Source of the DNA: Microbacterium endophyticum
Lineage (GTDB): Bacteria; Actinomycetota; Actinomycetes; Actinomycetales; Microbacteriaceae
Direction: 5' to 3'
DNA: 64,000 nucleotides
NCBI RefSeq assembly: GCF_011047135.1
Contig: NZ_CP049255.1
Span: 2,790,001 to 2,854,000 of the forward strand
Numbering within the stretch: the stretch's first letter is position 1; every line of letters starts with the position of its first letter. The notes beneath the pieces were generated by a model. The model was not told the DNA's origin and ran no database searches. It was given only the letters and a program-made list of their open reading frames with translations. A program made the position numbers and the translations under genes. Below, piece by piece: positions 1 through 64,000 of this stretch.

Positions 1-715
1 TGGAGGGTGCGTAGCTTGCGATTGTTTGAACCCAGGCGAAACTGTCGGTACGAGGAAAGAAGAGGAACAGTATCGGGGCTACAAAGACCAGACCGATGCC
101 GATCGCAAGTGCACCGGGGCCATTTCGCACCATGAATCCGATTCCCACGCCCAAAATCGAGATCAGCGCTAGGTAGAACGCGCCGCCGAGCAGCGGCATC
201 AGTGAGGACGACGTGTCACTAAAGTCGAGCGCTGCCTTGCCCAGGATGGGTGTTGTGACGGCAACCGACACCGCAAATGCGACAATCCCCGTGATGAACA
301 TCGTTGTACCCACAACGAGTGACTTCGCGAGAAGCGACCCGAATCGCCCGGGAGCCGCCGTCTGCGTCGATCTGATCATGCCGGTTGAGTATTCACCCGT
401 CACCGAGATCGCACCGAGGATGACGGCGAGAAGCTGTGTCAATACCGTGCTGAACACGATCGCTTGCACCGCGGTCACGTTCGATGCCGTCACCGACGCG
501 GCTTCATCACCTCCGAAAGACGCGATCGCTGAGGCCATGAGCATGCTCAGGCCGACGGAGACGACCGTGACAAGTCCGATCGACCACCCGGTTGACCTGA
601 CAGTTGTGAACTTGGTCCATTCCGAGCGCACAACGTGCCCAAAACTCAATCGATATTCGTTTTTGGGCAGGGGTGCGGCGGCCTGCGAGTGTTGTCTGCT
701 GTCGGTAATAGTCAT
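1..715 (-). CDS. ABC transporter permease (partial, C-terminus off the window)
   Basis: This is the membrane partner of the ATPase encoded just upstream. The reading frame starts at ATG 715 and stays open to the window edge (238 codons), so the C-terminus is missing. The first 40 residues are polar and cytosolic, with an RSEWTK stretch typical of ABC-2 type permeases (RxEwxK). Hydrophobic segments follow, and a GEYSTGMIRST motif around residue 115 is characteristic of the ABC2_membrane family of exporters. The start codon overlaps the ATPase stop (ATGA), so the two are translationally coupled. Substrate is unknown; homologous pairs are labelled drug or multidrug exporters, but nothing here fixes that. 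Confidence 0.85.
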   Translation of the reverse strand, partial: MTITDSRQHSQAAAPLPKNEYRLSFGHVVRSEWTKFTTVRSTGWSIGLVTVVSVGLSMLMASAIASFGGDEAASVTASNVTAVQAIVFSTVLTQLLAVILGAISVTGEYSTGMIRSTQTAAPGRFGSLLAKSLVVGTTMFITGIVAFAVSVAVTTPILGKAALDFSDTSSSLMPLLGGAFYLALISILGVGIGFMVRNGPGALAIGIGLVFVAPILFLFFPRTDSFAWVQTIASYAPS

Positions 716-1623
716 GCGAGGTCCTTTGTCTTGTACTCGACGTCATCGCCTGTGAGGCGGAGATACGCGTCTTCGAGGGTTCCGGAAGTTGGTGTCAGCT
801 CGTGCAACGGGATACCCCTCGCTGCAGCAAGATCGCCAATAGCTGCAGCTTCGATTCCGCTCACTTCGAGTAGATCGCCGTCATGGCTCGTAGTCGTCAC
901 GCCGTCATGTTCGAGCGCTGTGGCAAGGAGCGAAACGCGCGGACTACGCACGTGCACCGACGCACGTGTCCAGTTCTTAACGAGTTCCGAGACGGATGCA
1001 TCCGCGAGGACTCTCCCGCGCCCCAGCACAATGATGTGATCGGCCGTGACAGCCATTTCGCTCATGAGATGGCTAGAGAGCAGAACTGTCTTTCCCTCCG
1101 CCGCTGCGTGGCGAACAAACCGACGTACCCACAGGACGCCTTCGGGGTCCAAGCCGTTGACTGGTTCATCGAGCACGAGAGTGTGCGGATCTCCGAGAAG
1201 GGCGGCCGCGATACCGAGGCGCTGACCCATCCCCAGCGAGAATCCGCCAGCACGCTTTCGGGCAACTGTCGTAAGGCCAGTTACTTCGATGACGTGATCA
1301 ACTCGGGACTGCGGGATGCCGTGGGTCGCTGCCATCGCTCGAAGATGATTCCGTGCACTACGTCCGGTGTGCACGGCTTTAGCGTCGAGAAGCACTCCGA
1401 CTTCGGCGAGAGGAGCGCGGAGTTTGGTGTAGTCGCGGCCGTTCACCGTGACCTGGCCGCGGGTAGGGCGGTCTAGGCCGACGATCATGCGCATAATCGT
1501 GGATTTGCCCGCGCCATTTGGGCCGAGAAAACCCGTCACCTTTCCTGGCTGGACAGTGAAACTTACATCGGACACAGCATTTTGTGCCCCAAAGTTCTTG
1601 CTGAGGTTTTCTGCAACGATCAT
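712..1623 (-). CDS. ABC transporter ATP-binding protein
   Basis: Nucleotide-binding subunit (303 aa) that powers the adjacent ABC-2 permease. It has Walker A GPNGAGKST at about residues 34-42, a degenerate signature FSLGMGQRLG, Walker B TLVLDEPVNGLDP and the switch histidine in LLSSHLMSE. The C-terminal 90 residues form the usual extension of the drug-export type ATPases. It is first in a two-gene operon and its stop overlaps the permease ATG by four bases. A TAGTCT hexamer sits exactly six bases upstream of the ATG, so the mRNA is probably leaderless. Function as an ABC ATPase is certain; the exported compound is not known. Confidence 0.93.
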   Translation of the reverse strand: MIVAENLSKNFGAQNAVSDVSFTVQPGKVTGFLGPNGAGKSTIMRMIVGLDRPTRGQVTVNGRDYTKLRAPLAEVGVLLDAKAVHTGRSARNHLRAMAATHGIPQSRVDHVIEVTGLTTVARKRAGGFSLGMGQRLGIAAALLGDPHTLVLDEPVNGLDPEGVLWVRRFVRHAAAEGKTVLLSSHLMSEMAVTADHIIVLGRGRVLADASVSELVKNWTRASVHVRSPRVSLLATALEHDGVTTTSHDGDLLEVSGIEAAAIGDLAAARGIPLHELTPTSGTLEDAYLRLTGDDVEYKTKDLA

Positions 1624-1629
1624 GTCTTG

Positions 1630-1635
1630 AGACTA
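1630..1635 (-). promoter_or_regulatory. -10 element of a probable leaderless promoter (ABC ATPase)
   Basis: TAGTCT followed by six bases and then ATG. The spacing puts the transcription start on the A of the start codon. There is no Shine-Dalgarno sequence. Confidence 0.55.
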
Positions 1636-1718
1636 GAAAAGGACCATGGCTGGGCGGATCGGTCCGGAGTATGAAACTCTCGCCGGAGTATGGCACCGTA
1701 GGACCACTTCTGCACAAA

Positions 1719-1759
1719 GAAGTGAGCCTCCACACCGCCAGGGCGTGAAGGCTCACTTC
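1719..1759 (-). terminator. Stem-loop downstream of pepN
   Basis: Perfect 11-bp inverted repeat GAAGTGAGCCT / AGGCTCACTTC with a 19-base loop, starting 19 bases after the pepN stop. The minus strand continues with a short T run (CTTCTTTGTG), so it can act as a weak intrinsic terminator for pepN. Confidence 0.5.
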
Positions 1760-1777
1760 ATGTTGAGGTCTCGGAGG

Positions 1778-4324
1778 CTAGCTGGCGTCGCGCTCCTGCG
1801 CGGCGAGCGAGCGCACGGTACCCGCAAGGTTTTCACTCACGAGACGGCGTAGCGCGCCGGGCGCATCGGCGTTCTCTGCGAGCCAGCGACGTGTGGCATC
1901 GCGAAGACTCGTGTTCGCCAGAGCTGCGGGATAAAGCCCGACAATTAGATAGCTCGCAATTTGATAGCTGCGACTGTTCCAGATCGGAAGCAGCATGTCG
2001 AAGTACGAAACCACGAACTCTTCGAGAAGGTCAGCGCTTGCCGGATTGGTGAAACCGAGCGCCGTTGCACGAACGATCGTGTTCGGGGCATCGCCCGATA
2101 CGACGAGCGAATCCCAGGCGGCATGCTTCGCCTCTGCCGTGGGGATTGCGGCTTTCGCCTGAGCCGCGAACTCTCCGCCCTTAGCAGTGTTGTCGGACTC
2201 GAGTGCTGTGTCGATTTCAGCTGCGGTCACGACGCCACCTGCTGCAAGCGACACGAGGAGCTGCCACGAGAGGTCGGTATCGATCTCCAACCCCTCCAAG
2301 ACGAGCTCTCCGTCGCGAAGCGCGCGGACTGTTTCCCACTGCGCGGGGTTCGACGCGGCCGTCGCAAACGACGTGACGAACTGCAGCTGGCTGTCGCTTC
2401 CGTTCTCCGCGTGCTGCGCCAGCTCCCAGAGAGCATCGGCGACTTTGACACGGGTCGATGCACGTTTCTCGGGCACGACGTAGCTGTTTGCCGCAAGGAG
2501 CAACTGGCCAAGGGTGGTGCGCACTGTCGTGGATTCGGTCTCGGACCCGATGTTGCGCAATACCAGATCGACATAGTCGGATGCCGCGGTCTCAGCGTCA
2601 CGGGTCTGATCCCAAGCTGCACCCCAGACAAGCGAGCGCGCCAGCGGGTCGCTGATGTCGCGAAGGTGCGCGATTGCTGTCGCGAGCGAGCGCTCATCGA
2701 GCCGGATCTTGGCGTACGCCAGATCGCTATCGTTGAGCAGCACGAGGTCGGGTCGTTCGATACCGACCAGCGATGGCACATCTGTGCGGTCACCATCAAC
2801 GTCGATTTCGACGCGGTGCACACGCTCGAGACGACCGTCGCGGAGGCTGTAGAAGCCCACGCCGAGCCGATGGGGTCGGATTGTCGGGTAGTCGGCTGGT
2901 GCTGTCTGCACGATCGCGAAGCGCGTGATCTTGCCGTTTGACTCTTCGATCAGTGGTGACAGTGTGTTGACACCCGCGGTTTCGAGCCACTTCTTCGACC
3001 ACTCGCCGAGTTCACGGCCGCTCGTCGCCTCGAGTTCGACGAGGAGGTCGCTCAGCTCAGTGTTGCTCCACTCGTGCTTTGCGAAGTACGCGGCAACTCC
3101 GGCAAAGAACTGCTCGACGCCCACCCAAGCCGCGAGTTGTTTGAGAACTGAACCGCCTTTGGCATAGGTGATTCCATCGAAGTTCACTTGTACGTCGTCA
3201 AGATCGTTGATTTCAGCAACGACCGGGTGGGTTGAGGGGAGCTGGTCTTGACGGTATGCCCATGTCTTTTCCATCGCGTTGAACGTGGTCCACGCCGCTG
3301 TCCACTCCGTAGCTTCAGCGGTCGCAATCGTCGATGCCCACTCCGCGAACGACTCGTTCAGCCACAGGCCATTCCACCACTTCATGGTGACGAGGTCACC
3401 GAACCACATGTGCGCGAGCTCGTGAAGGATCGTCACAACGCGACGCTCCTTGACAGCATCCGTCACCTTGCTGCGGAACACGTAGGTTTCAGTGAAGGTG
3501 ACAGCGCCAGCGTTTTCCATTGCCCCGGCGTTGAACTCCGGAACGAAGAGCTGGTCGTACTTGGCAAAGGGGTAGGGGTAGTTGAATTTCTCTTCGTAGT
3601 ACGCGAAGCCTTCGCGCGTCTTGTCGAAGATGTAGTCGGCGTCAAGATGCTGCCAAAGGCTCTTTCGCCCGAAAACTCCGAGCGGGATGACGCGGCCAGA
3701 TGCGCTGGTGAGCTCGGAGAAGGTCGACTCGTAGGGTCCCGCAATCAGCGCTGTGATGTAGGAAGAAATCCGCGGTGTCGGCTCGAAAGTCCAGGTGGCT
3801 GAACCGTTGCCGTGGTCTACGGGAGCAGCCGCTTCGGGCGAATTGGAGATGACCTTCCATTCCGCGGGTGCTGTCACTGTGAATGTGAACGCTGCTTTGA
3901 GGTCTGGCTGCTCGAACACCGCGTACATGCGGCGTGAGTCGGGCACTTCGAACTGCGAGTAGAGGTAAACCTCTTCGTCTACCGGGTCGACGAAACGATG
4001 GAGGCCCTCACCGGTGTTCGTGTAGATGCAGGTCGCGTCAACAATGAGTTCGTTTTGTTCTGCGAGATCATCGAGTGAAATGCGCGACTCCGAATAGGCA
4101 CTCGCGGGATCGATCACGCGACCGTTGAGAGTGATCGAGTTCACATCGCGGGCAATGAGGTCGATAAACGTGCTGGCACCGGCGGTGGCCGCGAATCGCA
4201 CAGTCGAGCGCGAGCGGAACACCTCCGGGCCCGTTGTCAGGTCGAGCACGACGTCGTAGGAGTGTGTGTCGATGACGGCACGGCGCTCCTGCGCTTCAAT
4301 GCGGGTGAGGTTCTCTCCAGGCAC
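1778..4324 (-). CDS. pepN: Aminopeptidase N (M1 family)
   Basis: Zinc metallopeptidase of 848 aa that removes N-terminal residues from peptides in the cytosol. GAMEN (residues 267-271) forms the exopeptidase substrate-binding site. HELAH (301-305) plus Glu324 in NESFAEW form the HEXXH-x18-E zinc site. The C-terminal 400 residues match the ERAP1-like helical domain. The frame is open up to 4408, but GTG 4324 is preferred: a GGGAG Shine-Dalgarno lies just upstream, and the protein then begins PGENLTRIEAQERRA, the usual actinobacterial N-terminus. It is divergent from hemH, and pepN near rpiB is a conserved actinobacterial arrangement. Confidence 0.96.
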   Translation of the reverse strand: MPGENLTRIEAQERRAVIDTHSYDVVLDLTTGPEVFRSRSTVRFAATAGASTFIDLIARDVNSITLNGRVIDPASAYSESRISLDDLAEQNELIVDATCIYTNTGEGLHRFVDPVDEEVYLYSQFEVPDSRRMYAVFEQPDLKAAFTFTVTAPAEWKVISNSPEAAAPVDHGNGSATWTFEPTPRISSYITALIAGPYESTFSELTSASGRVIPLGVFGRKSLWQHLDADYIFDKTREGFAYYEEKFNYPYPFAKYDQLFVPEFNAGAMENAGAVTFTETYVFRSKVTDAVKERRVVTILHELAHMWFGDLVTMKWWNGLWLNESFAEWASTIATAEATEWTAAWTTFNAMEKTWAYRQDQLPSTHPVVAEINDLDDVQVNFDGITYAKGGSVLKQLAAWVGVEQFFAGVAAYFAKHEWSNTELSDLLVELEATSGRELGEWSKKWLETAGVNTLSPLIEESNGKITRFAIVQTAPADYPTIRPHRLGVGFYSLRDGRLERVHRVEIDVDGDRTDVPSLVGIERPDLVLLNDSDLAYAKIRLDERSLATAIAHLRDISDPLARSLVWGAAWDQTRDAETAASDYVDLVLRNIGSETESTTVRTTLGQLLLAANSYVVPEKRASTRVKVADALWELAQHAENGSDSQLQFVTSFATAASNPAQWETVRALRDGELVLEGLEIDTDLSWQLLVSLAAGGVVTAAEIDTALESDNTAKGGEFAAQAKAAIPTAEAKHAAWDSLVVSGDAPNTIVRATALGFTNPASADLLEEFVVSYFDMLLPIWNSRSYQIASYLIVGLYPAALANTSLRDATRRWLAENADAPGALRRLVSENLAGTVRSLAAQERDAS

Positions 4325-4471
4325 TACGTTGCTCCCAGGTTCGGGGTGGATGCTTCGTGAGGCTGAGCTCACATGGCGCGCTTGGGCGGATCGCGGGGGG
4401 CGCGGCACACCAACCCTATCGCCGCGCGCTGCAGCGATCCAGGAACGCGCCCGAAGTGCGAGGATAGATGA

Positions 4472-5638
4472 ATGAGCGTTCCCTTCTCATCTGTCGCGGC
4501 GTCTGCGGGCGCGCCCCATATCGAAACCCCCACGGCGTACGACGGCATCTTGCTCGCCGGCTTCGGCGGACCCGAGGGGCAGGATGACGTCATCCCGTTC
4601 CTGCGGAACGTGACACGCGGCCGCGGAATCCCAGATGAACGACTGGAAGAGGTCGCGCATCATTACCGCGCCTTTGGTGGCATCAGCCCCATCAATGCTC
4701 AGAATCGCTCGCTCAAGGCAGCGCTCGAAGACGAACTCGCTCGACGTGGCATCGACATCCCCATTTACTGGGGAAACCGGAACTGGGCGCCGTATCTCAC
4801 TGAAGCCGTGCAAGAGGCAGCGGATGCCGGTGACCACACGCTGCTCGGACTCGCCACAAGCGCATACAGCTCTTTTTCGAGTTGCCGCCAGTACCGCGAG
4901 GACTATGCGCGGGTCTTGACCGAGACGGGTCTTAGCGAAACCGTCACGATCGATAAAGTGCGGCAGTTCTTCGATCACCCGGGATTCGTTGCACCATTTG
5001 TGGAGGGCGTGAAGGCAGCCGTCGTGCAGATGCTCGCGGACGGTGAAGAAGCTGACGGCATCCGAATTCTCTTCTCGACACACTCCGTGCCGATGGCGGA
5101 TGCTGAGCGATCGGGTCCGCGAGACCTTGATCTGGGCCCGGGCGGTGCCTACGCCGCGCAGCATGAAGCCGTCGCCGCCTACGTCATGTCTGAGGTCAGC
5201 CGCGAAATTCCGGCCGCCACAGCTATCGATTGGCAGGTCGTGTACCAATCCCGTTCGGGCCCGCCGTCGCAGCCATGGCTTGAGCCAGACGTGTGCGACG
5301 TGATCTCAGGGCTGCCTGCTGCGGGTGCCACTGCCGTGATCGTTGTGCCGCTGGGGTTTGTGAGCGACCACATGGAAGTGATGTGGGATCTTGACACCGA
5401 AGCCATGGAAGCCGCGGCCGACGCCGAGCTCCGATTCGCGCGCACGCCGACTCCGGGCACCGACCCTGAGTACGTCCGCGGGCTCGTCGACTTGATCGAA
5501 GAGCGTCTGAATGGCACACCTGTAGCCGAGCGTCCCCACGTCACGAAGCTTGGCCCGTGGTTCGACGTGTGTCGACCGGGATGCTGCGAGAACGTGCGTG
5601 CCGGCTTCAAACCGGCCGCGGCAGGAATCGCTCCGTAA
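4472..5638 (+). CDS. hemH: Coproporphyrin III ferrochelatase
   Basis: Inserts Fe(II) into coproporphyrin III in the actinobacterial (coproporphyrin-dependent) heme pathway; also called cpfC. The protein is 388 aa with the ferrochelatase signature (AGFGGPEG near residue 30, STHSVP, and the second-domain VPLGFVSDHMEVMWDLD). Cys138 (SSCRQYRE) together with Cys367, Cys371 and Cys372 in the C-terminal CRPGCC segment fits the ligand set of the [2Fe-2S] cluster known in mycobacterial ferrochelatase. An AGGA Shine-Dalgarno lies seven bases before ATG 4472. No other heme gene is adjacent, so it appears monocistronic. Confidence 0.93.
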   Translation: MSVPFSSVAASAGAPHIETPTAYDGILLAGFGGPEGQDDVIPFLRNVTRGRGIPDERLEEVAHHYRAFGGISPINAQNRSLKAALEDELARRGIDIPIYWGNRNWAPYLTEAVQEAADAGDHTLLGLATSAYSSFSSCRQYREDYARVLTETGLSETVTIDKVRQFFDHPGFVAPFVEGVKAAVVQMLADGEEADGIRILFSTHSVPMADAERSGPRDLDLGPGGAYAAQHEAVAAYVMSEVSREIPAATAIDWQVVYQSRSGPPSQPWLEPDVCDVISGLPAAGATAVIVVPLGFVSDHMEVMWDLDTEAMEAAADAELRFARTPTPGTDPEYVRGLVDLIEERLNGTPVAERPHVTKLGPWFDVCRPGCCENVRAGFKPAAAGIAP

Positions 5639-5692
5639 GCTTCTCGCCGTCGCTGACCAAAACGGCGTGCATTCGCCGCTCGACGAAATCTC

Positions 5693-5698
5693 TAGGAT
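5693..5698 (+). promoter_or_regulatory. -10 element of a probable leaderless promoter (rpiB)
   Basis: TAGGAT, six bases, then the rpiB ATG. The AGGA inside could also serve as a weak Shine-Dalgarno, so the leaderless reading is likely but not exclusive. Confidence 0.45.
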
Positions 5699-5704
5699 CG
5701 ACAC

Positions 5705-6238
5705 ATGCGCATTCACATCGCGACTGATCACGCTGGCCTTGAGTTCTCCACGGAGTTGCAACGGCATTTGACGAGCGCCGGCCACGAGGTGGTCGACCAC
5801 GGGCCGATCGCTTACGAGCCACTCGATGACTATCCCGCTTTTTGTATTCGCGCGGCGCAAGCCGTCGTTCGCGATCAAGCTGCGGGGATCGAGACCCTCG
5901 GTGTCGTCTTCGGCGGTTCGGGAAACGGGGAACAGATCGCCGCGAACAAGGTGCTCGGTGTTCGAGCCGCACTCGTCTGGAACCTGTCGACGGCGGAGCT
6001 TGCGCGTCAGCACAATGATGCGAACGTGATCGCTATCGGAGCGCGCCAGCACACGTTCGCCGAGGCATCCGAGTTCATAGATCGATTCATCGCGACCCCT
6101 TTCTCGAACGAAGAACGTCATTCACGACGCATCGCGCAGCTGGCAGCGTATGAAACCGACGGTTCTCTCGTGGCGGACCCGCGCGCAGGTCACACGAGTG
6201 TGAGCGCCCCTGACTCGTTCGACCCCGAAGCCGGCTGA
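5705..6238 (+). CDS. rpiB: Ribose-5-phosphate isomerase B
   Basis: Interconverts ribose 5-phosphate and ribulose 5-phosphate in the pentose phosphate pathway. The 177-aa protein has the RpiB/LacAB fold markers: IATDHAG at the N-terminus, GxGNGE phosphate/anomeric site (FGGSGNGEQIAANK), and LARQHNDANVIAIGAR. The C-terminus is about 20 residues longer than the minimal fold, as in other actinobacterial members. Its TGA overlaps the next ATG (TGATG), so translation is coupled to the Nei-type glycosylase. The rpiB-glycosylase pair is conserved in Mycobacterium. Confidence 0.95.
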   Translation: MRIHIATDHAGLEFSTELQRHLTSAGHEVVDHGPIAYEPLDDYPAFCIRAAQAVVRDQAAGIETLGVVFGGSGNGEQIAANKVLGVRAALVWNLSTAELARQHNDANVIAIGARQHTFAEASEFIDRFIATPFSNEERHSRRIAQLAAYETDGSLVADPRAGHTSVSAPDSFDPEAG

Positions 6239-7239
6239 TGCCCGAAGGACATTCCGTCCATCGGATTGCACGTCAATTTGCTCGTAATTTCGAGGGCCGC
6301 ACGGTTGCCGCCTCGAGTCCGCAGGGACGGTTTACTGAGGGCGCGTCCCTGTTGTCGGGCCGTACTCTTGTCGGTGCGCGCGCCGTGGGCAAGCAGATGT
6401 TCTTGGAGTTTGAAGGCGATCTTTGGCTCCGAGTGCACCTCGGCCTATACGGTGCATGGGACTTTTCCGGCGAGATCCTCGTGGATTCGACTATTGCTTC
6501 GGCGAACGGGCGCATGGGGCAGACCAACCAACGCGGGACTGTTCTTGAAGACGAAGCGATCATGGACGCAGCGGGCGAAAACTCTCTCGCCTCAATAGGT
6601 GCACCGCGAAAAGCTCGGGTGCATGTGCGGATGTCTGAGCAGACGAGGGGGCTCGCCGACGATGACGCGGAGTGGCCTCCGCCGATTGTGGGACAGGTGC
6701 GACTGCGACTCCTCACAGATTCAACGTGTGCCGACCTCCGCGGTCCGACCGCGTGTCAAGTGCAGACATCGGTTGAGATGGCGGCGTCGGTGGCAAAACT
6801 CGGGCCTGATCCGCTCGTTGATGACCCGGCCGCGGGGGAGGAACGCTTTGTCTCGGTCGTTGCCCGTAAACCCACGGCGATCGGTCTTCTGCTGATGGAC
6901 CAGGCTGTGATCAGTGGCATCGGAAACGTGTATCGCGCCGAGATGCTCTTTCGCGCCCGTCAAAATCCGCACACACCCGGGCGGGACGTTCCGACGTCTA
7001 CTGTTCGTGAGCTGTGGCGGGACTGGGTTCGTTTGCTGACGATTGGCGTCGAGGCCGGTCAGATGATGACAATGGACGATCTTGACCCGGAGTCGTACCG
7101 TCGCGCAATGGCTTCTCGAGACGACCGGCACTGGGTGTATCACCGCGCAGGCCTGCCGTGTCGCGTGTGCGGAACGGCCATCGTGCTCGAAGAAGCCGCG
7201 GGAAGAAAACTGTACTGGTGCCCCAAATGCCAAGCGTAA
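6238..7239 (+). CDS. nei: Fpg/Nei family DNA glycosylase (endonuclease VIII type)
   Basis: Base-excision repair enzyme with AP-lyase activity, expected to remove oxidised pyrimidines. The mature N-terminus PEGHS supplies the catalytic Pro2 and Glu3. The helix-two-turn-helix contains ISGIGNVYRAEMLF. The C-terminal zinc finger is C-x2-C (CRVC) followed by CPKC. At 333 aa it is longer than typical Fpg because of a central insertion (around residues 80-150) rich in Glu/Asp and Arg. Whether it matches mycobacterial Nei1 or Nei2 cannot be decided by eye. It is translationally coupled to rpiB. Confidence 0.9.
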   Translation: MPEGHSVHRIARQFARNFEGRTVAASSPQGRFTEGASLLSGRTLVGARAVGKQMFLEFEGDLWLRVHLGLYGAWDFSGEILVDSTIASANGRMGQTNQRGTVLEDEAIMDAAGENSLASIGAPRKARVHVRMSEQTRGLADDDAEWPPPIVGQVRLRLLTDSTCADLRGPTACQVQTSVEMAASVAKLGPDPLVDDPAAGEERFVSVVARKPTAIGLLLMDQAVISGIGNVYRAEMLFRARQNPHTPGRDVPTSTVRELWRDWVRLLTIGVEAGQMMTMDDLDPESYRRAMASRDDRHWVYHRAGLPCRVCGTAIVLEEAAGRKLYWCPKCQA

Positions 7240-7246
7240 GGACGAG

Positions 7247-7882
7247 ATGAGACAGAACCCGAGCTTCGTGATGACTGACATCGCCGAGTTGCGACGCCTC
7301 ATCGAACTCAATCCGTGGGTCACGTTGATGAGCGCAGGTCCAGATGGCCTGGTCGCGTCTCACTACGCTGTGCTGCTCGACGACACACGCGACGACCTGA
7401 CGATTGTCGGTCACGTCGGCAAGCCTGACGATGCGATTCTGGGGCTCGGCGAGCGCGAGCTTCTTGTGGTGGTTCAAGGACCGCACGGGTATATCTCGCC
7501 GTCTTGGTACGGCGATGTTGCGGCAGTACCCACCTGGAACTTCATCTCGGCCCATCTGAGTGGCATCCCAGAGATTTTGACCGCCGAAGAGAATCTCATG
7601 GTTCTTGACCGGTTGGTAGACCGATTCGAGCGTGGGATGCCGCATCCTCGAGGCATGTGGGAGCGCCCGAATGACGAGGCTTTTGTGCAACGTCTGGCCA
7701 GCGGCACGGTGGGGTTCCGTCTCACTCCATCGCGCGTTGTGGGAAAGCGGAAGATGAGCCAGAATCGCTCCTCAGACGTCGTTGACACCATCATTGCGGG
7801 TCTTGAAGGCACAGGCGTCCATACCAACGAGCCATTGGCAACCGAGATGCGTCGCGCGCGTCTTCGCGGGGTTGACGCATGA
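7247..7882 (+). CDS. PaiB-like FMN-binding negative transcriptional regulator family protein
   Basis: A 211-aa flavin-reductase-like split-barrel protein. Family hallmarks are MRQNPSFVMTD at the N-terminus, HVGKPDD, GPHGYISPSWYG, VPTWNF and the C-terminal VGKRKMSQNRS. Bacillus PaiB was described as a negative regulator of sporulation and protease genes; its biochemical role elsewhere is uncertain. The frame is open further upstream inside nei, but ATG 7247 has an AAGGACG Shine-Dalgarno and gives the normal family length. It lies between nei and an amidohydrolase and overlaps the latter by four bases. Confidence 0.87.
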   Translation: MRQNPSFVMTDIAELRRLIELNPWVTLMSAGPDGLVASHYAVLLDDTRDDLTIVGHVGKPDDAILGLGERELLVVVQGPHGYISPSWYGDVAAVPTWNFISAHLSGIPEILTAEENLMVLDRLVDRFERGMPHPRGMWERPNDEAFVQRLASGTVGFRLTPSRVVGKRKMSQNRSSDVVDTIIAGLEGTGVHTNEPLATEMRRARLRGVDA

Positions 7883-9378
7883 GCGCAGTCGGAGAACAAA
7901 TCGGCACGATCCGAGGCGGCCGCATCTCGGGGCCCGGCAGTGCGTTGCTGCCATGGGACGGACCATCTGACATTTTCATCTCCGATGGTCACATTGCGGA
8001 CATCGCACCAGCGGGGGCCATGCCGCCCCAGGGCGAAGTCGTCGATGCGCACGGCGGCTGGGTGTTGCCCGGCCTCTGGGATCATCACGTGCATGTTCTC
8101 CAGACAGCGTTGAGCGCGCAGAGGCGCGATGTGGGAGAGGCGGTATCTGCCGTGCACGCCGCGTCACTCATGGCGCAAACACCTCCGCTCGTCGATGGAC
8201 GGCGCGTCGGTGTGGGATTCCGCGATGCGCTCTGGAATGACGTACCGAGCTTGGCGATTCTCGATGAGGCAACTGGACAGATCCCGACCTACATCATCAA
8301 CGCGGATGTCCATAGTGTGTGGATGAACTCGGCAGCGCTTCGGCGAGAGCAGATGGACGCAGCCGACGGTGTCGTTCGTGAAGAGCCCGCATTCGAGATT
8401 TCTCGACGGTTGAATCATGTTGATCCGCGAATGGGCGATGCGCACGTGTGGCAGATGGCTCGTGCTGCAGCCTCTCGTGGCGTCGTGGGCCTTGTCGACT
8501 TTGACATGGAGTGGAACGACGAGTCTTGGGCACGTCGGCTCGAGGGTGGGTTCGATGAGCTCCGGGTGCGGTTCGGCATCTACCCGATGTTCTTGCAGCG
8601 CGCGATCACGGAGGGGCTTCGCACTGGTGACCCAGTGCGTGGCGCGCTATCCGATCTGGTTCGGGTCGGGCCCCTCAAGGTGATTCGCGATGGTTCGCTC
8701 GGCACACGCACTGCCGCCTGCTCTCACCCGTACACAGGCGATCCACAAAATCACGGCGTGCTCACGATTGATAACGACACTCTGCGAGAGCTGATGACAA
8801 TAGCGACTGCGAACGGCATTGACAGTGCCATCCACGCTATCGGCGACGTGGCAGGTGCCGGAGCGCTCGATGCTTTCGCGTTTACCGGAGCGCGGGGGAC
8901 CATCGAGCACGCGCAACTCGTCGCGCACGCGGACATTCAGAGGTTCGCCCGGTTGGGGATCACTGCCAGCGTGCAGCCCGAGCACGCGATTGATGACCGC
9001 GACATCACCGATGTGGAGTGGTCGGGGCAGACTGCCCTCGCGTACCCGCTTCGCGCTCTGGCTGATGCTGGTGTCGCTCTGCAGTTTGGGTCGGATGCTC
9101 CGGTGTCACCTCTTGACCCGTGGGCAGCTCTCGCGGCGGCGACATTCCGCACGCGCGACGGCCGCGAACCGTGGCGACCTGAGCAAGCGCTCGATATCGA
9201 TACTGCACTCGCGGCATCCACTCACTCGGGTTCGCTCTCGCCCGAGACTGTCGTGCCAGGCGCGTTGGCGGATCTGGTGGTCGTGGATGCGGACCCCGAG
9301 ATCGCGAACGAGTCTGAGCTGCGTGGGATGTCTGTGCGCGCGACGATGATCTCGTCTCGTCTCACTCACGTCGCATAA
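7879..9378 (+). CDS. Amidohydrolase family 3 protein (YtcJ-like)
   Basis: Metal-dependent hydrolase of 499 aa. The N-terminal beta-sandwich is followed by a TIM barrel carrying HxH (LWDHHVHV, about residue 70), a central conserved block with GSLGTRTAAC, the histidine segments SAIHAIGDV and IEHAQLV, and the catalytic aspartate in FGSDAPVSPLDPW. YtcJ-like proteins act on N-acyl or imide bonds, but no substrate can be assigned here. It is the last gene of the rpiB run, starting within the preceding gene's stop (ATGA), and is followed by a strong hairpin terminator. Confidence 0.88.
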   Translation: MSAVGEQIGTIRGGRISGPGSALLPWDGPSDIFISDGHIADIAPAGAMPPQGEVVDAHGGWVLPGLWDHHVHVLQTALSAQRRDVGEAVSAVHAASLMAQTPPLVDGRRVGVGFRDALWNDVPSLAILDEATGQIPTYIINADVHSVWMNSAALRREQMDAADGVVREEPAFEISRRLNHVDPRMGDAHVWQMARAAASRGVVGLVDFDMEWNDESWARRLEGGFDELRVRFGIYPMFLQRAITEGLRTGDPVRGALSDLVRVGPLKVIRDGSLGTRTAACSHPYTGDPQNHGVLTIDNDTLRELMTIATANGIDSAIHAIGDVAGAGALDAFAFTGARGTIEHAQLVAHADIQRFARLGITASVQPEHAIDDRDITDVEWSGQTALAYPLRALADAGVALQFGSDAPVSPLDPWAALAAATFRTRDGREPWRPEQALDIDTALAASTHSGSLSPETVVPGALADLVVVDADPEIANESELRGMSVRATMISSRLTHVA

Positions 9379-9422
9379 ACGAACAAGCCCCCACCGCGGT
9401 GCGCGTGGGGGGCTTGTTCGTT
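9378..9422. terminator. Bidirectional hairpin between amidohydrolase and dps
   Basis: Long inverted repeat with arms AACGAACAAGCCCCCAC and GTGGGGGGCTTGTTCGTT around a short GC-rich loop. It lies between two convergent genes and can terminate both. Confidence 0.8.
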
Positions 9423-9429
9423 GGCGTCT

Positions 9430-9915
9430 TTAGCCGCTGATGTGCGCGACGAGGAACCAACGGTCTTTTTCAAGACTCCGCTGGATCTCGATGGCGACGT
9501 CTTGGCTCGTCTGGTCGATTTCATCGAGTCCCTCGACGGCTGCGCGCACGTCGACGAGTACAGCATCCACATCGCTCACGATGTTCGCCACGATGGCGTC
9601 CCACTGAGTGAATCCGGCGGGAACAGCTGTCGCCGTGGTCTTTTGTGCGATCGTGCTAAGGCGTGCGTCAATCGGCAGGCCCAGAGCAACGATGCGCTCT
9701 GCGGCGGTGTCGGCGCCGGCCTGCGCGTTGCCGACAACGGTGTCGAGGAGTTCGTGAATGGCGATGAAGTTCGCGCCACGGACGTTCCAGTGCGCCTGCT
9801 TGCCGTTCACGGCGAGAGCCTGAAGACCGAGGGCAACGGGGGAGAGGAACTGCGCCGTAGCCGCCGCGACGGTCGGGTCGGCGGTCGTGGCGAGGGTGGT
9901 CTTTGTATCAGTCAT
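9430..9915 (-). CDS. dps: Dps family DNA-binding ferritin-like protein
   Basis: Iron-storing, DNA-protecting dodecameric mini-ferritin (161 aa). The ferroxidase-site residues typical of Dps are visible: QAHWNVRG (His), IHELLD (Asp) and AGADTAAERI (Glu). The start is ATG 9915, preceded by a GGAGGT Shine-Dalgarno. The minus strand also carries TTGCGG, 16 bases, TACCGT as a plausible promoter about 50 bases upstream. The intergenic region shared with the carbonic anhydrase contains an iron-box-like palindrome, suggesting DtxR/IdeR control as reported for dps and ftn in Corynebacterium. Confidence 0.95.
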   Translation of the reverse strand: MTDTKTTLATTADPTVAAATAQFLSPVALGLQALAVNGKQAHWNVRGANFIAIHELLDTVVGNAQAGADTAAERIVALGLPIDARLSTIAQKTTATAVPAGFTQWDAIVANIVSDVDAVLVDVRAAVEGLDEIDQTSQDVAIEIQRSLEKDRWFLVAHISG

Positions 9916-10004
9916 ATTCGTACCTCCGGGTCTTGCAGTTGTTCTGCTGTCATCAACGGTACTCAGCGTGAAATATTCCGCAAGGAAGTTGAGGCAACGC
10001 TTAT

Positions 10005-10023
10005 CAAGGTTGTGCTTACCTTC
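10005..10023. promoter_or_regulatory. DtxR/IdeR-like iron box
   Basis: CAAGGTTGTGCTTACCTTC matches 15 of 19 positions of the published DtxR/IdeR consensus (TWAGGTWAG, SCT, WACCTWA). It overlaps the -10 hexamer of the carbonic anhydrase gene and sits about 90 bases before the dps start. The geometry allows repression of one gene and activation of the other. The match was made by eye. Confidence 0.45.
10017..10022 (+). promoter_or_regulatory. -10 element of a probable leaderless promoter (carbonic anhydrase)
   Basis: TACCTT, six bases, then GTG 10029. It overlaps the iron-box-like palindrome. Confidence 0.45.
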
Positions 10024-10028
10024 GATTC

Positions 10029-10589
10029 GTGAGCGGCAGTAGCGTGAGCGGTATGACGATTGCATCCAGCGCTTCAGTCCTCAGCATCCCCGGCCACGTT
10101 CCGGCGATCGATCCGACGGCTTTCGTGGCAGATGGCGCGCGGGTGGTCGGTGCGGTCACGCTCGCTGAACAAGCGAGCGTTTGGTACAACGCAGTGCTGC
10201 GTGCCGATAGTGCTGCGATAACTATCGGGGCTGGAAGTAACGTGCAAGACAACGTGTCGATTCACGTCGACAGCGGGCACGCGGCATCCGTGGGCGAAAA
10301 CGTCTCGATCGGGCACAACGCCGTCGTGCATGGCTGCACGATCGAAGACGGATGCCTCATCGGAATGGGCAGCGTGATTCTCTCGGGCGCGGTTATCGGC
10401 GCAGGAAGCCTGGTCGCCGGGGGAGCTGTGGTGCTAGAAGGCATGGTGGTTCCACCCGGTTCGCTTGTCGCTGGTGTGCCCGCGAAGGTGCGACGTGAAC
10501 TCAGCGACGAAGAGCGTGACGGTATCTTGAAAAACGCAGCGGCGTATGTCGCTCACAGCGCTGAGCACCGCGGCGCACTACCCGCCTGA
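10029..10589 (+). CDS. Gamma-carbonic anhydrase family protein
   Basis: Left-handed beta-helix (hexapeptide-repeat) protein of 186 aa, family of gamma carbonic anhydrases that hydrate CO2 with a metal held by three histidines. Candidate ligands are seen in VSIHVD, IGHNAV and VVHGC. The conserved C-terminal helix follows LVAGVPAKVRREL. GTG 10029 is chosen because a TANNNT hexamer lies exactly six bases upstream. ATG 10053 is the alternative and would remove eight residues outside the fold. It is divergent from dps with a shared regulatory region. Many members have no proven anhydrase activity. Confidence 0.87.
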   Translation: MSGSSVSGMTIASSASVLSIPGHVPAIDPTAFVADGARVVGAVTLAEQASVWYNAVLRADSAAITIGAGSNVQDNVSIHVDSGHAASVGENVSIGHNAVVHGCTIEDGCLIGMGSVILSGAVIGAGSLVAGGAVVLEGMVVPPGSLVAGVPAKVRRELSDEERDGILKNAAAYVAHSAEHRGALPA

Positions 10590-10613
10590 CGCTCACGCCT
10601 GGAGCAACAAAGC

Positions 10614-10679
10614 GTCGGAGAATCACACTCTGTCGGAGGCTATTTGCGAGAAACCTCCGACTGAGCGCGATACTCCGAC
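10614..10679. repeat. 66-bp four-box palindrome, copy 1
   Basis: GTCGGA, 12 nt, GTCGGA, 18 nt, TCCGAC, 12 nt, TCCGAC. The arms pair over 24 positions with four mismatches, and outer GC/GC and inner GG/CC pairs extend the stem. It lies 25 bases after the carbonic anhydrase stop and before the convergent alcohol dehydrogenase gene. Same family as the copies at 22135, 23604 and 24616. Confidence 0.85.
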
Positions 10680-10710
10680 GCAGTGAATCTGCGACGCGGT
10701 GAAGTGAGGC

Positions 10711-11757
10711 TTAGGCCTGAGGGACGATCACGGCGCGTGCCGAAAGCGTGCCGGCCTGCATCCGTTTGTAAGCCTCGGGAGCCTCGTCTAGCGTGAAGCG
10801 TTCGATGTCCGGAGTGATCTGACCGGCTTGATACATCGCGACAACTTCGTGCAAGTCGGCGATGGTGCCCCAGTAGGTATTGGTAACGACAGCCTGGTAG
10901 GGATTGGTGAAGAACGTCCACGTAGCTTCGCCGCCTGCGATGCCGACAACGGTGAGGCGACCGCCCTGAGCGAGCACAGACTGGCCGAGCTTGATTGTGG
11001 GCGAGACGCCGACGAAATCGAACACGGCGTCAACGCCGCGGCCGCCGGTGAGCTCTCGAATGCGCGCTGCTTGGTCTTCGCCTGCACCCACAGTGACGGC
11101 TCCGCGCTCGGAGGCGCGTGCCATGGCGTCTTCTTTTGCATCTGTCGCGATGACTGTCGCGCAGGTGAGTGCCTGCAAGATCTGGACGGCAATCTGGCCG
11201 AGTCCGCCGAGGCCGATGACCAGAGCTGTCGCGCCACCCTTCGCGAGGACGGGCTGGGCGAGCGTTATGGCGTGATAGGGCGTCAGCGCTGCATCCGCCA
11301 GCGGGGCCGCGGTCACAGGATCGGAATCACCGAGAGCGACAAGGTTGCGGCTTGGGACGACGACATACTCAGCCATTCCACCGTCGCGACCAAGGCCGAC
11401 TCCGAGGTAGGGCTGTGTTGCGACATTCTGACAGTAGGTGTCTTGGCCGCGCGTGCACGGTACACAGTGACCACAACCGATGGGGCCGTAGACGAGGTAT
11501 GCGTCGCCTTTTTGAAAACCTGAAACACCCGGACCTACTTCTTCGACCCATCCGGAGTTTTCGTGACCGAGCGTGAATGGTGCGCTCATCCCACCTGGTG
11601 ATGTCTCAGCGGTGAAGTCCGAAAAGATCGACACGTCGGAGTGACAAGCCCCGGCACCCGCGACCTTCAGGAGCACCTCACCAGGGCCTGGGGCAGGTCG
11701 TGGCACGTCTTCGAGAGTCGGAAAGGTCTGCCAAGCAGTAAATCGCATTGCACGCAT
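10711..11757 (-). CDS. Zinc-dependent NAD(P) alcohol dehydrogenase
   Basis: Medium-chain dehydrogenase of 348 aa. The catalytic zinc site is formed by Cys38-His39 (GACHSD) and the GHENSG motif. The structural zinc site is the four-cysteine lobe CGHCVPCTRGQDTYC. The Rossmann motif is VIGLGGLGQIAVQ. The overall pattern resembles the NAD-dependent Adh group active on primary or aromatic alcohols. ATG 11757 and ATG 11748 are both possible starts. It is transcribed alone, towards the carbonic anhydrase gene, with palindrome copy 1 in the convergent gap. Confidence 0.92.
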   Translation of the reverse strand: MRAMRFTAWQTFPTLEDVPRPAPGPGEVLLKVAGAGACHSDVSIFSDFTAETSPGGMSAPFTLGHENSGWVEEVGPGVSGFQKGDAYLVYGPIGCGHCVPCTRGQDTYCQNVATQPYLGVGLGRDGGMAEYVVVPSRNLVALGDSDPVTAAPLADAALTPYHAITLAQPVLAKGGATALVIGLGGLGQIAVQILQALTCATVIATDAKEDAMARASERGAVTVGAGEDQAARIRELTGGRGVDAVFDFVGVSPTIKLGQSVLAQGGRLTVVGIAGGEATWTFFTNPYQAVVTNTYWGTIADLHEVVAMYQAGQITPDIERFTLDEAPEAYKRMQAGTLSARAVIVPQA

Positions 11758-11889
11758 GCTCGAATACCCACTTTCGTGGCTCTTACGCGCACGAGCATCG
11801 CACGTTCCGAAGCTTCAATCAGGCTACGCCCGCGTGACTGGTCTAACGACGTGACTGGTATAACGACTTTCGTCAGTATGACGAGTATG

Positions 11890-11963
11890 TGGAGGGGCTG
11901 ACGAGAATCGAACTCGCATCATCTGTTTGGAAGACAGAGGCTTTACCACTAAGCTACAGCCCC
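11890..11963 (-). tRNA. tRNA-Gly (TCC)
   Basis: The minus strand folds as a cloverleaf: acceptor arms GGGGCTG / CAGCCCC, anticodon loop CTTCCAA (anticodon TCC) and T-loop TTCGATT. An encoded CCA lies at 11890-11892. It reads GGA/GGG glycine codons. Confidence 0.96.
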
Positions 11964-12004
11964 ACGTTCGGCACAATTCCGCCGAAGTGTGAATATTGAA
12001 TTGA

Positions 12005-12023
12005 CGGGGAATGTTGTTCCCCG
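12005..12023. other. Short hairpin between the two tRNA genes
   Basis: CGGGGAA / TTCCCCG with a 5-base loop. It lies upstream of both tRNA genes (which are divergent); no U tract follows. The rest of 11964-12161 shows no gene. Confidence 0.35.
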
Positions 12024-12161
12024 CGCCCCATCGGGCACTGGACAATCGTAGTACACATCTGAGTGACTTCAGTGCGCGGTGTGAGCCGGGTCTAGATTCT
12101 GGCGTCCGTCAGCTAGAGTAATGGGGGCCGATTTTCGTGCACGTTCGCGTGCGCGCCCGTC

Positions 12162-12235
12162 CGGGGCGTAGCTCAGCTTGGTAGAGCGCCCGCTTTGGGA
12201 GCGGGAGGCCGCAGGTTCGAATCCTGTCGCCCCGA
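12162..12235 (+). tRNA. tRNA-Pro (TGG)
   Basis: Acceptor arms CGGGGCG / CGCCCCG, anticodon stem CCCGC / GCGGG with loop TTTGGGA (anticodon TGG), T-loop TTCGAAT. CCA is not encoded. It lies just upstream of tig, a frequent arrangement in Actinobacteria. Confidence 0.96.
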
Positions 12236-12303
12236 CACAATAAGGCCCCCAGACCTTCAGCCCACGGCATATGCGCGTGGAAATCAGAGGAGAACGAACA
12301 GGT

Positions 12304-13674
12304 ATGGTCACCAGCACCGTCGAGACACTCACGCCTACACGTGTGAAGCTCCACATCACGGTCACCCCCGACGAGCTCAAGCCGAGCATCGCCCACGCAT
12401 ATGAGCACATCGCTCAGGACATCCAGGTTCCCGGATTCCGCAAGGGTAAGGTTCCCGCCCCGATCATTGACCAGCGCGTCGGTCGTGGCGCTGTCATCGA
12501 GCACGCCGTCAGCGAGGGCCTTGATACGTTCTACCGCGAGGCCGTTTCGGCTCACGAGATCCGCGTGATCGGTCGCCCGAGCGCGGACATCGTTGAATGG
12601 CCCAACGACAAGGACTTCTCCGGAGACCTCCTCGTTACCGTTGAGGTGGATGTGCGTCCCGAGTTCGATCTGCCAGCGTTCGAAGGTACAACCATCACCG
12701 TTGACGCCGTCGAGACCGATGACGCAGCGATCGACAAGGAACTCGACGAACTTCGCGCGCGTTTCGGCACCCTTGTCACGGTGGACCGCCCCGCAGCAAC
12801 CGGCGACTTCGTTGAACTTGACCTCGTAGCCACGATCGACGGCAACGAAATCGATCGCGCCGAAGGCGTGTCGTATGAAGTCGGCTCCGGTGAACTTCTG
12901 CAGGGCATCGACGAAGCGCTTGACTCGCTCACCGCTGGCGAAGACACGACGTTCCGCTCGAAGCTCGTTGGTGGCGACCACGCTGGCGAAGAGGCAGAAG
13001 TTGCTGTCTCGGTTAAAGCTGTCAAGGAGCGCGAGCTTCCGGAAGCAGACGACGACTTTGCTCAGATCTCCAGCGAATTCGACACGCTCGAAGAGCTTCG
13101 CGGCTCGCTCGCGGACCGCGTTGCGCAGCAGTCGACCTTCTCGCAGGGTTCAGCAGCTCGCGACAAGCTCGTCGAGGCGCTGCTCGAACAGGTCGAGATC
13201 CCCGTTCCGCCGCAGCTGGTCGAAGACGAGGTGCACACCCACCTCGAAGGCGAAAATCGTCTCGAAGATGACGAGCACCGCGCAGAGGTCACCGAAGCCA
13301 GCGAGAAGCAGTTCCGCACGCAGGTTCTTCTCGACAAGATCGCCGAAGAAAACAACGTTCAGGTCTCGCAGGATGAGCTGACGCAGTACCTCATCCAGTC
13401 CGCAGCTCAATACGGAATGGCTCCGCAGGACTTCGTCAACGCGCTTCAGGAGAACAACCAGCTTCCCGCTCTCATGGGCGAAGTAGCTCGCAACAAGGCT
13501 CTTGCTGTAGCTCTCGGTCGCGTCAACGTTGTCGACACAAACGGCAACGCTGTCGACCTCTCGGGTTTCATCGCCATCGAAGATGAAGCAGAAGCTGAAG
13601 AAGAGACCGTCGACGAGGCTGAAGAGATCACCGCGGCCGCAGCAGACGCTGAGGGCGAAGAAGACACCAAGTAG
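12304..13674 (+). CDS. tig: Trigger factor
   Basis: Ribosome-associated chaperone and peptidyl-prolyl isomerase (456 aa) that meets nascent chains at the exit tunnel. The ribosome-binding signature [19 protein letters not shown] is at about residues 43-61. The FKBP-like PPIase domain ([15 protein letters not shown] and following) is central, and a helical C-domain follows. The extreme C-terminus is an acidic tail ([16 protein letters not shown]). ATG 12304 is used; an AGGAG lies ten bases upstream. A strong hairpin follows the stop. It heads the tig-clpP1-clpP2-clpX proteostasis block. Confidence 0.97.
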
Positions 13675-13686
13675 AAGATCTACAGA

Positions 13687-13720
13687 CGAAGGTGCGGATG
13701 CTGCGGCATCCGCACCTTCG
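13687..13720 (+). terminator. Terminator after tig
   Basis: Perfect 15-bp stem CGAAGGTGCGGATGC / GCATCCGCACCTTCG with a 4-base loop (TGCG), followed by TCGTTCG. Very stable but with a poor U tract. Confidence 0.75.
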
Positions 13721-13740
13721 TCGTTCGAGGAGACGGCGAC

Positions 13741-14238
13741 ATGAGCCTGAGCTGGCAAGAGCGCATCGATGCGGTGTGGGCCGACACGACGTTGAGTGAT
13801 GCGGAACGCATCGCCGCTATCGACGATGTTGCCGCAGAGCGCGGTGAATCCGATCCAGTTGCCCTTTTTGAACGCGGGGGAGCCCGGGATTCGGCTGGCA
13901 TCGAATACGAAGCCGTCGCCCTCTACCGACGTGCGCTCGAGGCAGGCCTGCCCGAACTGCAGCGCGTGCAAGCGTCGGTCCAACTTGCGAGCACTCTCCG
14001 CAACCTCGGTGAAGTTTCCGAAAGCATCCGGCTTCTGCAAGCTGAGCGAGCGAACGCCCATCGTCACGGTCTTGCGGACGCAGTGGAGGCGTTCTACGCA
14101 CTGGCACTCGCGAGCGACGATCGGCCCGTCGAGGCTGCCGCGGTTGCGCTTGCGGCTCTCGCCCCACATCTTCCGCAATATTCACGTTCTGTGCGCGCAT
14201 ACGCTGATGAGCTCTCATCGCTGCGTTCCGAGAATTAG
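13741..14238 (+). CDS. Tetratricopeptide-repeat protein
   Basis: A soluble 165-aa alpha-helical protein with no signal peptide. Repeated A/L-rich helices with TPR-like spacing (EYEAVALYRRALEAGL, LQRVQASVQLASTLRNLGE, ESIRLLQAERANAHRHG) match the TPR_5 type. It probably mediates protein-protein contacts; no catalytic motif is seen. A GAGGAG lies about nine bases before the ATG. It is placed between tig and clpP1, so a role in chaperone or protease function is possible, but this rests on position only. Confidence 0.8.
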   Translation: MSLSWQERIDAVWADTTLSDAERIAAIDDVAAERGESDPVALFERGGARDSAGIEYEAVALYRRALEAGLPELQRVQASVQLASTLRNLGEVSESIRLLQAERANAHRHGLADAVEAFYALALASDDRPVEAAAVALAALAPHLPQYSRSVRAYADELSSLRSEN

Positions 14239-14258
14239 CCAACGTGGCCACGACACCT

Positions 14259-14276
14259 CGTATGCCGACGGCGAAC
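14259..14276. promoter_or_regulatory. ClgR-like operator upstream of clpP1
   Basis: CGTATGCCGACGGCGAAC matches the published ClgR consensus (WNNWCGCY, NANR, GCGWWS) except at two positions. It lies about 28 bases before the -10 TAGATT and 65 bases before the clpP1 ATG, where an activator would bind. ClgR activates clpP1P2 in other Actinobacteria. Confidence 0.5.
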
Positions 14277-14303
14277 ACGGGCTGAGCCTTCTTTTTGCGC
14301 CGG

Positions 14304-14309
14304 TAGATT
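14304..14309 (+). promoter_or_regulatory. -10 element of the clpP1 promoter (candidate)
   Basis: TAGATT, 31 bases before the clpP1 ATG; the -35 region is poor, in keeping with an activator-dependent promoter. Confidence 0.4.
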
Positions 14310-14340
14310 CAATGTCACGTCCACGAAATCAGGAGTGAAC

Positions 14341-14925
14341 ATGGCCGAACCTCTCATGGCAACCAGCGTCTTTGACAGGCTGCTGAAGGATCGCATCATC
14401 TGGCTCGGTTCAGAGGTGCGCGACGAGAACGCAAACGAAATCTGCGCCAAGATCTTGCTTCTGGCAGCTGAGGACGCGCAGAAAGACATCTACCTTTACA
14501 TCAATTCGCCCGGTGGTTCGATCACCGCGGGAATGGCGATCTACGACACGATGCAATTCGTCCCGAACGACATCGTCACCGTAGGAATCGGCATGGCGGC
14601 ATCGATGGGTCAGCTTCTGCTGACCAGCGGAACCAAGGGCAAGCGCTACATCACACCGAACGCCCGCGTGCTGTTGCACCAGCCTCACGGCGGATTCGGT
14701 GGCACGTCCAGTGACATTCAGACTCAGGCGCAGCTCATTCTCGATATGAAGCGCCGCCTCGCTGAGATCACCGCTGGCCAGACCGGAAAGAGCGTCGAGC
14801 AGATCAATGCTGACGGTGACCGTGACCGCTGGTTCGGGGCCGAAGAGGCACTTGAGTACGGCTTCGTCGACCACATTCGCGAACACGCCACCGACGTCAC
14901 TGGCGGCGGCGGTACCAAAAACTGA
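14341..14925 (+). CDS. clpP1: ATP-dependent Clp protease proteolytic subunit 1
   Basis: Serine peptidase subunit (194 aa) of the actinobacterial two-ring ClpP1P2 protease. The catalytic triad is Ser88 (GMAASMGQ), His113 (LLHQPHGG) and Asp162 ([11 protein letters not shown]). INSPGGS marks the oxyanion region. ATG 14341 has a GGAG five bases upstream; GTG 14335 is an alternative. clpP2 follows after 29 bases in the same operon. A ClgR-like site lies upstream. In mycobacteria ClpP1 and ClpP2 are both needed for activity and work with ClpX or ClpC1. Confidence 0.97.
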
Positions 14926-14954
14926 GTATCGAAGGCGAAAGAGAGATAATCCGC

Positions 14955-15620
14955 ATGAACACCCCCTCCTTCGGCTACCCGCTGGGCCTTCAGATGCCCA
15001 GCAGCCGCTACGTACTGCCGCAGTTCGAAGAGCGAACGGCATACGGCTACAAGCGCCAGGACCCGTACAACAAGCTCTTCGAAGACCGCGTCATCTTCCT
15101 CGGTGTGCAGGTAGACGACGCATCGGCGGATGACGTTATGGCGCAGCTCCTGGTTCTCGAAAGCCAGGATCCAGACCGTGACATCATCATGTACATCAAC
15201 TCACCCGGTGGATCCTTCACCGCGATGACAGCGATCTACGACACGATGCAGTACGTCTCGCCGCAGATTCAGACTGTCGTTTTGGGCCAGGCAGCATCCG
15301 CTGCATCTGTTCTGCTCGCTGCTGGTGCACCGGGCAAGCGGCTCGCGCTACCGAACGCTCGTATCCTGATCCACCAGCCCGCTGTCGGCGAAGCGGGCCA
15401 GGGGCAGGCTTCGGATATCGAGATTCAGGCCGCGGAAATTCTGCGCATGCGTACCTGGCTTGAGGCGACGCTGTCGAAGCACTCGAACCGCACTCAGGAA
15501 CAGGTCAACCGCGATATCGATCGTGACAACATCCTCTCAGCGGAGCAAGCCGTCGAGTATGGCCTCGTTGACCAGGTGCTGACCACGCGCAAGCGCACAC
15601 CTGCTGCGATCACATCCTGA
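14955..15620 (+). CDS. clpP2: ATP-dependent Clp protease proteolytic subunit 2
   Basis: Second ClpP ring subunit (221 aa). The triad is Ser115 (GQAASAASVL), His140 (ILIHQPAV) and Asp191 (DRDNILSAEQA). It has the longer N-terminal segment (about 35 residues, with YVLPQFEERTAYG) typical of actinobacterial ClpP2; part of this is a propeptide in mycobacteria. It is cotranscribed with clpP1 and followed by a textbook intrinsic terminator. Confidence 0.97.
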   Translation: MNTPSFGYPLGLQMPSSRYVLPQFEERTAYGYKRQDPYNKLFEDRVIFLGVQVDDASADDVMAQLLVLESQDPDRDIIMYINSPGGSFTAMTAIYDTMQYVSPQIQTVVLGQAASAASVLLAAGAPGKRLALPNARILIHQPAVGEAGQGQASDIEIQAAEILRMRTWLEATLSKHSNRTQEQVNRDIDRDNILSAEQAVEYGLVDQVLTTRKRTPAAITS

Positions 15621-15632
15621 GCATGATTTCTC

Positions 15633-15674
15633 GCGACGGCGCCCTGGCTTCGCATCAGGGCGCCGTCGCTTTTT
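15633..15674 (+). terminator. Intrinsic terminator of clpP1-clpP2
   Basis: 14-bp perfect stem GCGACGGCGCCCTG / CAGGGCGCCGTCGC with a 9-base loop, followed directly by TTTTT. Confidence 0.95.
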
Positions 15675-15750
15675 GTCTCGGACCGCGCACGTAGGACAAG
15701 CCATTCGCGGCGAGCGCCCGACAATACCCACGGATGTCGGTTGCAGCAGC

Positions 15751-15756
15751 TAGGCT
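15751..15756 (+). promoter_or_regulatory. -10 element upstream of clpX (candidate)
   Basis: TAGGCT, 38 bases before the clpX ATG and downstream of the clpP terminator, so clpX has its own promoter. Confidence 0.4.
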
Positions 15757-15794
15757 CGAAAACCACGGTGGAAGCCGCCTTAAGGAGGAATGAA

Positions 15795-17063
15795 ATGGCA
15801 CGAATCGGTGAAAGCGCCGACCTTTTCAAGTGTTCCTTCTGTGGCAAAAGCCAAAAGCAGGTGCAGCAACTGATCGCCGGCCCGGGTGTGTACATCTGCG
15901 ACGAATGCGTCGAGTTGTGTAATGAAATCATCGAAGAGCGCATGGCAGAGCAGGGCTCTGGCGTCGTTTCCGATTTTGAACTCCCCAAGCCGCGCGAGAT
16001 CTTCGACTTTCTCGAGGAGTATGTCGTCGGTCAAAAAGATGCGAAGCGTGCGCTGTCTGTGGCTGTCTACAACCACTACAAGCGTGTGCAGTCGCACACG
16101 ACGATCACTTCCGCCGAGCAGCGGGCCGATGAAGTGGAGATCGCGAAGAGCAACATTTTGCTCCTCGGTCCTACCGGGTGTGGCAAGACCTATCTCGCGC
16201 AGACGCTCGCGAAGCGACTGAACGTTCCGTTCGCCGTCGCCGATGCAACGGCCCTGACTGAAGCAGGCTACGTCGGCGAAGATGTCGAGAACATTCTTCT
16301 CAAGCTGCTCCAGGCTGCGGACTTCGACACAAAGCGTGCCGAGACGGGCATCATCTACATTGACGAGGTCGATAAGGTTGCTCGCAAGGCCGAGAACCCT
16401 TCGATCACGCGCGATGTTTCGGGTGAGGGCGTGCAGCAGGCGTTGCTGAAGATCCTCGAGGGCACGGTCGCTTCGGTTCCACCTCAGGGTGGCCGTAAGC
16501 ACCCCCACCAAGAGTTCATTCAGATCGACACGACCAACGTGCTGTTCATCGTCGCTGGAGCATTTGCCGGTCTCGAAGACATCATCTCTTCGCGCGTCGG
16601 CCGGCACGGTGTCGGGTTCGGTGCTCAGCTGCAAGACAAAGACGCGCAGGCGAATTTGTTCGGCGAGGTGCTTCCAGAGGATCTGCACAAATTCGGCCTC
16701 ATCCCGGAGTTCATCGGGCGCCTTCCGGTCGTCGCCTCCGTCGCGCCCCTCGACCAGTCAGCTTTGATGGAGATTCTCACGACTCCGCGCAATGCGCTCG
16801 TCAAGCAGTATCAGCGCATGTTCGAGATCGATGGTGTCGAGCTAGAGTTCGAAAGCGGTGCACTAGAGGCGATCGCTGACCTCGCCGTATTGCGAAAGAC
16901 GGGCGCACGCGGGTTGCGAGCCATCCTGGAAGACGTTCTCGGGCCAATCATGTTCGAGATTCCGTCTGCCGATGACGTCGACAAGGTCATCATCACTCGC
17001 GAGTCGGTCGAGACGAACGCCGCTCCCACGTTCGTTCTACAGCAAAAGCGCAAGAGCGCGTAA
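15795..17063 (+). CDS. clpX: ATP-dependent Clp protease ATP-binding subunit ClpX
   Basis: AAA+ unfoldase (422 aa) that feeds tagged substrates into ClpP1P2. The N-terminal zinc-binding domain has CSFC and CDEC. Walker A is GPTGCGKT, Walker [10 protein letters not shown], the pore/RKH region GGRKHPHQ, and the ClpP-contacting loop GVGFGAQ. ATG 15795 is selected by a perfect AAGGAGG six bases upstream; the frame is open further upstream without such a signal. It is separated from clpP2 by a terminator and carries its own -10 TAGGCT. Confidence 0.97.
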
Positions 17064-17101
17064 CTCGATCACACCGGTAGTGCCAGCGTGATCGACAACG
17101 C

Positions 17102-19156
17102 TTAGTCGTGCAGGCCGCGGCGTTTGAGGAGCGGCGCGATATCGGCATCACGTCCGCGAAAATCTCTATAAACCGCCAGAGGATTCTGCGATCCACCCAC
17201 GCCCAGGATGCGCGACCGGAATCGATCCCCGTTCGCGCGCGTTAGCCCGGCGTTGTCACGGAACCATTCGACAGTGTCGGCATCAAGCACTTCGCTCCAA
17301 ATGTAGGAGTAATAGCCCGCACTGTAGCCGCCAGAAAAGACGTGCGCGAAATAAGTCGACGAGTATCGGGGCGGGATGACCGGGTTAAGAAGCCCGATGT
17401 CTGCAAGTGCTTCGGCTTCGAAAGCTGCAACGTCGGTGATAGCGGCAGCATCCGATGTGCTCAACGAGTGCCATGCTTGATCGATCCAGGCCGCGGCCAA
17501 GTACTCGCTCGTCGCAAAGCCCTCGTTGAAGGCGACCGAGCTGGTGAGCGCCGCAACGGTCTCATCGGGTAGTTGTGCGCCGGTTTCGACGTGTCGTGCA
17601 TAGTTGCGCAGTACTTCGGGCCAGTAGATCCACATCTCATTGACCTGACTGGGAAACTCGACAAAGTCGCGAAAGACGTTCGTTCCACCAAATGAAGGAA
17701 ATGTGACGCGCGCAAAGAGCCCATGCAGTGCGTGGCCGAACTCGTGGAAGAGTGTCGTCACTTCGTCGAGCGTCAAAAGCGTCGGTTCGCCGCTCGAGGG
17801 CTTCGATACGTTGAGGTTGTTGACCACGATCGGATGATCGTCACTCAGTTGCGACTGCACGGCTATGGAATTCATCCATGCTCCGCCCCGCTTAGAGTCA
17901 CGCGTGTAGAGATCCAAAATGTACAAACCCAACGGGGTGCCGTCGTGCTCGTGCACTTCGAAGACACGCGCATCAGGGTGGTAGGCCTTCACATCCGCAC
18001 GTTCTGTGAAGGTGACACCGAAGAGAGCCGACGCCGCGAAGAACACGCCGTCGACAAGCACACGATCTGCCTCGAACCAGGGACGAAGTGCGGCCGTATC
18101 GAGGTCGTATTGCGCGGCTCGCACTTTTTCAGTGACATACGCCCAGTCAGACGCTTCCAGAGGATCGCGTGACTCGCTGCTCTCATCGCTGACATGCTGC
18201 AGTGCACGCTGTTCTTTGGCGGCGTTTCGGGCCGCGGGGACCGCAAGCCGCCGCAGCATGTCAGCGACGGCTTCCGGCGACCCAGCAGTTTCGCCGGATG
18301 TGATGAAAGCGGCGTGAGAGGCAAAGCCGAGGAGCTCTGCGCGTTCGGCACGCAGCCGCACGATTTCGAGGAGTACTCGGTCGTTAGGGTGGGCGCCACC
18401 GGCGGCGCCGCGCGCGCGTGACGCGTGCATCAGCTTCGCACGTGTGGCTCGCGAGGTCAGTGATGACAGAAGCGGATGCCCCGTAAATAATCGCAGCGTG
18501 ATCAGATACCCGTCGAGCCCGCGTTCGCGCGCAGCCGCCGCCGCGGATTGCAACTCGCCCGGGGTGAGCCCTTCGAGTTCCGCGTCATCGGTGAGGTGAA
18601 GGGCGAGATCGTTCGTGTCGGCTAGCAGATTCTTTTCGAATGCTGTCGTGAGTACGGAAAGACGTTGATTGAGGGCGCGAAGACGACCCTTTGCCTCATC
18701 GTCAAGTCCGGCGCCGGCGCGCGTCATGGCCGTAAATCGTCGTTCGGCGAGGTAACGCTGGTCGGCATCTGGAAGGGCAGCGCTCTGATTATGAATCGCA
18801 ACAACGCGTTCGTAAAGCGCACTGTCGAGCAGGATTCCGTCGAAGTGTTCTGACATCAGTGGCGCAAGAGTTTCGTCCACCTGCTGAATGGACTCTGTCG
18901 CATCAGCGGAAGAAACTGTGTAGAACGTGCGCGATAGTCGCCCGAGCAGCCTCCCGCTCTCTTCCCACGCGACGAGAGTGTTTTCGAACGTGGCAGGTTC
19001 GCTAGAAGCAGCGATGGCAGCGATTTCGGCGTTGTGCTCAGCAAAAGCGATCTCGAACGCGGGCAGGTAATGCCCGGGCTCGATGAGCTCGTAGGGCGGC
19101 AGGCCGTAGGGCAGATCGCTGGGCGTGAGGAGTGGATTGGCCGCGGCATCCGTCAT
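17102..19156 (-). CDS. M3 family oligopeptidase (Dcp / oligopeptidase A-like)
   Basis: Zinc metallopeptidase of 684 aa cleaving short peptides in the cytosol. HEFGH (residues 471-475) is the zinc site and FNEGFATSEYLAA follows with the M3 C-terminal pattern. GGYSAGYYSYIWSEVLDAD is the conserved substrate-binding loop of the M3A subfamily, shared with Dcp (dipeptidyl carboxypeptidase). The start ATG 19156 has no Shine-Dalgarno but has TACGCT exactly six bases upstream, pointing to a leaderless mRNA. It follows valS and the 82-aa protein on the same strand, so read-through from valS is also possible. Confidence 0.92.
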   Translation of the reverse strand: MTDAAANPLLTPSDLPYGLPPYELIEPGHYLPAFEIAFAEHNAEIAAIAASSEPATFENTLVAWEESGRLLGRLSRTFYTVSSADATESIQQVDETLAPLMSEHFDGILLDSALYERVVAIHNQSAALPDADQRYLAERRFTAMTRAGAGLDDEAKGRLRALNQRLSVLTTAFEKNLLADTNDLALHLTDDAELEGLTPGELQSAAAAARERGLDGYLITLRLFTGHPLLSSLTSRATRAKLMHASRARGAAGGAHPNDRVLLEIVRLRAERAELLGFASHAAFITSGETAGSPEAVADMLRRLAVPAARNAAKEQRALQHVSDESSESRDPLEASDWAYVTEKVRAAQYDLDTAALRPWFEADRVLVDGVFFAASALFGVTFTERADVKAYHPDARVFEVHEHDGTPLGLYILDLYTRDSKRGGAWMNSIAVQSQLSDDHPIVVNNLNVSKPSSGEPTLLTLDEVTTLFHEFGHALHGLFARVTFPSFGGTNVFRDFVEFPSQVNEMWIYWPEVLRNYARHVETGAQLPDETVAALTSSVAFNEGFATSEYLAAAWIDQAWHSLSTSDAAAITDVAAFEAEALADIGLLNPVIPPRYSSTYFAHVFSGGYSAGYYSYIWSEVLDADTVEWFRDNAGLTRANGDRFRSRILGVGGSQNPLAVYRDFRGRDADIAPLLKRRGLHD

Positions 19157-19162
19157 GATTCG

Positions 19163-19168
19163 AGCGTA
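19163..19168 (-). promoter_or_regulatory. -10 element of a probable leaderless promoter (M3 peptidase)
   Basis: TACGCT, six bases, then ATG 19156. Confidence 0.5.
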
Positions 19169-19187
19169 ACGGCGGCCGGTGCTCGCG

Positions 19188-19436
19188 TTATGCGAATTCG
19201 TCGTCGACGTCGTGATGCACGACTGCCTGTCCGTCGGCGTCAAGAGTGACGATGATGCCGGTTTCCAGTTCAGCGATCGGGCGGCCCTCTAAAAATGTGA
19301 GTGTCCACCTAGGTGTCGCAGCGGCGAGCCCGTCGGAGATCATCGACTCTTCGACGCGAGCTATCTCTTTGTGAAGTGCAGCGGGCACGGCGGCAGGCGG
19401 CTGGGCACCTACGCTCCACCGGGTTCCGAGTTGCAT
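19188..19436 (-). CDS. Small hypothetical protein coupled to valS
   Basis: An 82-aa soluble protein, MQLGTRWSVGAQPPAAVP at the N-terminus and an acidic end (HHDVDDEFA). Central segment RWTLTFLEGRPIAELETGIIVTLD looks like beta strands. I do not recognise a family with certainty; small proteins of this kind are seen next to valS in relatives. The ATG follows the valS TGA by one base and an AGGAGG lies inside the valS end, so translation is coupled. No cysteine, signal peptide or membrane segment is present. Confidence 0.75.
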   Translation of the reverse strand: MQLGTRWSVGAQPPAAVPAALHKEIARVEESMISDGLAAATPRWTLTFLEGRPIAELETGIIVTLDADGQAVVHHDVDDEFA

Positions 19437-19437
19437 A

Positions 19438-22017
19438 TCAGGCCTCCTGCGGTGCGAGTTCGATGTGGGTGACGGCGGTTGTCTCACCCGAAACGTAATC
19501 GATTTCTGCGATCCGACCCACTGCCTTGAGGTCGTCTTCGGCGAGTCGGAGGGCCGCGAGTGCGACAGGCGCGCCGGCAATTGTCATCCGTGCGACTGCC
19601 GTCTTCTGGGATGCCTTTGCCTCCGTTTTCGCGCGACGGATGCCGATGAGCGCTTCCCCGACGATCGACAGTACGGTCGTGTCTCCCCCTCGTGTCTGGG
19701 CTTCGGGCCACGGGGAAGTGTGGATAGATCCGTCGTTGAACCACGACCAGGCCTCTTCAGTAGCGAACGAGAGCACGGGCGCGAGCAACCGCAGTAACGA
19801 CGAAAGCGCGAGACGCAGCGCGAGAGCAGCTGATGCCTGTGCTTCGTGGCCCTGGTCGTATGCGCGCTCCTTCACGAGTTCGAGGTAGTCGTCGCAGAAT
19901 GTCCAGAAGAACGATTCGGTGATTTCCAGTGCGCGAGCGTGGTCGTAGTTCTCGAGTGCTGTTGTGGCATCCCGGATGACCGTGTCAAGATTCGCCAGCA
20001 TCGAAGCGTCTAGCGGGTGCGTCACTTCCGCACCGTCGGGAACTGGGAACGACAGCACGAACTTGGCAGCGTTCAAAACCTTGATCGCGAGGCGGCGACC
20101 GATCTTGATCTGTGTCGGGTTCTGCGGATCGAAAGCAGCGTCGGTTCCGAGTCGGCTAGATGCCGCCCAGTAGCGAACGGCATCCGATCCGTGCTTTTCC
20201 AGGATGTCGGCAGGCGTAACGACGTTACCCTTCGATTTCGACATCTTCTTGCGGTCCGGGTCGACGATGAAGCCCGAAATTGCCGCGTTCTTCCACGGTG
20301 TGCGGTTGTCTTCGAGCGCGCTTCGCAACATGGTCGAAAAGAGCCAGGTACGGATGATGTCTTGGCCCTGCGGGCGAAGATCGAACGGCGCGACCAGATT
20401 CCATAGTTCCGGGTCGCGCTCCCAGCCGCCGGCGAGCTGCGGAGTGAGTGATGACGTTGCCCACGTGTCGAAGATGTCGCGCTCGGCATCGAACCCGCCC
20501 GCGACACCGCGCTGGTTTTCGCTGTAGCCAGCAGGAACATCGGTGGTGGGGTCTACCGGGAGGAGCGACACGTCTGGCACGAGGACCCGCTCGTAGTCGC
20601 GCTCACCGTTCTCATCGAGCGCGTACCAGAGCGGAATCGGCACACCGAAGAAACGCTGGCGAGAAACGAGCCAGTCACCGGTGAGTCCGTTGGTCCAGTT
20701 TTCGTAGCGAACGCGCATGAACTCCGGATGCCACGCCACTTCGCGACCGAGGTTCACCAGCTTCTCGCGAAGTTCCGCATCGCGAGCGCCATTTCTCACG
20801 TACCACTGGCGGGTCGATACGATTTCGAGCGGTCGGTCACCCTTTTCGAAGAACTTGACGGCGTGTGCGAAGGGCTTTCCGACCTCCAGAAGTTCGCCCG
20901 ATTCGGTCAGCAGCTCGACGATGCGCTTCTTCGCGCTGAACACCGTCTTTCCAGCGATCTCTGCGTAATGCGTCTTCGCTGTTTCGCTGACGAGCGTTTC
21001 GGGCGCGTCGGCGACGATGCGTCCGTCTTTGCCGAGGATCGTACGGTTGGGGAGATCGAGTTCGCGCCACCAGATGATGTCGGTGACGTCACCGAACGTA
21101 CAGATCATCGCGATGCCTGAGCCCTTGTCTTTCTGCGCGAGCTGGTGCGCGAGTACTGGCACTTCAACATCGAATAGCGGGCTGCGAACTGTTGTACCGA
21201 ACAACGGCTGGTACCGCTCGTCATCCGGGTGCGCGACCAACGCGACGCACGCCGCGAGCAGTTCCGGGCGAGTTGTTTCGATTACGACGTCGCCGCTGCC
21301 ATCTGTCTTGTGGAAGGCGACGCGGTGGTAGGCAGCCTGTTGCTCGCGGTCTTCGAGCTCTGCCTGCGCGATAGCCGAGCGGAAGTCGACGTCCCAGAGC
21401 GTGGGCGCCATCGACTGGTATGCCTCGCCACGTTCGATGTTCTTGATGAATGCGAGCTGGCTGCTGCGTATCGTCTCATCGGAAATAGTGCGGTATGTCT
21501 GCGACCAATCGACGCTGAGGCCGAGGCTCCGCCACAGCTCTTCGAAGAACTTCTCATCTTCGACGGTGAGCTTTTCGCAGAGCTCGATGAAGTTGCGGCG
21601 ACTGATCGGCAACTGGTCCGCAGCTTTGCTGCTCTTGTTGTCGCCACCCTCGTAGGGCGGAACAAAGTCAGGTGTGTAGGGGAGCGAGGTATCACAACGC
21701 ACGCCGTAGTAGTTCTGCACGCGCCGCTCGGTGGGGAGACCGTTGTCGTCCCAACCCATCGGGTAGAACACGGTCTTGCCGCGCATCCGCTCGAAACGCA
21801 CCTTCACATCGGTGTGCGTGTAACTGAAGACGTGCCCGATGTGGAGGCTCCCCGATGCCGTCGGTGGGGGAGTATCGACACTGAATACTCCGGCACGGCC
21901 GACCTTCGACGCAGCGGCCCGATCAAACGCGTAGGTTGCGGCCGCCGACCACGCGGCATCCCACTTCTTTTCGAGTCCTTCGAGGGCGGGCTTGTCGGGG
22001 ATGATTGCTTCGGCCAC
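19438..22017 (-). CDS. valS: Valyl-tRNA synthetase
   Basis: Class I synthetase (859 aa) charging tRNA-Val. HIGH is at residues 59-62 and [10 protein letters not shown] in the second half. The TTRPELL editing-domain motif is present (ETTRPELLAACVALVAHPDDERY). Motifs such as DDNGLPTERRVQNYYGVRCD and the short C-terminus, without the long coiled coil of E. coli ValS, place it in the type 2 (archaeal-like) group common in Actinobacteria. Start GTG 22017 has a GAGGAG seven bases upstream. Palindrome copy 2 separates it from the upstream transporter gene. Confidence 0.96.
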   Translation of the reverse strand: MAEAIIPDKPALEGLEKKWDAAWSAAATYAFDRAAASKVGRAGVFSVDTPPPTASGSLHIGHVFSYTHTDVKVRFERMRGKTVFYPMGWDDNGLPTERRVQNYYGVRCDTSLPYTPDFVPPYEGGDNKSSKAADQLPISRRNFIELCEKLTVEDEKFFEELWRSLGLSVDWSQTYRTISDETIRSSQLAFIKNIERGEAYQSMAPTLWDVDFRSAIAQAELEDREQQAAYHRVAFHKTDGSGDVVIETTRPELLAACVALVAHPDDERYQPLFGTTVRSPLFDVEVPVLAHQLAQKDKGSGIAMICTFGDVTDIIWWRELDLPNRTILGKDGRIVADAPETLVSETAKTHYAEIAGKTVFSAKKRIVELLTESGELLEVGKPFAHAVKFFEKGDRPLEIVSTRQWYVRNGARDAELREKLVNLGREVAWHPEFMRVRYENWTNGLTGDWLVSRQRFFGVPIPLWYALDENGERDYERVLVPDVSLLPVDPTTDVPAGYSENQRGVAGGFDAERDIFDTWATSSLTPQLAGGWERDPELWNLVAPFDLRPQGQDIIRTWLFSTMLRSALEDNRTPWKNAAISGFIVDPDRKKMSKSKGNVVTPADILEKHGSDAVRYWAASSRLGTDAAFDPQNPTQIKIGRRLAIKVLNAAKFVLSFPVPDGAEVTHPLDASMLANLDTVIRDATTALENYDHARALEITESFFWTFCDDYLELVKERAYDQGHEAQASAALALRLALSSLLRLLAPVLSFATEEAWSWFNDGSIHTSPWPEAQTRGGDTTVLSIVGEALIGIRRAKTEAKASQKTAVARMTIAGAPVALAALRLAEDDLKAVGRIAEIDYVSGETTAVTHIELAPQEA

Positions 22018-22134
22018 GGGAGACTCCTCGGCGATATGTGCGGCACTGTGTGAGCGTGCCTGAATGTCGGAACTCCCCGATTCTAACGGCGCTAACGGCG
22101 CTCGCGTTCCCCGCGATCGCGCTCACCACGTTCG

Positions 22135-22200
22135 GTCGGAGAATCGCACTGCGTCGGAAGGTTCTTTGCGAAGGGATCCGACGGAATGCGATTCTCCGAC
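22135..22200. repeat. 66-bp four-box palindrome, copy 2
   Basis: GTCGGA, 12 nt, GTCGGA, 18 nt, TCCGAC, 12 nt, TCCGAC. The outer halves GTCGGAGAATCGCA / TGCGATTCTCCGAC pair perfectly, and TTCG / CGAA extends the stem. It ends five bases before the end of the MHS transporter stop codon (22206) and lies upstream of valS. Confidence 0.9.
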
Positions 22201-22205
22201 CGAAC

Positions 22206-23522
22206 TCAGACCCGCTCTTGGATGATGTCGACCTTCTTCATGCGCGATGCAGCCCACGCGGACACCAGGGTGATGGCCGACATCACGCCCAGAACAATTC
22301 CAGGGTGCCACCAGGCGAAGTCGGTGGACTTACCAAGTTCGAGCGTGATGCTCGGAACGAAGCCACTCGCGGTCGCGGCGATCGCATAGGCGAACGAAAG
22401 CGCTGAGTAGCGGAAGTGCGCGGGGAAGAGGTCCGCCATGAGCCCGCCGAGGCCCGCCCAAGCCATCGTTGGCAGGATGCCGCCGATGATCATCGTGCTG
22501 ACCAAGATCGGGAAGGTTGCAAACTGCAGGAGATAGTACATCGGGAACGCGATGATGAGCGTGCCGAGCGAACCGAACATCACGAGACGCGCAGAGCCGA
22601 TGCGCGTCGCCCATACGCCGAACAATGGGATTGTCACGAGCTGGAGGAGCGCTCCGATAGTGGTCGCAACGAGCAGGCTCTGATACGTAAAGCCGAGTTC
22701 GGTCACGCCGTAGTTGATCGTGTAGGTGTTCATTAGTGCGTACGATCCAATGCCGAGAAGCGCGGCACCGATAGCGACGGCCATTGCTATTGGACTGCTC
22801 TTGAACATCGTCAAGAACGGCACGCGATCGCGGCGCTTTTCTTCCTTGACTCCCTCGAACACCGGAGTTTCAGTGATGTTGAGCCGCAGATACAGCGAAA
22901 CTGCGAGCAGCGGGAAAGCGACGAGGAAAGGGATGCGCCAGCCCCATGCCGCCAACTCCTCGGAGGGAAGAACGGTGGTCATGATGATGAACAGCGTGGC
23001 CGACAGGATCGATCCCACCGGTGACCCGAGCTGGGGTATTGCCGCGTAGAAAGCGCGCTTGAGCGGGCTCGCGTGCTCTGTGGCGATCAAAATCGATCCG
23101 CCCCACTCTCCTCCGAGCGAGATTCCCTGTGCAATACGGAGGATGACGAGGAGGACTGCGCCCAGCCACCCTGCCTGTGCGTAGGTGGGCAAAGCGCCGA
23201 TCAGGCCGGTTGCCACCCCCATGATTCCGATTGTCCAGAGAAGTGTTGCGCGCCTTCCAAGGCGGTCGCCCATGTACCCGAAGATCAAGGCGCCGATGGG
23301 ACGCACAACGAACGCGATCGCGATGGTGAGGAACGCAAGCGTTGTGCCACCGATTTCGCCGAGCGGATCGAAGAAGAGCGGCCCGACAAAGAATGCTGCG
23401 AAATAGGCGTAGACGTAGAAGTCAAACGATTCGAGTGAGGTGCCGACCATCGATGCCCACGCCACACGGCGAGTGGGCTTCGTCGACGCGGACGAGGGAG
23501 GAAGTGTCGCAGCAGAAGTCAC
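22206..23522 (-). CDS. MFS transporter, metabolite:H+ symporter (MHS/ProP-like) family
   Basis: Twelve-helix inner-membrane carrier (438 aa from GTG 23522). Family markers: FDFYVYAYFAAFF after helix 1 start, GYMGDRLGRRATLL (MFS motif A), GISLGGEWGGSILIATEH, GWRIPF and the cytosolic loop with ITETPVFEGVKEEKRR. MHS carriers take up organic acids, betaines or similar with protons; the substrate here is unknown. The frame is open to a TTG at 23573, also a possible start. The gene is bracketed by palindrome copies 2 and 3. Confidence 0.88.
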   Translation of the reverse strand: MTSAATLPPSSASTKPTRRVAWASMVGTSLESFDFYVYAYFAAFFVGPLFFDPLGEIGGTTLAFLTIAIAFVVRPIGALIFGYMGDRLGRRATLLWTIGIMGVATGLIGALPTYAQAGWLGAVLLVILRIAQGISLGGEWGGSILIATEHASPLKRAFYAAIPQLGSPVGSILSATLFIIMTTVLPSEELAAWGWRIPFLVAFPLLAVSLYLRLNITETPVFEGVKEEKRRDRVPFLTMFKSSPIAMAVAIGAALLGIGSYALMNTYTINYGVTELGFTYQSLLVATTIGALLQLVTIPLFGVWATRIGSARLVMFGSLGTLIIAFPMYYLLQFATFPILVSTMIIGGILPTMAWAGLGGLMADLFPAHFRYSALSFAYAIAATASGFVPSITLELGKSTDFAWWHPGIVLGVMSAITLVSAWAASRMKKVDIIQERV

Positions 23523-23603
23523 GAGAGACCATCTTGCCACTGCTTTCGCGCGTTGTTGCACGCAGGCCAACAATTACCTCAACCATTTCGGTCGAGATGT
23601 TGG

Positions 23604-23669
23604 GGCGGAGAATCGCGCTCGGTCGGATGTAAGCCGTGTAGGAAGCCCGACGTATCGCGATTCTCCGAC
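23604..23669. repeat. 66-bp four-box palindrome, copy 3
   Basis: Same geometry (6-12-6-18-6-12-6) with GGCGGA as first box and CCCGAC as third. The arms share GGAGAATCGCG / CGCGATTCTCC. It lies in the divergent gap between the transporter and the DUF559 gene, so here it cannot be a simple transcription terminator. Confidence 0.85.
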
Positions 23670-23770
23670 CGGATCCGATGTGTTCTCCACAACTCGCGCT
23701 CAGCGACAGAACTTCAGGGATGCTGTGTGCATCGTCGTTGAAGACGGGTGGTCGACGCATCCTCATTTCC

Positions 23771-24595
23771 ATGGATCTCCTCGATGCCGTCGAATCATCA
23801 AGTGGAATCGCACGCGTTGCGACGCTGGAGCGACGGGGTGTGAGGCGCGCTCGCATTGCCGCAGCTCTCGACAGTGGGACTTTGATCCGACCTCGCCGGG
23901 GATGGGTTGCGCTCCCGGATGCTGACATCGAACTCGTCGCCGCGGCTAGGGCGGGAGTCGTGCTCTCGTGCATTACCGCGGCGCGTCGACGTTCGCTGTG
24001 GGTGCTCGAAGAAACCGAGTACCACGTTGCTGCGGCGCCGCACGCTCGCGGCGGCAAGCGTCCAGGCGCGCATGTGCACTGGGCTCAACCCGTTGTGCCG
24101 CGGCATCCAGATGCCTTGGTCGACGGTGTCGAGAACATGCTTGCGATCGTCTCGGCATGTCAACCTTTCGAGCCAGCACTCGCTGTGTGGGAATCGGCGC
24201 TTCGGGTCGGGCTCGTGACCAAGACAGCGTTGGAGATGCTGCCCTTCCATCATCGCGCCCGGGAGATCCTTGCCGTCGCGTCGCCGTACTCGGATTCCGG
24301 CTTGGAGAGTTTCATCGTCCCGAGGCTGAAGTGGATGCGGGTGCGGATAATTCCACAGGCTTGGTTACTTGGGCATCGGGTCGACTTTCTTATTGGCGAC
24401 CGACTCATCCTGCAGATTGATGGCGGGCACCACATGGGCGCTCAGCGCTTAAGCGACAACGCCCACGACGCGCTGCTGATGATCAACGGATTTCATGTGA
24501 TCCGAGTCGGGTATTCGCAGATCGTGGGGGACTGGGCGCGCGTGCAAGATGTCATCATGCGGGCCGTTGCCCAGGGTCTGCACCTCGCGAAGTGA
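23771..24595 (+). CDS. AbiEi-like / DUF559 domain protein
   Basis: A 274-aa two-part protein. The N-terminal 70 residues (ARVATLERRGVRRARIAAALDSGTLIRPRRG) resemble the winged helix of AbiEi-type antitoxins. The C-terminal part (DSGLESF near residue 180, then VDFLIGDRLILQIDGGHH) fits DUF559, a Vsr/PD-(D/E)xK-like nuclease fold, with Glu and Asp residues spaced as in that fold. Such proteins are frequent in Actinobacteria as solitary genes of unknown role. There is no partner toxin. No Shine-Dalgarno is visible; ATG 23771 is chosen because it opens the conserved region. It is flanked by palindrome copies 3 and 4. Confidence 0.78.
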   Translation: MDLLDAVESSSGIARVATLERRGVRRARIAAALDSGTLIRPRRGWVALPDADIELVAAARAGVVLSCITAARRRSLWVLEETEYHVAAAPHARGGKRPGAHVHWAQPVVPRHPDALVDGVENMLAIVSACQPFEPALAVWESALRVGLVTKTALEMLPFHHRAREILAVASPYSDSGLESFIVPRLKWMRVRIIPQAWLLGHRVDFLIGDRLILQIDGGHHMGAQRLSDNAHDALLMINGFHVIRVGYSQIVGDWARVQDVIMRAVAQGLHLAK

Positions 24596-24615
24596 GATGC
24601 CCTTGTGCGACTTAC

Positions 24616-24681
24616 GTCGGAGAATCGCACTCATTCGGAAGCTATCGCCGGAATAGCTCCGACATCGTGCGATTCTCCGAC
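24616..24681. repeat. 66-bp four-box palindrome, copy 4
   Basis: Best-preserved copy. The outer 15 positions (GTCGGAGAATCGCAC / GTGCGATTCTCCGAC) pair perfectly, the stem extends by TAC / GTA outside and AGCTAT / ATAGCT around the loop. Geometry is again 6-12-6-18-6-12-6. It starts 20 bases after the DUF559 stop and precedes the ileS leader. Confidence 0.9.
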
Positions 24682-24777
24682 GTAGCTGCGCTCAGCACTA
24701 CCGCCCCGCGGGATGCGGAACGCACAAGCAACTGCGGCGAGCGCACGCGCGGTGTAACGAGTAGAATCAATGAACAC

Positions 24778-24935
24778 GCTTTGATCCGGATATCACCGGG
24801 GAGCACTCGGAAGAGCGGCTTATGCCAGGTAGAACCGAGCGGGTCAGGCCCGTTATAGCCGCAGTGAGAGAGGTCGGATGCCTCGGCAACCGACAACGCA
24901 GGGTGGTATCGCGGTCCTTCCCAGGGTCGTCCCGG
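24778..24935 (+). promoter_or_regulatory. T-box riboswitch of ileS (ultrashort stem I, translational type)
   Basis: The leader senses uncharged tRNA-Ile. A very short stem I (TCCGG ATATCA CCGG) exposes the isoleucine specifier ATC at 24792-24794. The T-box AGGGTGGTATCGCG is at 24900-24913, with TGGT pairing to the ACCA end of uncharged tRNA. No terminator with a U tract follows; a GC-rich element (CCCAGGG, CCCGGC) precedes the start codon. This is the arrangement described for actinobacterial ileS leaders, where the ribosome-binding site rather than termination is controlled. Confidence 0.9.
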
Positions 24936-24971
24936 CATAACTCAAACGCCGACACCCCTGCGAGAACACTC

Positions 24972-27900
24972 ATGAGCTATCCGCGTCGCTCCGCCTTCGG
25001 AGCAGCAGCAGATTCAACGACCGCGAACGCCGTCGTTCCGAGCCCGCGCTTTCCCGACATCGAGCGTGACGTGCTCGAGTTCTGGAAGGCCGACGACACC
25101 TTCCGTGCGTCGATCGCACAGCGCGAAGGCGCTGAAGAGTGGGTCTTCTACGACGGGCCTCCGTTCGCCAACGGGCTGCCGCATTACGGGCATCTCCTCA
25201 CGGGTTACGCCAAGGACCTCTTCCCGCGCTTTCAGACCATGCGCGGCAAAAAGGTCGACCGCGTCTTCGGCTGGGACACCCATGGGCTCCCCGCCGAGCT
25301 CGAGGCGATGAAGCAGCTTGGTATCACCGAGAAGAGCGAAATCGAAGCCATGGGCATCGACACATTCAATGCGAAGGCGCGCGCTTCGGTGCTGGAATAC
25401 ACGCACGAGTGGGAAGACTATGTCACTCGTCAGGCGCGCTGGGTCGATTTCGAACGGGGCTACAAGACGCTCGATACGGGGTTCATGGAGTCGGTCCTGT
25501 GGGCGTTCAAGAGCCTTTACGACAAAGATCTCGCGTACGAGGGATACCGCGTTCTGCCCTACTGCTGGCGTGACGAAACTCCGCTGTCGAACCACGAACT
25601 GCGTATGGACGATGACGTTTACAAGATGCGTCAAGATCCGTCTGTGACGGTGACGTTCCCACTGACCGGCGTCAAAGCGGAGGCTCTTGGTCTCACGGCA
25701 GTTCGCGCGCTCGCCTGGACAACAACACCGTGGACCCTCCCAACGAACCTCGCACTCGCTGTTGGGCCGGAGATCACCTACGCCGTGCTGTCGGCGGGCC
25801 CCGACGGGGCCGCCGATGTGCACCACGCACCCGATGGCGTGTCGGACGATTCGCTCGAGGCGGCATCGCACCGATACCTGCTCGCACGAGATCTCGTCGG
25901 AGCGCACGCTAAAGATCTCGGCTATGAGACAGCGGATGACGCGATCGCCGCGATCGAGCGAACCATCACAGGCGCAGAACTCGAAGATGTCACCTACGAC
26001 CGACTCTTCGATTACTACGCCGATGTCGAGACATGGGCAACGGAGTCGGCCTGGCGAATCCTCGTCGACGATTACGTCACCACGACCGACGGTACCGGAA
26101 TCGTGCACCAGGCTCCGGCCTACGGTGAAGACGACCAACGCGTGACAGGTGCCGCCGGCATCCCGCTCATCATGAGCCTCGACGACGGTGGAAAGTTCTT
26201 GCCCCAGGTTACTGACGTTGCCGGCGAGCTCTGGATGGATGCCAACCGCCCCCTTATCCGTCTGCTTCGCCAGGACGGGCGCTTGCTTCGTGAGGCAAGC
26301 TACGAGCACTCGTATCCCCACTGCTGGCGCTGCCGAAACCCACTGATCTACAAGGCAGTGTCGAGCTGGTTTGTGCGTGTCACGTCGATCAAAGACCGGC
26401 TCGTCGAGCTCAACGATCAGATCACGTGGGCTCCGGAAAACGTCAAGCATGGTCAGTTCGGCAAGTGGCTCGAAGGTGCACGCGACTGGTCGATCTCCCG
26501 TAATCGCTACTGGGGCTCGCCGATCCCGATCTGGAAGAGCGACGACCCGGCTTACCCGCGCGTCGATGCCTACGGCTCGCTCGAGGAGATGGAGCGCGAC
26601 TTCGGTCGGCTGCCGAAGAACGAAAAGGGCGAGGTCGATTTGCACCGCCCCTACATCGATGACTTGACCCGGCCCAACCCGAACGACCCAACGGGGCAGT
26701 CGACGATGCGCCGCATCGAAGACGTGTTCGATGTGTGGTTCGACTCCGGGTCTATGCCCTATGCGCAGGTTCACTACCCCTTCGAGAACCGAGAGTGGTT
26801 CGACTCGCACGCACCAGCGGACTTCATCGTGGAGTACATCGGCCAGACGCGTGGCTGGTTCTACGTCATGCACGTGCTCTCGGGCGCACTATTTGACCGC
26901 CCTGCCTTCACAGGTGTTTCGTGTCACGGCATCGTCTTGGGTAGCGACGGGCAGAAGATGTCGAAGTCGTTGCGCAACTATCCCGACGTCAGTGAAGTTT
27001 TCGACCGCGACGGTTCTGACGCGATGCGATGGTTCCTCATGTCGAGCTCCGTGCTTCGTGGCGGCAACCTTGTCGTGACCGAAGAAGGCATCCGCTCTGG
27101 CGTCCGTGAGTTCATGCTCCCGCTGTGGAACACCTGGTATTTCTTCTCGACATACGCGAACGCTGCTGGTGGTGTCGACTCGCAGGGGTACGAAGCGACA
27201 TGGCGCACCGACTCCACGGATGTGCTCGACCGCTACATCCTCGCGCTGTTGGGTGACCTGGTGCGGGACGTCGCGATTGATCTCGACGCGCTCGATTCGA
27301 CATCGGCAACGGCGAAGCTGCGCGAATTCAGCGAAGCGCTCACCAACTGGTACATCCGTCGTTCGCGCGACCGATTCTGGAGCGGAGTCGATGCCGAACG
27401 CGCTGAGTCCCGTGATGCTTTCGACACGCTCTACACGGTGCTCGAAACACTGACTCGTGTGGCAGCACCGCTTCTCCCGCTGGTTTCCGAGCGCATCTGG
27501 CAAGGACTCACCGGTGGACGGAGCGTTCATCTCGAAGACTGGCCGGATGCTACGGCTTTCCCCGCGGCGAGTGACATTCGTGCGGCAATGGACGCTGTGC
27601 GCGAGGTCTCTTCTACAGCAAATGCACTGCGTAAGCGCGAGGGCAAGCGTGTTCGGCTGCCTCTTCCGCAGCTCACCGTTGTCGTGTCCAATGCTGCATC
27701 GCTTGCTCAGTTCGACGAGATTGTCCGCGACGAACTGAACGTCAAATCGGTCGCTCTCGTCGAACTCACCGAGACCACAGCGTCTGAGTACGGAATCACC
27801 CACCGGCTGTCCGTCAACGCGCGCGCCGCTGGTCCGCGTCTGGGTAAGCAGGTGCAGAATGCGATCAAAGCCGCGCGCGCGGGCGAGTGGTCAGAAGAGA

Positions 27901-28358
27901 ACGGCGTGGTCGTTGCCGGCGGAATCCAGCTTGAAGCGGGGGAGTACGAACTCGTTCTCGAAACCACTGGCCGACCACCCGGCGAGGCGTTGGGAACGCT
28001 TGATCGCGGCGGATTCGTGTTACTTGACACCGCGACGACTCCCGAACTCGAAGCTGAGGGTCTCGCTCGCGACCTCATTCGCGCGATCCAAGACACCCGC
28101 AAGGGCGCAGGATTCGATGTGAGCGATCGCATCGTTCTCACCGTGGCGTTCGAAAACGATGAGGATCGCGAGGCTGTGGCGAGCGTTTTCGACTCGGTCG
28201 GGGTTGCTGGTGAGACTCTGGCGGTTGCAGCGTCCGTCATCGCGAAAGAACCCAATTCGACAATCGACGCGACTCACATCGCGGAGTTTGCAGCGCGGGC
28301 GTTCGCAAACGTCGGGCCCTTCAGCGTTGCCGTGTCACGAGCGGAGGAGAACCGATGA
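24972..28358 (+). CDS. ileS: Isoleucyl-tRNA synthetase
   Basis: Class I synthetase (1128 aa) charging tRNA-Ile, of the long eukaryote-like (type 2) form common in Actinobacteria. HYGH ([11 protein letters not shown]) replaces HIGH at about residue 75, and KMSKS is [12 protein letters not shown]. The editing domain has [16 protein letters not shown], and CWRC ([11 protein letters not shown]) is a zinc-type pair. ATG 24972 is used; the open frame upstream belongs to the T-box leader. The stop overlaps folC by four bases. Expression should rise when uncharged tRNA-Ile accumulates. Confidence 0.97.
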
Positions 28359-29707
28359 ATGCACAAGCCAAAGCGGATGCCGTCTACGCGGCGCTCCTGC
28401 AGCGGCAGGGCGAGCAGTGGGTACAGCCACGCATCGAACGCACGCAGCGGCTGCTCACGCTTCTGGCCGACCCGCAGCACACGTACCGAGTGATTCATGT
28501 CACAGGCACAAACGGTAAGACATCGACGAGTCGAATCATCGAAGCCCTGTTGCGGGCGCACGGCCTGAGAACGGGTCTGTTCACGAGCCCTCATCTTGAA
28601 CGCTTCACCGAACGAATCACTATCGACGGTGAGCCCATCATCGATGAGGCTGTTGCCGACGCATGGGAAGAGATTCAGCCCTTCGTTGAGCTCGTCGACA
28701 ACGAGCTTGTGAGCGAGGGTGACGCGCCCCTGACATTTTTCGAACTTCTCACGGTGCTCGCGTTCGTTTCGTTCGCCGACGCACCCGTCGACGTGGCTGT
28801 CATCGAGGTCGGGATGGGCGGGCTTTGGGATTCCACGAATACCGCCGATGGCGATGTTGCAGTCTTCACTCCGATCGATATGGATCATGCCGACCGATTG
28901 GGATCGACAATCACAGAAATTGCGACTGTGAAGTCAGGGATCATCAAGAACGGAGCGGCAGTGGTTTCGGCCCGCCAAAGTCCGGAAGCGGCCGCCGTGC
29001 TTCAGCGCGCGGCTTCGGCGCATGACACCCGCGTCGCAACCGAGGGTGAGGAATTCGCGGTGACGGCAGATCGGCTCGCGGTCGGCGGACAACTCATCTC
29101 GATCAGGGGCCTTGCAGGTCAGTACGACGATGTCTACCTCCCGATGTACGGCGAACACCAGGGCGCCAACGCCGCTCTCGCCGTCGCGGCCGTCGAATCG
29201 CTCATCGGGGCCGGCACGCAGCGGATTTCCGATCAGATTGTGACGGACGGCTTCAGCATCGCGACGTCACCTGGCCGCCTCGAGCTCGTCGGAATCGCTC
29301 CAACAGTGCTGGTGGATGCCGCGCACAACCCGCATGGGGTCCACGCGCTCGTTCAAGCCTTAAAGGATGCCTTCGACTTCGACGATTGGGGCGTCGTGCT
29401 CGGAGTGCTCGACGACAAGGATGCCGCCGGCATCGTCGCTGAAATTGGCTCTGTTGCGTCGCACGTGTTCGCTACCGCGCCAGAGTCAGAGCGTGCACGT
29501 GACGCTGATGGCGTGGCGGACCTCGCGGAGGCCGCTGGCCTGACCGTGACTGTCCACCCAGGAATCTCCGACGCCTCTGACGCGGCGCGTGCCTGGGCAT
29601 CAGAGGGTGAGCGGCGCGCCGTTGTGATCGCGGGGTCTGTGGTTCTTGCGGGAGAGGCGCTCCTGCTTGCGCGGGAGGAAGATTGGAAAGCCGGGTGGAA
29701 CAGTTGA
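28355..29707 (+). CDS. folC: Bifunctional folylpolyglutamate synthase / dihydrofolate synthase
   Basis: Mur-ligase family enzyme (450 aa) that adds glutamate to dihydropteroate and to folates. P-loop [12 protein letters not shown], folate-binding [24 protein letters not shown] and the C-terminal domain VDAAHNPHG are all present. ATG overlaps the ileS stop (ATGA), giving a coupled valS/ileS-folC type arrangement widespread in bacteria. The 3' end overlaps the DUF4233 gene. Confidence 0.96.
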
Positions 29708-30120
29708 CCGACGACAGTTCATCGGAGCCACCGCGTCAGCGCCGTGCGCGCGGGGCCGCGGAGTCGCTCGGTTCGATCGTGCTCGGCTTCGAATCGATCA
29801 TTGTCTTTCTCGGCGGTTTAGTGGTGTTCGGTCTTCGTGCATTGCCGGATGCTGTGGCCCCCTGGTGGGGGATCGTAGGCGGCGCGGTTGTTGCGCTCGT
29901 GATGATCGCGATATCTGGGCTTCTTCGACACCGTTGGGCTTTCGCGGTGGGGTGGGCACTGCAAGCGCTGCTGCTGCTGAGCGCTTTTCTCGTTCCGGCA
30001 ATGCTTTTCGTCGCGCTCATTTTTGGCGGCATGTGGGCGTATGCAACGATCAAAGGGGCCTCACTCGACCAGCGCAACGCGCAGCTGGCACGTGAGGCCA
30101 AAAACCCGAACGGAGAGTGA
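29695..30120 (+). CDS. DUF4233 membrane protein
   Basis: Small integral membrane protein (141 aa) with a polar, Arg-rich N-terminus (PPRQRRARGAAESLG) and four hydrophobic segments: IVLGFESIIVFLGGLVVFGL, the WWGIVGGAVVALVMIAI region, FAVGWALQALLLLSAFLV and PAMLFVALIFGGMWAYA. DUF4233 is restricted to Actinobacteria and regularly sits between folC and ndk, as here. Function unknown. GTG 29695 is preferred; TTG 29683 or 29704 are possible. It overlaps folC by 13 bases. Confidence 0.85.
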   Translation: MEQLTDDSSSEPPRQRRARGAAESLGSIVLGFESIIVFLGGLVVFGLRALPDAVAPWWGIVGGAVVALVMIAISGLLRHRWAFAVGWALQALLLLSAFLVPAMLFVALIFGGMWAYATIKGASLDQRNAQLAREAKNPNGE

Positions 30121-30121
30121 C

Positions 30122-30538
30122 ATGTCGACGGAAGAGACCCTCGTCTTGGTTAAGCCCGATGGTGTGGCTCGTGGCCTTACCGGCGCGATTCTTGCCCGCA
30201 TTGAAGCGAAGGGATATGCGCTTGTCGATATCCGCCTCGTGGAGCCCGATCGCGAGCGCCTAGAGCGCCACTATGAAGAGCACGCGGGTAAACCGTTTTA
30301 CGAGCCGCTTGTCGAGTTCATGATGTCGGGTCCATCTGTTGCGATCCGGCTCGCCGGCAACCGCGTCATCGAAGGTTTCCGTTCCCTTGCGGGTACGACC
30401 GACCCGACCTCGGCCGCTCCTGGAACCATCCGCGGAGATTTCGGTCGCGACTGGGGACTCAAAGTTCAGCAGAACCTTGTGCACGGTAGCGACAGCACCG
30501 AATCAGCGACGCGCGAGCTTGGAATTTGGTTCAACTAA
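30122..30538 (+). CDS. ndk: Nucleoside-diphosphate kinase
   Basis: Transfers the gamma-phosphate of ATP to other (d)NDPs through phospho-histidine. The 138-aa protein has the family start TLVLVKPDGVARGL, the catalytic site NLVHGSDS with the active His, and the ATP-site RxLAGTTDP region. It follows the DUF4233 stop by a single base, so the folC-DUF4233-ndk genes form one unit. A hairpin that reaches into the convergent VKOR gene follows. Confidence 0.97.
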   Translation: MSTEETLVLVKPDGVARGLTGAILARIEAKGYALVDIRLVEPDRERLERHYEEHAGKPFYEPLVEFMMSGPSVAIRLAGNRVIEGFRSLAGTTDPTSAAPGTIRGDFGRDWGLKVQQNLVHGSDSTESATRELGIWFN

Positions 30539-30553
30539 CGCGTGAGGCCGGGT

Positions 30554-30601
30554 AACTGGGCGTCTTCTTCAGGGCGAGTGCTTAGAAGAAGACGCCCAGT
30601 T
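30554..30601. terminator. Bidirectional hairpin between ndk and VKOR gene
   Basis: Arms AACTGGGCGTCTTCTTC / GAAGAAGACGCCCAGTT (17 bp) with a 14-base loop. The right arm is made of the last codons of the VKOR gene, so one stem can serve both convergent genes. Confidence 0.7.
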
Positions 30602-31175
30602 CCAGTTGAGCCAGGAGCGCGATCAGCGCGTAGCTCAGGATCGTCATGAGCACGATCCACGGTGTCAGTGCCCGTGCCGCGCGCCGAATGCTCGTCGGCG
30701 CCGGGAGCAGCCCGCTTCGAAGGATGTAGAGGGTGACAGCGTAGAACGTGGGTATCACCACTGACCAGGTCACCATGCACCACGGGCAGAGGGTGTGGAT
30801 CACGAAGATGCTCTGGCTAATAAGCCAAATGACGAAGCCAATTGCGAACAGCATCCCCAGTTCAAACAGCCACCAGAACCACTTCGCAAACCTGGCTCCG
30901 GCCAAGATTGCGACGCCGACGACGATGGGTGCAATCCACGCGGCGAGCCCGATGATCGGGTTGGGAAAGCCGAAAACACTGCCTTGCGGCGAGTTGAGGT
31001 TTTCTCCACACTGCACGAGAACGCTGAAGTCACACGCCGCTTTTGAACCGGGGTTCTCAAGGAGATGGAACTTCTCCATCGTCAGAGAGAATGCCGCCCA
31101 CCAACCCACAACTCCGGCAATGATGAGCCAAATGGCGAGGGTCGTAGGTCGTCTCGTTGAGGTGCTGTGCGGCAT
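30582..31175 (-). CDS. Vitamin K epoxide reductase (VKOR) family protein
   Basis: Membrane quinone-linked oxidase (197 aa) that re-oxidises periplasmic-type thiol oxidoreductases (DsbA-like) and so drives disulfide formation outside the membrane. Four or five hydrophobic helices are seen. The active CxxC is in HTLCPWCMVTW. The shuttle cysteine pair is in the loop ACDFSVLVQCGE. No fused thioredoxin domain follows. ATG 31175 is chosen: GATAAT lies six bases upstream and GCGACA 17 bases before that, a full leaderless promoter. The longer open frame upstream has no such signals. Confidence 0.92.
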   Translation of the reverse strand: MPHSTSTRRPTTLAIWLIIAGVVGWWAAFSLTMEKFHLLENPGSKAACDFSVLVQCGENLNSPQGSVFGFPNPIIGLAAWIAPIVVGVAILAGARFAKWFWWLFELGMLFAIGFVIWLISQSIFVIHTLCPWCMVTWSVVIPTFYAVTLYILRSGLLPAPTSIRRAARALTPWIVLMTILSYALIALLAQLELGVFF

Positions 31176-31181
31176 GTGGGA

Positions 31182-31210
31182 ATTATCGCATCCGCTCGTG
31201 GGAGTGTCGC
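31182..31210 (-). promoter_or_regulatory. Leaderless promoter of the VKOR gene
   Basis: -35 GCGACA (31205-31210), 17-base spacer, -10 GATAAT (31182-31187), then six bases to the ATG. The best-formed leaderless promoter in the window. Confidence 0.65.
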
Positions 31211-31261
31211 CCTGAGAAATGCCGTCAGGCTGGCATTCACACAATTGGCCAGCGATAGTGC

Positions 31262-31267
31262 GATAAT
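31262..31267 (+). promoter_or_regulatory. -10 element upstream of rne (candidate)
   Basis: Extended -10 TGCGATAAT. If used, the rne mRNA has a 5' leader of about 180 bases. The rest of 31176-31452 shows no gene. Confidence 0.35.
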
Positions 31268-31452
31268 GGGTGTTGATACCATTCGCGGCCGCGCCGCAAC
31301 AGGTTATCGACGCAGACTTTGGGGGCAACGATCGCCCTCGCAGCACGAGCCAGGGGCCTGCTGCATACCGAAAGAGCTGATGGCGCCGCAGGTGTGGTGC
31401 CGCACAAGATTTTGCCGGGCGACGCGCGGTGTCGTCCGCTAGGAGTACAGCG

Positions 31453-33825
31453 GTGATGGCCGATGACCAGAACACTCAGTCCAATTCAGATGACCCGTCG
31501 GAAGCTGACGCGATCGTAGCTGTCGCGCTCGACACGGTGGCAGAAACCTCGGTCGACGCCGATGTGGTGTCGGTCACGACAGAAGCGTCTGCGCCGGTAG
31601 AAGAAGATGCGGCTTCGAAGCCGGCGGATGTAGTCGAACCATCGGCGCCAGAGGGGCCGAAGACAGCAGTGAGCCTCGGCTTACTGCCGGAGACTTTCGT
31701 TTCTCAAGTGTCGACGGCGCTGCACTTCTACGCTCCGGAACTCCCTCCGTTGCCGGAGAGAGAATTCGTCGATCACGAAAACCGTCGTGACAACTCTCGT
31801 GACGATCGCGAAGACGACGCTTCATCCGGCTCGGCTCGTCGCCGCAATCGGCGCCGTGGCGGAAGCGATCAGCGTGCGGAAAGCGAACCGCGCGAGTCTG
31901 CTCCGCGTCAGCGCCCTGTCGAGGTCATTACTGAGCCGCAGCGAATCAAGGGCTCAACTCGACTCGAGGCTAAGAAACAGCGCCGTCGTGACGGACGTGA
32001 CGCGGGACGTCGTCGCCCCGTTGTCACAGAGGCCGAGTTTCTTGCCCGCCGTGAGGCTGTCGACCGCGCGATGATCGTTCGGTCGAAGAATGGGCGAATT
32101 CAGATCGGCGTGCTCGAAGACAAGGTGCTCGTCGAGCACTACGTCGCTCGAAACCAGGACGCCTCGCTTATCGGCAACGTCTACCTTGGACGTGTACAGA
32201 ACGTGCTGCCCAGTATGGAAGCCGCGTTCGTCGACATCGGTCGCGGTCGCAACGCCGTGCTCTATTCGGGTGAAGTCGATTGGGATGCCGCCGAAACGGG
32301 CAACCAGCCTCGTCGCATTGAGCTAGCGCTCAAATCGGGCGACAAGGTTCTCGTGCAGGTGACCAAAGACCCGGTCGGTCACAAGGGCGCGCGACTGACA
32401 AGCCAGATTTCGCTGCCTGGCCGCTATCTCGTTTACGTACCGGCCGGTTCGATGAACGGAATCTCGCGGAAGCTTCCCGACACCGAACGTGCGCGATTGA
32501 AGCGCATCCTCAAAGAGGTGTTGCCTGAGTCATCCGGCGTTATCGTCAGGACCGCAGCCGAGGGAGCCACTGAAGAGCAGCTCACCCGCGATGTTCAGCG
32601 CCTGACTGCTCAGTGGGAGCATGTCAGTCAGCAGGTCGAATCGATGCAGGCCCCTGCGCTGTTGCACTCAGAGCCCGATCTGCTGGTAAAGATCGTTCGC
32701 GATGTCTTCAACGAAGACTTCACAAAACTCCTGATTCAGGGCGAAGAGGCACAGCGCACGATCGAGGGTTACCTCGAAGCTGTCGCTCCTGACCTTCTGG
32801 AGCGTGTGGAACGTTACGAGGGTGATGGCGATCCGTTCGACGAATTCCGGATCACTGAGCAGATTGAGAAGGCGCTAGACCGCAAGGTGTGGCTGCCTTC
32901 GGGTGGTTCTCTCGTTATCGACCGCACCGAAGCGATGACCGTCGTCGACGTCAACACCGGGAAGTTCGTCGGGTCCGGCGGAAACCTCGAAGAAACCGTC
33001 ACGAAGAACAACCTCGAAGCTGCCGAGGAGATCGTTCGCCAGCTGCGGTTGCGCGACATCGGCGGCATCATCGTTGTCGACTTCATCGACATGGTTCTCG
33101 AGTCGAACCGTGACCTCGTTCTTCGTCGTCTTATCGAGTGTCTCAGCCGTGATCGCACGAAGCACCAGGTCGCGGAGGTCACGTCGCTCGGACTGGTACA
33201 GATGACGCGAAAGAAGTTGGGTCTGGGGCTGCTCGAAACATTCAGCGAGGCATGCGAGGTGTGCGCGGGTCGCGGAGTCGTCGTTCACCATGACCCCGTT
33301 GTGCGCCATCGCTCTTCGCAGGGCAACGGAAACGGCAATAGCAGCGGTGGAAACAACAACGGTGGAAACAACCGTCGCGGCCGCAATCAGTCTCAAGCAC
33401 CCTCTGCACCGGCACCGACCGGGTCCACTCACGTCATCACAGAAGGCGTGAAATCTGCGATCGCGCAGATTGCTGCATCCACGATTTCATCGACCGGTGA
33501 AGAAAACTTCGACGCGGCTGCACTCGAAGCGGCCGCCGTCGCTGTCGCTGAGGCATCCGTCGCTGCAGACGCCGCGTCCGAGCGTCCAGAGCGAGCAGAG
33601 CGCCCCAAGAAGCAGCGGAGAAAGCGTTCCGAAAGTTCGTCGAAGTCAGACTCCAGCACGGCGGCGCCCCGAAAAGAGCGCGACGAGAAGGATTTGCTTC
33701 TCGATTCTGTGTTGAACGCTTTGCCTGCTCCGAAAGCGCCAGGACAGGGCAGGTCTCGCCGTCGGGTATCGACGGCTGGTCTCACGCCCGGCTCACCGAT
33801 TCTGCCGCCAGCGTCAGATAGCTAG
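31453..33825 (+). CDS. rne: Ribonuclease E/G
   Basis: Endoribonuclease (790 aa) that starts mRNA turnover and processes rRNA. The catalytic core is central: S1 domain (KVLVEHYVARN... GNVYLGRVQNVLPSMEAAFVDIG), the DNase I-like site with DVNTGKFVG and VVDFIDM, and the zinc-link CEVCAGRG. The first 200 residues are disordered, acidic and then Arg-rich (SARRRNRRRGG, KKQRRRDGRDAGRRR); the last 180 are low-complexity (NGNSSGGNNNGGNNRRGRN). This core-in-the-middle layout is typical of Actinobacteria. An AGGAG lies seven bases before GTG 31453; ATG 31456 is equally possible. The stop overlaps the convergent DUF4031 gene. Confidence 0.95.
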   Translation: MMADDQNTQSNSDDPSEADAIVAVALDTVAETSVDADVVSVTTEASAPVEEDAASKPADVVEPSAPEGPKTAVSLGLLPETFVSQVSTALHFYAPELPPLPEREFVDHENRRDNSRDDREDDASSGSARRRNRRRGGSDQRAESEPRESAPRQRPVEVITEPQRIKGSTRLEAKKQRRRDGRDAGRRRPVVTEAEFLARREAVDRAMIVRSKNGRIQIGVLEDKVLVEHYVARNQDASLIGNVYLGRVQNVLPSMEAAFVDIGRGRNAVLYSGEVDWDAAETGNQPRRIELALKSGDKVLVQVTKDPVGHKGARLTSQISLPGRYLVYVPAGSMNGISRKLPDTERARLKRILKEVLPESSGVIVRTAAEGATEEQLTRDVQRLTAQWEHVSQQVESMQAPALLHSEPDLLVKIVRDVFNEDFTKLLIQGEEAQRTIEGYLEAVAPDLLERVERYEGDGDPFDEFRITEQIEKALDRKVWLPSGGSLVIDRTEAMTVVDVNTGKFVGSGGNLEETVTKNNLEAAEEIVRQLRLRDIGGIIVVDFIDMVLESNRDLVLRRLIECLSRDRTKHQVAEVTSLGLVQMTRKKLGLGLLETFSEACEVCAGRGVVVHHDPVVRHRSSQGNGNGNSSGGNNNGGNNRRGRNQSQAPSAPAPTGSTHVITEGVKSAIAQIAASTISSTGEENFDAAALEAAAVAVAEASVAADAASERPERAERPKKQRRKRSESSSKSDSSTAAPRKERDEKDLLLDSVLNALPAPKAPGQGRSRRRVSTAGLTPGSPILPPASDS

Positions 33826-34109
33826 CCTGTAGCGTGAGGTTTGCGGGGTCGATCTTTTGCTCGCACCCGCAAACCTGACGCGATCAGTGCCTTTACGAGA
33901 GCGTGACCGTCGACATGGCGGGCGCCGGCAGCCACGAGAGTGGCGTGGGATTTTTCTGGCACGTCGTAATGGTCAAGATCAAAACCACGGCGGGGTATCC
34001 CTTGCGCTGCGGCGAACTGATGCAACTCGTCCAACGAAGAGTCGCTCACCAGATGTGCCCACAGCATCCCGTGCGCGGGCCAACGTGGGTCGTCAATCAA
34101 GATCGCCAT
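33822..34109 (-). CDS. DUF4031 domain protein
   Basis: A 95-aa basic cytosolic protein with the family signature MAILIDDPRWPAHGMLWAHL, SLDELHQFAAAQGIPRR and DLDHYDVPE. Function is unknown; DUF4031 is common in Actinobacteria and Proteobacteria as a single small domain. Start ATG 34109 gives the conserved N-terminus and has TACGAT exactly six bases upstream, so it is probably leaderless. It converges on rne and shares four bases with its stop. Confidence 0.82.
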   Translation of the reverse strand: MAILIDDPRWPAHGMLWAHLVSDSSLDELHQFAAAQGIPRRGFDLDHYDVPEKSHATLVAAGARHVDGHALVKALIASGLRVRAKDRPRKPHATG

Positions 34110-34115
34110 CATCTG

Positions 34116-34121
34116 ATCGTA
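34116..34121 (-). promoter_or_regulatory. -10 element of a probable leaderless promoter (DUF4031 gene)
   Basis: TACGAT, six bases, then ATG 34109. Confidence 0.45.
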
Positions 34122-34199
34122 TGTCTGGCTTTGGCCCTGTGCGCTGACTGATGATGTCGTCGCGATCCAACGCGGCGTTTCGCCGCAACGCATGTGCTT

Positions 34200-34228
34200 T
34201 TGCCCTGTAGCTTCGCATCAGGTAAAGT
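34200..34228 (+). promoter_or_regulatory. Promoter of rplU-rpmA (candidate)
   Basis: -35 TTGCCC (34200-34205), 17-base spacer, -10 TAAAGT (34223-34228). It leaves a leader of about 120 bases before rplU. Confidence 0.5.
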
Positions 34229-34234
34229 ATTCCT

Positions 34235-34356
34235 TTGGTGCGTCTTGTGTAGCAGTTTTGCTGCGTCACGAATGAGAGCCTGGCTTCCGCACCGAAGACT
34301 TCCCAGTCTCACAAGGACAACCGGAGCAGTGCGCTCCCAGAAGAAATAGGTGTGAA
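34235..34356 (+). ncRNA. Probable L21 leader of the rplU operon
   Basis: A 120-base untranslated leader with alternating complementary segments (for example CTTCCG / CGAAG and CGGAGC / GCTCCC) before the rplU GTG. Ribosomal protein leaders for L21 are known in Actinobacteria and other phyla. The assignment rests on position and stem-forming segments, not on a covariance match. Confidence 0.4.
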
Positions 34357-34665
34357 GTGGTTTACGCAGTAGTGCGCGCCGGTGGTCGGCAGGAGAAGGT
34401 CGAAGTTGGCACGGTAGTCGTTCTCGACCGCCTGAAGGCGAAGGTCGGCGACAAGGTCGAACTCCCCGCTGTGCTGTTCGTTGACGGCGATGCTGTCACG
34501 ACCGACTCAGACAAGCTCGCGAAGATCTCGGTTACGGCCGAGGTTGTCGGTGAAGAGCGCGGACCCAAGATTGTTATCCAGAAGTTCAAGAACAAGACCG
34601 GCTACAAGAAGCGCCAGGGGCACCGTCAGGACCTCACGCGCGTCAAAGTAACCGGCATCAAGTAA
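34357..34665 (+). CDS. rplU: 50S ribosomal protein L21
   Basis: Ribosomal protein bL21 (102 aa) of the large subunit, contacting 23S rRNA and L20. It matches the family end to end: [17 protein letters not shown] at the start, [15 protein letters not shown] near the end. GTG start after a structured leader. rpmA follows after 18 bases. Confidence 0.98.
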
Positions 34666-34683
34666 GCCAGGAGAGGCGCAGAG

Positions 34684-34941
34684 ATGGCACATAAAAAGGG
34701 CGCAAGCTCTACTCGTAACGGTCGCGACTCTAACGCTCAGCGACTGGGCGTAAAGCGCTTCGGCGGTCAGGCTGTGGGTGCGGGCGAGATCATCGTTCGC
34801 CAGCGCGGCACTCACTTCCACCCCGGCGCGAACGTTGGCCGTGGCGGAGATGACACGCTTTTCGCTCTCGCCGCTGGCGCAGTCGAATTCGGCAACAAGG
34901 GCGGCCGCAAGGTCGTCAACATCGTCGCCGCAGCGGAGTAA
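34684..34941 (+). CDS. rpmA: 50S ribosomal protein L27
   Basis: Ribosomal protein bL27 (85 aa), whose N-terminus reaches the peptidyl-transferase centre. [23 protein letters not shown] is the conserved start; the early M-A-H-K means there is no cleavable N-terminal extension of the Firmicutes type. RBS GGAGAGG upstream. It is cotranscribed with rplU; a UUCG-loop hairpin separates it from obg. Confidence 0.98.
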
Positions 34942-37361
<2,420 letters not shown>

Positions 37362-37370
37362 GATGACGCG

Positions 37371-38630
37371 ATGATCGAGACCCTCGTGAGTGCACAAGCA
37401 CGGATGCTCCGCGCCAAAACAGCCGCGCGCGAGATCGCGCTGCTGAGCGATGATCAGAAAACAAGAGCCCTCGAGGCGATTGCAGCCGCAATCTTGGCGG
37501 ACTCGGCGGTTATTGTCGCCGCAAACGCCGAGGACCTCGCTCGCGGTGAGGCAAGTGGACTCTCGCTCGCGCTCCGAGATCGTCTCCGACTCGATGACGC
37601 GCGCGTGGCGGCGCTCGCCAGCGCCGTCCGAGATGTTGCGGATCTTCCGGATCCCGTTGGTCGAGTGTTAGATGATCGCATGCTCGAAAACGGGCTGCAC
37701 CTGCAGAAGGTCGCTGTGCCTTTTGGTGTGGTCGGCTCGATTTACGAGGCCAGACCCAATGTCACCGTCGATATCGCGGCGCTCGCTCTTCGTTCGGGAA
37801 ACGCAATCGTGTTGCGCGGCGGCAGCGCGGCGGAAAAGACAAATTCAGCACTCGTCACCACGATGCGGCGGGCACTCGGTGCTGTTGGCATCACGCCAGA
37901 AGCGATTCAGACAATCGACGAATTCGGTCGCGAAGGCGCCCGGGAGTTGATGCATGCGCGGGGCATCGTTGATGTTCTCGTTCCGCGGGGCAGTGCTGAG
38001 CTGATTTCCACGGTTGTCACTGAGTCGACTGTTCCGGTGATCGAAACAGGAGCAGGTGTTGTGCACATCCTGCTCGATGCGTCCGCTCCGCTGGAGTGGG
38101 CGCGGGAGATCGTCGTCAATGCAAAGGTTCAGCGCCCAAGCGTCTGTAACTCCGTGGAGACCGTATTAGTGCACCGCGATGCAGCCGAGCGCCTCATAGC
38201 GCCCGTCACGGCGGCGCTTCAAGCTGACGGCGTTGTGGTTCATGGCGATGCCGATGTGCAGAAGTGGGGGATGAACATCGTCCCGGCTACTACTGAAGAT
38301 TGGGCCACCGAGTATCTCGGACTTGAGATAGCAATGCGTGTTGTCGATGACCTTGACGCGGCGCTCGCTCATATTCGAGAGTTTTCGACTCAGCACACGG
38401 AGTCGATAATCACCACCGACGATTCAGCGGCTCACAGGTTTCTCGCGGAAGTCGATTCCGCTGTCGTGATGGTGAACGCATCAACCCGGTTCACAGACGG
38501 AAGCGAATTCGGGTTTGGCGCAGAAGTCGGGATTTCTACCCAAAAACTGCACGCCCGCGGCCCGATGGGGCTTTCTGAACTCACCAGCACGAAGTGGCTG
38601 GCGCGCGGCGCCGGTCAGGTTCGCGCCTGA
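37371..38630 (+). CDS. proA: Gamma-glutamyl phosphate reductase
   Basis: Second enzyme of proline biosynthesis (419 aa), reducing gamma-glutamyl phosphate with NADPH. ALDH-fold motifs: VPFGVVGSIYEARPNVT, RGGSAAEKTNSALV, the catalytic cysteine in QRPSVCNSVET, and VNASTRFTDGSEFGFGAEVGISTQKLHARGPMGL. It is immediately downstream of proB, so both steps are encoded together. Confidence 0.97.
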   Translation: MIETLVSAQARMLRAKTAAREIALLSDDQKTRALEAIAAAILADSAVIVAANAEDLARGEASGLSLALRDRLRLDDARVAALASAVRDVADLPDPVGRVLDDRMLENGLHLQKVAVPFGVVGSIYEARPNVTVDIAALALRSGNAIVLRGGSAAEKTNSALVTTMRRALGAVGITPEAIQTIDEFGREGARELMHARGIVDVLVPRGSAELISTVVTESTVPVIETGAGVVHILLDASAPLEWAREIVVNAKVQRPSVCNSVETVLVHRDAAERLIAPVTAALQADGVVVHGDADVQKWGMNIVPATTEDWATEYLGLEIAMRVVDDLDAALAHIREFSTQHTESIITTDDSAAHRFLAEVDSAVVMVNASTRFTDGSEFGFGAEVGISTQKLHARGPMGLSELTSTKWLARGAGQVRA

Positions 38631-38686
38631 CCGCCTAGACTGGACGGGCGCATGCGCGCCAACCCGACATCCCGAACGGAGTACAG

Positions 38687-38911
38687 ATGACCTTCTCAAC
38701 GCTCGTCGCATTTGCGGCTGAGGAGTCAGAGCACCACGGAAACGTGGCGCTCGAGACGATCGGGTTCTTTTTCATTGCGCTGCTGGTTTTCACGGTGCTC
38801 GGTCTCGTTGCATGGTCATATCGCGGTGTCGCCAACAGGCATCCCCAGAAGGCGCAAGCGTATGCAGCAACTCACGTGAAAGAGCTCCAAAAACCGGAGC
38901 ACGGCCACTAG
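38687..38911 (+). CDS. Small single-pass membrane protein
   Basis: A 74-aa protein with one hydrophobic helix ([21 protein letters not shown], residues about 25-45) between a short acidic/His N-terminus ([10 protein letters not shown]) and a basic tail. No known domain recognised. CGGAG lies about eight bases before the ATG, and TAGACT upstream may be a -10. It stands between proA and nadD, where relatives also have a small membrane protein. Function unknown. Confidence 0.72.
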
Positions 38912-38918
38912 GAACGTT

Positions 38919-39515
38919 GTGACAGCTGCACAACGGACGCGCGTCGGCGTCATGGGCGGCACCTTCGATCCCATTCATCATGGCCACCTCGTGGCAGCCA
39001 GTGAAGTCGCCGCGTCCTTCGATCTCGACGAAGTGGTCTTTGTGCCGACGGGCGAGCCGTGGCAAAAAAAGAGCGTTACCGCGAGCGAGCATCGTTACCT
39101 CATGACAGTGATCGCGACGGCGTCCAACCCGAGTTTCACTGTGAGCCGCGTTGACATCGATCGCGATGGGCCAACGTACACGATTGATACTCTGCGCGAC
39201 TTGAAGACCGAGCGACCCGATGCAGACTTCTTCTTCATCAGCGGTGCCGATGCCGTAGCGCAAATTCTCAGTTGGAGAGACCATGATGAACTATGGGACC
39301 TCGCACACTTCGTAGCGGTATCCCGACCGGGGCACGTCCTGAGCACAGCGGGGCTTCCCACTAGCGGCGCGAGTCAACTTGAGATTCCTGCGTTGTCCAT
39401 CTCATCAACGGCGTGCCGCCAGCGCGTCCGGAGCGGAAAACCCGTGTGGTACCTCGTACCTGACGGCGTTGTCCAGTACATTGCGAAACACCACCTCTAT
39501 CGGAGCAAGGCATGA
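38919..39515 (+). CDS. nadD: Nicotinate-nucleotide adenylyltransferase
   Basis: Adenylates nicotinate mononucleotide in NAD synthesis (198 aa). Nucleotidyltransferase motifs: [15 protein letters not shown] (with HxGH) at residues about 9-23, [11 protein letters not shown], and [14 protein letters not shown] (ISSTxIR-like). GTG start with AGGAA five bases upstream. Overlaps the next gene by four bases. The nadD-(membrane protein)-rsfS order is usual in Actinobacteria. Confidence 0.96.
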
Positions 39516-40468
39516 GTAACTCAGACGAGACGAGCACACCGTCGCTCACGCGTCGGCAGCTGCGGGAACAGCGCAGCACCGGAGCGACTCCCATCATCTC
39601 TAGCGATGCCGAAACCAAAGCTGAACCCGGGCCCCAGGCTGTGCCGCCGCGCGCCCGTGCGGCGGATCCGGCTCGGATGGCGCCGGCCCCGCGGGCTGAC
39701 GCTCAGGTGGACCTCGGCGCCTCGCCCCTCACGCGCCGGCAGGCGCGGGAGCAGGAGCGGATTCGCACTGCTTCAGTCCCGGTGATCTTGCACGATATTC
39801 CTGAACCGGCGCCCGAGGCTGTACCCGAAGCGAAAAAGTCAAAGACATCCGCGAAGGGCAAGGCGAAGCAGATCGAGCAGTCCGAACCGGTCTCCGATCA
39901 CGAATCTCAGCCGATCAGCGATGCGGCTGCTCATCTTGCGCTAGAGGTCGAAGAAGAGCCGGTCGCTGTCGTGAACCCCGGTCTTGGTCAGAAGTTGCTC
40001 GAGGGTGAAGCCGAAAAGGTCGTACTGCCTAATTCTTTTGATCAGCTCATCGCTCGCGGCGCTACATCAACCGGATCGCTGGGTTCCTCGAACGCCCTTA
40101 TTCTTTCGCAAACGCCCAACGGCGCCGGTCTATCGTCACCCGTCGCGTCGACGGGCGAAGTTTTGATTACCGGTACCTTCGCATTACCGGAAGGACTTGG
40201 CTCGACTGGGCACGCTCCCGGTATGGCGGATGGAAAAGAAGCGGACGCGGTCCTCCTCGACGGCGAGTTGCCAGCCGCGTCGTCTCCCACACCTATCGCA
40301 GCAAGCGCCGCGATCAGCACCATCAAGAGTTCCGATGACATGATTCGTCCACCGGCACCCGAAAAAGGTAGCCGTCTTATGCTCGCCCTCGCTATCACCG
40401 CGGGTGCGCTCGCTCTCGCGCTGGTCGGAGTACTTATTCTCGCTTTCGTTACAGGAGTCTTCTCATGA
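39512..40468 (+). CDS. Disordered protein with C-terminal membrane anchor
   Basis: A 318-aa protein of unknown function. Nearly all of it is low-complexity, Pro/Ala/Glu-rich and probably disordered. A short basic motif occurs twice, TRRQLREQR near residue 15 and [10 protein letters not shown] near residue 75. The only folded-looking part is a single C-terminal transmembrane helix ([22 protein letters not shown]), leaving the bulk in the cytosol. It is coupled to nadD (ATGA) and to rsfS (ATGA), so it belongs to the same operon. Similar proteins occupy this slot in Microbacteriaceae. Confidence 0.8.
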
Positions 40469-40842
40469 CAGCCACCCCCCAGTCCATTGAAATGCTCCAG
40501 ATCGCGGCGAACGCCGCCGACTCGAAGGGCGGCGATGATCTCGTCGCGCTCGATGTCTCCGAACCCCTACCACTGGTAGACATCTTCTTGCTCGTCACCG
40601 GGCGCAATGAGCGAAACGTCGCGGCCATCGGCGATGAAATCGAAGAGCGGCTCCTGGCCGCAGGGCACAAGCGCCTTCGACGCGAAGGACGCCAGGAATC
40701 CCGTTGGCTGCTCATCGACTTTGGCGACCTGGTCGTGCACATCTTCCACGAGGAAGAGCGCAACTATTACGGCCTCGAGCGTCTCTGGAAGGACTGCCCC
40801 GTCGTTCCCTTCGAGATCGCAGCCCCCGCATCCGCGGAGTGA
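40465..40842 (+). CDS. rsfS: Ribosomal silencing factor RsfS
   Basis: Binds L14 on the 50S subunit and blocks subunit joining when nutrients are low. The 125-aa protein shows the Iojap/RsfS pattern: DIFLLVTGRNERNVAAIGDEIEE, SRWLLIDFGDLVVHIFHEEERNYYGLERLW. It is the last gene of the nadD operon; ATG overlaps the upstream stop. Confidence 0.96.
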   Translation: MTATPQSIEMLQIAANAADSKGGDDLVALDVSEPLPLVDIFLLVTGRNERNVAAIGDEIEERLLAAGHKRLRREGRQESRWLLIDFGDLVVHIFHEEERNYYGLERLWKDCPVVPFEIAAPASAE

Positions 40843-40929
40843 CCGGAAAACGACATTTTCGCGGCCGTCGAATTCGTTCTCACGCCGGAATGTAGTAATC
40901 TAGTCAGGTTGCCTCACGCAGGTAACTAT

Positions 40930-41002
40930 GGGCCTGTGGCGCAGCTGGTAGCGCACCTGCATGGCATGCAGGGGGTCGGGGGTTCGAGTCCCCCCAGGTC
41001 CA
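40930..41002 (+). tRNA. tRNA-Ala (GGC)
   Basis: Acceptor arms GGGCCTG / CAGGTCC (one G-U pair), anticodon stem CCTGC / GCAGG with loop ATGGCAT (anticodon GGC), T-loop TTCGAGT. CCA is not encoded. Confidence 0.95.
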
Positions 41003-41003
41003 C

Positions 41004-41031
41004 AAAAACCCCGGTTTATCCGGGGTTTTTT
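41004..41031 (+). terminator. Terminator of tRNA-Ala
   Basis: AAAAACCCCGG, 5-base loop, CCGGGGTTTTTT: an ideal intrinsic terminator directly after the tRNA. Confidence 0.95.
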
Positions 41032-41110
41032 GTTGTCCGAGCGCTGTTCTTAACCGGTGCGAAGTCTGGGCGAGAGTCGTGCAAGTCCCCTCCCGTCGCT
41101 ATTCGTGGAC

Positions 41111-42001
41111 TCACCATGCGCTGCGCAAGATCTCAACGAACTTGCTCTGCGCGTCGCGGCCTGCGCGGGTGGGAATGAGCGGGTACACATGCACCTGGTT
41201 CGGCGCTTCATAGAGTTGAAAGGGCACATTCGCGTTGCCCGCGATTTTCGCGAGGACGTGAGCATCCGGGTTGAGGACGTCGCGGGTGCCCGTGAAGACG
41301 GTTATCGGGCCGAGTCCTGTGAGATCGCCAAAGAGCGGGCTGACCGTCGGATCGCTCAGTTCAAGGTCACCGCGCCAACTCTCACTGAGCACTTTGCCGC
41401 CGGGTGTGCCGAGCCAAGGGTCAGTGGGTTGCACTTCGGGTATGCGGGGGTTGCTCCACGATAGATCCAGCGCCGGCGAGATGAGCACCGTGTGTGGGAG
41501 GACGACGCCTTCATCGCGTAACGCGAGGGCAGTCGAGAGAGCAATCTGTCCACCGGCAGAATCTCCCGCGAGCGAAGTCGGCCCAAAATAGTCATGACTG
41601 CGGTGAACCAGCGCGCGCACGCCTTCGAGTGCTTCGAGCGCTGTGCCGAAAGGTACGAGCGGGTAGATCGGCAGCGTCACTACTAATGACGCTTCGCTCG
41701 CAAGTCGGGCAGCGAGGTGCCAGTGCTGGGACGCAATCTCGTTGACCCAGCCGCCGCCGTGCACATAGACGAGGCCGCCGCGGGCGGCTTTGGGCCTGAT
41801 CGTATACACGGGCCAGCCATCCACGTGTTCGACATCAACACGGATGCCCCGGCCGAGCCGAGCTGGTGGACCGTATGACGCGGGGCGCAGCTCGCGCTCA
41901 CGGATACGACGCATCGCGCCGTCTGCCGTGATGAAGGTGCGGTTCGCTCGAAGCAACTTTAACGCGATGGGGACCAAGGCGTCGGGCAAAGATGGCGTCA
42001 T
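41111..42001 (-). CDS. Alpha/beta hydrolase (HSL-type esterase)
   Basis: Serine esterase/lipase-like protein of 296 aa. HGGGW (oxyanion hole, about residue 82) and GDSAGG (nucleophile Ser, about residue 147) are diagnostic of the hormone-sensitive-lipase family. Asp in GTRDVLNPDA and His in NQVHVYP complete the triad. No signal peptide. Substrate unknown. AGGGG touches the ATG and so cannot act as a Shine-Dalgarno, whereas GATGCT lies six bases upstream, suggesting a leaderless start. Confidence 0.88.
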   Translation of the reverse strand: MTPSLPDALVPIALKLLRANRTFITADGAMRRIRERELRPASYGPPARLGRGIRVDVEHVDGWPVYTIRPKAARGGLVYVHGGGWVNEIASQHWHLAARLASEASLVVTLPIYPLVPFGTALEALEGVRALVHRSHDYFGPTSLAGDSAGGQIALSTALALRDEGVVLPHTVLISPALDLSWSNPRIPEVQPTDPWLGTPGGKVLSESWRGDLELSDPTVSPLFGDLTGLGPITVFTGTRDVLNPDAHVLAKIAGNANVPFQLYEAPNQVHVYPLIPTRAGRDAQSKFVEILRSAW

Positions 42002-42007
42002 CCCCTA

Positions 42008-42013
42008 AGCATC
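42008..42013 (-). promoter_or_regulatory. Possible leaderless -10 (esterase gene)
   Basis: GATGCT, six bases, then ATG 42001; a weaker match than the TANNNT cases. Confidence 0.3.
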
Positions 42014-42201
42014 GCGCACGCTTCTGGTGATGTCATCGATGACTTCTGAGCGATAGACCGGAGTGCTCCCAATGTGTCGTTTAGGTACCGGAGTTTGGAA
42101 ACCCGGATCTTAATTCCGAATAGGTGCTAAGTTTCCGCCGGGAGCAGTCGCCGTTTATGGCCTTGACGATTATTGCCCTCCTTAATGGAAGGGGTCTCGT
42201 C

Positions 42202-43374
42202 ATGATCCGTATTTATTCGTCTGCACGCACTGCCGCAATCGTTGCTGCGGCCGCCGCCCTCATCTTGATTCCCGCGACAGTCGCCTCCGCGGATACGACT
42301 ATCGACGGGCCCGTCGGACTCGGCACCGCAGGCACATATTCCGTGCTGGCGGCATCAACCGTCACCAACACAAACGTCTCGACCCTTTCGGGAGACCTGG
42401 GATTGAGTCCCGGCTCCTCCATTACTGGCTTTCCCCCAGGGCTTGTTGGCGGCACTGTTCACCAAACAGACGCAGAAGCGGCCCAGGCGCAGGTAGATTT
42501 GACAACCGCCTACAACGTTGCGGCGTCGCTCACGCCCAACCAAACCGGACTCGGCGAGCTCACCGGTCCCTCGCTCACGCCGGGCGTGTACTCCGGCAAC
42601 GCGTTGTCTGTAAACGGAGTACTCGTACTCGCTGGCACCGCAGAGTCGGTGTGGGTATTCCAAGCGTCTTCCACATTGACCGTGGGGTCGTCGGCCCAAG
42701 TCATCATGACGGGCGGCGCGAGCGCGTGCAATGTCTTCTGGCAAGTTGGCACCTCCGCGACCATCGGGACGGGCGCGCAGTTTGTCGGAACGGTAATGGC
42801 AAATATCTCCGTCACGGCGAACACCGCAGCGACTGTCACCGGTCGTCTTCTGGCTCGTACGGGCGCGGTCACGCTCGATACGAACACGCTCACGGCCGCG
42901 ACCGGGTGTTCCACAACACCGGGTGATGTTTCGACCAGCCCCGAGATCACCTCGACAGCGCCCGCGGATGGAACTGTTGGCACGTCCTATTCCCACACGA
43001 TTACATCGTCGGGTACTCCGGATGCGACATACAGCGTGACGACCGGACAGCTGCCCATGGGCCTTGTATTCGATGGCACGACGGGGACGATTTCTGGTAC
43101 GCCGACGGTGCCCGGGTCGACCACCTTCACCGTCACGGCAAGCAACGGCACATCGCCAGATGACGAAGTGACCTACGTATTAACCGTGAACGCGGTGAGT
43201 CCTGAAGTCGCCCCGGAGACGCCAGCGGACAACCAACCTGTTTCCAGTGATGAAGCCCCATTGCTTGCTGAGAGCGGACTCTCGCTCGGCGCAACGCCGT
43301 TCGTGGGATTCGCCTTCGTTGCTCTAGGCGTACTCGCTGTGATCCGTTCGCGGCGCGTGGCGACTCGCCGCTAA
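42202..43374 (+). CDS. DUF3494 ice-binding-like surface protein
   Basis: Secreted protein (390 aa) with a Sec signal peptide (RTAAIVAAAAALILIPATVASA, cleavage before DTTIDGP). Residues about 40-235 match the DUF3494 ice-binding beta-solenoid: LGTAGTYSVLAASTVTNTN, SGDLGLSPG, LTPGVYSG, WVFQASSTLTVGSSAQV, ACNVFWQVGTSATIGTGAQFVGTVMA. A putative Ig-like domain (about 250-325, LPMGLVFDGTTGTISGTP) follows. The end has LAESG, a hydrophobic helix and RSRRVATRR, resembling a cell-wall sorting signal. ATG 42202 is preferred for the signal peptide and an AAGGGG upstream. Ice binding is likely but not proven for every member. Confidence 0.88.
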   Translation: MIRIYSSARTAAIVAAAAALILIPATVASADTTIDGPVGLGTAGTYSVLAASTVTNTNVSTLSGDLGLSPGSSITGFPPGLVGGTVHQTDAEAAQAQVDLTTAYNVAASLTPNQTGLGELTGPSLTPGVYSGNALSVNGVLVLAGTAESVWVFQASSTLTVGSSAQVIMTGGASACNVFWQVGTSATIGTGAQFVGTVMANISVTANTAATVTGRLLARTGAVTLDTNTLTAATGCSTTPGDVSTSPEITSTAPADGTVGTSYSHTITSSGTPDATYSVTTGQLPMGLVFDGTTGTISGTPTVPGSTTFTVTASNGTSPDDEVTYVLTVNAVSPEVAPETPADNQPVSSDEAPLLAESGLSLGATPFVGFAFVALGVLAVIRSRRVATRR

Positions 43375-44235
43375 GGCATCCAGCGCGATGCGCTCGAGTT
43401 GATCGCGGAGCGGGGCGGCGCGTGTCGCGAAGACGCGTTGCATCCGGCCGTATTCAGTCTTTCCTGCTGACGTTTCGATTGCTATCGGTGCATAGCCCCA
43501 AGCGCTCAGATCATATGGCGACGCACGCATATCTACTTCTCTGATCGACTTGGCGAGGTCGAAAGTTTCAAGAAGCAACTGTCCCGGTACTAGTGGCCCG
43601 AGTTTCACAGCCCACTTGTAGAGGTCCATGTTCGAGTGGAGGCATCCCGGCTGCTCATTGTTGACACGTTCCTGTGCGGATAGCTGAATGATATTTCTCG
43701 GACCCGCGGCAGGAGTGAAAAACCGGAACGCATCGAAGTGAGTGCAGCGTATTTCGTGTCTTTCAACAACAGCATTAGTGCCCGACGTTCCCAGCCTGAG
43801 TGGCACGTCGTGGCGTACTTCGGAGCTTCTATACAGCATCGCCCACTCGTGTAGGCCGAAGCATCCGAACGACGGTGTCTTGAGCGCGGTTGCCCGCAAC
43901 ACACCCGCGACCGCTCGTACAAGGGTGTTCTTTTCGTTGGCAAAGAGTGCCGCATCCACGACGAGGTCATCACCCTCGCCGCGATAGCCCCGCCACTGAG
44001 TACGCGACGTAGCTGCTGCCCCCTTTAGGCGCACTCCGGCACCGGGGTGCCAACGGCGAAGGACAGCAGGTTTGTATGAGTAGTAGGTGTAGAGAAAATC
44101 ATCTACCGGATGCGTCTCACCGCGAGCGGCACGCGTACGACGACCCACAGTCATCGTGTCTGCTGAGACGTGATGGATTCGCTCGAGCTCTTGCCATTCG
44201 GCGAGCTCAAGGCACATAGGAGGTGGACTCGTCAC
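43324..44235 (-). CDS. Conserved actinobacterial protein, often labelled 3-methyladenine DNA glycosylase
   Basis: A 303-aa soluble protein with conserved HPVDDFLYTYYSYKPAVLRRWHPG near residue 45, FGCFGLHEWAMLYR in the middle, RCTHFDAFRFF and PGCLHSNMDLYKW. Actinobacterial databases often label such proteins 3-methyladenine DNA glycosylase, but I see no helix-hairpin-helix or AAG-type signature, so the name is provisional. Two features add weight: its ATG overlaps the stop of the SRAP gene, another DNA-repair function, and the pair is cotranscribed. Its 3' end overlaps the convergent ice-binding gene by 51 bases. Confidence 0.75.
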   Translation of the reverse strand: MTSPPPMCLELAEWQELERIHHVSADTMTVGRRTRAARGETHPVDDFLYTYYSYKPAVLRRWHPGAGVRLKGAAATSRTQWRGYRGEGDDLVVDAALFANEKNTLVRAVAGVLRATALKTPSFGCFGLHEWAMLYRSSEVRHDVPLRLGTSGTNAVVERHEIRCTHFDAFRFFTPAAGPRNIIQLSAQERVNNEQPGCLHSNMDLYKWAVKLGPLVPGQLLLETFDLAKSIREVDMRASPYDLSAWGYAPIAIETSAGKTEYGRMQRVFATRAAPLRDQLERIALDALAASRHAPRTDHSEYA

Positions 44236-44945
44236 TCGAACCGCGCAGGCTCAATGAGCTCAGGGGAATTGTTCCGCACATTGCCGACTGCAGCGGAGAC
44301 GACGTGGTTGTCGAGAGTCTCTGACAAATCGGGTGCCGCATCGACAGCAGCATCGAGGATGTCGCCGACGTTATCGATTGTCGGATCGAGCCAGGCTTCC
44401 GCCACATCCGGGTCGACAAACAGTGGCATTCGATCGTGAATCGAACCGAGTGTGCCGACAGCGGAACGTGTGAGGATCGTGAAACTCAGCATCCATGGAC
44501 TTGTGCCGGCTGCGGCTGCAGGGTTCTTCCACCACTCGTACAGCCCCGCGAAGAACATCGGTTCGCCCTCTGCGGGGTGGATGTAGTGCGGGGTCTTTCC
44601 CGCTGCAGTGGTCTTCCACTCGTAGTATCCGGATGCCGGCACTACTGCGCGCCGCTTTTCGAGAGCGCCGCGGAACATAGGTTTGGTCTCGATCTCCTCT
44701 ACACGAGCGTTGAAGGCACGACCACCAATCGAGGGGTCTTTTGCCCAGCCCGGAACTAGTCCCCAACGTGCCGGTTCCACACGTCGCGTTGGCGGCTCTG
44801 TCTTGATCGAGTCAAGAACGATTGCCGCCATAGTGGTGGGCGCGATGTTGTAGGAAGGAGGTGGCAGCTCTGCGCTCACGACATCCGCGCGTAATACACC
44901 CACGAGCTCGGCTCCGGCCTTCGCGACTACAAAACGCCCACACAT
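44232..44945 (-). CDS. SOS response-associated peptidase (SRAP/YedK/HMCES family)
   Basis: Forms a thiazolidine DNA-protein crosslink with abasic sites in single-stranded DNA, shielding them during replication. The 237-aa protein begins MCGRF, so Cys2 becomes the reactive N-terminus after Met removal. Other family residues: NIAPT (Asn), FNARVEEIETKPMFR, SGYYEWK (Glu) and the His in SIHDRMPLFV. TAGGCT lies exactly six bases before ATG 44945, a leaderless promoter. The downstream gene is coupled (ATGA). No LexA box is visible upstream. Confidence 0.95.
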   Translation of the reverse strand: MCGRFVVAKAGAELVGVLRADVVSAELPPPSYNIAPTTMAAIVLDSIKTEPPTRRVEPARWGLVPGWAKDPSIGGRAFNARVEEIETKPMFRGALEKRRAVVPASGYYEWKTTAAGKTPHYIHPAEGEPMFFAGLYEWWKNPAAAAGTSPWMLSFTILTRSAVGTLGSIHDRMPLFVDPDVAEAWLDPTIDNVGDILDAAVDAAPDLSETLDNHVVSAAVGNVRNNSPELIEPARFE

Positions 44946-44951
44946 ACATCC

Positions 44952-44957
44952 AGCCTA
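44952..44957 (-). promoter_or_regulatory. -10 element of a probable leaderless promoter (SRAP operon)
   Basis: TAGGCT, six bases, then ATG 44945; no Shine-Dalgarno. Confidence 0.55.
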
Positions 44958-44979
44958 CGGCGCGGCTGTGACACTGAGA

Positions 44980-46026
44980 TCAGTGCTTTGGCGACTCCAC
45001 GAGTCCGAGCTCCTGGAGCTTCTCAAGGAGGCCCGCGCCGTCACCGTCGGTGACCCACGGCACTTCGGCAGCTGCGTGGTTGTTGACGACGGTTCGTCCA
45101 CCCGCGAGTACTGCTTCGGCGGGGGAGAGCTGGCGTATTGCAACGCCTGCCACATGATCAGGATGAGCGCTCGTGAAATCCGTGTAAATCGCGTCGTCGT
45201 GTTGTCCGTCGTCGCCGATGAGGAGCCACTTGACGTCCGGAAACTCGGCAGCGAGGCGTTCCAGGTTTTCGCTCTTGTGGATCTTGCCGCTTCGGAACCA
45301 CCGGTCGTGCGTTGGACCCCAGTCAGTGAGAAGCATGGCGCCAGCGGGGAAGAGGTGGCGTCGGAGGAAACGAGCGAGCGTGGGCGCGATGTTCCACGCG
45401 CCTGTCGAGAGATACACGATCGGTGCTCCGGGGTGCTCACGCACAAGACGCTCGAGCAATACCGACATCCCCGGCACAGGCTGTCGCGCATGCTCGTTGA
45501 TAACGAACGAGTTCCAGGCTGCGAGAAACGGTCGCGGCAGTGCCGTCACCATCACAGTGTCGTCAACGTCTGAAATGACGCCGAATCGAGTATCTCGCCC
45601 CACGATGAAAACGCGGGTTTCCACCGGTTCTCCGCCTTCAACCGACATCCGGAGCGACTGCCATCCCGGCCTCAACGTTGCCGCGATCTCTGTGTCGATA
45701 ACGCCGCCGCGATCGGCGACCACTTCGTGCGTCGCGCCGTCGACACTGATTGTCACTCGGGCGAATCCAATCGGTACCGAGGCAAAACTTCGCCAGCCTC
45801 GAACGCCGGCGTATTCGCCAGCCCCTCGTTCGCGAGCACGCGGCGGAATAACGACGCGCCCAAGTACGCGCACCCAATCGGCGCCGCCGTACCCCGGAAA
45901 AGCCGCAACTGTAGGAATTCTTCCGCTACGGCGGGCCCACATTTCGCGCCATGCATTGATGCGGTGCTCCAGGCGGGCCAACCACAGCACCTTGAGCGGT
46001 CGTTCTGGATCGCGTGAAGGGGACAC
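44980..46026 (-). CDS. App1-like phosphatidate phosphatase (DUF2183)
   Basis: HAD-type phosphatase of 348 aa. The catalytic DxDxT motif is in GVISDVDDTVMVT (about residue 155), and the C-terminal acidic pair is in LLIGDDGQHD. The preceding 150 residues form an Ig-like or beta-rich domain seen in bacterial App1 proteins. Yeast App1 dephosphorylates phosphatidate; bacterial members are only assigned by homology. It starts four bases after the DedA stop, with GGGAG inside the DedA end, so both are in one operon. Confidence 0.87.
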   Translation of the reverse strand: MSPSRDPERPLKVLWLARLEHRINAWREMWARRSGRIPTVAAFPGYGGADWVRVLGRVVIPPRARERGAGEYAGVRGWRSFASVPIGFARVTISVDGATHEVVADRGGVIDTEIAATLRPGWQSLRMSVEGGEPVETRVFIVGRDTRFGVISDVDDTVMVTALPRPFLAAWNSFVINEHARQPVPGMSVLLERLVREHPGAPIVYLSTGAWNIAPTLARFLRRHLFPAGAMLLTDWGPTHDRWFRSGKIHKSENLERLAAEFPDVKWLLIGDDGQHDDAIYTDFTSAHPDHVAGVAIRQLSPAEAVLAGGRTVVNNHAAAEVPWVTDGDGAGLLEKLQELGLVESPKH

Positions 46027-46030
46027 GTGC

Positions 46031-46720
46031 TCAGTCTCCCATGTCTCCTAGCGAGGGGTGCGCATCGTCATCTGGCTCGCCGCCGCCGTCAATGTGCTTG
46101 CGCTCGACGCGCTCCACGATCTTCTTGACGGCGTAGACGAGAACGAGAAACGCGGCAATCACGCCAACGAAAATGTAACCAGCACCGTGGATGCTTTGGC
46201 TGAGCTCGCGATACGTCCCTGCTGCGGCGGACGCAACCGATACGTACAGCGCTGCCCACACGACGCAGGCGGGGGCGGTCCATGCAAGAAAACGGCGATA
46301 CGAATAGCCACTCATGCCGACAGTGAGGGGGACGAGTGAGTGGAGGACGGGAAGAAATCGCGAGAGGAAGATCGCCGGGCCGCCTCTGCGGTTCAAGTAG
46401 TTTTCGGAGCGTTGCCAATTCTTCTCGCCAATTCGGCTGCCAACGCGTGACGCGCGGATGACAGGGCCGAGATATCGCCCCAACCAAAAACCGATGCTTT
46501 CACCGATGAGCGCGCCGATGATGACCGCGAGTGCGAGGAATACCGCCTCCCACGGTGATGACACAGCTGTTGCCGCGACAATGACGATCGAATCGCCCGG
46601 GACTATCAGGCCGACCAGCACGCTCGTCTCCAACATCATGGCGACGCCGGCGAGCGCGGTACGCAGCACAGGGTCGACATTCTGCACCGCATCGAGGAGC
46701 CAGGTGAGCACGTCGTTCAC
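46031..46720 (-). CDS. DedA family membrane protein
   Basis: Polytopic membrane protein (229 aa) of the DedA/SNARE-associated (VTT) family; members act as phospholipid flippases or proton-linked transporters in envelope maintenance. Markers: LETSVLVGLIVPGDSIVI, GALIGESIGFWLGRYLG, FLSRFLPVLHSLVPLTVGMSGYSYRRFL. The GTG start at 46720 has TATGCT exactly six bases upstream. The C-terminus is a charged cytosolic tail. Divergent from pabB with only 42 bases between start codons; followed by the App1-like phosphatase gene. Confidence 0.92.
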   Translation of the reverse strand: MNDVLTWLLDAVQNVDPVLRTALAGVAMMLETSVLVGLIVPGDSIVIVAATAVSSPWEAVFLALAVIIGALIGESIGFWLGRYLGPVIRASRVGSRIGEKNWQRSENYLNRRGGPAIFLSRFLPVLHSLVPLTVGMSGYSYRRFLAWTAPACVVWAALYVSVASAAAGTYRELSQSIHGAGYIFVGVIAAFLVLVYAVKKIVERVERKHIDGGGEPDDDAHPSLGDMGD

Positions 46721-46726
46721 GCCTTG

Positions 46727-46732
46727 AGCATA
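46727..46732 (-). promoter_or_regulatory. -10 element of a probable leaderless promoter (DedA gene)
   Basis: TATGCT, six bases, then GTG 46720. Confidence 0.5.
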
Positions 46733-46750
46733 GAGAACACCGCTAGCGCG

Positions 46751-46756
46751 TAGCCT
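46751..46756 (+). promoter_or_regulatory. -10 element of a probable leaderless promoter (pabB)
   Basis: TAGCCT, six bases, then GTG 46763. It overlaps the divergent DedA promoter region. Confidence 0.5.
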
Positions 46757-46762
46757 GAGAAT

Positions 46763-48064
46763 GTGCCATTGCCGTCCACGATCGCTGAGCTCGGTCCCGA
46801 GTGCTCGCCCGAACGAGTGTTCTGCGCCGTCGCGGCTGAACACAATGAAGTGTTCTGGATCGACGCCGGTTACGGTGCATCATCAGGATGGAGCTGGATC
46901 GGCACCGGCCACGTGGTTCCGGCTACCTCGCCGCTCGCTGTGCTCATCGCGCAGCAAAGACCCTCGACCGACTCAACGCTTCCCCCAGGGCCTACACCCG
47001 GATCTTGGGTCGGGTGGACCGCGTATGAGACTGGTGCGTCGGCTGCGGGCGCGCCGACCTCACGCGATGAGACTGTTGACCTTGCGAGTTGGCTGGTGGT
47101 CGAGCGCGTAGTCGCATTCGATCATTCCCGCGCACAGGCATGGGCAGCGGGCCCTGATGCTGAAGCGTGGAGTCGTGAGCTCGCTGAAGCGACACCTGAG
47201 CCGCCGAGCGAGTTAACTCCGGACTTTGTCACAGCACGGGCACGCGATACGCCGGCAGAGTACGCGGCGCTGATCGAGCAAGCACGCGAAGCGATTCGCG
47301 AGGGAGACGCGTATCAGCTGTGCGTAACAACTCGCTTTACCGTCGAACGCGAGGTGGATGACGTCGCGGCGTACCTTCGCCACAGACGAGCTTCAGCTTC
47401 GCCACACGGTGGGTTTTTCCGCACCGGAGACACAGCGCTCTTGAGTGCGAGCCCGGAACTGTTTCTCGCGGCATCCGGTGGAGTGATACGTACCCGACCG
47501 ATTAAGGGAACACGTCCGAGGGGAGATTCGCTCGAACGTGACCGGGCGTTACAGACCGAGCTGAAGAACGACCCAAAGGAGCAAGCTGAGAACGTCATGA
47601 TCGTCGATTTGATGAGGAATGACTTGTCACAGGTGTCACGTAAGAACTCTGTAGCAGTAACGCAACTCCGCGAGATAGAAAGCTACCCACACGTACATCA
47701 ACTGGTGAGCACCGTCGAGAGCGAGGTCGCCGATGGCGCAACTTTTGGTGATCTCCTTCATGCGACGTTTCCCGCAGGCAGCATGACAGGCGCTCCCAAA
47801 CTTTCGGCCATGACCATTCTGAATCGCCTAGAACGGATGCCTCGCGGCATTTTTTCGGGATGCTTTGGGTGGGTGCATCCTGGTGGTGTAGTCGAACTCG
47901 GAATGGTGATCCGATCCATAGTGGTCACTGCTCATTCAGCTACGGTGAGCGCAGGCGGAGGCATCACCTGGATGTCGGTCGCAGACGCTGAAGTTGCAGA
48001 AGTGGGAATCAAAGCACGGGCGCCCCTCGCGGCGATTGGCGCGAAGCTGCCAACGGGCTGGTGA
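46763..48064 (+). CDS. pabB: Aminodeoxychorismate synthase component I
   Basis: Chorismate-utilising enzyme (433 aa) expected to make 4-amino-4-deoxychorismate for folate. Motifs: [49 protein letters not shown] [23 protein letters not shown] and [14 protein letters not shown] (Lys of the PabB type) argues for aminodeoxychorismate rather than anthranilate synthesis. No glutaminase (pabA) gene is next to it. The start is GTG 46763 with a leaderless-type -10. Confidence 0.9.
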
Positions 48065-48128
48065 TTACGCCGCTACTCTGGAAGACGCGCTGCACGCGCA
48101 TCACCCGCACCGCACGATTGGTTTTTCC

Positions 48129-50717
48129 GTGTCCCACTCCATTTCGCCTGATTCCTCCACGCCCGCTGAAGGCGGTTTCGATGTGCACGCGATTCAAGAA
48201 AAGTGGCAGGAACGCTGGGTCGCAGCTGACCCGTTCCGCGCAGGAGCCGACGCGGATACTCGCCCGCGAAAGTACGTCTTGGCGATGTTCCCGTACCCAT
48301 CAGGTGATCTGCACATGGGCCACGCGGAGAACTACCTGTATTCCGACATCGTGGCGAGATTCTGGCGCCACCGCGGCTACAACGTCCTGCACCCGATCGG
48401 CTGGGATTCCTTCGGTCTCCCCGCCGAAAACGCGGCGATCAAACGCGGCGTCGACCCTGTCAGCTGGACCTACGACAACATCGCGCAACAGAAGAAGAGC
48501 TTGAAGCGGTATGGGGTGTCTTTCGATTGGAGCCGTGTTCTTCACACGAGCGACCCTGATTACTACCACTGGAACCAGTGGCTATTCCAGCAGCTCTTCG
48601 AACGTGGATTGGCTTACCGCAAGGACGGCGAAGTCAACTGGGATCCGGTAGACCAGACGGTGCTCGCGAACGAGCAGGTGCTCGCGGACGGAACCTCAGA
48701 GCGCAGCGGCGCGATGGTGGAGAAGAAGAAGCTCACGCAGTGGTACTTCCGGATCACTGACTATGCGGATCGACTGCTTGATGACCTCAACCAACTCGAA
48801 GGCTCTTGGCCGCAGAAGGTCATCCAGATGCAGCGCAATTGGATTGGTCGCTCCATCGGTGCTGACGTTGATTTCGAAGTAGAAGGCCGGGAGCAGCGAG
48901 TCACTGTTTTCACAACGCGCCCCGACACACTTCACGGTGCGACGTTCATGGTGGTTGCTCCTGACTCAGATCTTGCGTCGGAGCTCGTGGCGGACCGTAG
49001 CGATGATGTGAAGAAGCGTTTTGCTGAGTACCTCGCGTCGGTGCGAAAGATCACGGCGATTGACCGTCAGAGCACGGATCGACCGAAAACCGGGGTTTTC
49101 CTCGACCGCTTCGCCATCAACCCGGTAAATGGAGAGCGACTCCCCATTTGGGCAGCAGATTATGTTCTCGCGGACTACGGGCACGGCGCCGTCATGGCAG
49201 TGCCGGCGCACGACCAACGTGACCTTGATTTTGCACGCGCATTCGACCTCCCCGTCCGTGTGGTTGTCGACACGCACGCTCCCGTGACGGGCGCCATCCC
49301 CGTCATCGAACTCGATGACGATGGGGTTCCCATCGATCCGGGATCGGACGTCGATTTCGAATCAATCGATCCTGTGAAGACTGGGCTCGCCCTCGCTGGC
49401 GAGGGTCGGATGATCAATTCTGGCTCGTTGGACGGCCTTTCCAAGCGAAACGCGATTGCTCGAGTGATCGCAGAACTCACCGAGGCCGGCACCGGGCGCG
49501 CGGCGAAGACCTACCGCCTGCGCGACTGGTTGATTTCGCGTCAACGATTCTGGGGCACTCCGATTCCGATGGTGCACTCCCAAGACGGTGCAATCAACCC
49601 GGTGCCGTCAAGCGAACTGCCGGTTCGTCTTCCTTCCACAGACGGTCTCGACCTCGTTCCCAAGGGTTCGTCTCCTCTGGGAGCCGCGACAGAGTGGGTC
49701 TCGACAATCGACCCATTGACGGGTGATGTCGCTCGCCGCGACCCCGACACGATGGACACCTTCGTGGACAGTTCCTGGTATTACCTGCGCTTCCTGTCGC
49801 CGGGCGCGGAAAATGAACCGTTCTCACGACGTGAGGCCGACAAGTGGGGTCCGGTGGACTTCTACATCGGCGGCGTCGAGCACGCGATTTTGCACCTGCT
49901 GTACGCGCGGTTCATCACAAAAGCCCTCTTCGACATGGGCAAGGTCGAGTTCACCGAGCCGTTCTCAAACCTCATCAACCAAGGGATGGTCATCCTTGGG
50001 GGTTCCAAGATGTCCAAGAGCAAGGGAAATCTGGTTCTCTTCTCGGAAGAGCTCGACGCGCACGGTGCAGATGCGCTGCGCGTAGCGCTCGCGTTCGCAG
50101 GACCCGTCGAGGACGACAAAGACTGGGACGATGTTTCGACAACGGGTGCGACGAAGTTCCTGGCACGCGCGCTTCGCATAGCCCACGATGTATCGAGCGA
50201 CACCGGGGTTGTGTGGGCTGAAGGCGACACGAAGCTGCGCCGTGTGACCCACCGGCTGTGGGCAGATGCGCCCGGTTTGATCGAGCAGACAAAGTTCAAC
50301 GTCGTGGTGGCTCGACTCATGGAACTCGTCAACGCAACGCGTAAAGCGATCGACACGGGAGCTGGTCCAGCCGATCCAGCGGTGCGCGAAGCGGCCGAAG
50401 CTATCGCAATGATCATCGATCTTTTCGCACCGCACACGGCAGAAGAGATGTGGGAAACGCTCGGATATCAGCCGTTTGTGGGACTCACAGTGTGGCGCCA
50501 GCCCGACCCGACACTTCTTGTCGAGGAGTCGGTGACAGCGATCGTTCAAATTGACGGCAAAGTTCGCGCAACGCTCGATGTGCCGGCTCGGATCGACAGC
50601 GACGCGCTTGAGGCGCTTGCTCGGGAGGATTCACGCATCGTGAAGTCGCTCGCGGGTCGCGAAATTACGCGCGCGATTGTGCGGGCGCCCAAGGTCGTGA
50701 GTTTCAGCACGCACTAG
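48129..50717 (+). CDS. leuS: Leucyl-tRNA synthetase
   Basis: Class I synthetase (862 aa) charging tRNA-Leu. HMGH ([13 protein letters not shown]) and [10 protein letters not shown] are present. The CP1 editing domain shows [19 protein letters not shown], and the C-terminal anticodon and zinc-less domains are of bacterial type. GTG 48129 is preferred because conserved sequence ([14 protein letters not shown]) begins about 18 residues later; the frame is open further upstream into pabB without a clear start signal. No T-box was seen upstream, unlike ileS. Confidence 0.95.
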
Positions 50718-50794
50718 CGTTCTCCCCAGCGTGGGAGGCGCGTAACGCATCCACCGCGTTGAGAACCTGCGACTGCCACCATCACGTACCGCCC

Positions 50795-50800
50795 TAGCGT
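50795..50800 (+). promoter_or_regulatory. -10 element of a probable leaderless promoter (comEA)
   Basis: TAGCGT, six bases, then ATG 50807. Confidence 0.45.
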
Positions 50801-50806
50801 GTGCGT

Positions 50807-51421
50807 ATGGCCAAGCGCAGCGAGAGCATCACGCCGCGTAAGAGAGTCGGCGTAGGAGCGGCGATCATCGTCGTGCTCGTCGCAATTGCAGGCACCGTCC
50901 TGGTCGGCATCGCGCGGGGCAGCGCGCCACCTGACGAAGTCGTCTCACCTGCAGGCGCGTCGGTTGACACGTCGAACGCCCCGTTCGCGGCTTCGGTGTA
51001 TGTGCATGTCTCAGGTGCCGTCGCTGCGCCAGGGCTGTACCAGCTGTCATCTGACGCTCGCGTTATGGACGCGATTGCCGCCGCAGGAGGATTTTCCGAT
51101 GACGCCGACAGTGCGTCCATCAACCTCGCCCGGCCGGTCTCGGATGGAGAACAGCTGCATGTCGCGATTCCCGGCGAGCAACCCGCATCGGGGTCCGGTT
51201 CCGCCGGTTCTGGCGCCGTCGATGGGTCGGCACTTGTCAATGTCAACACCGCTGACGTCGCGATCCTTGACACGTTGCCCGGCGTCGGCCCGGCCATCGC
51301 GCAGCGAATCGTCGACTGGCGGACAGAAAACGGGCGATTCAACAGTGTCGATGACTTGCTCGCTGTCCCGGGTATCGGCGACTCTATTCTTGCCGGCCTT
51401 CGCGATCTCGTGTCGGTGTGA
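50807..51421 (+). CDS. comEA: ComEA family DNA-binding protein
   Basis: Membrane-anchored DNA receptor of the uptake machinery (204 aa). One N-terminal transmembrane helix (VGVGAAIIVVLVAIAGTVLVGI) is followed by an SLBB-like domain (VYVHVSGAVAAPGLYQLSSDARVMDAIAAAGGF) and a C-terminal double helix-hairpin-helix (LVNVNTADVAILDTLPGVGPAIAQRIVDWR, LLAVPGIGDSILAGL). ATG 50807 or GTG 50801 can start it; the former fits the leaderless pattern. It overlaps comEC by four bases. Confidence 0.93.
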   Translation: MAKRSESITPRKRVGVGAAIIVVLVAIAGTVLVGIARGSAPPDEVVSPAGASVDTSNAPFAASVYVHVSGAVAAPGLYQLSSDARVMDAIAAAGGFSDDADSASINLARPVSDGEQLHVAIPGEQPASGSGSAGSGAVDGSALVNVNTADVAILDTLPGVGPAIAQRIVDWRTENGRFNSVDDLLAVPGIGDSILAGLRDLVSV

Positions 51422-53772
51422 ACACGCGTCGGCGAACGAGCGTTCCGCGACTACTCGTTGCCGGATCGGTCGTGTGGCTAGCGGCGTGGTTCTCAACATC
51501 TGATCTGTCGGTCGCGCGAGTCATGTCGACTTCGGCGTGGATCTTGTGTGCCGTGCTTGTGCTTCTGCTTGCCGGCTCAGGCGCGGCTGCTCGTACAACG
51601 CAGATCTTGTTGGGGGTGGTGCTCGCCTGCGCCGCTGTGGCAGCGAGTGCAACGGTGATCGTTGCGGCGGCAGAGAGCCGCACGGGTGTTTCGGAGCTCT
51701 CGCTCTCGGGCGGTCGGGTCATCACCATCGAGGCAAACGTCGTAGGCAAGATCGAACCCACGGGGTCTGGGGCGCGCCGTGGCATCCGATTTGATGCCAC
51801 AACACGACTGATCAGTGACGGCGACAAAGCGGTCGTTGATACCATTCCGATTCTTATTTTCGCAAGTGAGTCCGAGCCGCCCGCCGATCTGGATATCGGA
51901 TCGCTGGTCAAGCTACGCGTGACGATGTCGGGGGCTGAACCATCAGATCGCGCTGCATTTCTGGCAAGCGTTCGCGGGGAGATTGATGTCCTTACAGCTC
52001 CGAGCGGGATCTGGGCGCTCTCTTCGCACCTGCGAAACAGTCTGATCGCGGCAACAGCGGGCCTGCCGCAACCAGGAGCAGGTCTCGTTGCGGGCCTCGC
52101 GGTCGGTGACACATCTGCAGTTGAGGAGTCGCTTGACGAATCGATGAAAGCATCATCGTTATCCCATTTGACTGCGGTATCCGGAGCGAACTGTGCACTC
52201 GTAGTTGGTGCCGGATTCGGGTTGGGAGCGCTCTTCGGATGGCACCGCAGAGTACGCATTCTTTCGGGAACTGTGCTGCTGGGCGGCTTTGTCGTGCTGG
52301 TGAGCCCCGAGCCAAGTGTCGTCCGCGCTGCCGCGATGGGCCTTATCGCGATGCTCGGCGTAGCGCTTGGGAGAACTGGTGCGGGTATCAACGTACTCTC
52401 GACTGCGGTTATCGCAATCTTGACCATTGACCCGTGGCTTTCGCACTCGCTGGGCTTCGCCCTGTCTTCGGCAGCTACGGCAGCTCTTTTGATTCTCGCT
52501 GGCCCCCTTGCCCGGGGTCTTGGCCGGTGGATGCCTCGCGCCCTCGCCACAGTCATCGCCATCCCGCTTGCGGCCCAGCTAGCATGCGGTCCAATTCTCG
52601 TGCTTGTCGATCCGACAGTGCCGCTCTACGGCGTTGTGGCGAATCTCCTCGCCGCGCCAGCTGCACCCGTGGCGACAGTCATCGGCCTTCTTGCCTGTTT
52701 GTCGGCACCGCTGCCGGTACTGCAGCTGGGGCTCACGGCGATTGCCTGGATTCCGGCGGCGTGGGTGGCGGGCGTCGCTCTAGTGACCACCGATATTCCC
52801 GGTAATGAACTGGAGTGGGTTCCAGGAACCGTCGGCGCCTTCGGCTTGCTGATCGTCAGCGCTGCGATCGTTGTTGTCGTTGTGCGGCACCGTTCGCAGC
52901 GTCCTCTCATGAGGTTTACATTTGCACTTTCACTCGTGCTGGTGGCCGTAAGCGGGGGAGTAGCAGTCGGTAGCGCGATGGTGAAAGGGCCAGCGGTCGC
53001 GCTGACGGTGCCACGCGACGGCGCCATCATTGCCTGTGACATCGGGCAGGGCGACGCATTCATCGTGAGGTCGGCGGGGGTGACGGCTGTGGTCGACACC
53101 GGTCCCGACAGTGGCGCGCTCAAGGACTGTCTTCGTAAGTTCGGAGTCAGTCGAGTCGACCTGCTTGTTCTCACTCACTTCGATGTCGACCACGCAGGTG
53201 GTGCGGATGCGCTCGTGGGCCGCGTCGATGTTGTTTTCCACAGTGAACCCGACTCCGAAGCCGACAAGGCGTTGCTTGAACGCTTGGGCGGTCAGACAGT
53301 CTCAGCCCACGCTGGTTTGTCGGGCTCACTGGGAGAGGCGCGCTGGAGAGTTTTGTGGCCTCGCGCCGCGTCTAGCCTCCAACCAGGAAATGACTCGAGT
53401 GTCGTGATCGAATTTTCGGGAGCAGACATGCCGACAAGTATTTTTCTTGGAGACCTCGGTGAACAGCCGCAGCAAATGCTTCTCGCCACCGGAACACTGG
53501 CCGACAGATACGACGTCGTGAAGGTCTCTCACCACGGTAGTGCAGATCAATCGGATGCCCTCTACGAAAGAATCGACGCCTCGATTGCGCTGATATCCGT
53601 CGGAATCGACAACACATATGGGCACCCGCGCGACACGCTCATCGCGACGCTGGAACGCCTGGGAACCCATATCGCTCGTACCGATACCGACGGCGTCATC
53701 GTGGTCTCGGGTGGGGAAAGCCTCGGCATTTGGCGAGAGCATCCTGACATGCGTGTCCCGGTCGAGGATTAA
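51418..53772 (+). CDS. comEC: ComEC/Rec2 family DNA-uptake channel
   Basis: Large membrane protein (784 aa) that passes single-stranded DNA into the cytosol. The N-terminus has two or three helices and an OB-like loop; a Competence-domain helix bundle follows (HLTAVSGANCALVVG, SHSLGFALSSAATAALL). The C-terminal metallo-beta-lactamase domain carries CDIGQGDAF, LTHFDVDHAGG, FLGDLG and VSHHGSADQ. GTG start overlaps the comEA stop (GTGTGA). Together with ComEA it forms a complete inner part of an uptake system; no pilus genes are in the window. Confidence 0.93.
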   Translation: MNTRRRTSVPRLLVAGSVVWLAAWFSTSDLSVARVMSTSAWILCAVLVLLLAGSGAAARTTQILLGVVLACAAVAASATVIVAAAESRTGVSELSLSGGRVITIEANVVGKIEPTGSGARRGIRFDATTRLISDGDKAVVDTIPILIFASESEPPADLDIGSLVKLRVTMSGAEPSDRAAFLASVRGEIDVLTAPSGIWALSSHLRNSLIAATAGLPQPGAGLVAGLAVGDTSAVEESLDESMKASSLSHLTAVSGANCALVVGAGFGLGALFGWHRRVRILSGTVLLGGFVVLVSPEPSVVRAAAMGLIAMLGVALGRTGAGINVLSTAVIAILTIDPWLSHSLGFALSSAATAALLILAGPLARGLGRWMPRALATVIAIPLAAQLACGPILVLVDPTVPLYGVVANLLAAPAAPVATVIGLLACLSAPLPVLQLGLTAIAWIPAAWVAGVALVTTDIPGNELEWVPGTVGAFGLLIVSAAIVVVVVRHRSQRPLMRFTFALSLVLVAVSGGVAVGSAMVKGPAVALTVPRDGAIIACDIGQGDAFIVRSAGVTAVVDTGPDSGALKDCLRKFGVSRVDLLVLTHFDVDHAGGADALVGRVDVVFHSEPDSEADKALLERLGGQTVSAHAGLSGSLGEARWRVLWPRAASSLQPGNDSSVVIEFSGADMPTSIFLGDLGEQPQQMLLATGTLADRYDVVKVSHHGSADQSDALYERIDASIALISVGIDNTYGHPRDTLIATLERLGTHIARTDTDGVIVVSGGESLGIWREHPDMRVPVED

Positions 53773-53775
53773 GCT
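53770..53775 (+). promoter_or_regulatory. -10 element of a probable leaderless promoter (holA)
   Basis: TAAGCT, six bases, then ATG 53782. The GGGAGG in between touches the ATG and is too close to work as a Shine-Dalgarno, which favours a leaderless start. The TAA is also the comEC stop. Confidence 0.5.
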
Positions 53776-53781
53776 GGGAGG

Positions 53782-54819
53782 ATGCCTCCTGCAGCTCGCC
53801 GTGCCGCGCCTCGCCGTACCGCGTCTGCAATCAAGCAGATGGCGTGGCGAGATCCACAGCCAGCGCCGATCGTATTGATTTCGGGGCCAGAAGAAGTGTG
53901 TGCCGAGCGCGCTACCGCGACGCTGAGAGCTTATCTGCGGGCAGAGGACCCCAGTCTTGAAGTCTCAGACGTACGCGCCGACGACTACGCGCCTGGAACG
54001 CTGCTCTCGCTGACTTCGCCGTCGCTCTTCGGGGAGCCCCGCCTTGTGCGTATCTCAGGCGTCGAAAAGTGCTCCGACGAGTTCTTAGCAGAAGCGTTGC
54101 AGTACATTCAGCACCCGCAGGATGGCGCTACGGTGATCATGCGTCACACCGGTGCGAGTGTGCGTGGAAAGAAGCTTCTCGACGCAATTCGTTCCGGAAC
54201 GGGCGGTGGCGCCGAGATCGCGTGCCCAGCAGTGAAGCGCGACTCGGATCGCTTCGACTTTGCGGCGGGGGAGTTCCGTAGCGCTGAAAAGCGCATCGCA
54301 CCACCCGCGTTGCGCGCTCTCGTTTCCGCGTTCGCCGATGATCTCACCGAGCTTGCTGCGGCGTGCCAGCAGTTGATATCCGACGTTCCCGGTGACATCA
54401 GCGAGGCAACGGTCGAGCGTTACTACGGTGGGCGGGTTGAAATCTCGGCGTTCACTGTGGCTGATACGGCGATCGCCGGTCGACTGGGCGAAGCGCTTGT
54501 GTCACTGCGGCACGCGCTGTCGTCTGGAGCAGATCCTGTGCCCCTCGTTGCGGCAATCGCGTCGAAGCTTCGGTCGATGGCAAGAGTTGCTGGCACACGC
54601 GAGTCGTCTGCGGCTCTCGGCGCTCGTCTCGGGATGAAGGACTGGCAGATAGACCGCGCCCGCCGTGATCTCGTCGGGTGGAGCGAGGCAAGTCTCGGCC
54701 TTGCCATTCAGGCTGCTGCTCGAGCCGACGCCGAGGTGAAGGGCGGATCGCGCGATAGCGTGTTCGCCGTTGAACGTCTGATCACAGTCATCGCCACACG
54801 CGCACCGTTCGGAACCTGA
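53782..54819 (+). CDS. holA: DNA polymerase III subunit delta
   Basis: Clamp-loader subunit (345 aa) that opens the beta sliding clamp. Family pattern: PIVLISGPEEVCAERATATLRAYL at the N-terminus, SLFGEPRLVRISGVEKCSDEF, YYGGRVEISAFTVADTAIAGR and the C-terminal collar helices. The basic first 18 residues (RRAAPRRTASAIK) lie before the fold. The comEA-comEC-holA order is conserved in many bacteria. The next gene starts inside its stop (TGATG). Confidence 0.94.
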   Translation: MPPAARRAAPRRTASAIKQMAWRDPQPAPIVLISGPEEVCAERATATLRAYLRAEDPSLEVSDVRADDYAPGTLLSLTSPSLFGEPRLVRISGVEKCSDEFLAEALQYIQHPQDGATVIMRHTGASVRGKKLLDAIRSGTGGGAEIACPAVKRDSDRFDFAAGEFRSAEKRIAPPALRALVSAFADDLTELAAACQQLISDVPGDISEATVERYYGGRVEISAFTVADTAIAGRLGEALVSLRHALSSGADPVPLVAAIASKLRSMARVAGTRESSAALGARLGMKDWQIDRARRDLVGWSEASLGLAIQAAARADAEVKGGSRDSVFAVERLITVIATRAPFGT

Positions 54820-55328
54820 TGCTCGAAACGCTTATTCTCCCAGTGAGCCTGCCAACGGCGGCTTCATCTGTCACGCTCCGCCGTGCGGAGCTTGACGACG
54901 TCGAGTACGTCATGACTTTGCTCACCGACGACCCGATCAGCGCGGCGCGCGGCGATGCGGCTGACATCCCCGATGTCGCAATATACGCGGATGCATTGCA
55001 CCGAATCACGAACAACCCGAGCAACGAGTTGCTCGTCTGCGCCGATAGTGACGGCCGTGTCGTGGGCACCATGCAACTGACCCTCATCCCCGGGATGGCG
55101 CGTCGAGGATCAACCCGCCTCCTCGTCGAGGCGGTTCGCGTTGCCCGAAAAACCAGGTCGGGTGGAATCGGAAGCGCGATGATTCAGTGGGTGACGTCGA
55201 CCGCTGCGCCTTCGCTCGGATCGTCCTTGGTGCAACTCACATCCGACGTAGCGAGAACAGATGCACACAGGTTCTACACGCGTCTCGGGTTCGAAGACTC
55301 ACACGTCGGGTTCAAATACGTCGTATAG
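54819..55328 (+). CDS. GNAT family N-acetyltransferase
   Basis: Acetyl-CoA-dependent acetyltransferase of 169 aa. N-terminal VTLRRAELDDVEYVMTLL, strand DGRVVGTMQLTLIP, and the acyl-CoA site VRVARKTRSGGIGSAMIQW (V-x-x-x-x-R-x-x-G-I-G-S) followed by FYTRLGFEDSHVGFKY. Substrate unknown; closest in style to the PanZ/antibiotic-type GNATs. It is coupled to holA by TGATG and shares a bidirectional terminator with rpsT. Confidence 0.9.
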   Translation: MLETLILPVSLPTAASSVTLRRAELDDVEYVMTLLTDDPISAARGDAADIPDVAIYADALHRITNNPSNELLVCADSDGRVVGTMQLTLIPGMARRGSTRLLVEAVRVARKTRSGGIGSAMIQWVTSTAAPSLGSSLVQLTSDVARTDAHRFYTRLGFEDSHVGFKYVV

Positions 55329-55364
55329 GTCGCGATGTCTTCATCGACACTGCCTCGCCAAAAA

Positions 55365-55395
55365 ATAAAGGGCCCGCCGACGGCGAGCCCTTTAT
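55365..55395. terminator. Bidirectional terminator, GNAT gene / rpsT
   Basis: ATAAAGGGC and GCCCTTTAT arms with an internal CGCC / GGCG pair. On the minus strand it is followed by TTTTTTGG, an ideal end for rpsT; on the plus strand the U tract is weaker. Confidence 0.9.
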
Positions 55396-55408
55396 CAAAT
55401 GATGGAGC

Positions 55409-55669
55409 TTAGAGAGCAGCAACCTGCTTAGCGATAGCCGACTTGCGGTTCGCCGCCTGGTTCTCGTGAATGACGCCCTTGCTCACGGCCTTGTCGAGCT
55501 TCTTGGACGCTGTGACGAGAGCCTTCTCAGCTGCGGCCTTGTCGCCAGCAGCGATAGCCTCGCGGGTGCGACGCACCTCGGTGCGAAGGCCGCTCTTCAC
55601 GGCCTTGTTGCGCTCGTTCGCCTTGTCGTTGGTCTTGTTGCGCTTGATCTGCGACTTAATGTTCGCCAC
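55409..55669 (-). CDS. rpsT: 30S ribosomal protein S20
   Basis: Primary 16S rRNA-binding protein bS20 (86 aa). It has the full family pattern: [69 protein letters not shown] start; no strong Shine-Dalgarno is visible. Single-gene unit ended by a terminator. Convergent with holA-GNAT, the usual neighbourhood of rpsT in Actinobacteria. Confidence 0.98.
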
Positions 55670-55780
55670 GTGTCAGAGTTCTTTCGTTGCAGTGAATGGA
55701 TGGAGTGCCAAGCGACATGAGAGGGATGTGCTCAACGTTCGTGAGGGTTAAACCCACACGCAAGTCAAAACGAGAGTCTA

Positions 55781-56500
55781 TCAGGTCTGCTCGAGAGTGG
55801 TGAGTGCGACGTCGAGAACTGCATTAAAGACTCGTGGTCGCATCGCCGTCACGAGATGTGTCGTGCGGGGAACAATGATCAGTTCGGGATCCTGGGCGAT
55901 GTCGACGAAGAGGTTTTCGTTGAGCCGCAGCTGATCCCACTGTCCGTTCACGAACCACAGTGGCACGCGGATTCTCTCAAGCGCAGCAAGTAGGTCTAGG
56001 ACCGAAAGGCTGCGGAGCGCGACGTCCTGTGCATCGTATGCGTAGCCACCGGCGCCAAAATCAGTGCGCGTCTCGGGCGGGAGGGTGGCATCGAGCACGC
56101 GGTCCGTGAGCCACTGCCCGCGTCCGGGCAGTGCATTGAAGCTCCGTGCCAGCAATCGGTATGCAACGAGTCCTGCACCGCGCGGAATGGCCGTGCACGA
56201 TGCGGCAATGAATCCGGCCACGGGCGGCGCGGGCTCTGAACCTACGTAAGAGGTGGAGAGAATCCCACCCATCGAATGGGCGACAAGAAGTACCGGGCCC
56301 GACACGACAGCGGTTCGCACAGCTTCATCGATCGTCTCTAACGCACCCTCAAGGGTGAAGGATTCATCGCGTCGTGTGCCGTGTCCAGGCAGATCGACGG
56401 CTATCGCTGGGTTACCCCGTCGCTCCAAATGTTCCATCTGGCTACGCCACATCGTTGCCGATGTACGGATGCCGTGGACCAAAACCACTTGCACGGTCAT
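55781..56500 (-). CDS. Alpha/beta hydrolase
   Basis: A 239-aa alpha/beta-hydrolase-fold protein. HGIRTSATMW (oxyanion loop), nucleophile Ser in VAHSMGGI (about residue 95), Asp in GQWDQLRL and His in TTHLVTAM form the triad. No signal peptide and no lid domain that would name a substrate. TAGGCT lies exactly six bases before the ATG, so the mRNA is probably leaderless. Divergent from lepA. Confidence 0.87.
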   Translation of the reverse strand: MTVQVVLVHGIRTSATMWRSQMEHLERRGNPAIAVDLPGHGTRRDESFTLEGALETIDEAVRTAVVSGPVLLVAHSMGGILSTSYVGSEPAPPVAGFIAASCTAIPRGAGLVAYRLLARSFNALPGRGQWLTDRVLDATLPPETRTDFGAGGYAYDAQDVALRSLSVLDLLAALERIRVPLWFVNGQWDQLRLNENLFVDIAQDPELIIVPRTTHLVTAMRPRVFNAVLDVALTTLEQT

Positions 56501-56506
56501 TTCAGC

Positions 56507-56512
56507 AGCCTA
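56507..56512 (-). promoter_or_regulatory. -10 element of a probable leaderless promoter (hydrolase)
   Basis: TAGGCT, six bases, then ATG 56500; identical hexamer to the SRAP promoter. Confidence 0.55.
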
Positions 56513-56556
56513 ACCGGCGTGTTGGCCGTTGCCAGAAGCATTCGGTCGCGCCCGCG

Positions 56557-56562
56557 TAGAAT
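56557..56562 (+). promoter_or_regulatory. -10 element of lepA
   Basis: TAGAAT, nine bases before the lepA ATG, leaving at most a two- or three-base leader. Confidence 0.45.
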
Positions 56563-56571
56563 CAACTGGAT

Positions 56572-58422
56572 ATGTCACCCCGTGCCCTCACACCACTCGA
56601 GCCGAGTGCGACGCCGCCTGAGTCCATCCGCAATTTTTGCATCATTGCGCACATCGACCACGGCAAGTCGACACTCGCTGACCGTATGCTGCAGATAACC
56701 GGCGTGGTTGCCGACCGCGATATGCGTGCCCAATACCTCGACCGCATGGATATCGAGCGAGAACGCGGCATCACCATCAAGAGCCAGGCTGTCCGCATGC
56801 CGTGGGCCGACAAAGCCGGCACCGTGGCACTCAACATGATCGACACGCCGGGTCACGTCGACTTCACCTACGAGGTGAGCCGCTCTCTCGCCGCGTGCGA
56901 GGGCGCGATTCTTCTCGTCGACGCCGCGCAGGGGATCGAGGCCCAGACTCTCGCGAACCTCTACCTGGCGCTCGAAAACGATCTCACGATCATTCCGGTG
57001 CTGAACAAGATCGATCTTCCCGCCGCAGACCCAGACAAGTTCGCTGCTGAACTCGCCAATCTCATCGGCGGAAGTCCTGACGACGTTCTTCGTGTCAGCG
57101 GAAAAACTGGTCAAGGTGTGGAAGAACTACTCGATCGCATCGTCGCCGAGATCCCAGCACCTAAAGGCGATGCGACAGCGCCAGCGCGCGCGATGATCTT
57201 CGACTCGGTCTACGACGCGTATCGCGGAGTTGTCACGTACGTGCGCATGATCGATGGCCACCTGCATCCGCGTGAGCGTATTCAGATGATGTCGACGCGA
57301 GCCACGCACGAGCTTCTCGAAATCGGGGTTTCAAGCCCTGAACCGAAGCCCAGTACCGGCCTCGGCGTGGGTGAGGTGGGCTATCTCATCACCGGCGTGA
57401 AAGATGTGCGCCAGTCGAAAGTCGGCGACACGGTCACGACGGCACGTACGCCGGCGACACAGGCGCTTCCGGGCTATACCGACCCGAAGCCAATGGTCTA
57501 CTCGGGTCTCTATCCGATTGACGGCAGTGACTACCCAGACCTTCGCGAAGCACTCGACAAGCTCAAGCTCTCGGATGCTGCTCTCGTGTACGAACCGGAG
57601 ACGTCCGTCGCGCTCGGGTTCGGGTTCCGCTGCGGGTTCCTCGGTCTTTTGCACCTCGAGATCGTGACCGAGCGTCTCTCACGCGAATTCGGTTTGGATC
57701 TCATCACGACAGCGCCCAGCGTCATCTACGAAGTGACAACGGATGCCGGTGCTCACATCACAGTCACGAACCCGAGTGAGTACCCAGACGGCAAAATCGC
57801 CTCGGTGACTGAACCGATGGTGAAAGCAGCAATTCTCCTGCCCAAGGATTTCGTCGGCACAGTGATGGAGCTTTGCCAGACGCGCCGCGGAACTCTCCTG
57901 GGTATGGAATACCTCTCTGAGGAACGGGTCGAGCTTCGGTACAACATGCCGCTGGGCGAGATCGTTTTCGACTTCTTCGATCAGTTGAAGTCAAAGACGC
58001 AGGGTTACGCGAGCTTGGACTACGAACCGAGTGGAGACCAGGCATCCGATCTCGTGAAGGTCGACATCCTGTTGCAGGGCGACAAAGTCGACGCATTCAG
58101 CTCGATCGTTCATCGTGATAAGGCGTATGCCTACGGCGTTCTGATGACCGAGCGCCTTAAGAAGCTGATTCCGCGACAGCAATTCGAAGTGCCGATTCAA
58201 GCTGCGATTGGCGCGCGAATAATTGCTCGCGAGTCGATTCGCGCCATGAGAAAAGACGTCCTGGCCAAGTGCTACGGCGGCGATATCTCGCGTAAGCGGA
58301 AGCTCCTCGAGAAGCAAAAAGAAGGCAAGAAGCGCATGAAGATGGTGGGACGCGTCGAGGTTCCACAGGATGCATTCATCGCGGCACTTTCAGGTGACGT
58401 CGAGAGTAAAGACGCAAAGTAG
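56572..58422 (+). CDS. lepA: Elongation factor 4 (LepA)
   Basis: Ribosome-dependent GTPase (616 aa) that back-translocates or remodels stalled ribosomes. G1 [10 protein letters not shown]2 RERGITI, G3 DTPGHVDF and G4 NKID are present, followed by EF-G-like domains and the LepA-specific C-terminal domain ending [18 protein letters not shown]. The lepA-DUF1990-hemW-hrcA order here is close to that of other Actinobacteria. Confidence 0.97.
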
Positions 58423-58470
58423 CGGGATACCAGCAGGATGAGTGGCGTGCAAACGCCTAGGGTGGAGATC

Positions 58471-59121
58471 ATGCGCCGAGGGACGTTCCGAGACGAAACC
58501 GTCGACTATGCGGCGGTGGGTGCAACGCAAGCGCCCGACCTGATGCAGTATCCGCCGGAGCGGAGTGTTCCTGCTGAGCAGACGATAAAGCTCGGTAGCG
58601 GTGAAGAGCGTTTTCGTTCCGCTGGCGATGCCTTGCTGGCATGGCGGTCGTTGCGCGATGCCGGCCTCACCGTCAGCGATGTTCGCCCCGCCGCAGGGCC
58701 GATGTATTCGGGAGTGAGCTTCGACGAGGACGGAAATCCGCTGGAGCCGTCACGCCTTGAGGCTGAGCAGAGGTTCGACGAAGACGGCACACCGTTCGTG
58801 GGAGCCGGAACCACCATTCACGTGCACGGTAGTGCCGGAAATCTCAATGCTGATGGCGAGCTCCGCGTGATTTACGCGATTGAAGAGACGCGACGGGTGG
58901 GGTTTGCGCTCGGTACGGTCGGCGGTTCCGTCGTGAGCGGCGAAGAGTCATTCATCGTGGATTGGCTACCTAATGACGAAGTATGGTTCACCGTGCGTGC
59001 TTTCGATGCGCCGGTTTCCCCCTGGTACAAACTTTTCGGCGCACTCGTGAAGCGCCGTCGGCGTGAGCTTTTCGCTCGTTATCTGAGGGCTATTTCACCG
59101 ATGTACACGACCCCCGCCTGA
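58471..59121 (+). CDS. DUF1990 domain protein
   Basis: A 216-aa soluble protein of the DUF1990 family. N-terminal RRGTFRDETVDYAAVGATQ, then GSGEERFRSAGDALLAWRSLRDAGL and the C-terminal GSVVSGEESFIVDW and WYKLFGALVKRRRREL. Function unknown; the fold is thought to be polyketide-cyclase/START-like. ATG 58471 is preferred (TAGGGT seven bases upstream, GGAG closer); ATG 58438 would add 11 residues. Its TGA overlaps the hemW ATG. Confidence 0.85.
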   Translation: MRRGTFRDETVDYAAVGATQAPDLMQYPPERSVPAEQTIKLGSGEERFRSAGDALLAWRSLRDAGLTVSDVRPAAGPMYSGVSFDEDGNPLEPSRLEAEQRFDEDGTPFVGAGTTIHVHGSAGNLNADGELRVIYAIEETRRVGFALGTVGGSVVSGEESFIVDWLPNDEVWFTVRAFDAPVSPWYKLFGALVKRRRRELFARYLRAISPMYTTPA

Positions 59122-60338
59122 TGGGAGCAGCGCTTCCCCTCGGCGAGGCAGCCCCCGCAGACGGTCGCATGCCCGAGGGGGTCCGGGTAGATCCGGATGT
59201 TGACTTCGGCGTTTATCTTCATGTGCCGTTTTGCAGTGTCCGCTGCGGCTACTGCGACTTCAACACCTACACATCTGATGAGCTGCGCGGCGCACGGAGG
59301 GACCAGTACGCGGACACGCTTATTGACGAGATCGAGTTGTCGCGCGGGGTGCTCGAAGCCGCCGGGGGCCTGCGTGCAGCCCAGACGGTATTTTTTGGCG
59401 GGGGAACTCCGACGCTTCTGCCCCCGGAAGACTTGGCCCGCATGTTGGATGCTGTTCGCACCACTTTCGGAATAGCACCCGGAGCTGAAGTGACAGTCGA
59501 AGCAAACCCCGACACCGTCACGGAGAGCGTGGCGGCCAGTCTTGCTGATGCGGGCGTCACCCGAGTGTCGATTGGGATGCAGTCATCGGTACCGCACGTG
59601 CTTGCTGCCCTTGATCGCACGCACTCGCCAGCGAACATCGGTACGGCGGTCTCAGCGGTAAAAGCGCAGGGTCTCGATGTCAGCCTGGATCTCATCTACG
59701 GCGCACCGGGTGAGTCGCTCGACGACTGGCGTCAGTCGCTCGACACCGCGCTGTCGCATGAGCCGGATCATCTCTCGGCGTACGCGTTGATTATCGAAGA
59801 TGGCACGAAGCTCGCGCGTCAGATTCGGCGCGGTGAGCGGGTGGCACCCGATGATGACGTTCAAGCCGACATGTACGAGCTGGCTGACGAGGTTCTCGGA
59901 TCGGCCGGCTACAGCTGGTATGAAGTGTCGAACTGGGCACGCAGTGAATCTCAGCGCTCACGCCATAACCTCGCCTATTGGCGGGGCACTGATTGGTGGG
60001 GTTTCGGTCCGGGCGCGCACAGCCACCTCGATGGTCTCCGCTGGTGGAACGTGAAGCATCCGGCCGCGTACGCAGCGCGGCTTGCAGAAGGCGCATCGCC
60101 CGCAGCGGGCCGCGAAAGACCGGATGCTGACGCTCGCTACCTGGAGCGGGTTCTCTTGCAGTCACGCATTCGAGAGGGCCTCCCCATCACCGACCTCACC
60201 CCATCAGGTCGCCGTGGAGTCGCCGCCCTCATCGCCGATCAGCTGATCGAGGCGGATACTGCCATCCGGGGCCGAATTGTGCTTACGCGCCGAGGAAGAC
60301 TTCTCGCCGATGCGGTCGTTCGGACGTTAACGGAGTAG
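59121..60338 (+). CDS. hemW: Radical SAM heme chaperone HemW
   Basis: Heme-binding radical SAM protein (405 aa), formerly called oxygen-independent coproporphyrinogen oxidase-like. The [4Fe-4S] site is CSVRCGYCDF (C-x3-C-x2-C) near residue 37. Other motifs: VFFGGGTPTLL, EANPDTVTE, SIGMQS, LIYGAPGES and the heme-linked HNLAYW. The first 25 residues before VDFGVYLHVPF are extra and poorly conserved. It precedes hrcA, as in many bacteria. Confidence 0.95.
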   Translation: MGAALPLGEAAPADGRMPEGVRVDPDVDFGVYLHVPFCSVRCGYCDFNTYTSDELRGARRDQYADTLIDEIELSRGVLEAAGGLRAAQTVFFGGGTPTLLPPEDLARMLDAVRTTFGIAPGAEVTVEANPDTVTESVAASLADAGVTRVSIGMQSSVPHVLAALDRTHSPANIGTAVSAVKAQGLDVSLDLIYGAPGESLDDWRQSLDTALSHEPDHLSAYALIIEDGTKLARQIRRGERVAPDDDVQADMYELADEVLGSAGYSWYEVSNWARSESQRSRHNLAYWRGTDWWGFGPGAHSHLDGLRWWNVKHPAAYAARLAEGASPAAGRERPDADARYLERVLLQSRIREGLPITDLTPSGRRGVAALIADQLIEADTAIRGRIVLTRRGRLLADAVVRTLTE

Positions 60339-60360
60339 GTGCCTGGCTCCTCGGCTAGAA

Positions 60361-60387
60361 TTGGCACTCTCGATCGAAGAGTGCCAA
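60361..60387. promoter_or_regulatory. CIRCE operator of hrcA-dnaJ
   Basis: Perfect inverted repeat TTGGCACTC, 9 bases, GAGTGCCAA. It is the HrcA binding site and overlaps the last base of the candidate -10 TAGAAT (60356-60361), so bound HrcA should block its own operon. Confidence 0.95.
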
Positions 60388-60401
60388 GAGGGAGGCGACG
60401 C

Positions 60402-61439
60402 GTGGTTAGTGAACGAGGGCTTCAGGTGCTGCGCGCGATCGTTCAGGATTACGTCGAAACACACGAACCTGTCGGCAGCAAGGCGATCGTCGATCGCCAC
60501 GCGTTTGGTGTTTCCGCCGCGACCATTCGGAACGATATGGCGCTTCTCGAAGATGAAGAACTCATCACCGCCCCGCACACGTCATCGGGGCGGATCCCCA
60601 CAGACAAGGGCTACCGCGTCTTCGTTGATCATCTTGCAGAACTTCGCCCGCTTTCATCCGCCCAGCGCTCGGCAATTTCATCTTTCCTCGAAGGGCCAAA
60701 CGACCTGGACGACGTGCTCGCTCGAACCGTCCGCGCTCTCACACAGGTGACCGGGCAGGTCGCACTCGTGCAATATCCGTCATTTGCGCGAGCTAATGTC
60801 ACCCACGTCGAACTCGTTGCGCTTGGGCTGGGGAAGATGTTGGTGATCTTGGTCACGGACACCGGGCGGGTCTCTCAGCGGATCGCTTTTGTGCCTGAGG
60901 AACTTGACGACACGGATGTTGCGCAACTTCGCGCGCAAGCGTCGGTTGTTGTGACGGGGTTTTCCGTGCGTGAAGGTGTTCGCCGTGTCGAAGAGATCGT
61001 GGCCGCTGAACAGTCCACATCGACGCGGCTCGACAACGCGCTGCGTCCGATTTTGCGCGTCGTCGGCGAAGAGCTCGATGAGTTCCGTCAAGATCGCCTC
61101 GTGCTCGCGGGCGCGGCAAACCTTGCCCGGCGTGAGTCCGACTTCCGAGGTAGCATCTCGCCGCTGCTCGAAGCCATCGAAGAGCAGGTGACTCTCCTGC
61201 GGCTCATGACAGAGATGGTGGCAGATGGCAACGGACTCGCTGCGAGCATCGGTCGTGAAAACGAGCCCTTCGGTTTGCCTGAGGCATCCGTCTTGGCGAG
61301 TACGTACGACACCACGGGATCGCAGTCCCGCATCGGACTGTTAGGTCCGATGCGCATGGACTACTCCACCAATCTCGCGGCCGTGCGTGCCGTCGCCCAC
61401 TACCTCAGTCAACTGCTTGACGAAGATGAGCAACACTGA
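60402..61439 (+). CDS. hrcA: Heat-inducible transcription repressor HrcA
   Basis: Repressor (345 aa) of class I heat-shock genes. N-terminal winged helix (SERGLQVLRAIVQDYVETHEPVGSKAIVDRHAFGVSAATIRNDMALLE) and the conserved HTSSGRIPTDKGYRVFVDHL. The frame is open upstream, but GTG 60402 has a GGAGG six bases before it and lies just after CIRCE, so it is the start. dnaJ follows after 93 bases. In Actinobacteria HrcA typically also controls groEL/groES, not in this window. Confidence 0.96.
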   Translation: MVSERGLQVLRAIVQDYVETHEPVGSKAIVDRHAFGVSAATIRNDMALLEDEELITAPHTSSGRIPTDKGYRVFVDHLAELRPLSSAQRSAISSFLEGPNDLDDVLARTVRALTQVTGQVALVQYPSFARANVTHVELVALGLGKMLVILVTDTGRVSQRIAFVPEELDDTDVAQLRAQASVVVTGFSVREGVRRVEEIVAAEQSTSTRLDNALRPILRVVGEELDEFRQDRLVLAGAANLARRESDFRGSISPLLEAIEEQVTLLRLMTEMVADGNGLAASIGRENEPFGLPEASVLASTYDTTGSQSRIGLLGPMRMDYSTNLAAVRAVAHYLSQLLDEDEQH

Positions 61440-61532
61440 TCCACAGCTTTGATGACCAACACCGAAGTACAACATTCATAACGACGTTCGATACAGAACG
61501 ATCCCGCACATCGTGCGGGCAGGAAGGCGAAA

Positions 61533-62651
61533 GTGGCTGACCACTACGAAGTGCTCGGGGTATCGCGAGAAGCGACGTCCGACGAGATCAAGAAGGCATA
61601 CCGACGACTGGCTCGCCAGCTTCACCCGGATGTGAACCCCGGCGAAGATGCGTCCGAAAAATTCAAACTCGTAACTCACGCGTACGACGTTCTGAGCGAC
61701 CCTGAACAGCGCCGGCGCTACGACATGGGCGGCGATTCATCGCCCTTCGGCGGCGGTGGGGGCAACGCGAACTTCGGTGGGTTCGGCGACATCTTTGAGA
61801 CGTTCTTCGGCGGCGGAGGCCAGACGCGAGGAGCCCGTGCCCGTTCGCGCGCGGAACGCGGCCAAGACGCACTCGTTCGGCTCGACCTCGAACTCGGCGA
61901 TGTTGTTTTCGGCGTGCACCGCGATCTTGAAGTCGACACGGCAGTCCTTTGCCAAACGTGTGAGGGATCCTGCTGCCAGCCGGGCACATCTCCCGTCACG
62001 TGTGACATCTGTCACGGCAGTGGACATGTGCAGCGCACAGTGCGCAGCCTTCTCGGCAACGTCGTGACAAACCAGCCGTGCGCGACATGCCAGGGTTACG
62101 GCACGACAATTCCTTACCCCTGCGCGACCTGTCAGGGTCAGGGGCGTGTGCGCGAGCGCCGCACCGTTTCGCTCGACATCCCAGCCGGGGTCGAAAACGG
62201 ACTTCGACTACAGCTTCCGGGCTCGGGTGAAGTCGGTCCCGCTGGCGGCCCGAACGGTGACCTGTACATCGAGGTCAGTGTCGCGCCTCACGAGACATTT
62301 AGTCGTGAGGGCGACGATCTGCTCGCCACGATCGAGGTCTCGATGCCGGATGCGATCCTCGGCACGACCACCAAAATTGATTCGCTGGACGGCTCCGTTG
62401 AGCTTGACTTGCGGGCAGGGGTGCAAAGCGGCGACGTTCTCACGATCAAGGGACGCGGCATCACGCCGCTTCGCGGATCTCAACGAGGTGACCTTCGAGT
62501 TGGGGTGCAGGTCGTGACCCCAACTCGCCTCGACAGCAAAGAGCGCCAAATGATCGCCGAGTTTGCCGCTCGTACCAAGGCTCCGGCGCCTCGCCTCGCC
62601 GAGTTCCACCAGGGGCTGTTTTCTAAACTGCGCGATAGGTTCCGGAGCTAG
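61533..62651 (+). CDS. dnaJ: Molecular chaperone DnaJ (DnaJ2 type)
   Basis: Hsp40 co-chaperone (372 aa) that stimulates DnaK. J domain with HPD (RQLHPDVNPGE), a Gly/Phe-rich linker (about residues 70-95), a four-repeat zinc domain and the C-terminal beta domains. The zinc repeats are CQTCEGSC, CDICHGSG, CATCQGYG and CATCQGQG; in the first the usual second glycine is Cys. GTG start with AGGAAGG upstream. It is downstream of hrcA, as in actinobacterial dnaJ2. Confidence 0.95.
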   Translation: MADHYEVLGVSREATSDEIKKAYRRLARQLHPDVNPGEDASEKFKLVTHAYDVLSDPEQRRRYDMGGDSSPFGGGGGNANFGGFGDIFETFFGGGGQTRGARARSRAERGQDALVRLDLELGDVVFGVHRDLEVDTAVLCQTCEGSCCQPGTSPVTCDICHGSGHVQRTVRSLLGNVVTNQPCATCQGYGTTIPYPCATCQGQGRVRERRTVSLDIPAGVENGLRLQLPGSGEVGPAGGPNGDLYIEVSVAPHETFSREGDDLLATIEVSMPDAILGTTTKIDSLDGSVELDLRAGVQSGDVLTIKGRGITPLRGSQRGDLRVGVQVVTPTRLDSKERQMIAEFAARTKAPAPRLAEFHQGLFSKLRDRFRS

Positions 62652-62656
62652 TAGTC

Positions 62657-63406
62657 GTGGCACTCCAGTTTTTTCACGACACGCCATTGGGCCCCGAGCT
62701 CGGGGACGGGAGCGAGATCACGCTCACAGGTGCTGAAGCGCATCACGCTGCGACCGTGCGGCGAGTTCGAGTGGGCGAGCAAGTCACTGTCTCAGACGGT
62801 CTCGGCGTCGTGATCGAGGCTGTTGCAACGTTCGTGTCGCCCAAAGAAGTCGGCCTTCGTGTTTTCGCCCGCAAAGATGTGGCTCCCTCCACACCTCGGC
62901 TTGTGCTCGTACAGGCGCTAGCAAAAGGCGGCCGTGATGAACTCGCGGTGCAAACAGCAACCGAATTTGGCGTCGACGAAGTCATCCCGTGGCAATCGTC
63001 TCGCAGCATCTCCCGTTGGGAAGGAGCTAAAGCCGAGAAGAGTCGACTGCGCTGGGAAGCGATAGTGCGGGAAGCCAGTAAACAAGCCCATCGGGCGTGG
63101 ATACCGCGTGTACACGGTGTCGTTGACACCCCAGCGCTGGTCGCGATGCCAGAAGACACGCTGATGCTGCTCCTTGATCCGACGGCATCGGAGAGCCTGT
63201 CTTATGTCAAGCTGTTCGACATCAACAGACGCGGGCACAAGATCGCGCTTATCGTCGGCCCAGAGGGTGGATTCACAGAGAGCGAGATCGAAACGCTCGT
63301 GGCCGCGGGGGCCGAGAGGGTGCGGCTCGGGGAAAATGTGCTGCGCACATCGAGCGCAGGCCCAGCGGCGCTCGCGGTGCTCAACGTTCGCCTCTCGCGA
63401 TGGTGA
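62657..63406 (+). CDS. rsmE: 16S rRNA (uracil-1498-N3)-methyltransferase
   Basis: SPOUT-class methyltransferase (249 aa) modifying U1498 of 16S rRNA. Family pattern: HAATVRRVRVGEQVTVSDG, ALAKGGRDELAVQTATEFGVDEVIPWQSSRS, WEAIVREASKQAHRAWIP and the knot/SAM motif LIVGPEGGFTESEIE with LGENVLRTSSAGPAAL. GTG start; five bases after the dnaJ stop, so cotranscribed. Confidence 0.95.
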   Translation: MALQFFHDTPLGPELGDGSEITLTGAEAHHAATVRRVRVGEQVTVSDGLGVVIEAVATFVSPKEVGLRVFARKDVAPSTPRLVLVQALAKGGRDELAVQTATEFGVDEVIPWQSSRSISRWEGAKAEKSRLRWEAIVREASKQAHRAWIPRVHGVVDTPALVAMPEDTLMLLLDPTASESLSYVKLFDINRRGHKIALIVGPEGGFTESEIETLVAAGAERVRLGENVLRTSSAGPAALAVLNVRLSRW

Positions 63407-63459
63407 CGTGTTGGACGATGCGCGGAAGCATCTCGCGAGCTCAGCGCAGGGTGTCTCGG

Positions 63460-63465
63460 TAGGAT
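63460..63465 (+). promoter_or_regulatory. -10 element of a probable leaderless promoter (HIT gene)
   Basis: TAGGAT, six bases, then ATG 63472. The AGGA may also serve as a Shine-Dalgarno. Confidence 0.4.
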
Positions 63466-63471
63466 GGTCGC

Positions 63472-63819
63472 ATGAGCGAACCTTCGATCTTCACGCGAAT
63501 TTTCAGGGGAGAAATTCCCGCGGAGATCGTGGGGGAGACCGCTAACGTCTTTGCGATTCGCGACATTGCTCCGCAGGCACCTGTCCATCTCTTGGTGATA
63601 CCCAAAACCCAAGAGTTTCGTGATGTCGTGGAACTTGCCGCTGCGGCCCCGGCGTTGATGGCCGAAATGGTCGACCTTGCTCGGTCACTCGCTATGGAGC
63701 ACTCAGACGGCGACTTCCGTTTAGTTTTCAACACTGGCGAAGGCGCGGGCCAGACGGTATTCCACGTGCACGCTCATGTTCTTGCCGGATCTCTCAATGA
63801 AAAGAGCCTTGGTGGCTGA
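63472..63819 (+). CDS. HIT family (HINT-like) nucleotide-binding protein
   Basis: A 115-aa histidine-triad protein likely acting as an adenosine phosphoramidase. IFTRIFRGEIPAEIVGET at the start and the triad HVHAHVLAG near the end are diagnostic. The neighbours rsmE and phoH match the usual actinobacterial order. The phoH frame begins inside its last codons. Confidence 0.94.
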   Translation: MSEPSIFTRIFRGEIPAEIVGETANVFAIRDIAPQAPVHLLVIPKTQEFRDVVELAAAAPALMAEMVDLARSLAMEHSDGDFRLVFNTGEGAGQTVFHVHAHVLAGSLNEKSLGG

Positions 63820-64000
63820 TAGTTCTGATTCCTCGACCGTCGAACGCATCCTCGTCGACGGCATCGCGATGGTGAAGTTGTTGGGTCCCGGTGATCGTCT
63901 GCTGCGCGTGCTTGAGCGCGAGCATCCGGGTGTGGATCTCCATGTCCGCGGCAATGAGATCACGCTGACGGGCGCGCCCGAAGTCGTTGCGGGGGCGAAG
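63797..64000 (+). CDS. PhoH family protein (partial, N-terminus only)
   Basis: The frame opens at ATG 63797 (GTG 63812 is an alternative) and runs to the window edge, giving 68 residues. VDGIAMVKLLGPGDRLLRVLEREHPGVDLHVRGNEITLTG-like sequence is the conserved N-terminal (KH-like) part of PhoH/YbeZ ATPases. The ATPase domain lies outside the window. It overlaps the HIT gene by 23 bases. Position between HIT and (expected) ybeY supports the call. Confidence 0.85.
   Translation, partial: MKRALVADSSDSSTVERILVDGIAMVKLLGPGDRLLRVLEREHPGVDLHVRGNEITLTGAPEVVAGAK

Follow-up and report, generated by a model that had tools for sequence, protein, structure and literature searches.

Why should one stretch of the Microbacterium endophyticum chromosome carry four palindromes of identical length and anatomy in four different settings, and what keeps them so alike? 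The window, meaning the whole stretch of 64,000 nucleotides analysed here (positions 2,790,001 to 2,854,000 of contig NZ_CP049255.1), had been described preliminarily as holding four 66-bp palindromes, and both their positions and their length proved right. The copies follow the geometry GTCGGA-N12-GTCGGA-N18-TCCGAC-N12-TCCGAC and depart from it at no more than two box letters (Table 1), and no match to this pattern was obtained in 100 shuffles of the window.

Table 1. Palindromes of the window and the gene lying between two of them
Feature	Position in the window	Strand	Remarks
66-bp palindrome, solo	10614..10679		Convergent gap; no box mismatch; common to G457
66-bp palindrome, solo	22135..22200		Gap between valS and MFS gene (Pfam); no box mismatch; common to G457
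66-bp palindrome, upstream flank of nuclease gene	23604..23669		Two box mismatches; locus L202
66-bp palindrome, downstream flank of nuclease gene, ileS leader	24616..24681		One box mismatch; locus L202
Candidate driver gene, 274-aa protein	23771..24595	+	Pfam PF13338 (AbiEi_4) and PF04480 (DUF559); homologs; structure model; recurrence beside palindromes

A palindrome family with conserved boxes

The chromosome (G000) is a single complete contig of 2,916,114 bp (2.92 Mb). Searching all of it with up to three mismatches gave 12 copies, each of 66 bp, and a covariance model, which allows the changes of length that a fixed-length pattern search does not, likewise pointed to 12 places (of 26 strand matches scored, 24 reached E<=1e-4). 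Two outcomes had been named beforehand as speaking against a real family, and neither was found: the copies are not limited to four of chance similarity, nor does their spacing vary freely. Single arms match at 26 sites (up to three mismatches), 24 of them being the arms of the 12 copies and the other two weak three-mismatch sites; the chromosome is without clear orphan arms. Six copies form a cluster at 806-855 kb, four lie at 2.80-2.81 Mb and two are single. No target-site duplication and no short direct repeat in common was seen in the flanks inspected by eye. According to the gene prediction made for this analysis, which looks unreliable in genome G419 because its strands there conflict with the ileS match, the gaps that hold copies are convergent, tandem and divergent. 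Nine terminator-like hits were predicted between 10550 and 24900, none of them overlapping a copy. Since copies lie in all three gap types and none is overlapped by such a hit, a plain terminator role, already doubted in the preliminary description, is unlikely.

Genome G457, which is closely related, shares 11 of the copies. In a scan that fixes length, all 11 expected places were filled, and no copy shows a change of length; the twelfth place is a subtilase locus, where G457 has a single copy. Between the two genomes the outer boxes changed at 3/132 positions and the inner boxes at 10/132, against 39/264 for the mid-arms (the segments between boxes), 26/198 for the loops and 406/2029 for the aligned flanks (outer box versus mid-arm plus loop, Fisher p about 4e-5). 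This conservation and the unchanged lengths support the earlier proposal that selection acts on the boxes and their distances and leaves the loop free.

A structured RNA, or a hairpin for RNA processing, was among the roles suggested for such elements. All four window copies fold stably (-31.8 to -41.0 kcal/mol, z -3.8 to -8.0), and pair covariation of the arms is strong across species, which first looked like pairing. Against this, the mid-arms of one copy in M. endophyticum are no more alike than shuffled partners (0.750 versus 0.746, p 0.49), and the same arm shuffle gave p values of 0.50 in G419, 1.0 in G490, 0.59 in G613 and 0.18 in G667. The comparison with G457 argues in the same direction: of 99 Watson-Crick mid-arm pairs, 84 are unchanged, 14 are broken and one is kept by a double change. 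Copies also occur in all gap types, and the Rfam matches in the window at the gathering score are three tRNAs, none at a palindrome. Because the arms of a copy match each other no better than shuffled ones, the paired-RNA reading is not supported, and we regard it as scarcely credible. The arms act as protein sites, each tracking the genome-wide consensus separately, not as paired hairpin strands; protein binding, the other role suggested at the outset, is what the box conservation and the independence of the arms appear to favour. The low folding energies of the copies are those of any palindrome.

Palindromes bracket an AbiEi-DUF559 gene

Among 84,980 species genomes the exact four-box pattern was found in 14 stretches, of which nine belong to Microbacterium (five M. 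lacus, three M. halimionae and one SS28), four to Microbacteriaceae and one to an Actinomycetes MAG; none was found in viral contigs. A covariance model built from 31 copies matches at least 212 of 366 congeneric genomes (E<=1e-3), a lower bound because 14 candidates were scored per genome and GTC boxes are favoured by the model. Copy number varies widely between species: in eight chosen genomes, with 150 candidates scored, there were 14 to 70 strand matches (E<=0.01), or about 7 to 35 copies per genome if both strands match. The search of the Microbacteriaceae advised in the preliminary description gave matches in nine of 199 family genomes (E<=1e-4), three of the genus Microbacterium and one in each of six other genera. 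Two of the family loci (L193 and L198) have the full anatomy by eye, and another (L196) adjoins a 41%-identical relative of the nuclease gene with a palindrome on either side. Of 89 genomes searched with a generic pattern, GGAGAT-N12-GGA-N18-TCC-N12-ATCTCC with up to one mismatch, 40 contain it and none contains its reversed control; M. endophyticum is missing from the 40 because its arms read GGAGAA. Across the genus, boxes and mid-arms vary by species and the anatomy stays.

When the translated flanks (1.5 kb per side) of 105 distinct elements were compared between genomes, the most widely recurring neighbour among the matches listed was the reading frame between the 23604 and 24616 copies, found in at least 12 genomes, with a clade of 67-bp elements (G408, G490, G751 and G615) represented as well; a thirteenth genome (G613) has a match of 96 residues. 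Other neighbours, ileS included, recur in fewer genomes among those matches. The longer form of this frame begins at 23678, and one database copy starts later (251 aa); because homologs align from about residue 32, the 274-aa form in Table 1 is the probable gene. A search with the longer frame found relatives in 342 of 361 Microbacterium genomes (E<=1e-15), often as several paralogs. From these, 70 loci were sampled (the 30 best and 40 others) and scanned, within 380 bp, for palindromes that keep 15 or more of 18 motif letters and 15 or more paired arm positions. Palindromes stand on both flanks of 43 loci, on one flank of 14 and on neither of 13 (22, 5 and 3 of the best loci; 21, 9 and 10 of the others), compared with qualifying palindromes in 1/58 ileS windows and 0/52 subtilase windows (1/110 together) and in 0/140 shuffled controls.

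Two other genes had been candidates for the partner. The subtilase gene, considered as a possible gene cassette, lies between the copies at C1:827151 and 829127 of M. endophyticum and has homologs in 14 of 361 genomes (E<=1e-20); it is not the partner, since none of the 52 windows flanking its homologs holds a qualifying palindrome. As for ileS, a model scan of 30 loci placed copies upstream of the gene in M. endophyticum alone, and loci L188 and L192 have weak hits on the opposite side of the match. By a hand count, at least 15 of the 70 driver genes are within 10 kb of an ileS match, and the boxes at this place read GTC, TCC, TGC, TGA, GCA, CGA, TTC or GCC; the ileS-proximal position recurs while the box code differs.

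Of 100 qualifying palindromes that adjoin related genes, 88 have a box period of 18/18, nine one of 19/19 and three a mixed one, and the loop is 18 nt in 56, 17 in 39, 19 in three and 16 in two. The spacing had been called invariant. A fixed 66 bp holds for the M. endophyticum chromosome, but the claim is too strict in general, because periods of 19 bp and loops of 16-19 occur in related families.

The candidate driver consists of an AbiEi-like DNA-binding region (residues 1-171) and a Vsr/EDxHD-type DUF559 nuclease domain (about 175-270). An AlphaFold2 model from 57 sequences (mean pLDDT 91.6, pTM 0.75) predicts a Vsr-like nuclease fold together with an AbiEi antitoxin fold, that is, an N-terminal winged helix and a second AbiEi domain, and its best fold match is the homing endonuclease I-Bth0305I. 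Of the nuclease-motif residues, D217, H221 and D229 are present in 51/51 drivers and D205 in 50/51. Position 215 is Q in 51/51, whereas E stands there in the solved relatives 3hrl and 3r3p; with Q in place of the acidic residue in all 51, the drivers may have changed catalysis or none. Read from the probable start, the G457 ortholog runs for 274 aa with no stop codon, and an in-frame TGA nearby should therefore sit in the 5' extension. PADLOC returned three AbiEi matches (best E 1.3e-5), all to the N-terminal part, and NCBIfam has no family for the protein. No AbiEii (DUF1814) toxin was found by Pfam among the neighbours in the window, which are MFS and ileS. The protein was not found in phages at E<=1e-5, and plasmids gave two Tsukamurella matches at 29-30% identity. 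At the other copies of the chromosome, a tblastn search for driver remnants (E<=1) gave short weak matches only (best E 0.06), and two distant paralogs in the same chromosome (36% and 30%) have no qualifying palindrome. We found no open-access paper linking DUF559/AbiEi proteins to dispersed palindromes.

Box match between flanks, solo copies and protein

Box sequence is not the same between genes or between species. At 51 loci with two palindromes (at least 14/18), the upstream and downstream box triples agree at 0.817, compared with 0.428 for shuffled loci (maximum 0.554 in 5000) and 0.466 between different genes of one genome (22 comparisons); the box therefore follows the gene, not the species. 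Solo copies usually follow the same code. The likeness of 69 solos in 15 genomes to the drivers of their own genome is 0.812, and that in shuffled genomes 0.469 (maximum 0.747 in 1000). Solos that match poorly (<0.7) number eight in G696, three in G106, two in G667 (a second family) and one each in G488, G750, G575, G463 and G164, in a comparison for which part of the paralogs was sampled in the poorly matching genomes and the solos were found with the GTC-leaning model.

This match bears on whether the palindromes are MITE-like, non-autonomous elements of an unrelated transposase that caught a nuclease gene by chance. Dispersed copies of variable number and local duplicates would suit such elements, but the same gene family is bracketed in many species, with matching boxes, and M. 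endophyticum has no arm pairs at transposon distance. Y1_Tnp (PF01797), the only transposase family searched, gave 0 matches there, and 5 of 14 control genomes had matches. The MITE-like reading is already disfavoured and we hold it to be very improbable.

Part of the box code may be related to the protein. A tree of 50 drivers from which the hairpin columns had been removed requires 20 changes of box class (minimum 8, shuffled mean 29.9). When four box classes (45 loci) are set against the protein columns, mutual information is highest at residues 96, 94, 93, 97, 89 and 95. R or H stands at 94 in 13/13 GGA-box proteins versus 2/37 others, and R, H or K at 96 in 14/14 YGA-box proteins versus 12/36 others, in counts that still contain phylogeny. 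Well-supported branches leave one independent pair for GGA (R/H94) and three for YGA (R/H/K96), none against the link and some without a difference, numbers too small for sign tests to become significant. The strongest covariation of box class is with residues 89-97, which form the predicted tip of a beta-hairpin between strands 84-88 and 100-104 (mean confidence at the tip 72).

Possible function and relation to known systems

We consider it very probable that the protein whose gene lies between the 23604 and 24616 copies has the palindromes as its targets, and the comparisons of sequence point strongly to specific binding of the driver to the boxes. The AbiEi-like region of one subunit would read one 24-bp arm (box NNNGGA, 12 nt, box NNNGGA), and two subunits on the inverted arms would hold their Vsr/EDxHD-type domains over the unconstrained 16-19-bp centre, a placement that would make the site an operator and probably also a cleavage site. 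The dimer geometry, cleavage and mobility are inferred: gene and sites would be one genetic unit, in which the two bracketing copies are mostly direct repeats, and break repair or recombination at the site might preserve or correct the dispersed solos, or occasionally spread them, in the manner of homing or of REPIN/RAYT. Nuclease action with homing-like maintenance is by itself conceivable, if short of probable, and the combined explanation, palindromes targeted by their own nuclease with homing-like upkeep, seems reasonably likely. More tentatively, the AbiEi reader with its EDxHD/Vsr cutter may cut its own palindromes, repair keeping gene and targets together, converting the targets in concert and occasionally seeding copies, while the hairpin tip (89-97) would set a specificity switched many times among paralogs. 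Thirteen of the 70 loci are without a qualifying palindrome under the strict rule, and the solos of G696, G106, G488 and G750, one of G575 and two of G667 are unlike the sampled drivers; both observations count against this explanation, as do the Q at position 215, the small number of phylogenetically independent residue-box pairs, the 11 sites common to G457 and the flanks in which no target-site duplication was seen.

A purely regulatory network, in which an AbiEi-like autorepressor with an inactive nuclease has the palindromes as operators only and the solos mark its regulon, is rather unlikely in our judgement. AbiEi antitoxins autoregulate through 23-bp inverted repeats, as stated in passages of PMC7319586; one copy lies upstream of the driver gene and one in the ileS leader, and Q215 replaces E in all 51 drivers. 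Yet a second copy stands downstream of the gene in most loci, solos occur in convergent gaps too, the other nuclease-motif residues are invariant and copy number is very different between species. The upstream copy could serve autoregulation; under the targeted-nuclease explanation, the downstream copy and the solos would need another reason, such as cleavage or nicking followed by repair.

In passages of PMC3116915, REPIN/RAYT systems are described as having an enzyme gene in single copy next to palindromes of its own, together with non-coding palindrome pairs with inverted arms that are dispersed in the genome, different families belonging to different drivers in one genome. The arrangement here follows the same logic: a single-copy gene lies beside its own palindromes, and the 12 copies are dispersed inverted pairs, two of which bracket the driver gene. 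The RAYT, however, is a Y1 tyrosine transposase and the driver here an AbiEi-DUF559 protein, and the arms have two boxes 18-19 bp apart, whereas REPs are hairpins with a GTAG tag. Membership of the M. endophyticum palindromes in REPIN/RAYT fails because the defining transposase is absent from that genome. The best reading is an arrangement REPIN/RAYT-like in logic with an unrelated enzyme. CGTC REPs are without a known dedicated transposase in the portions of PMC3733652 that treat them; GTAG- and CGTC-tagged REPs, as partly described, are likewise small extragenic palindromes, but of 20-40 bp, with tagged ends and from other phyla, and those descriptions do not contain the four-box anatomy. 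Compared with I-Bth0305I, an EDxHD/Vsr-like homing endonuclease, the gene here is bracketed by its presumed site rather than inserted in it and has Q where the aligned residue is E. Unlike the AbiEi antitoxins of the AbiE type IV toxin-antitoxin system, the driver is fused to a nuclease domain and has no DUF1814 toxin among the scanned neighbours; its sites have an 18-bp spacer instead of 3 and occur in dispersed copies.

The palindromes and the nuclease-like gene suggest a DNA system, selfish or regulatory, that had not been recognised before and has a target code legible in the sequence, an interspersed repeat family with a driver unrelated to RAYTs. Tying one DUF559/AbiEi subfamily to palindromes gives such proteins a testable target, and the dozens of natural protein-box pairs might allow a DNA-recognition code to be worked out. 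If the explanation is true, repeat families have a transposase-free and RNA-free way to persist in bacterial chromosomes; why REPIN populations persist is asked in parts of PMC8049555, and that question could be tested here in an independent system.

The preliminary description had set aside a randomly decaying mobile element. The mobile idea comes back in a changed form, since a candidate driver gene accompanies the copies. Movement should be rare, since 11 sites are common to M. endophyticum and G457. At the subtilase locus, where the M. endophyticum gene lies between two copies, the single G457 copy joins a left flank that matches one of them (18/20) to a right flank that matches the other one (16/20), a difference made either by gain of gene plus palindrome or by loss through recombination between copies. 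Loops of flanking pairs are at least 0.7 alike in direct orientation at 18/51 loci and in inverted orientation at 8/51 (null 3%). Direct repeats and the hybrid flanks in G457 are expected products of exchange at the site, but they could equally arise by ordinary homologous recombination. Among the local copies listed, those whose loops are equal are direct too, and several of the loops alike in inverted orientation are palindromic themselves.

Copies compared with a close relative

At the subtilase locus, the chromosome carries a subtilase gene and one palindrome that are both missing from the close relative G457, in which a single palindrome with hybrid flanks is found. A second locus (L019) has two copies with a spacing of exactly 10 000 bp, and these are identical to each other in the loop and in at least 60 bp of the right flank. 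Their counterparts in G457 are 10 002 bp apart and have one altered arm in common. In sequence, the pair in the two genomes looks like a case of concerted evolution.

Coordinates of the loci and gene discussed
Feature	Genome	Locus position	Chromosome or window position
Subtilase gene and palindrome	G000	L018 7151–9192	C1:827151–829192
Paired palindromes	G000	L019 4615, 14615	C1:844615, C1:854615
Candidate driver gene	G000		window 23771–24595 (+)
Array of three palindromes	G696	L132 6388, 6515, 6642
Repeat with two palindrome families	G667	L134 2282–3291

Possible extension and direction of the element

By eye, the mid-arm sequence often recurs beyond the outer box on the right side of numerous elements, L066, L070 and L081 among them. 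The 18–19-bp unit may therefore run on past the box in an incomplete third repeat, and the actual site could be longer than 66 bp. In the G490 elements (L119–L124), mid-arm likeness is lower within one copy (0.722) than between copies (0.791), as though the element had one kind of arm on its left and another on its right, and with them a direction.

Tandem arrays were also seen: three palindromes spaced 127 bp apart in G696, and in G667 a tandem repeat of approximately 855 bp bearing two palindrome families, of the GTCGGA and CGCGGA types.

Candidate driver and neighbouring genes

Residue 215 of the candidate driver is Q, as in all palindrome-linked proteins (51/51), and E occupies this position in the other DUF559 proteins examined. 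Judged from these residues, Q-x-D-G could be a marker of the palindrome-linked subfamily.

One gene adjoins solo palindromes in both G640 (L085) and G079 (L198), which belong to different genera; the two gene copies share 74.5% identity over 428 residues, and the boxes beside them differ.
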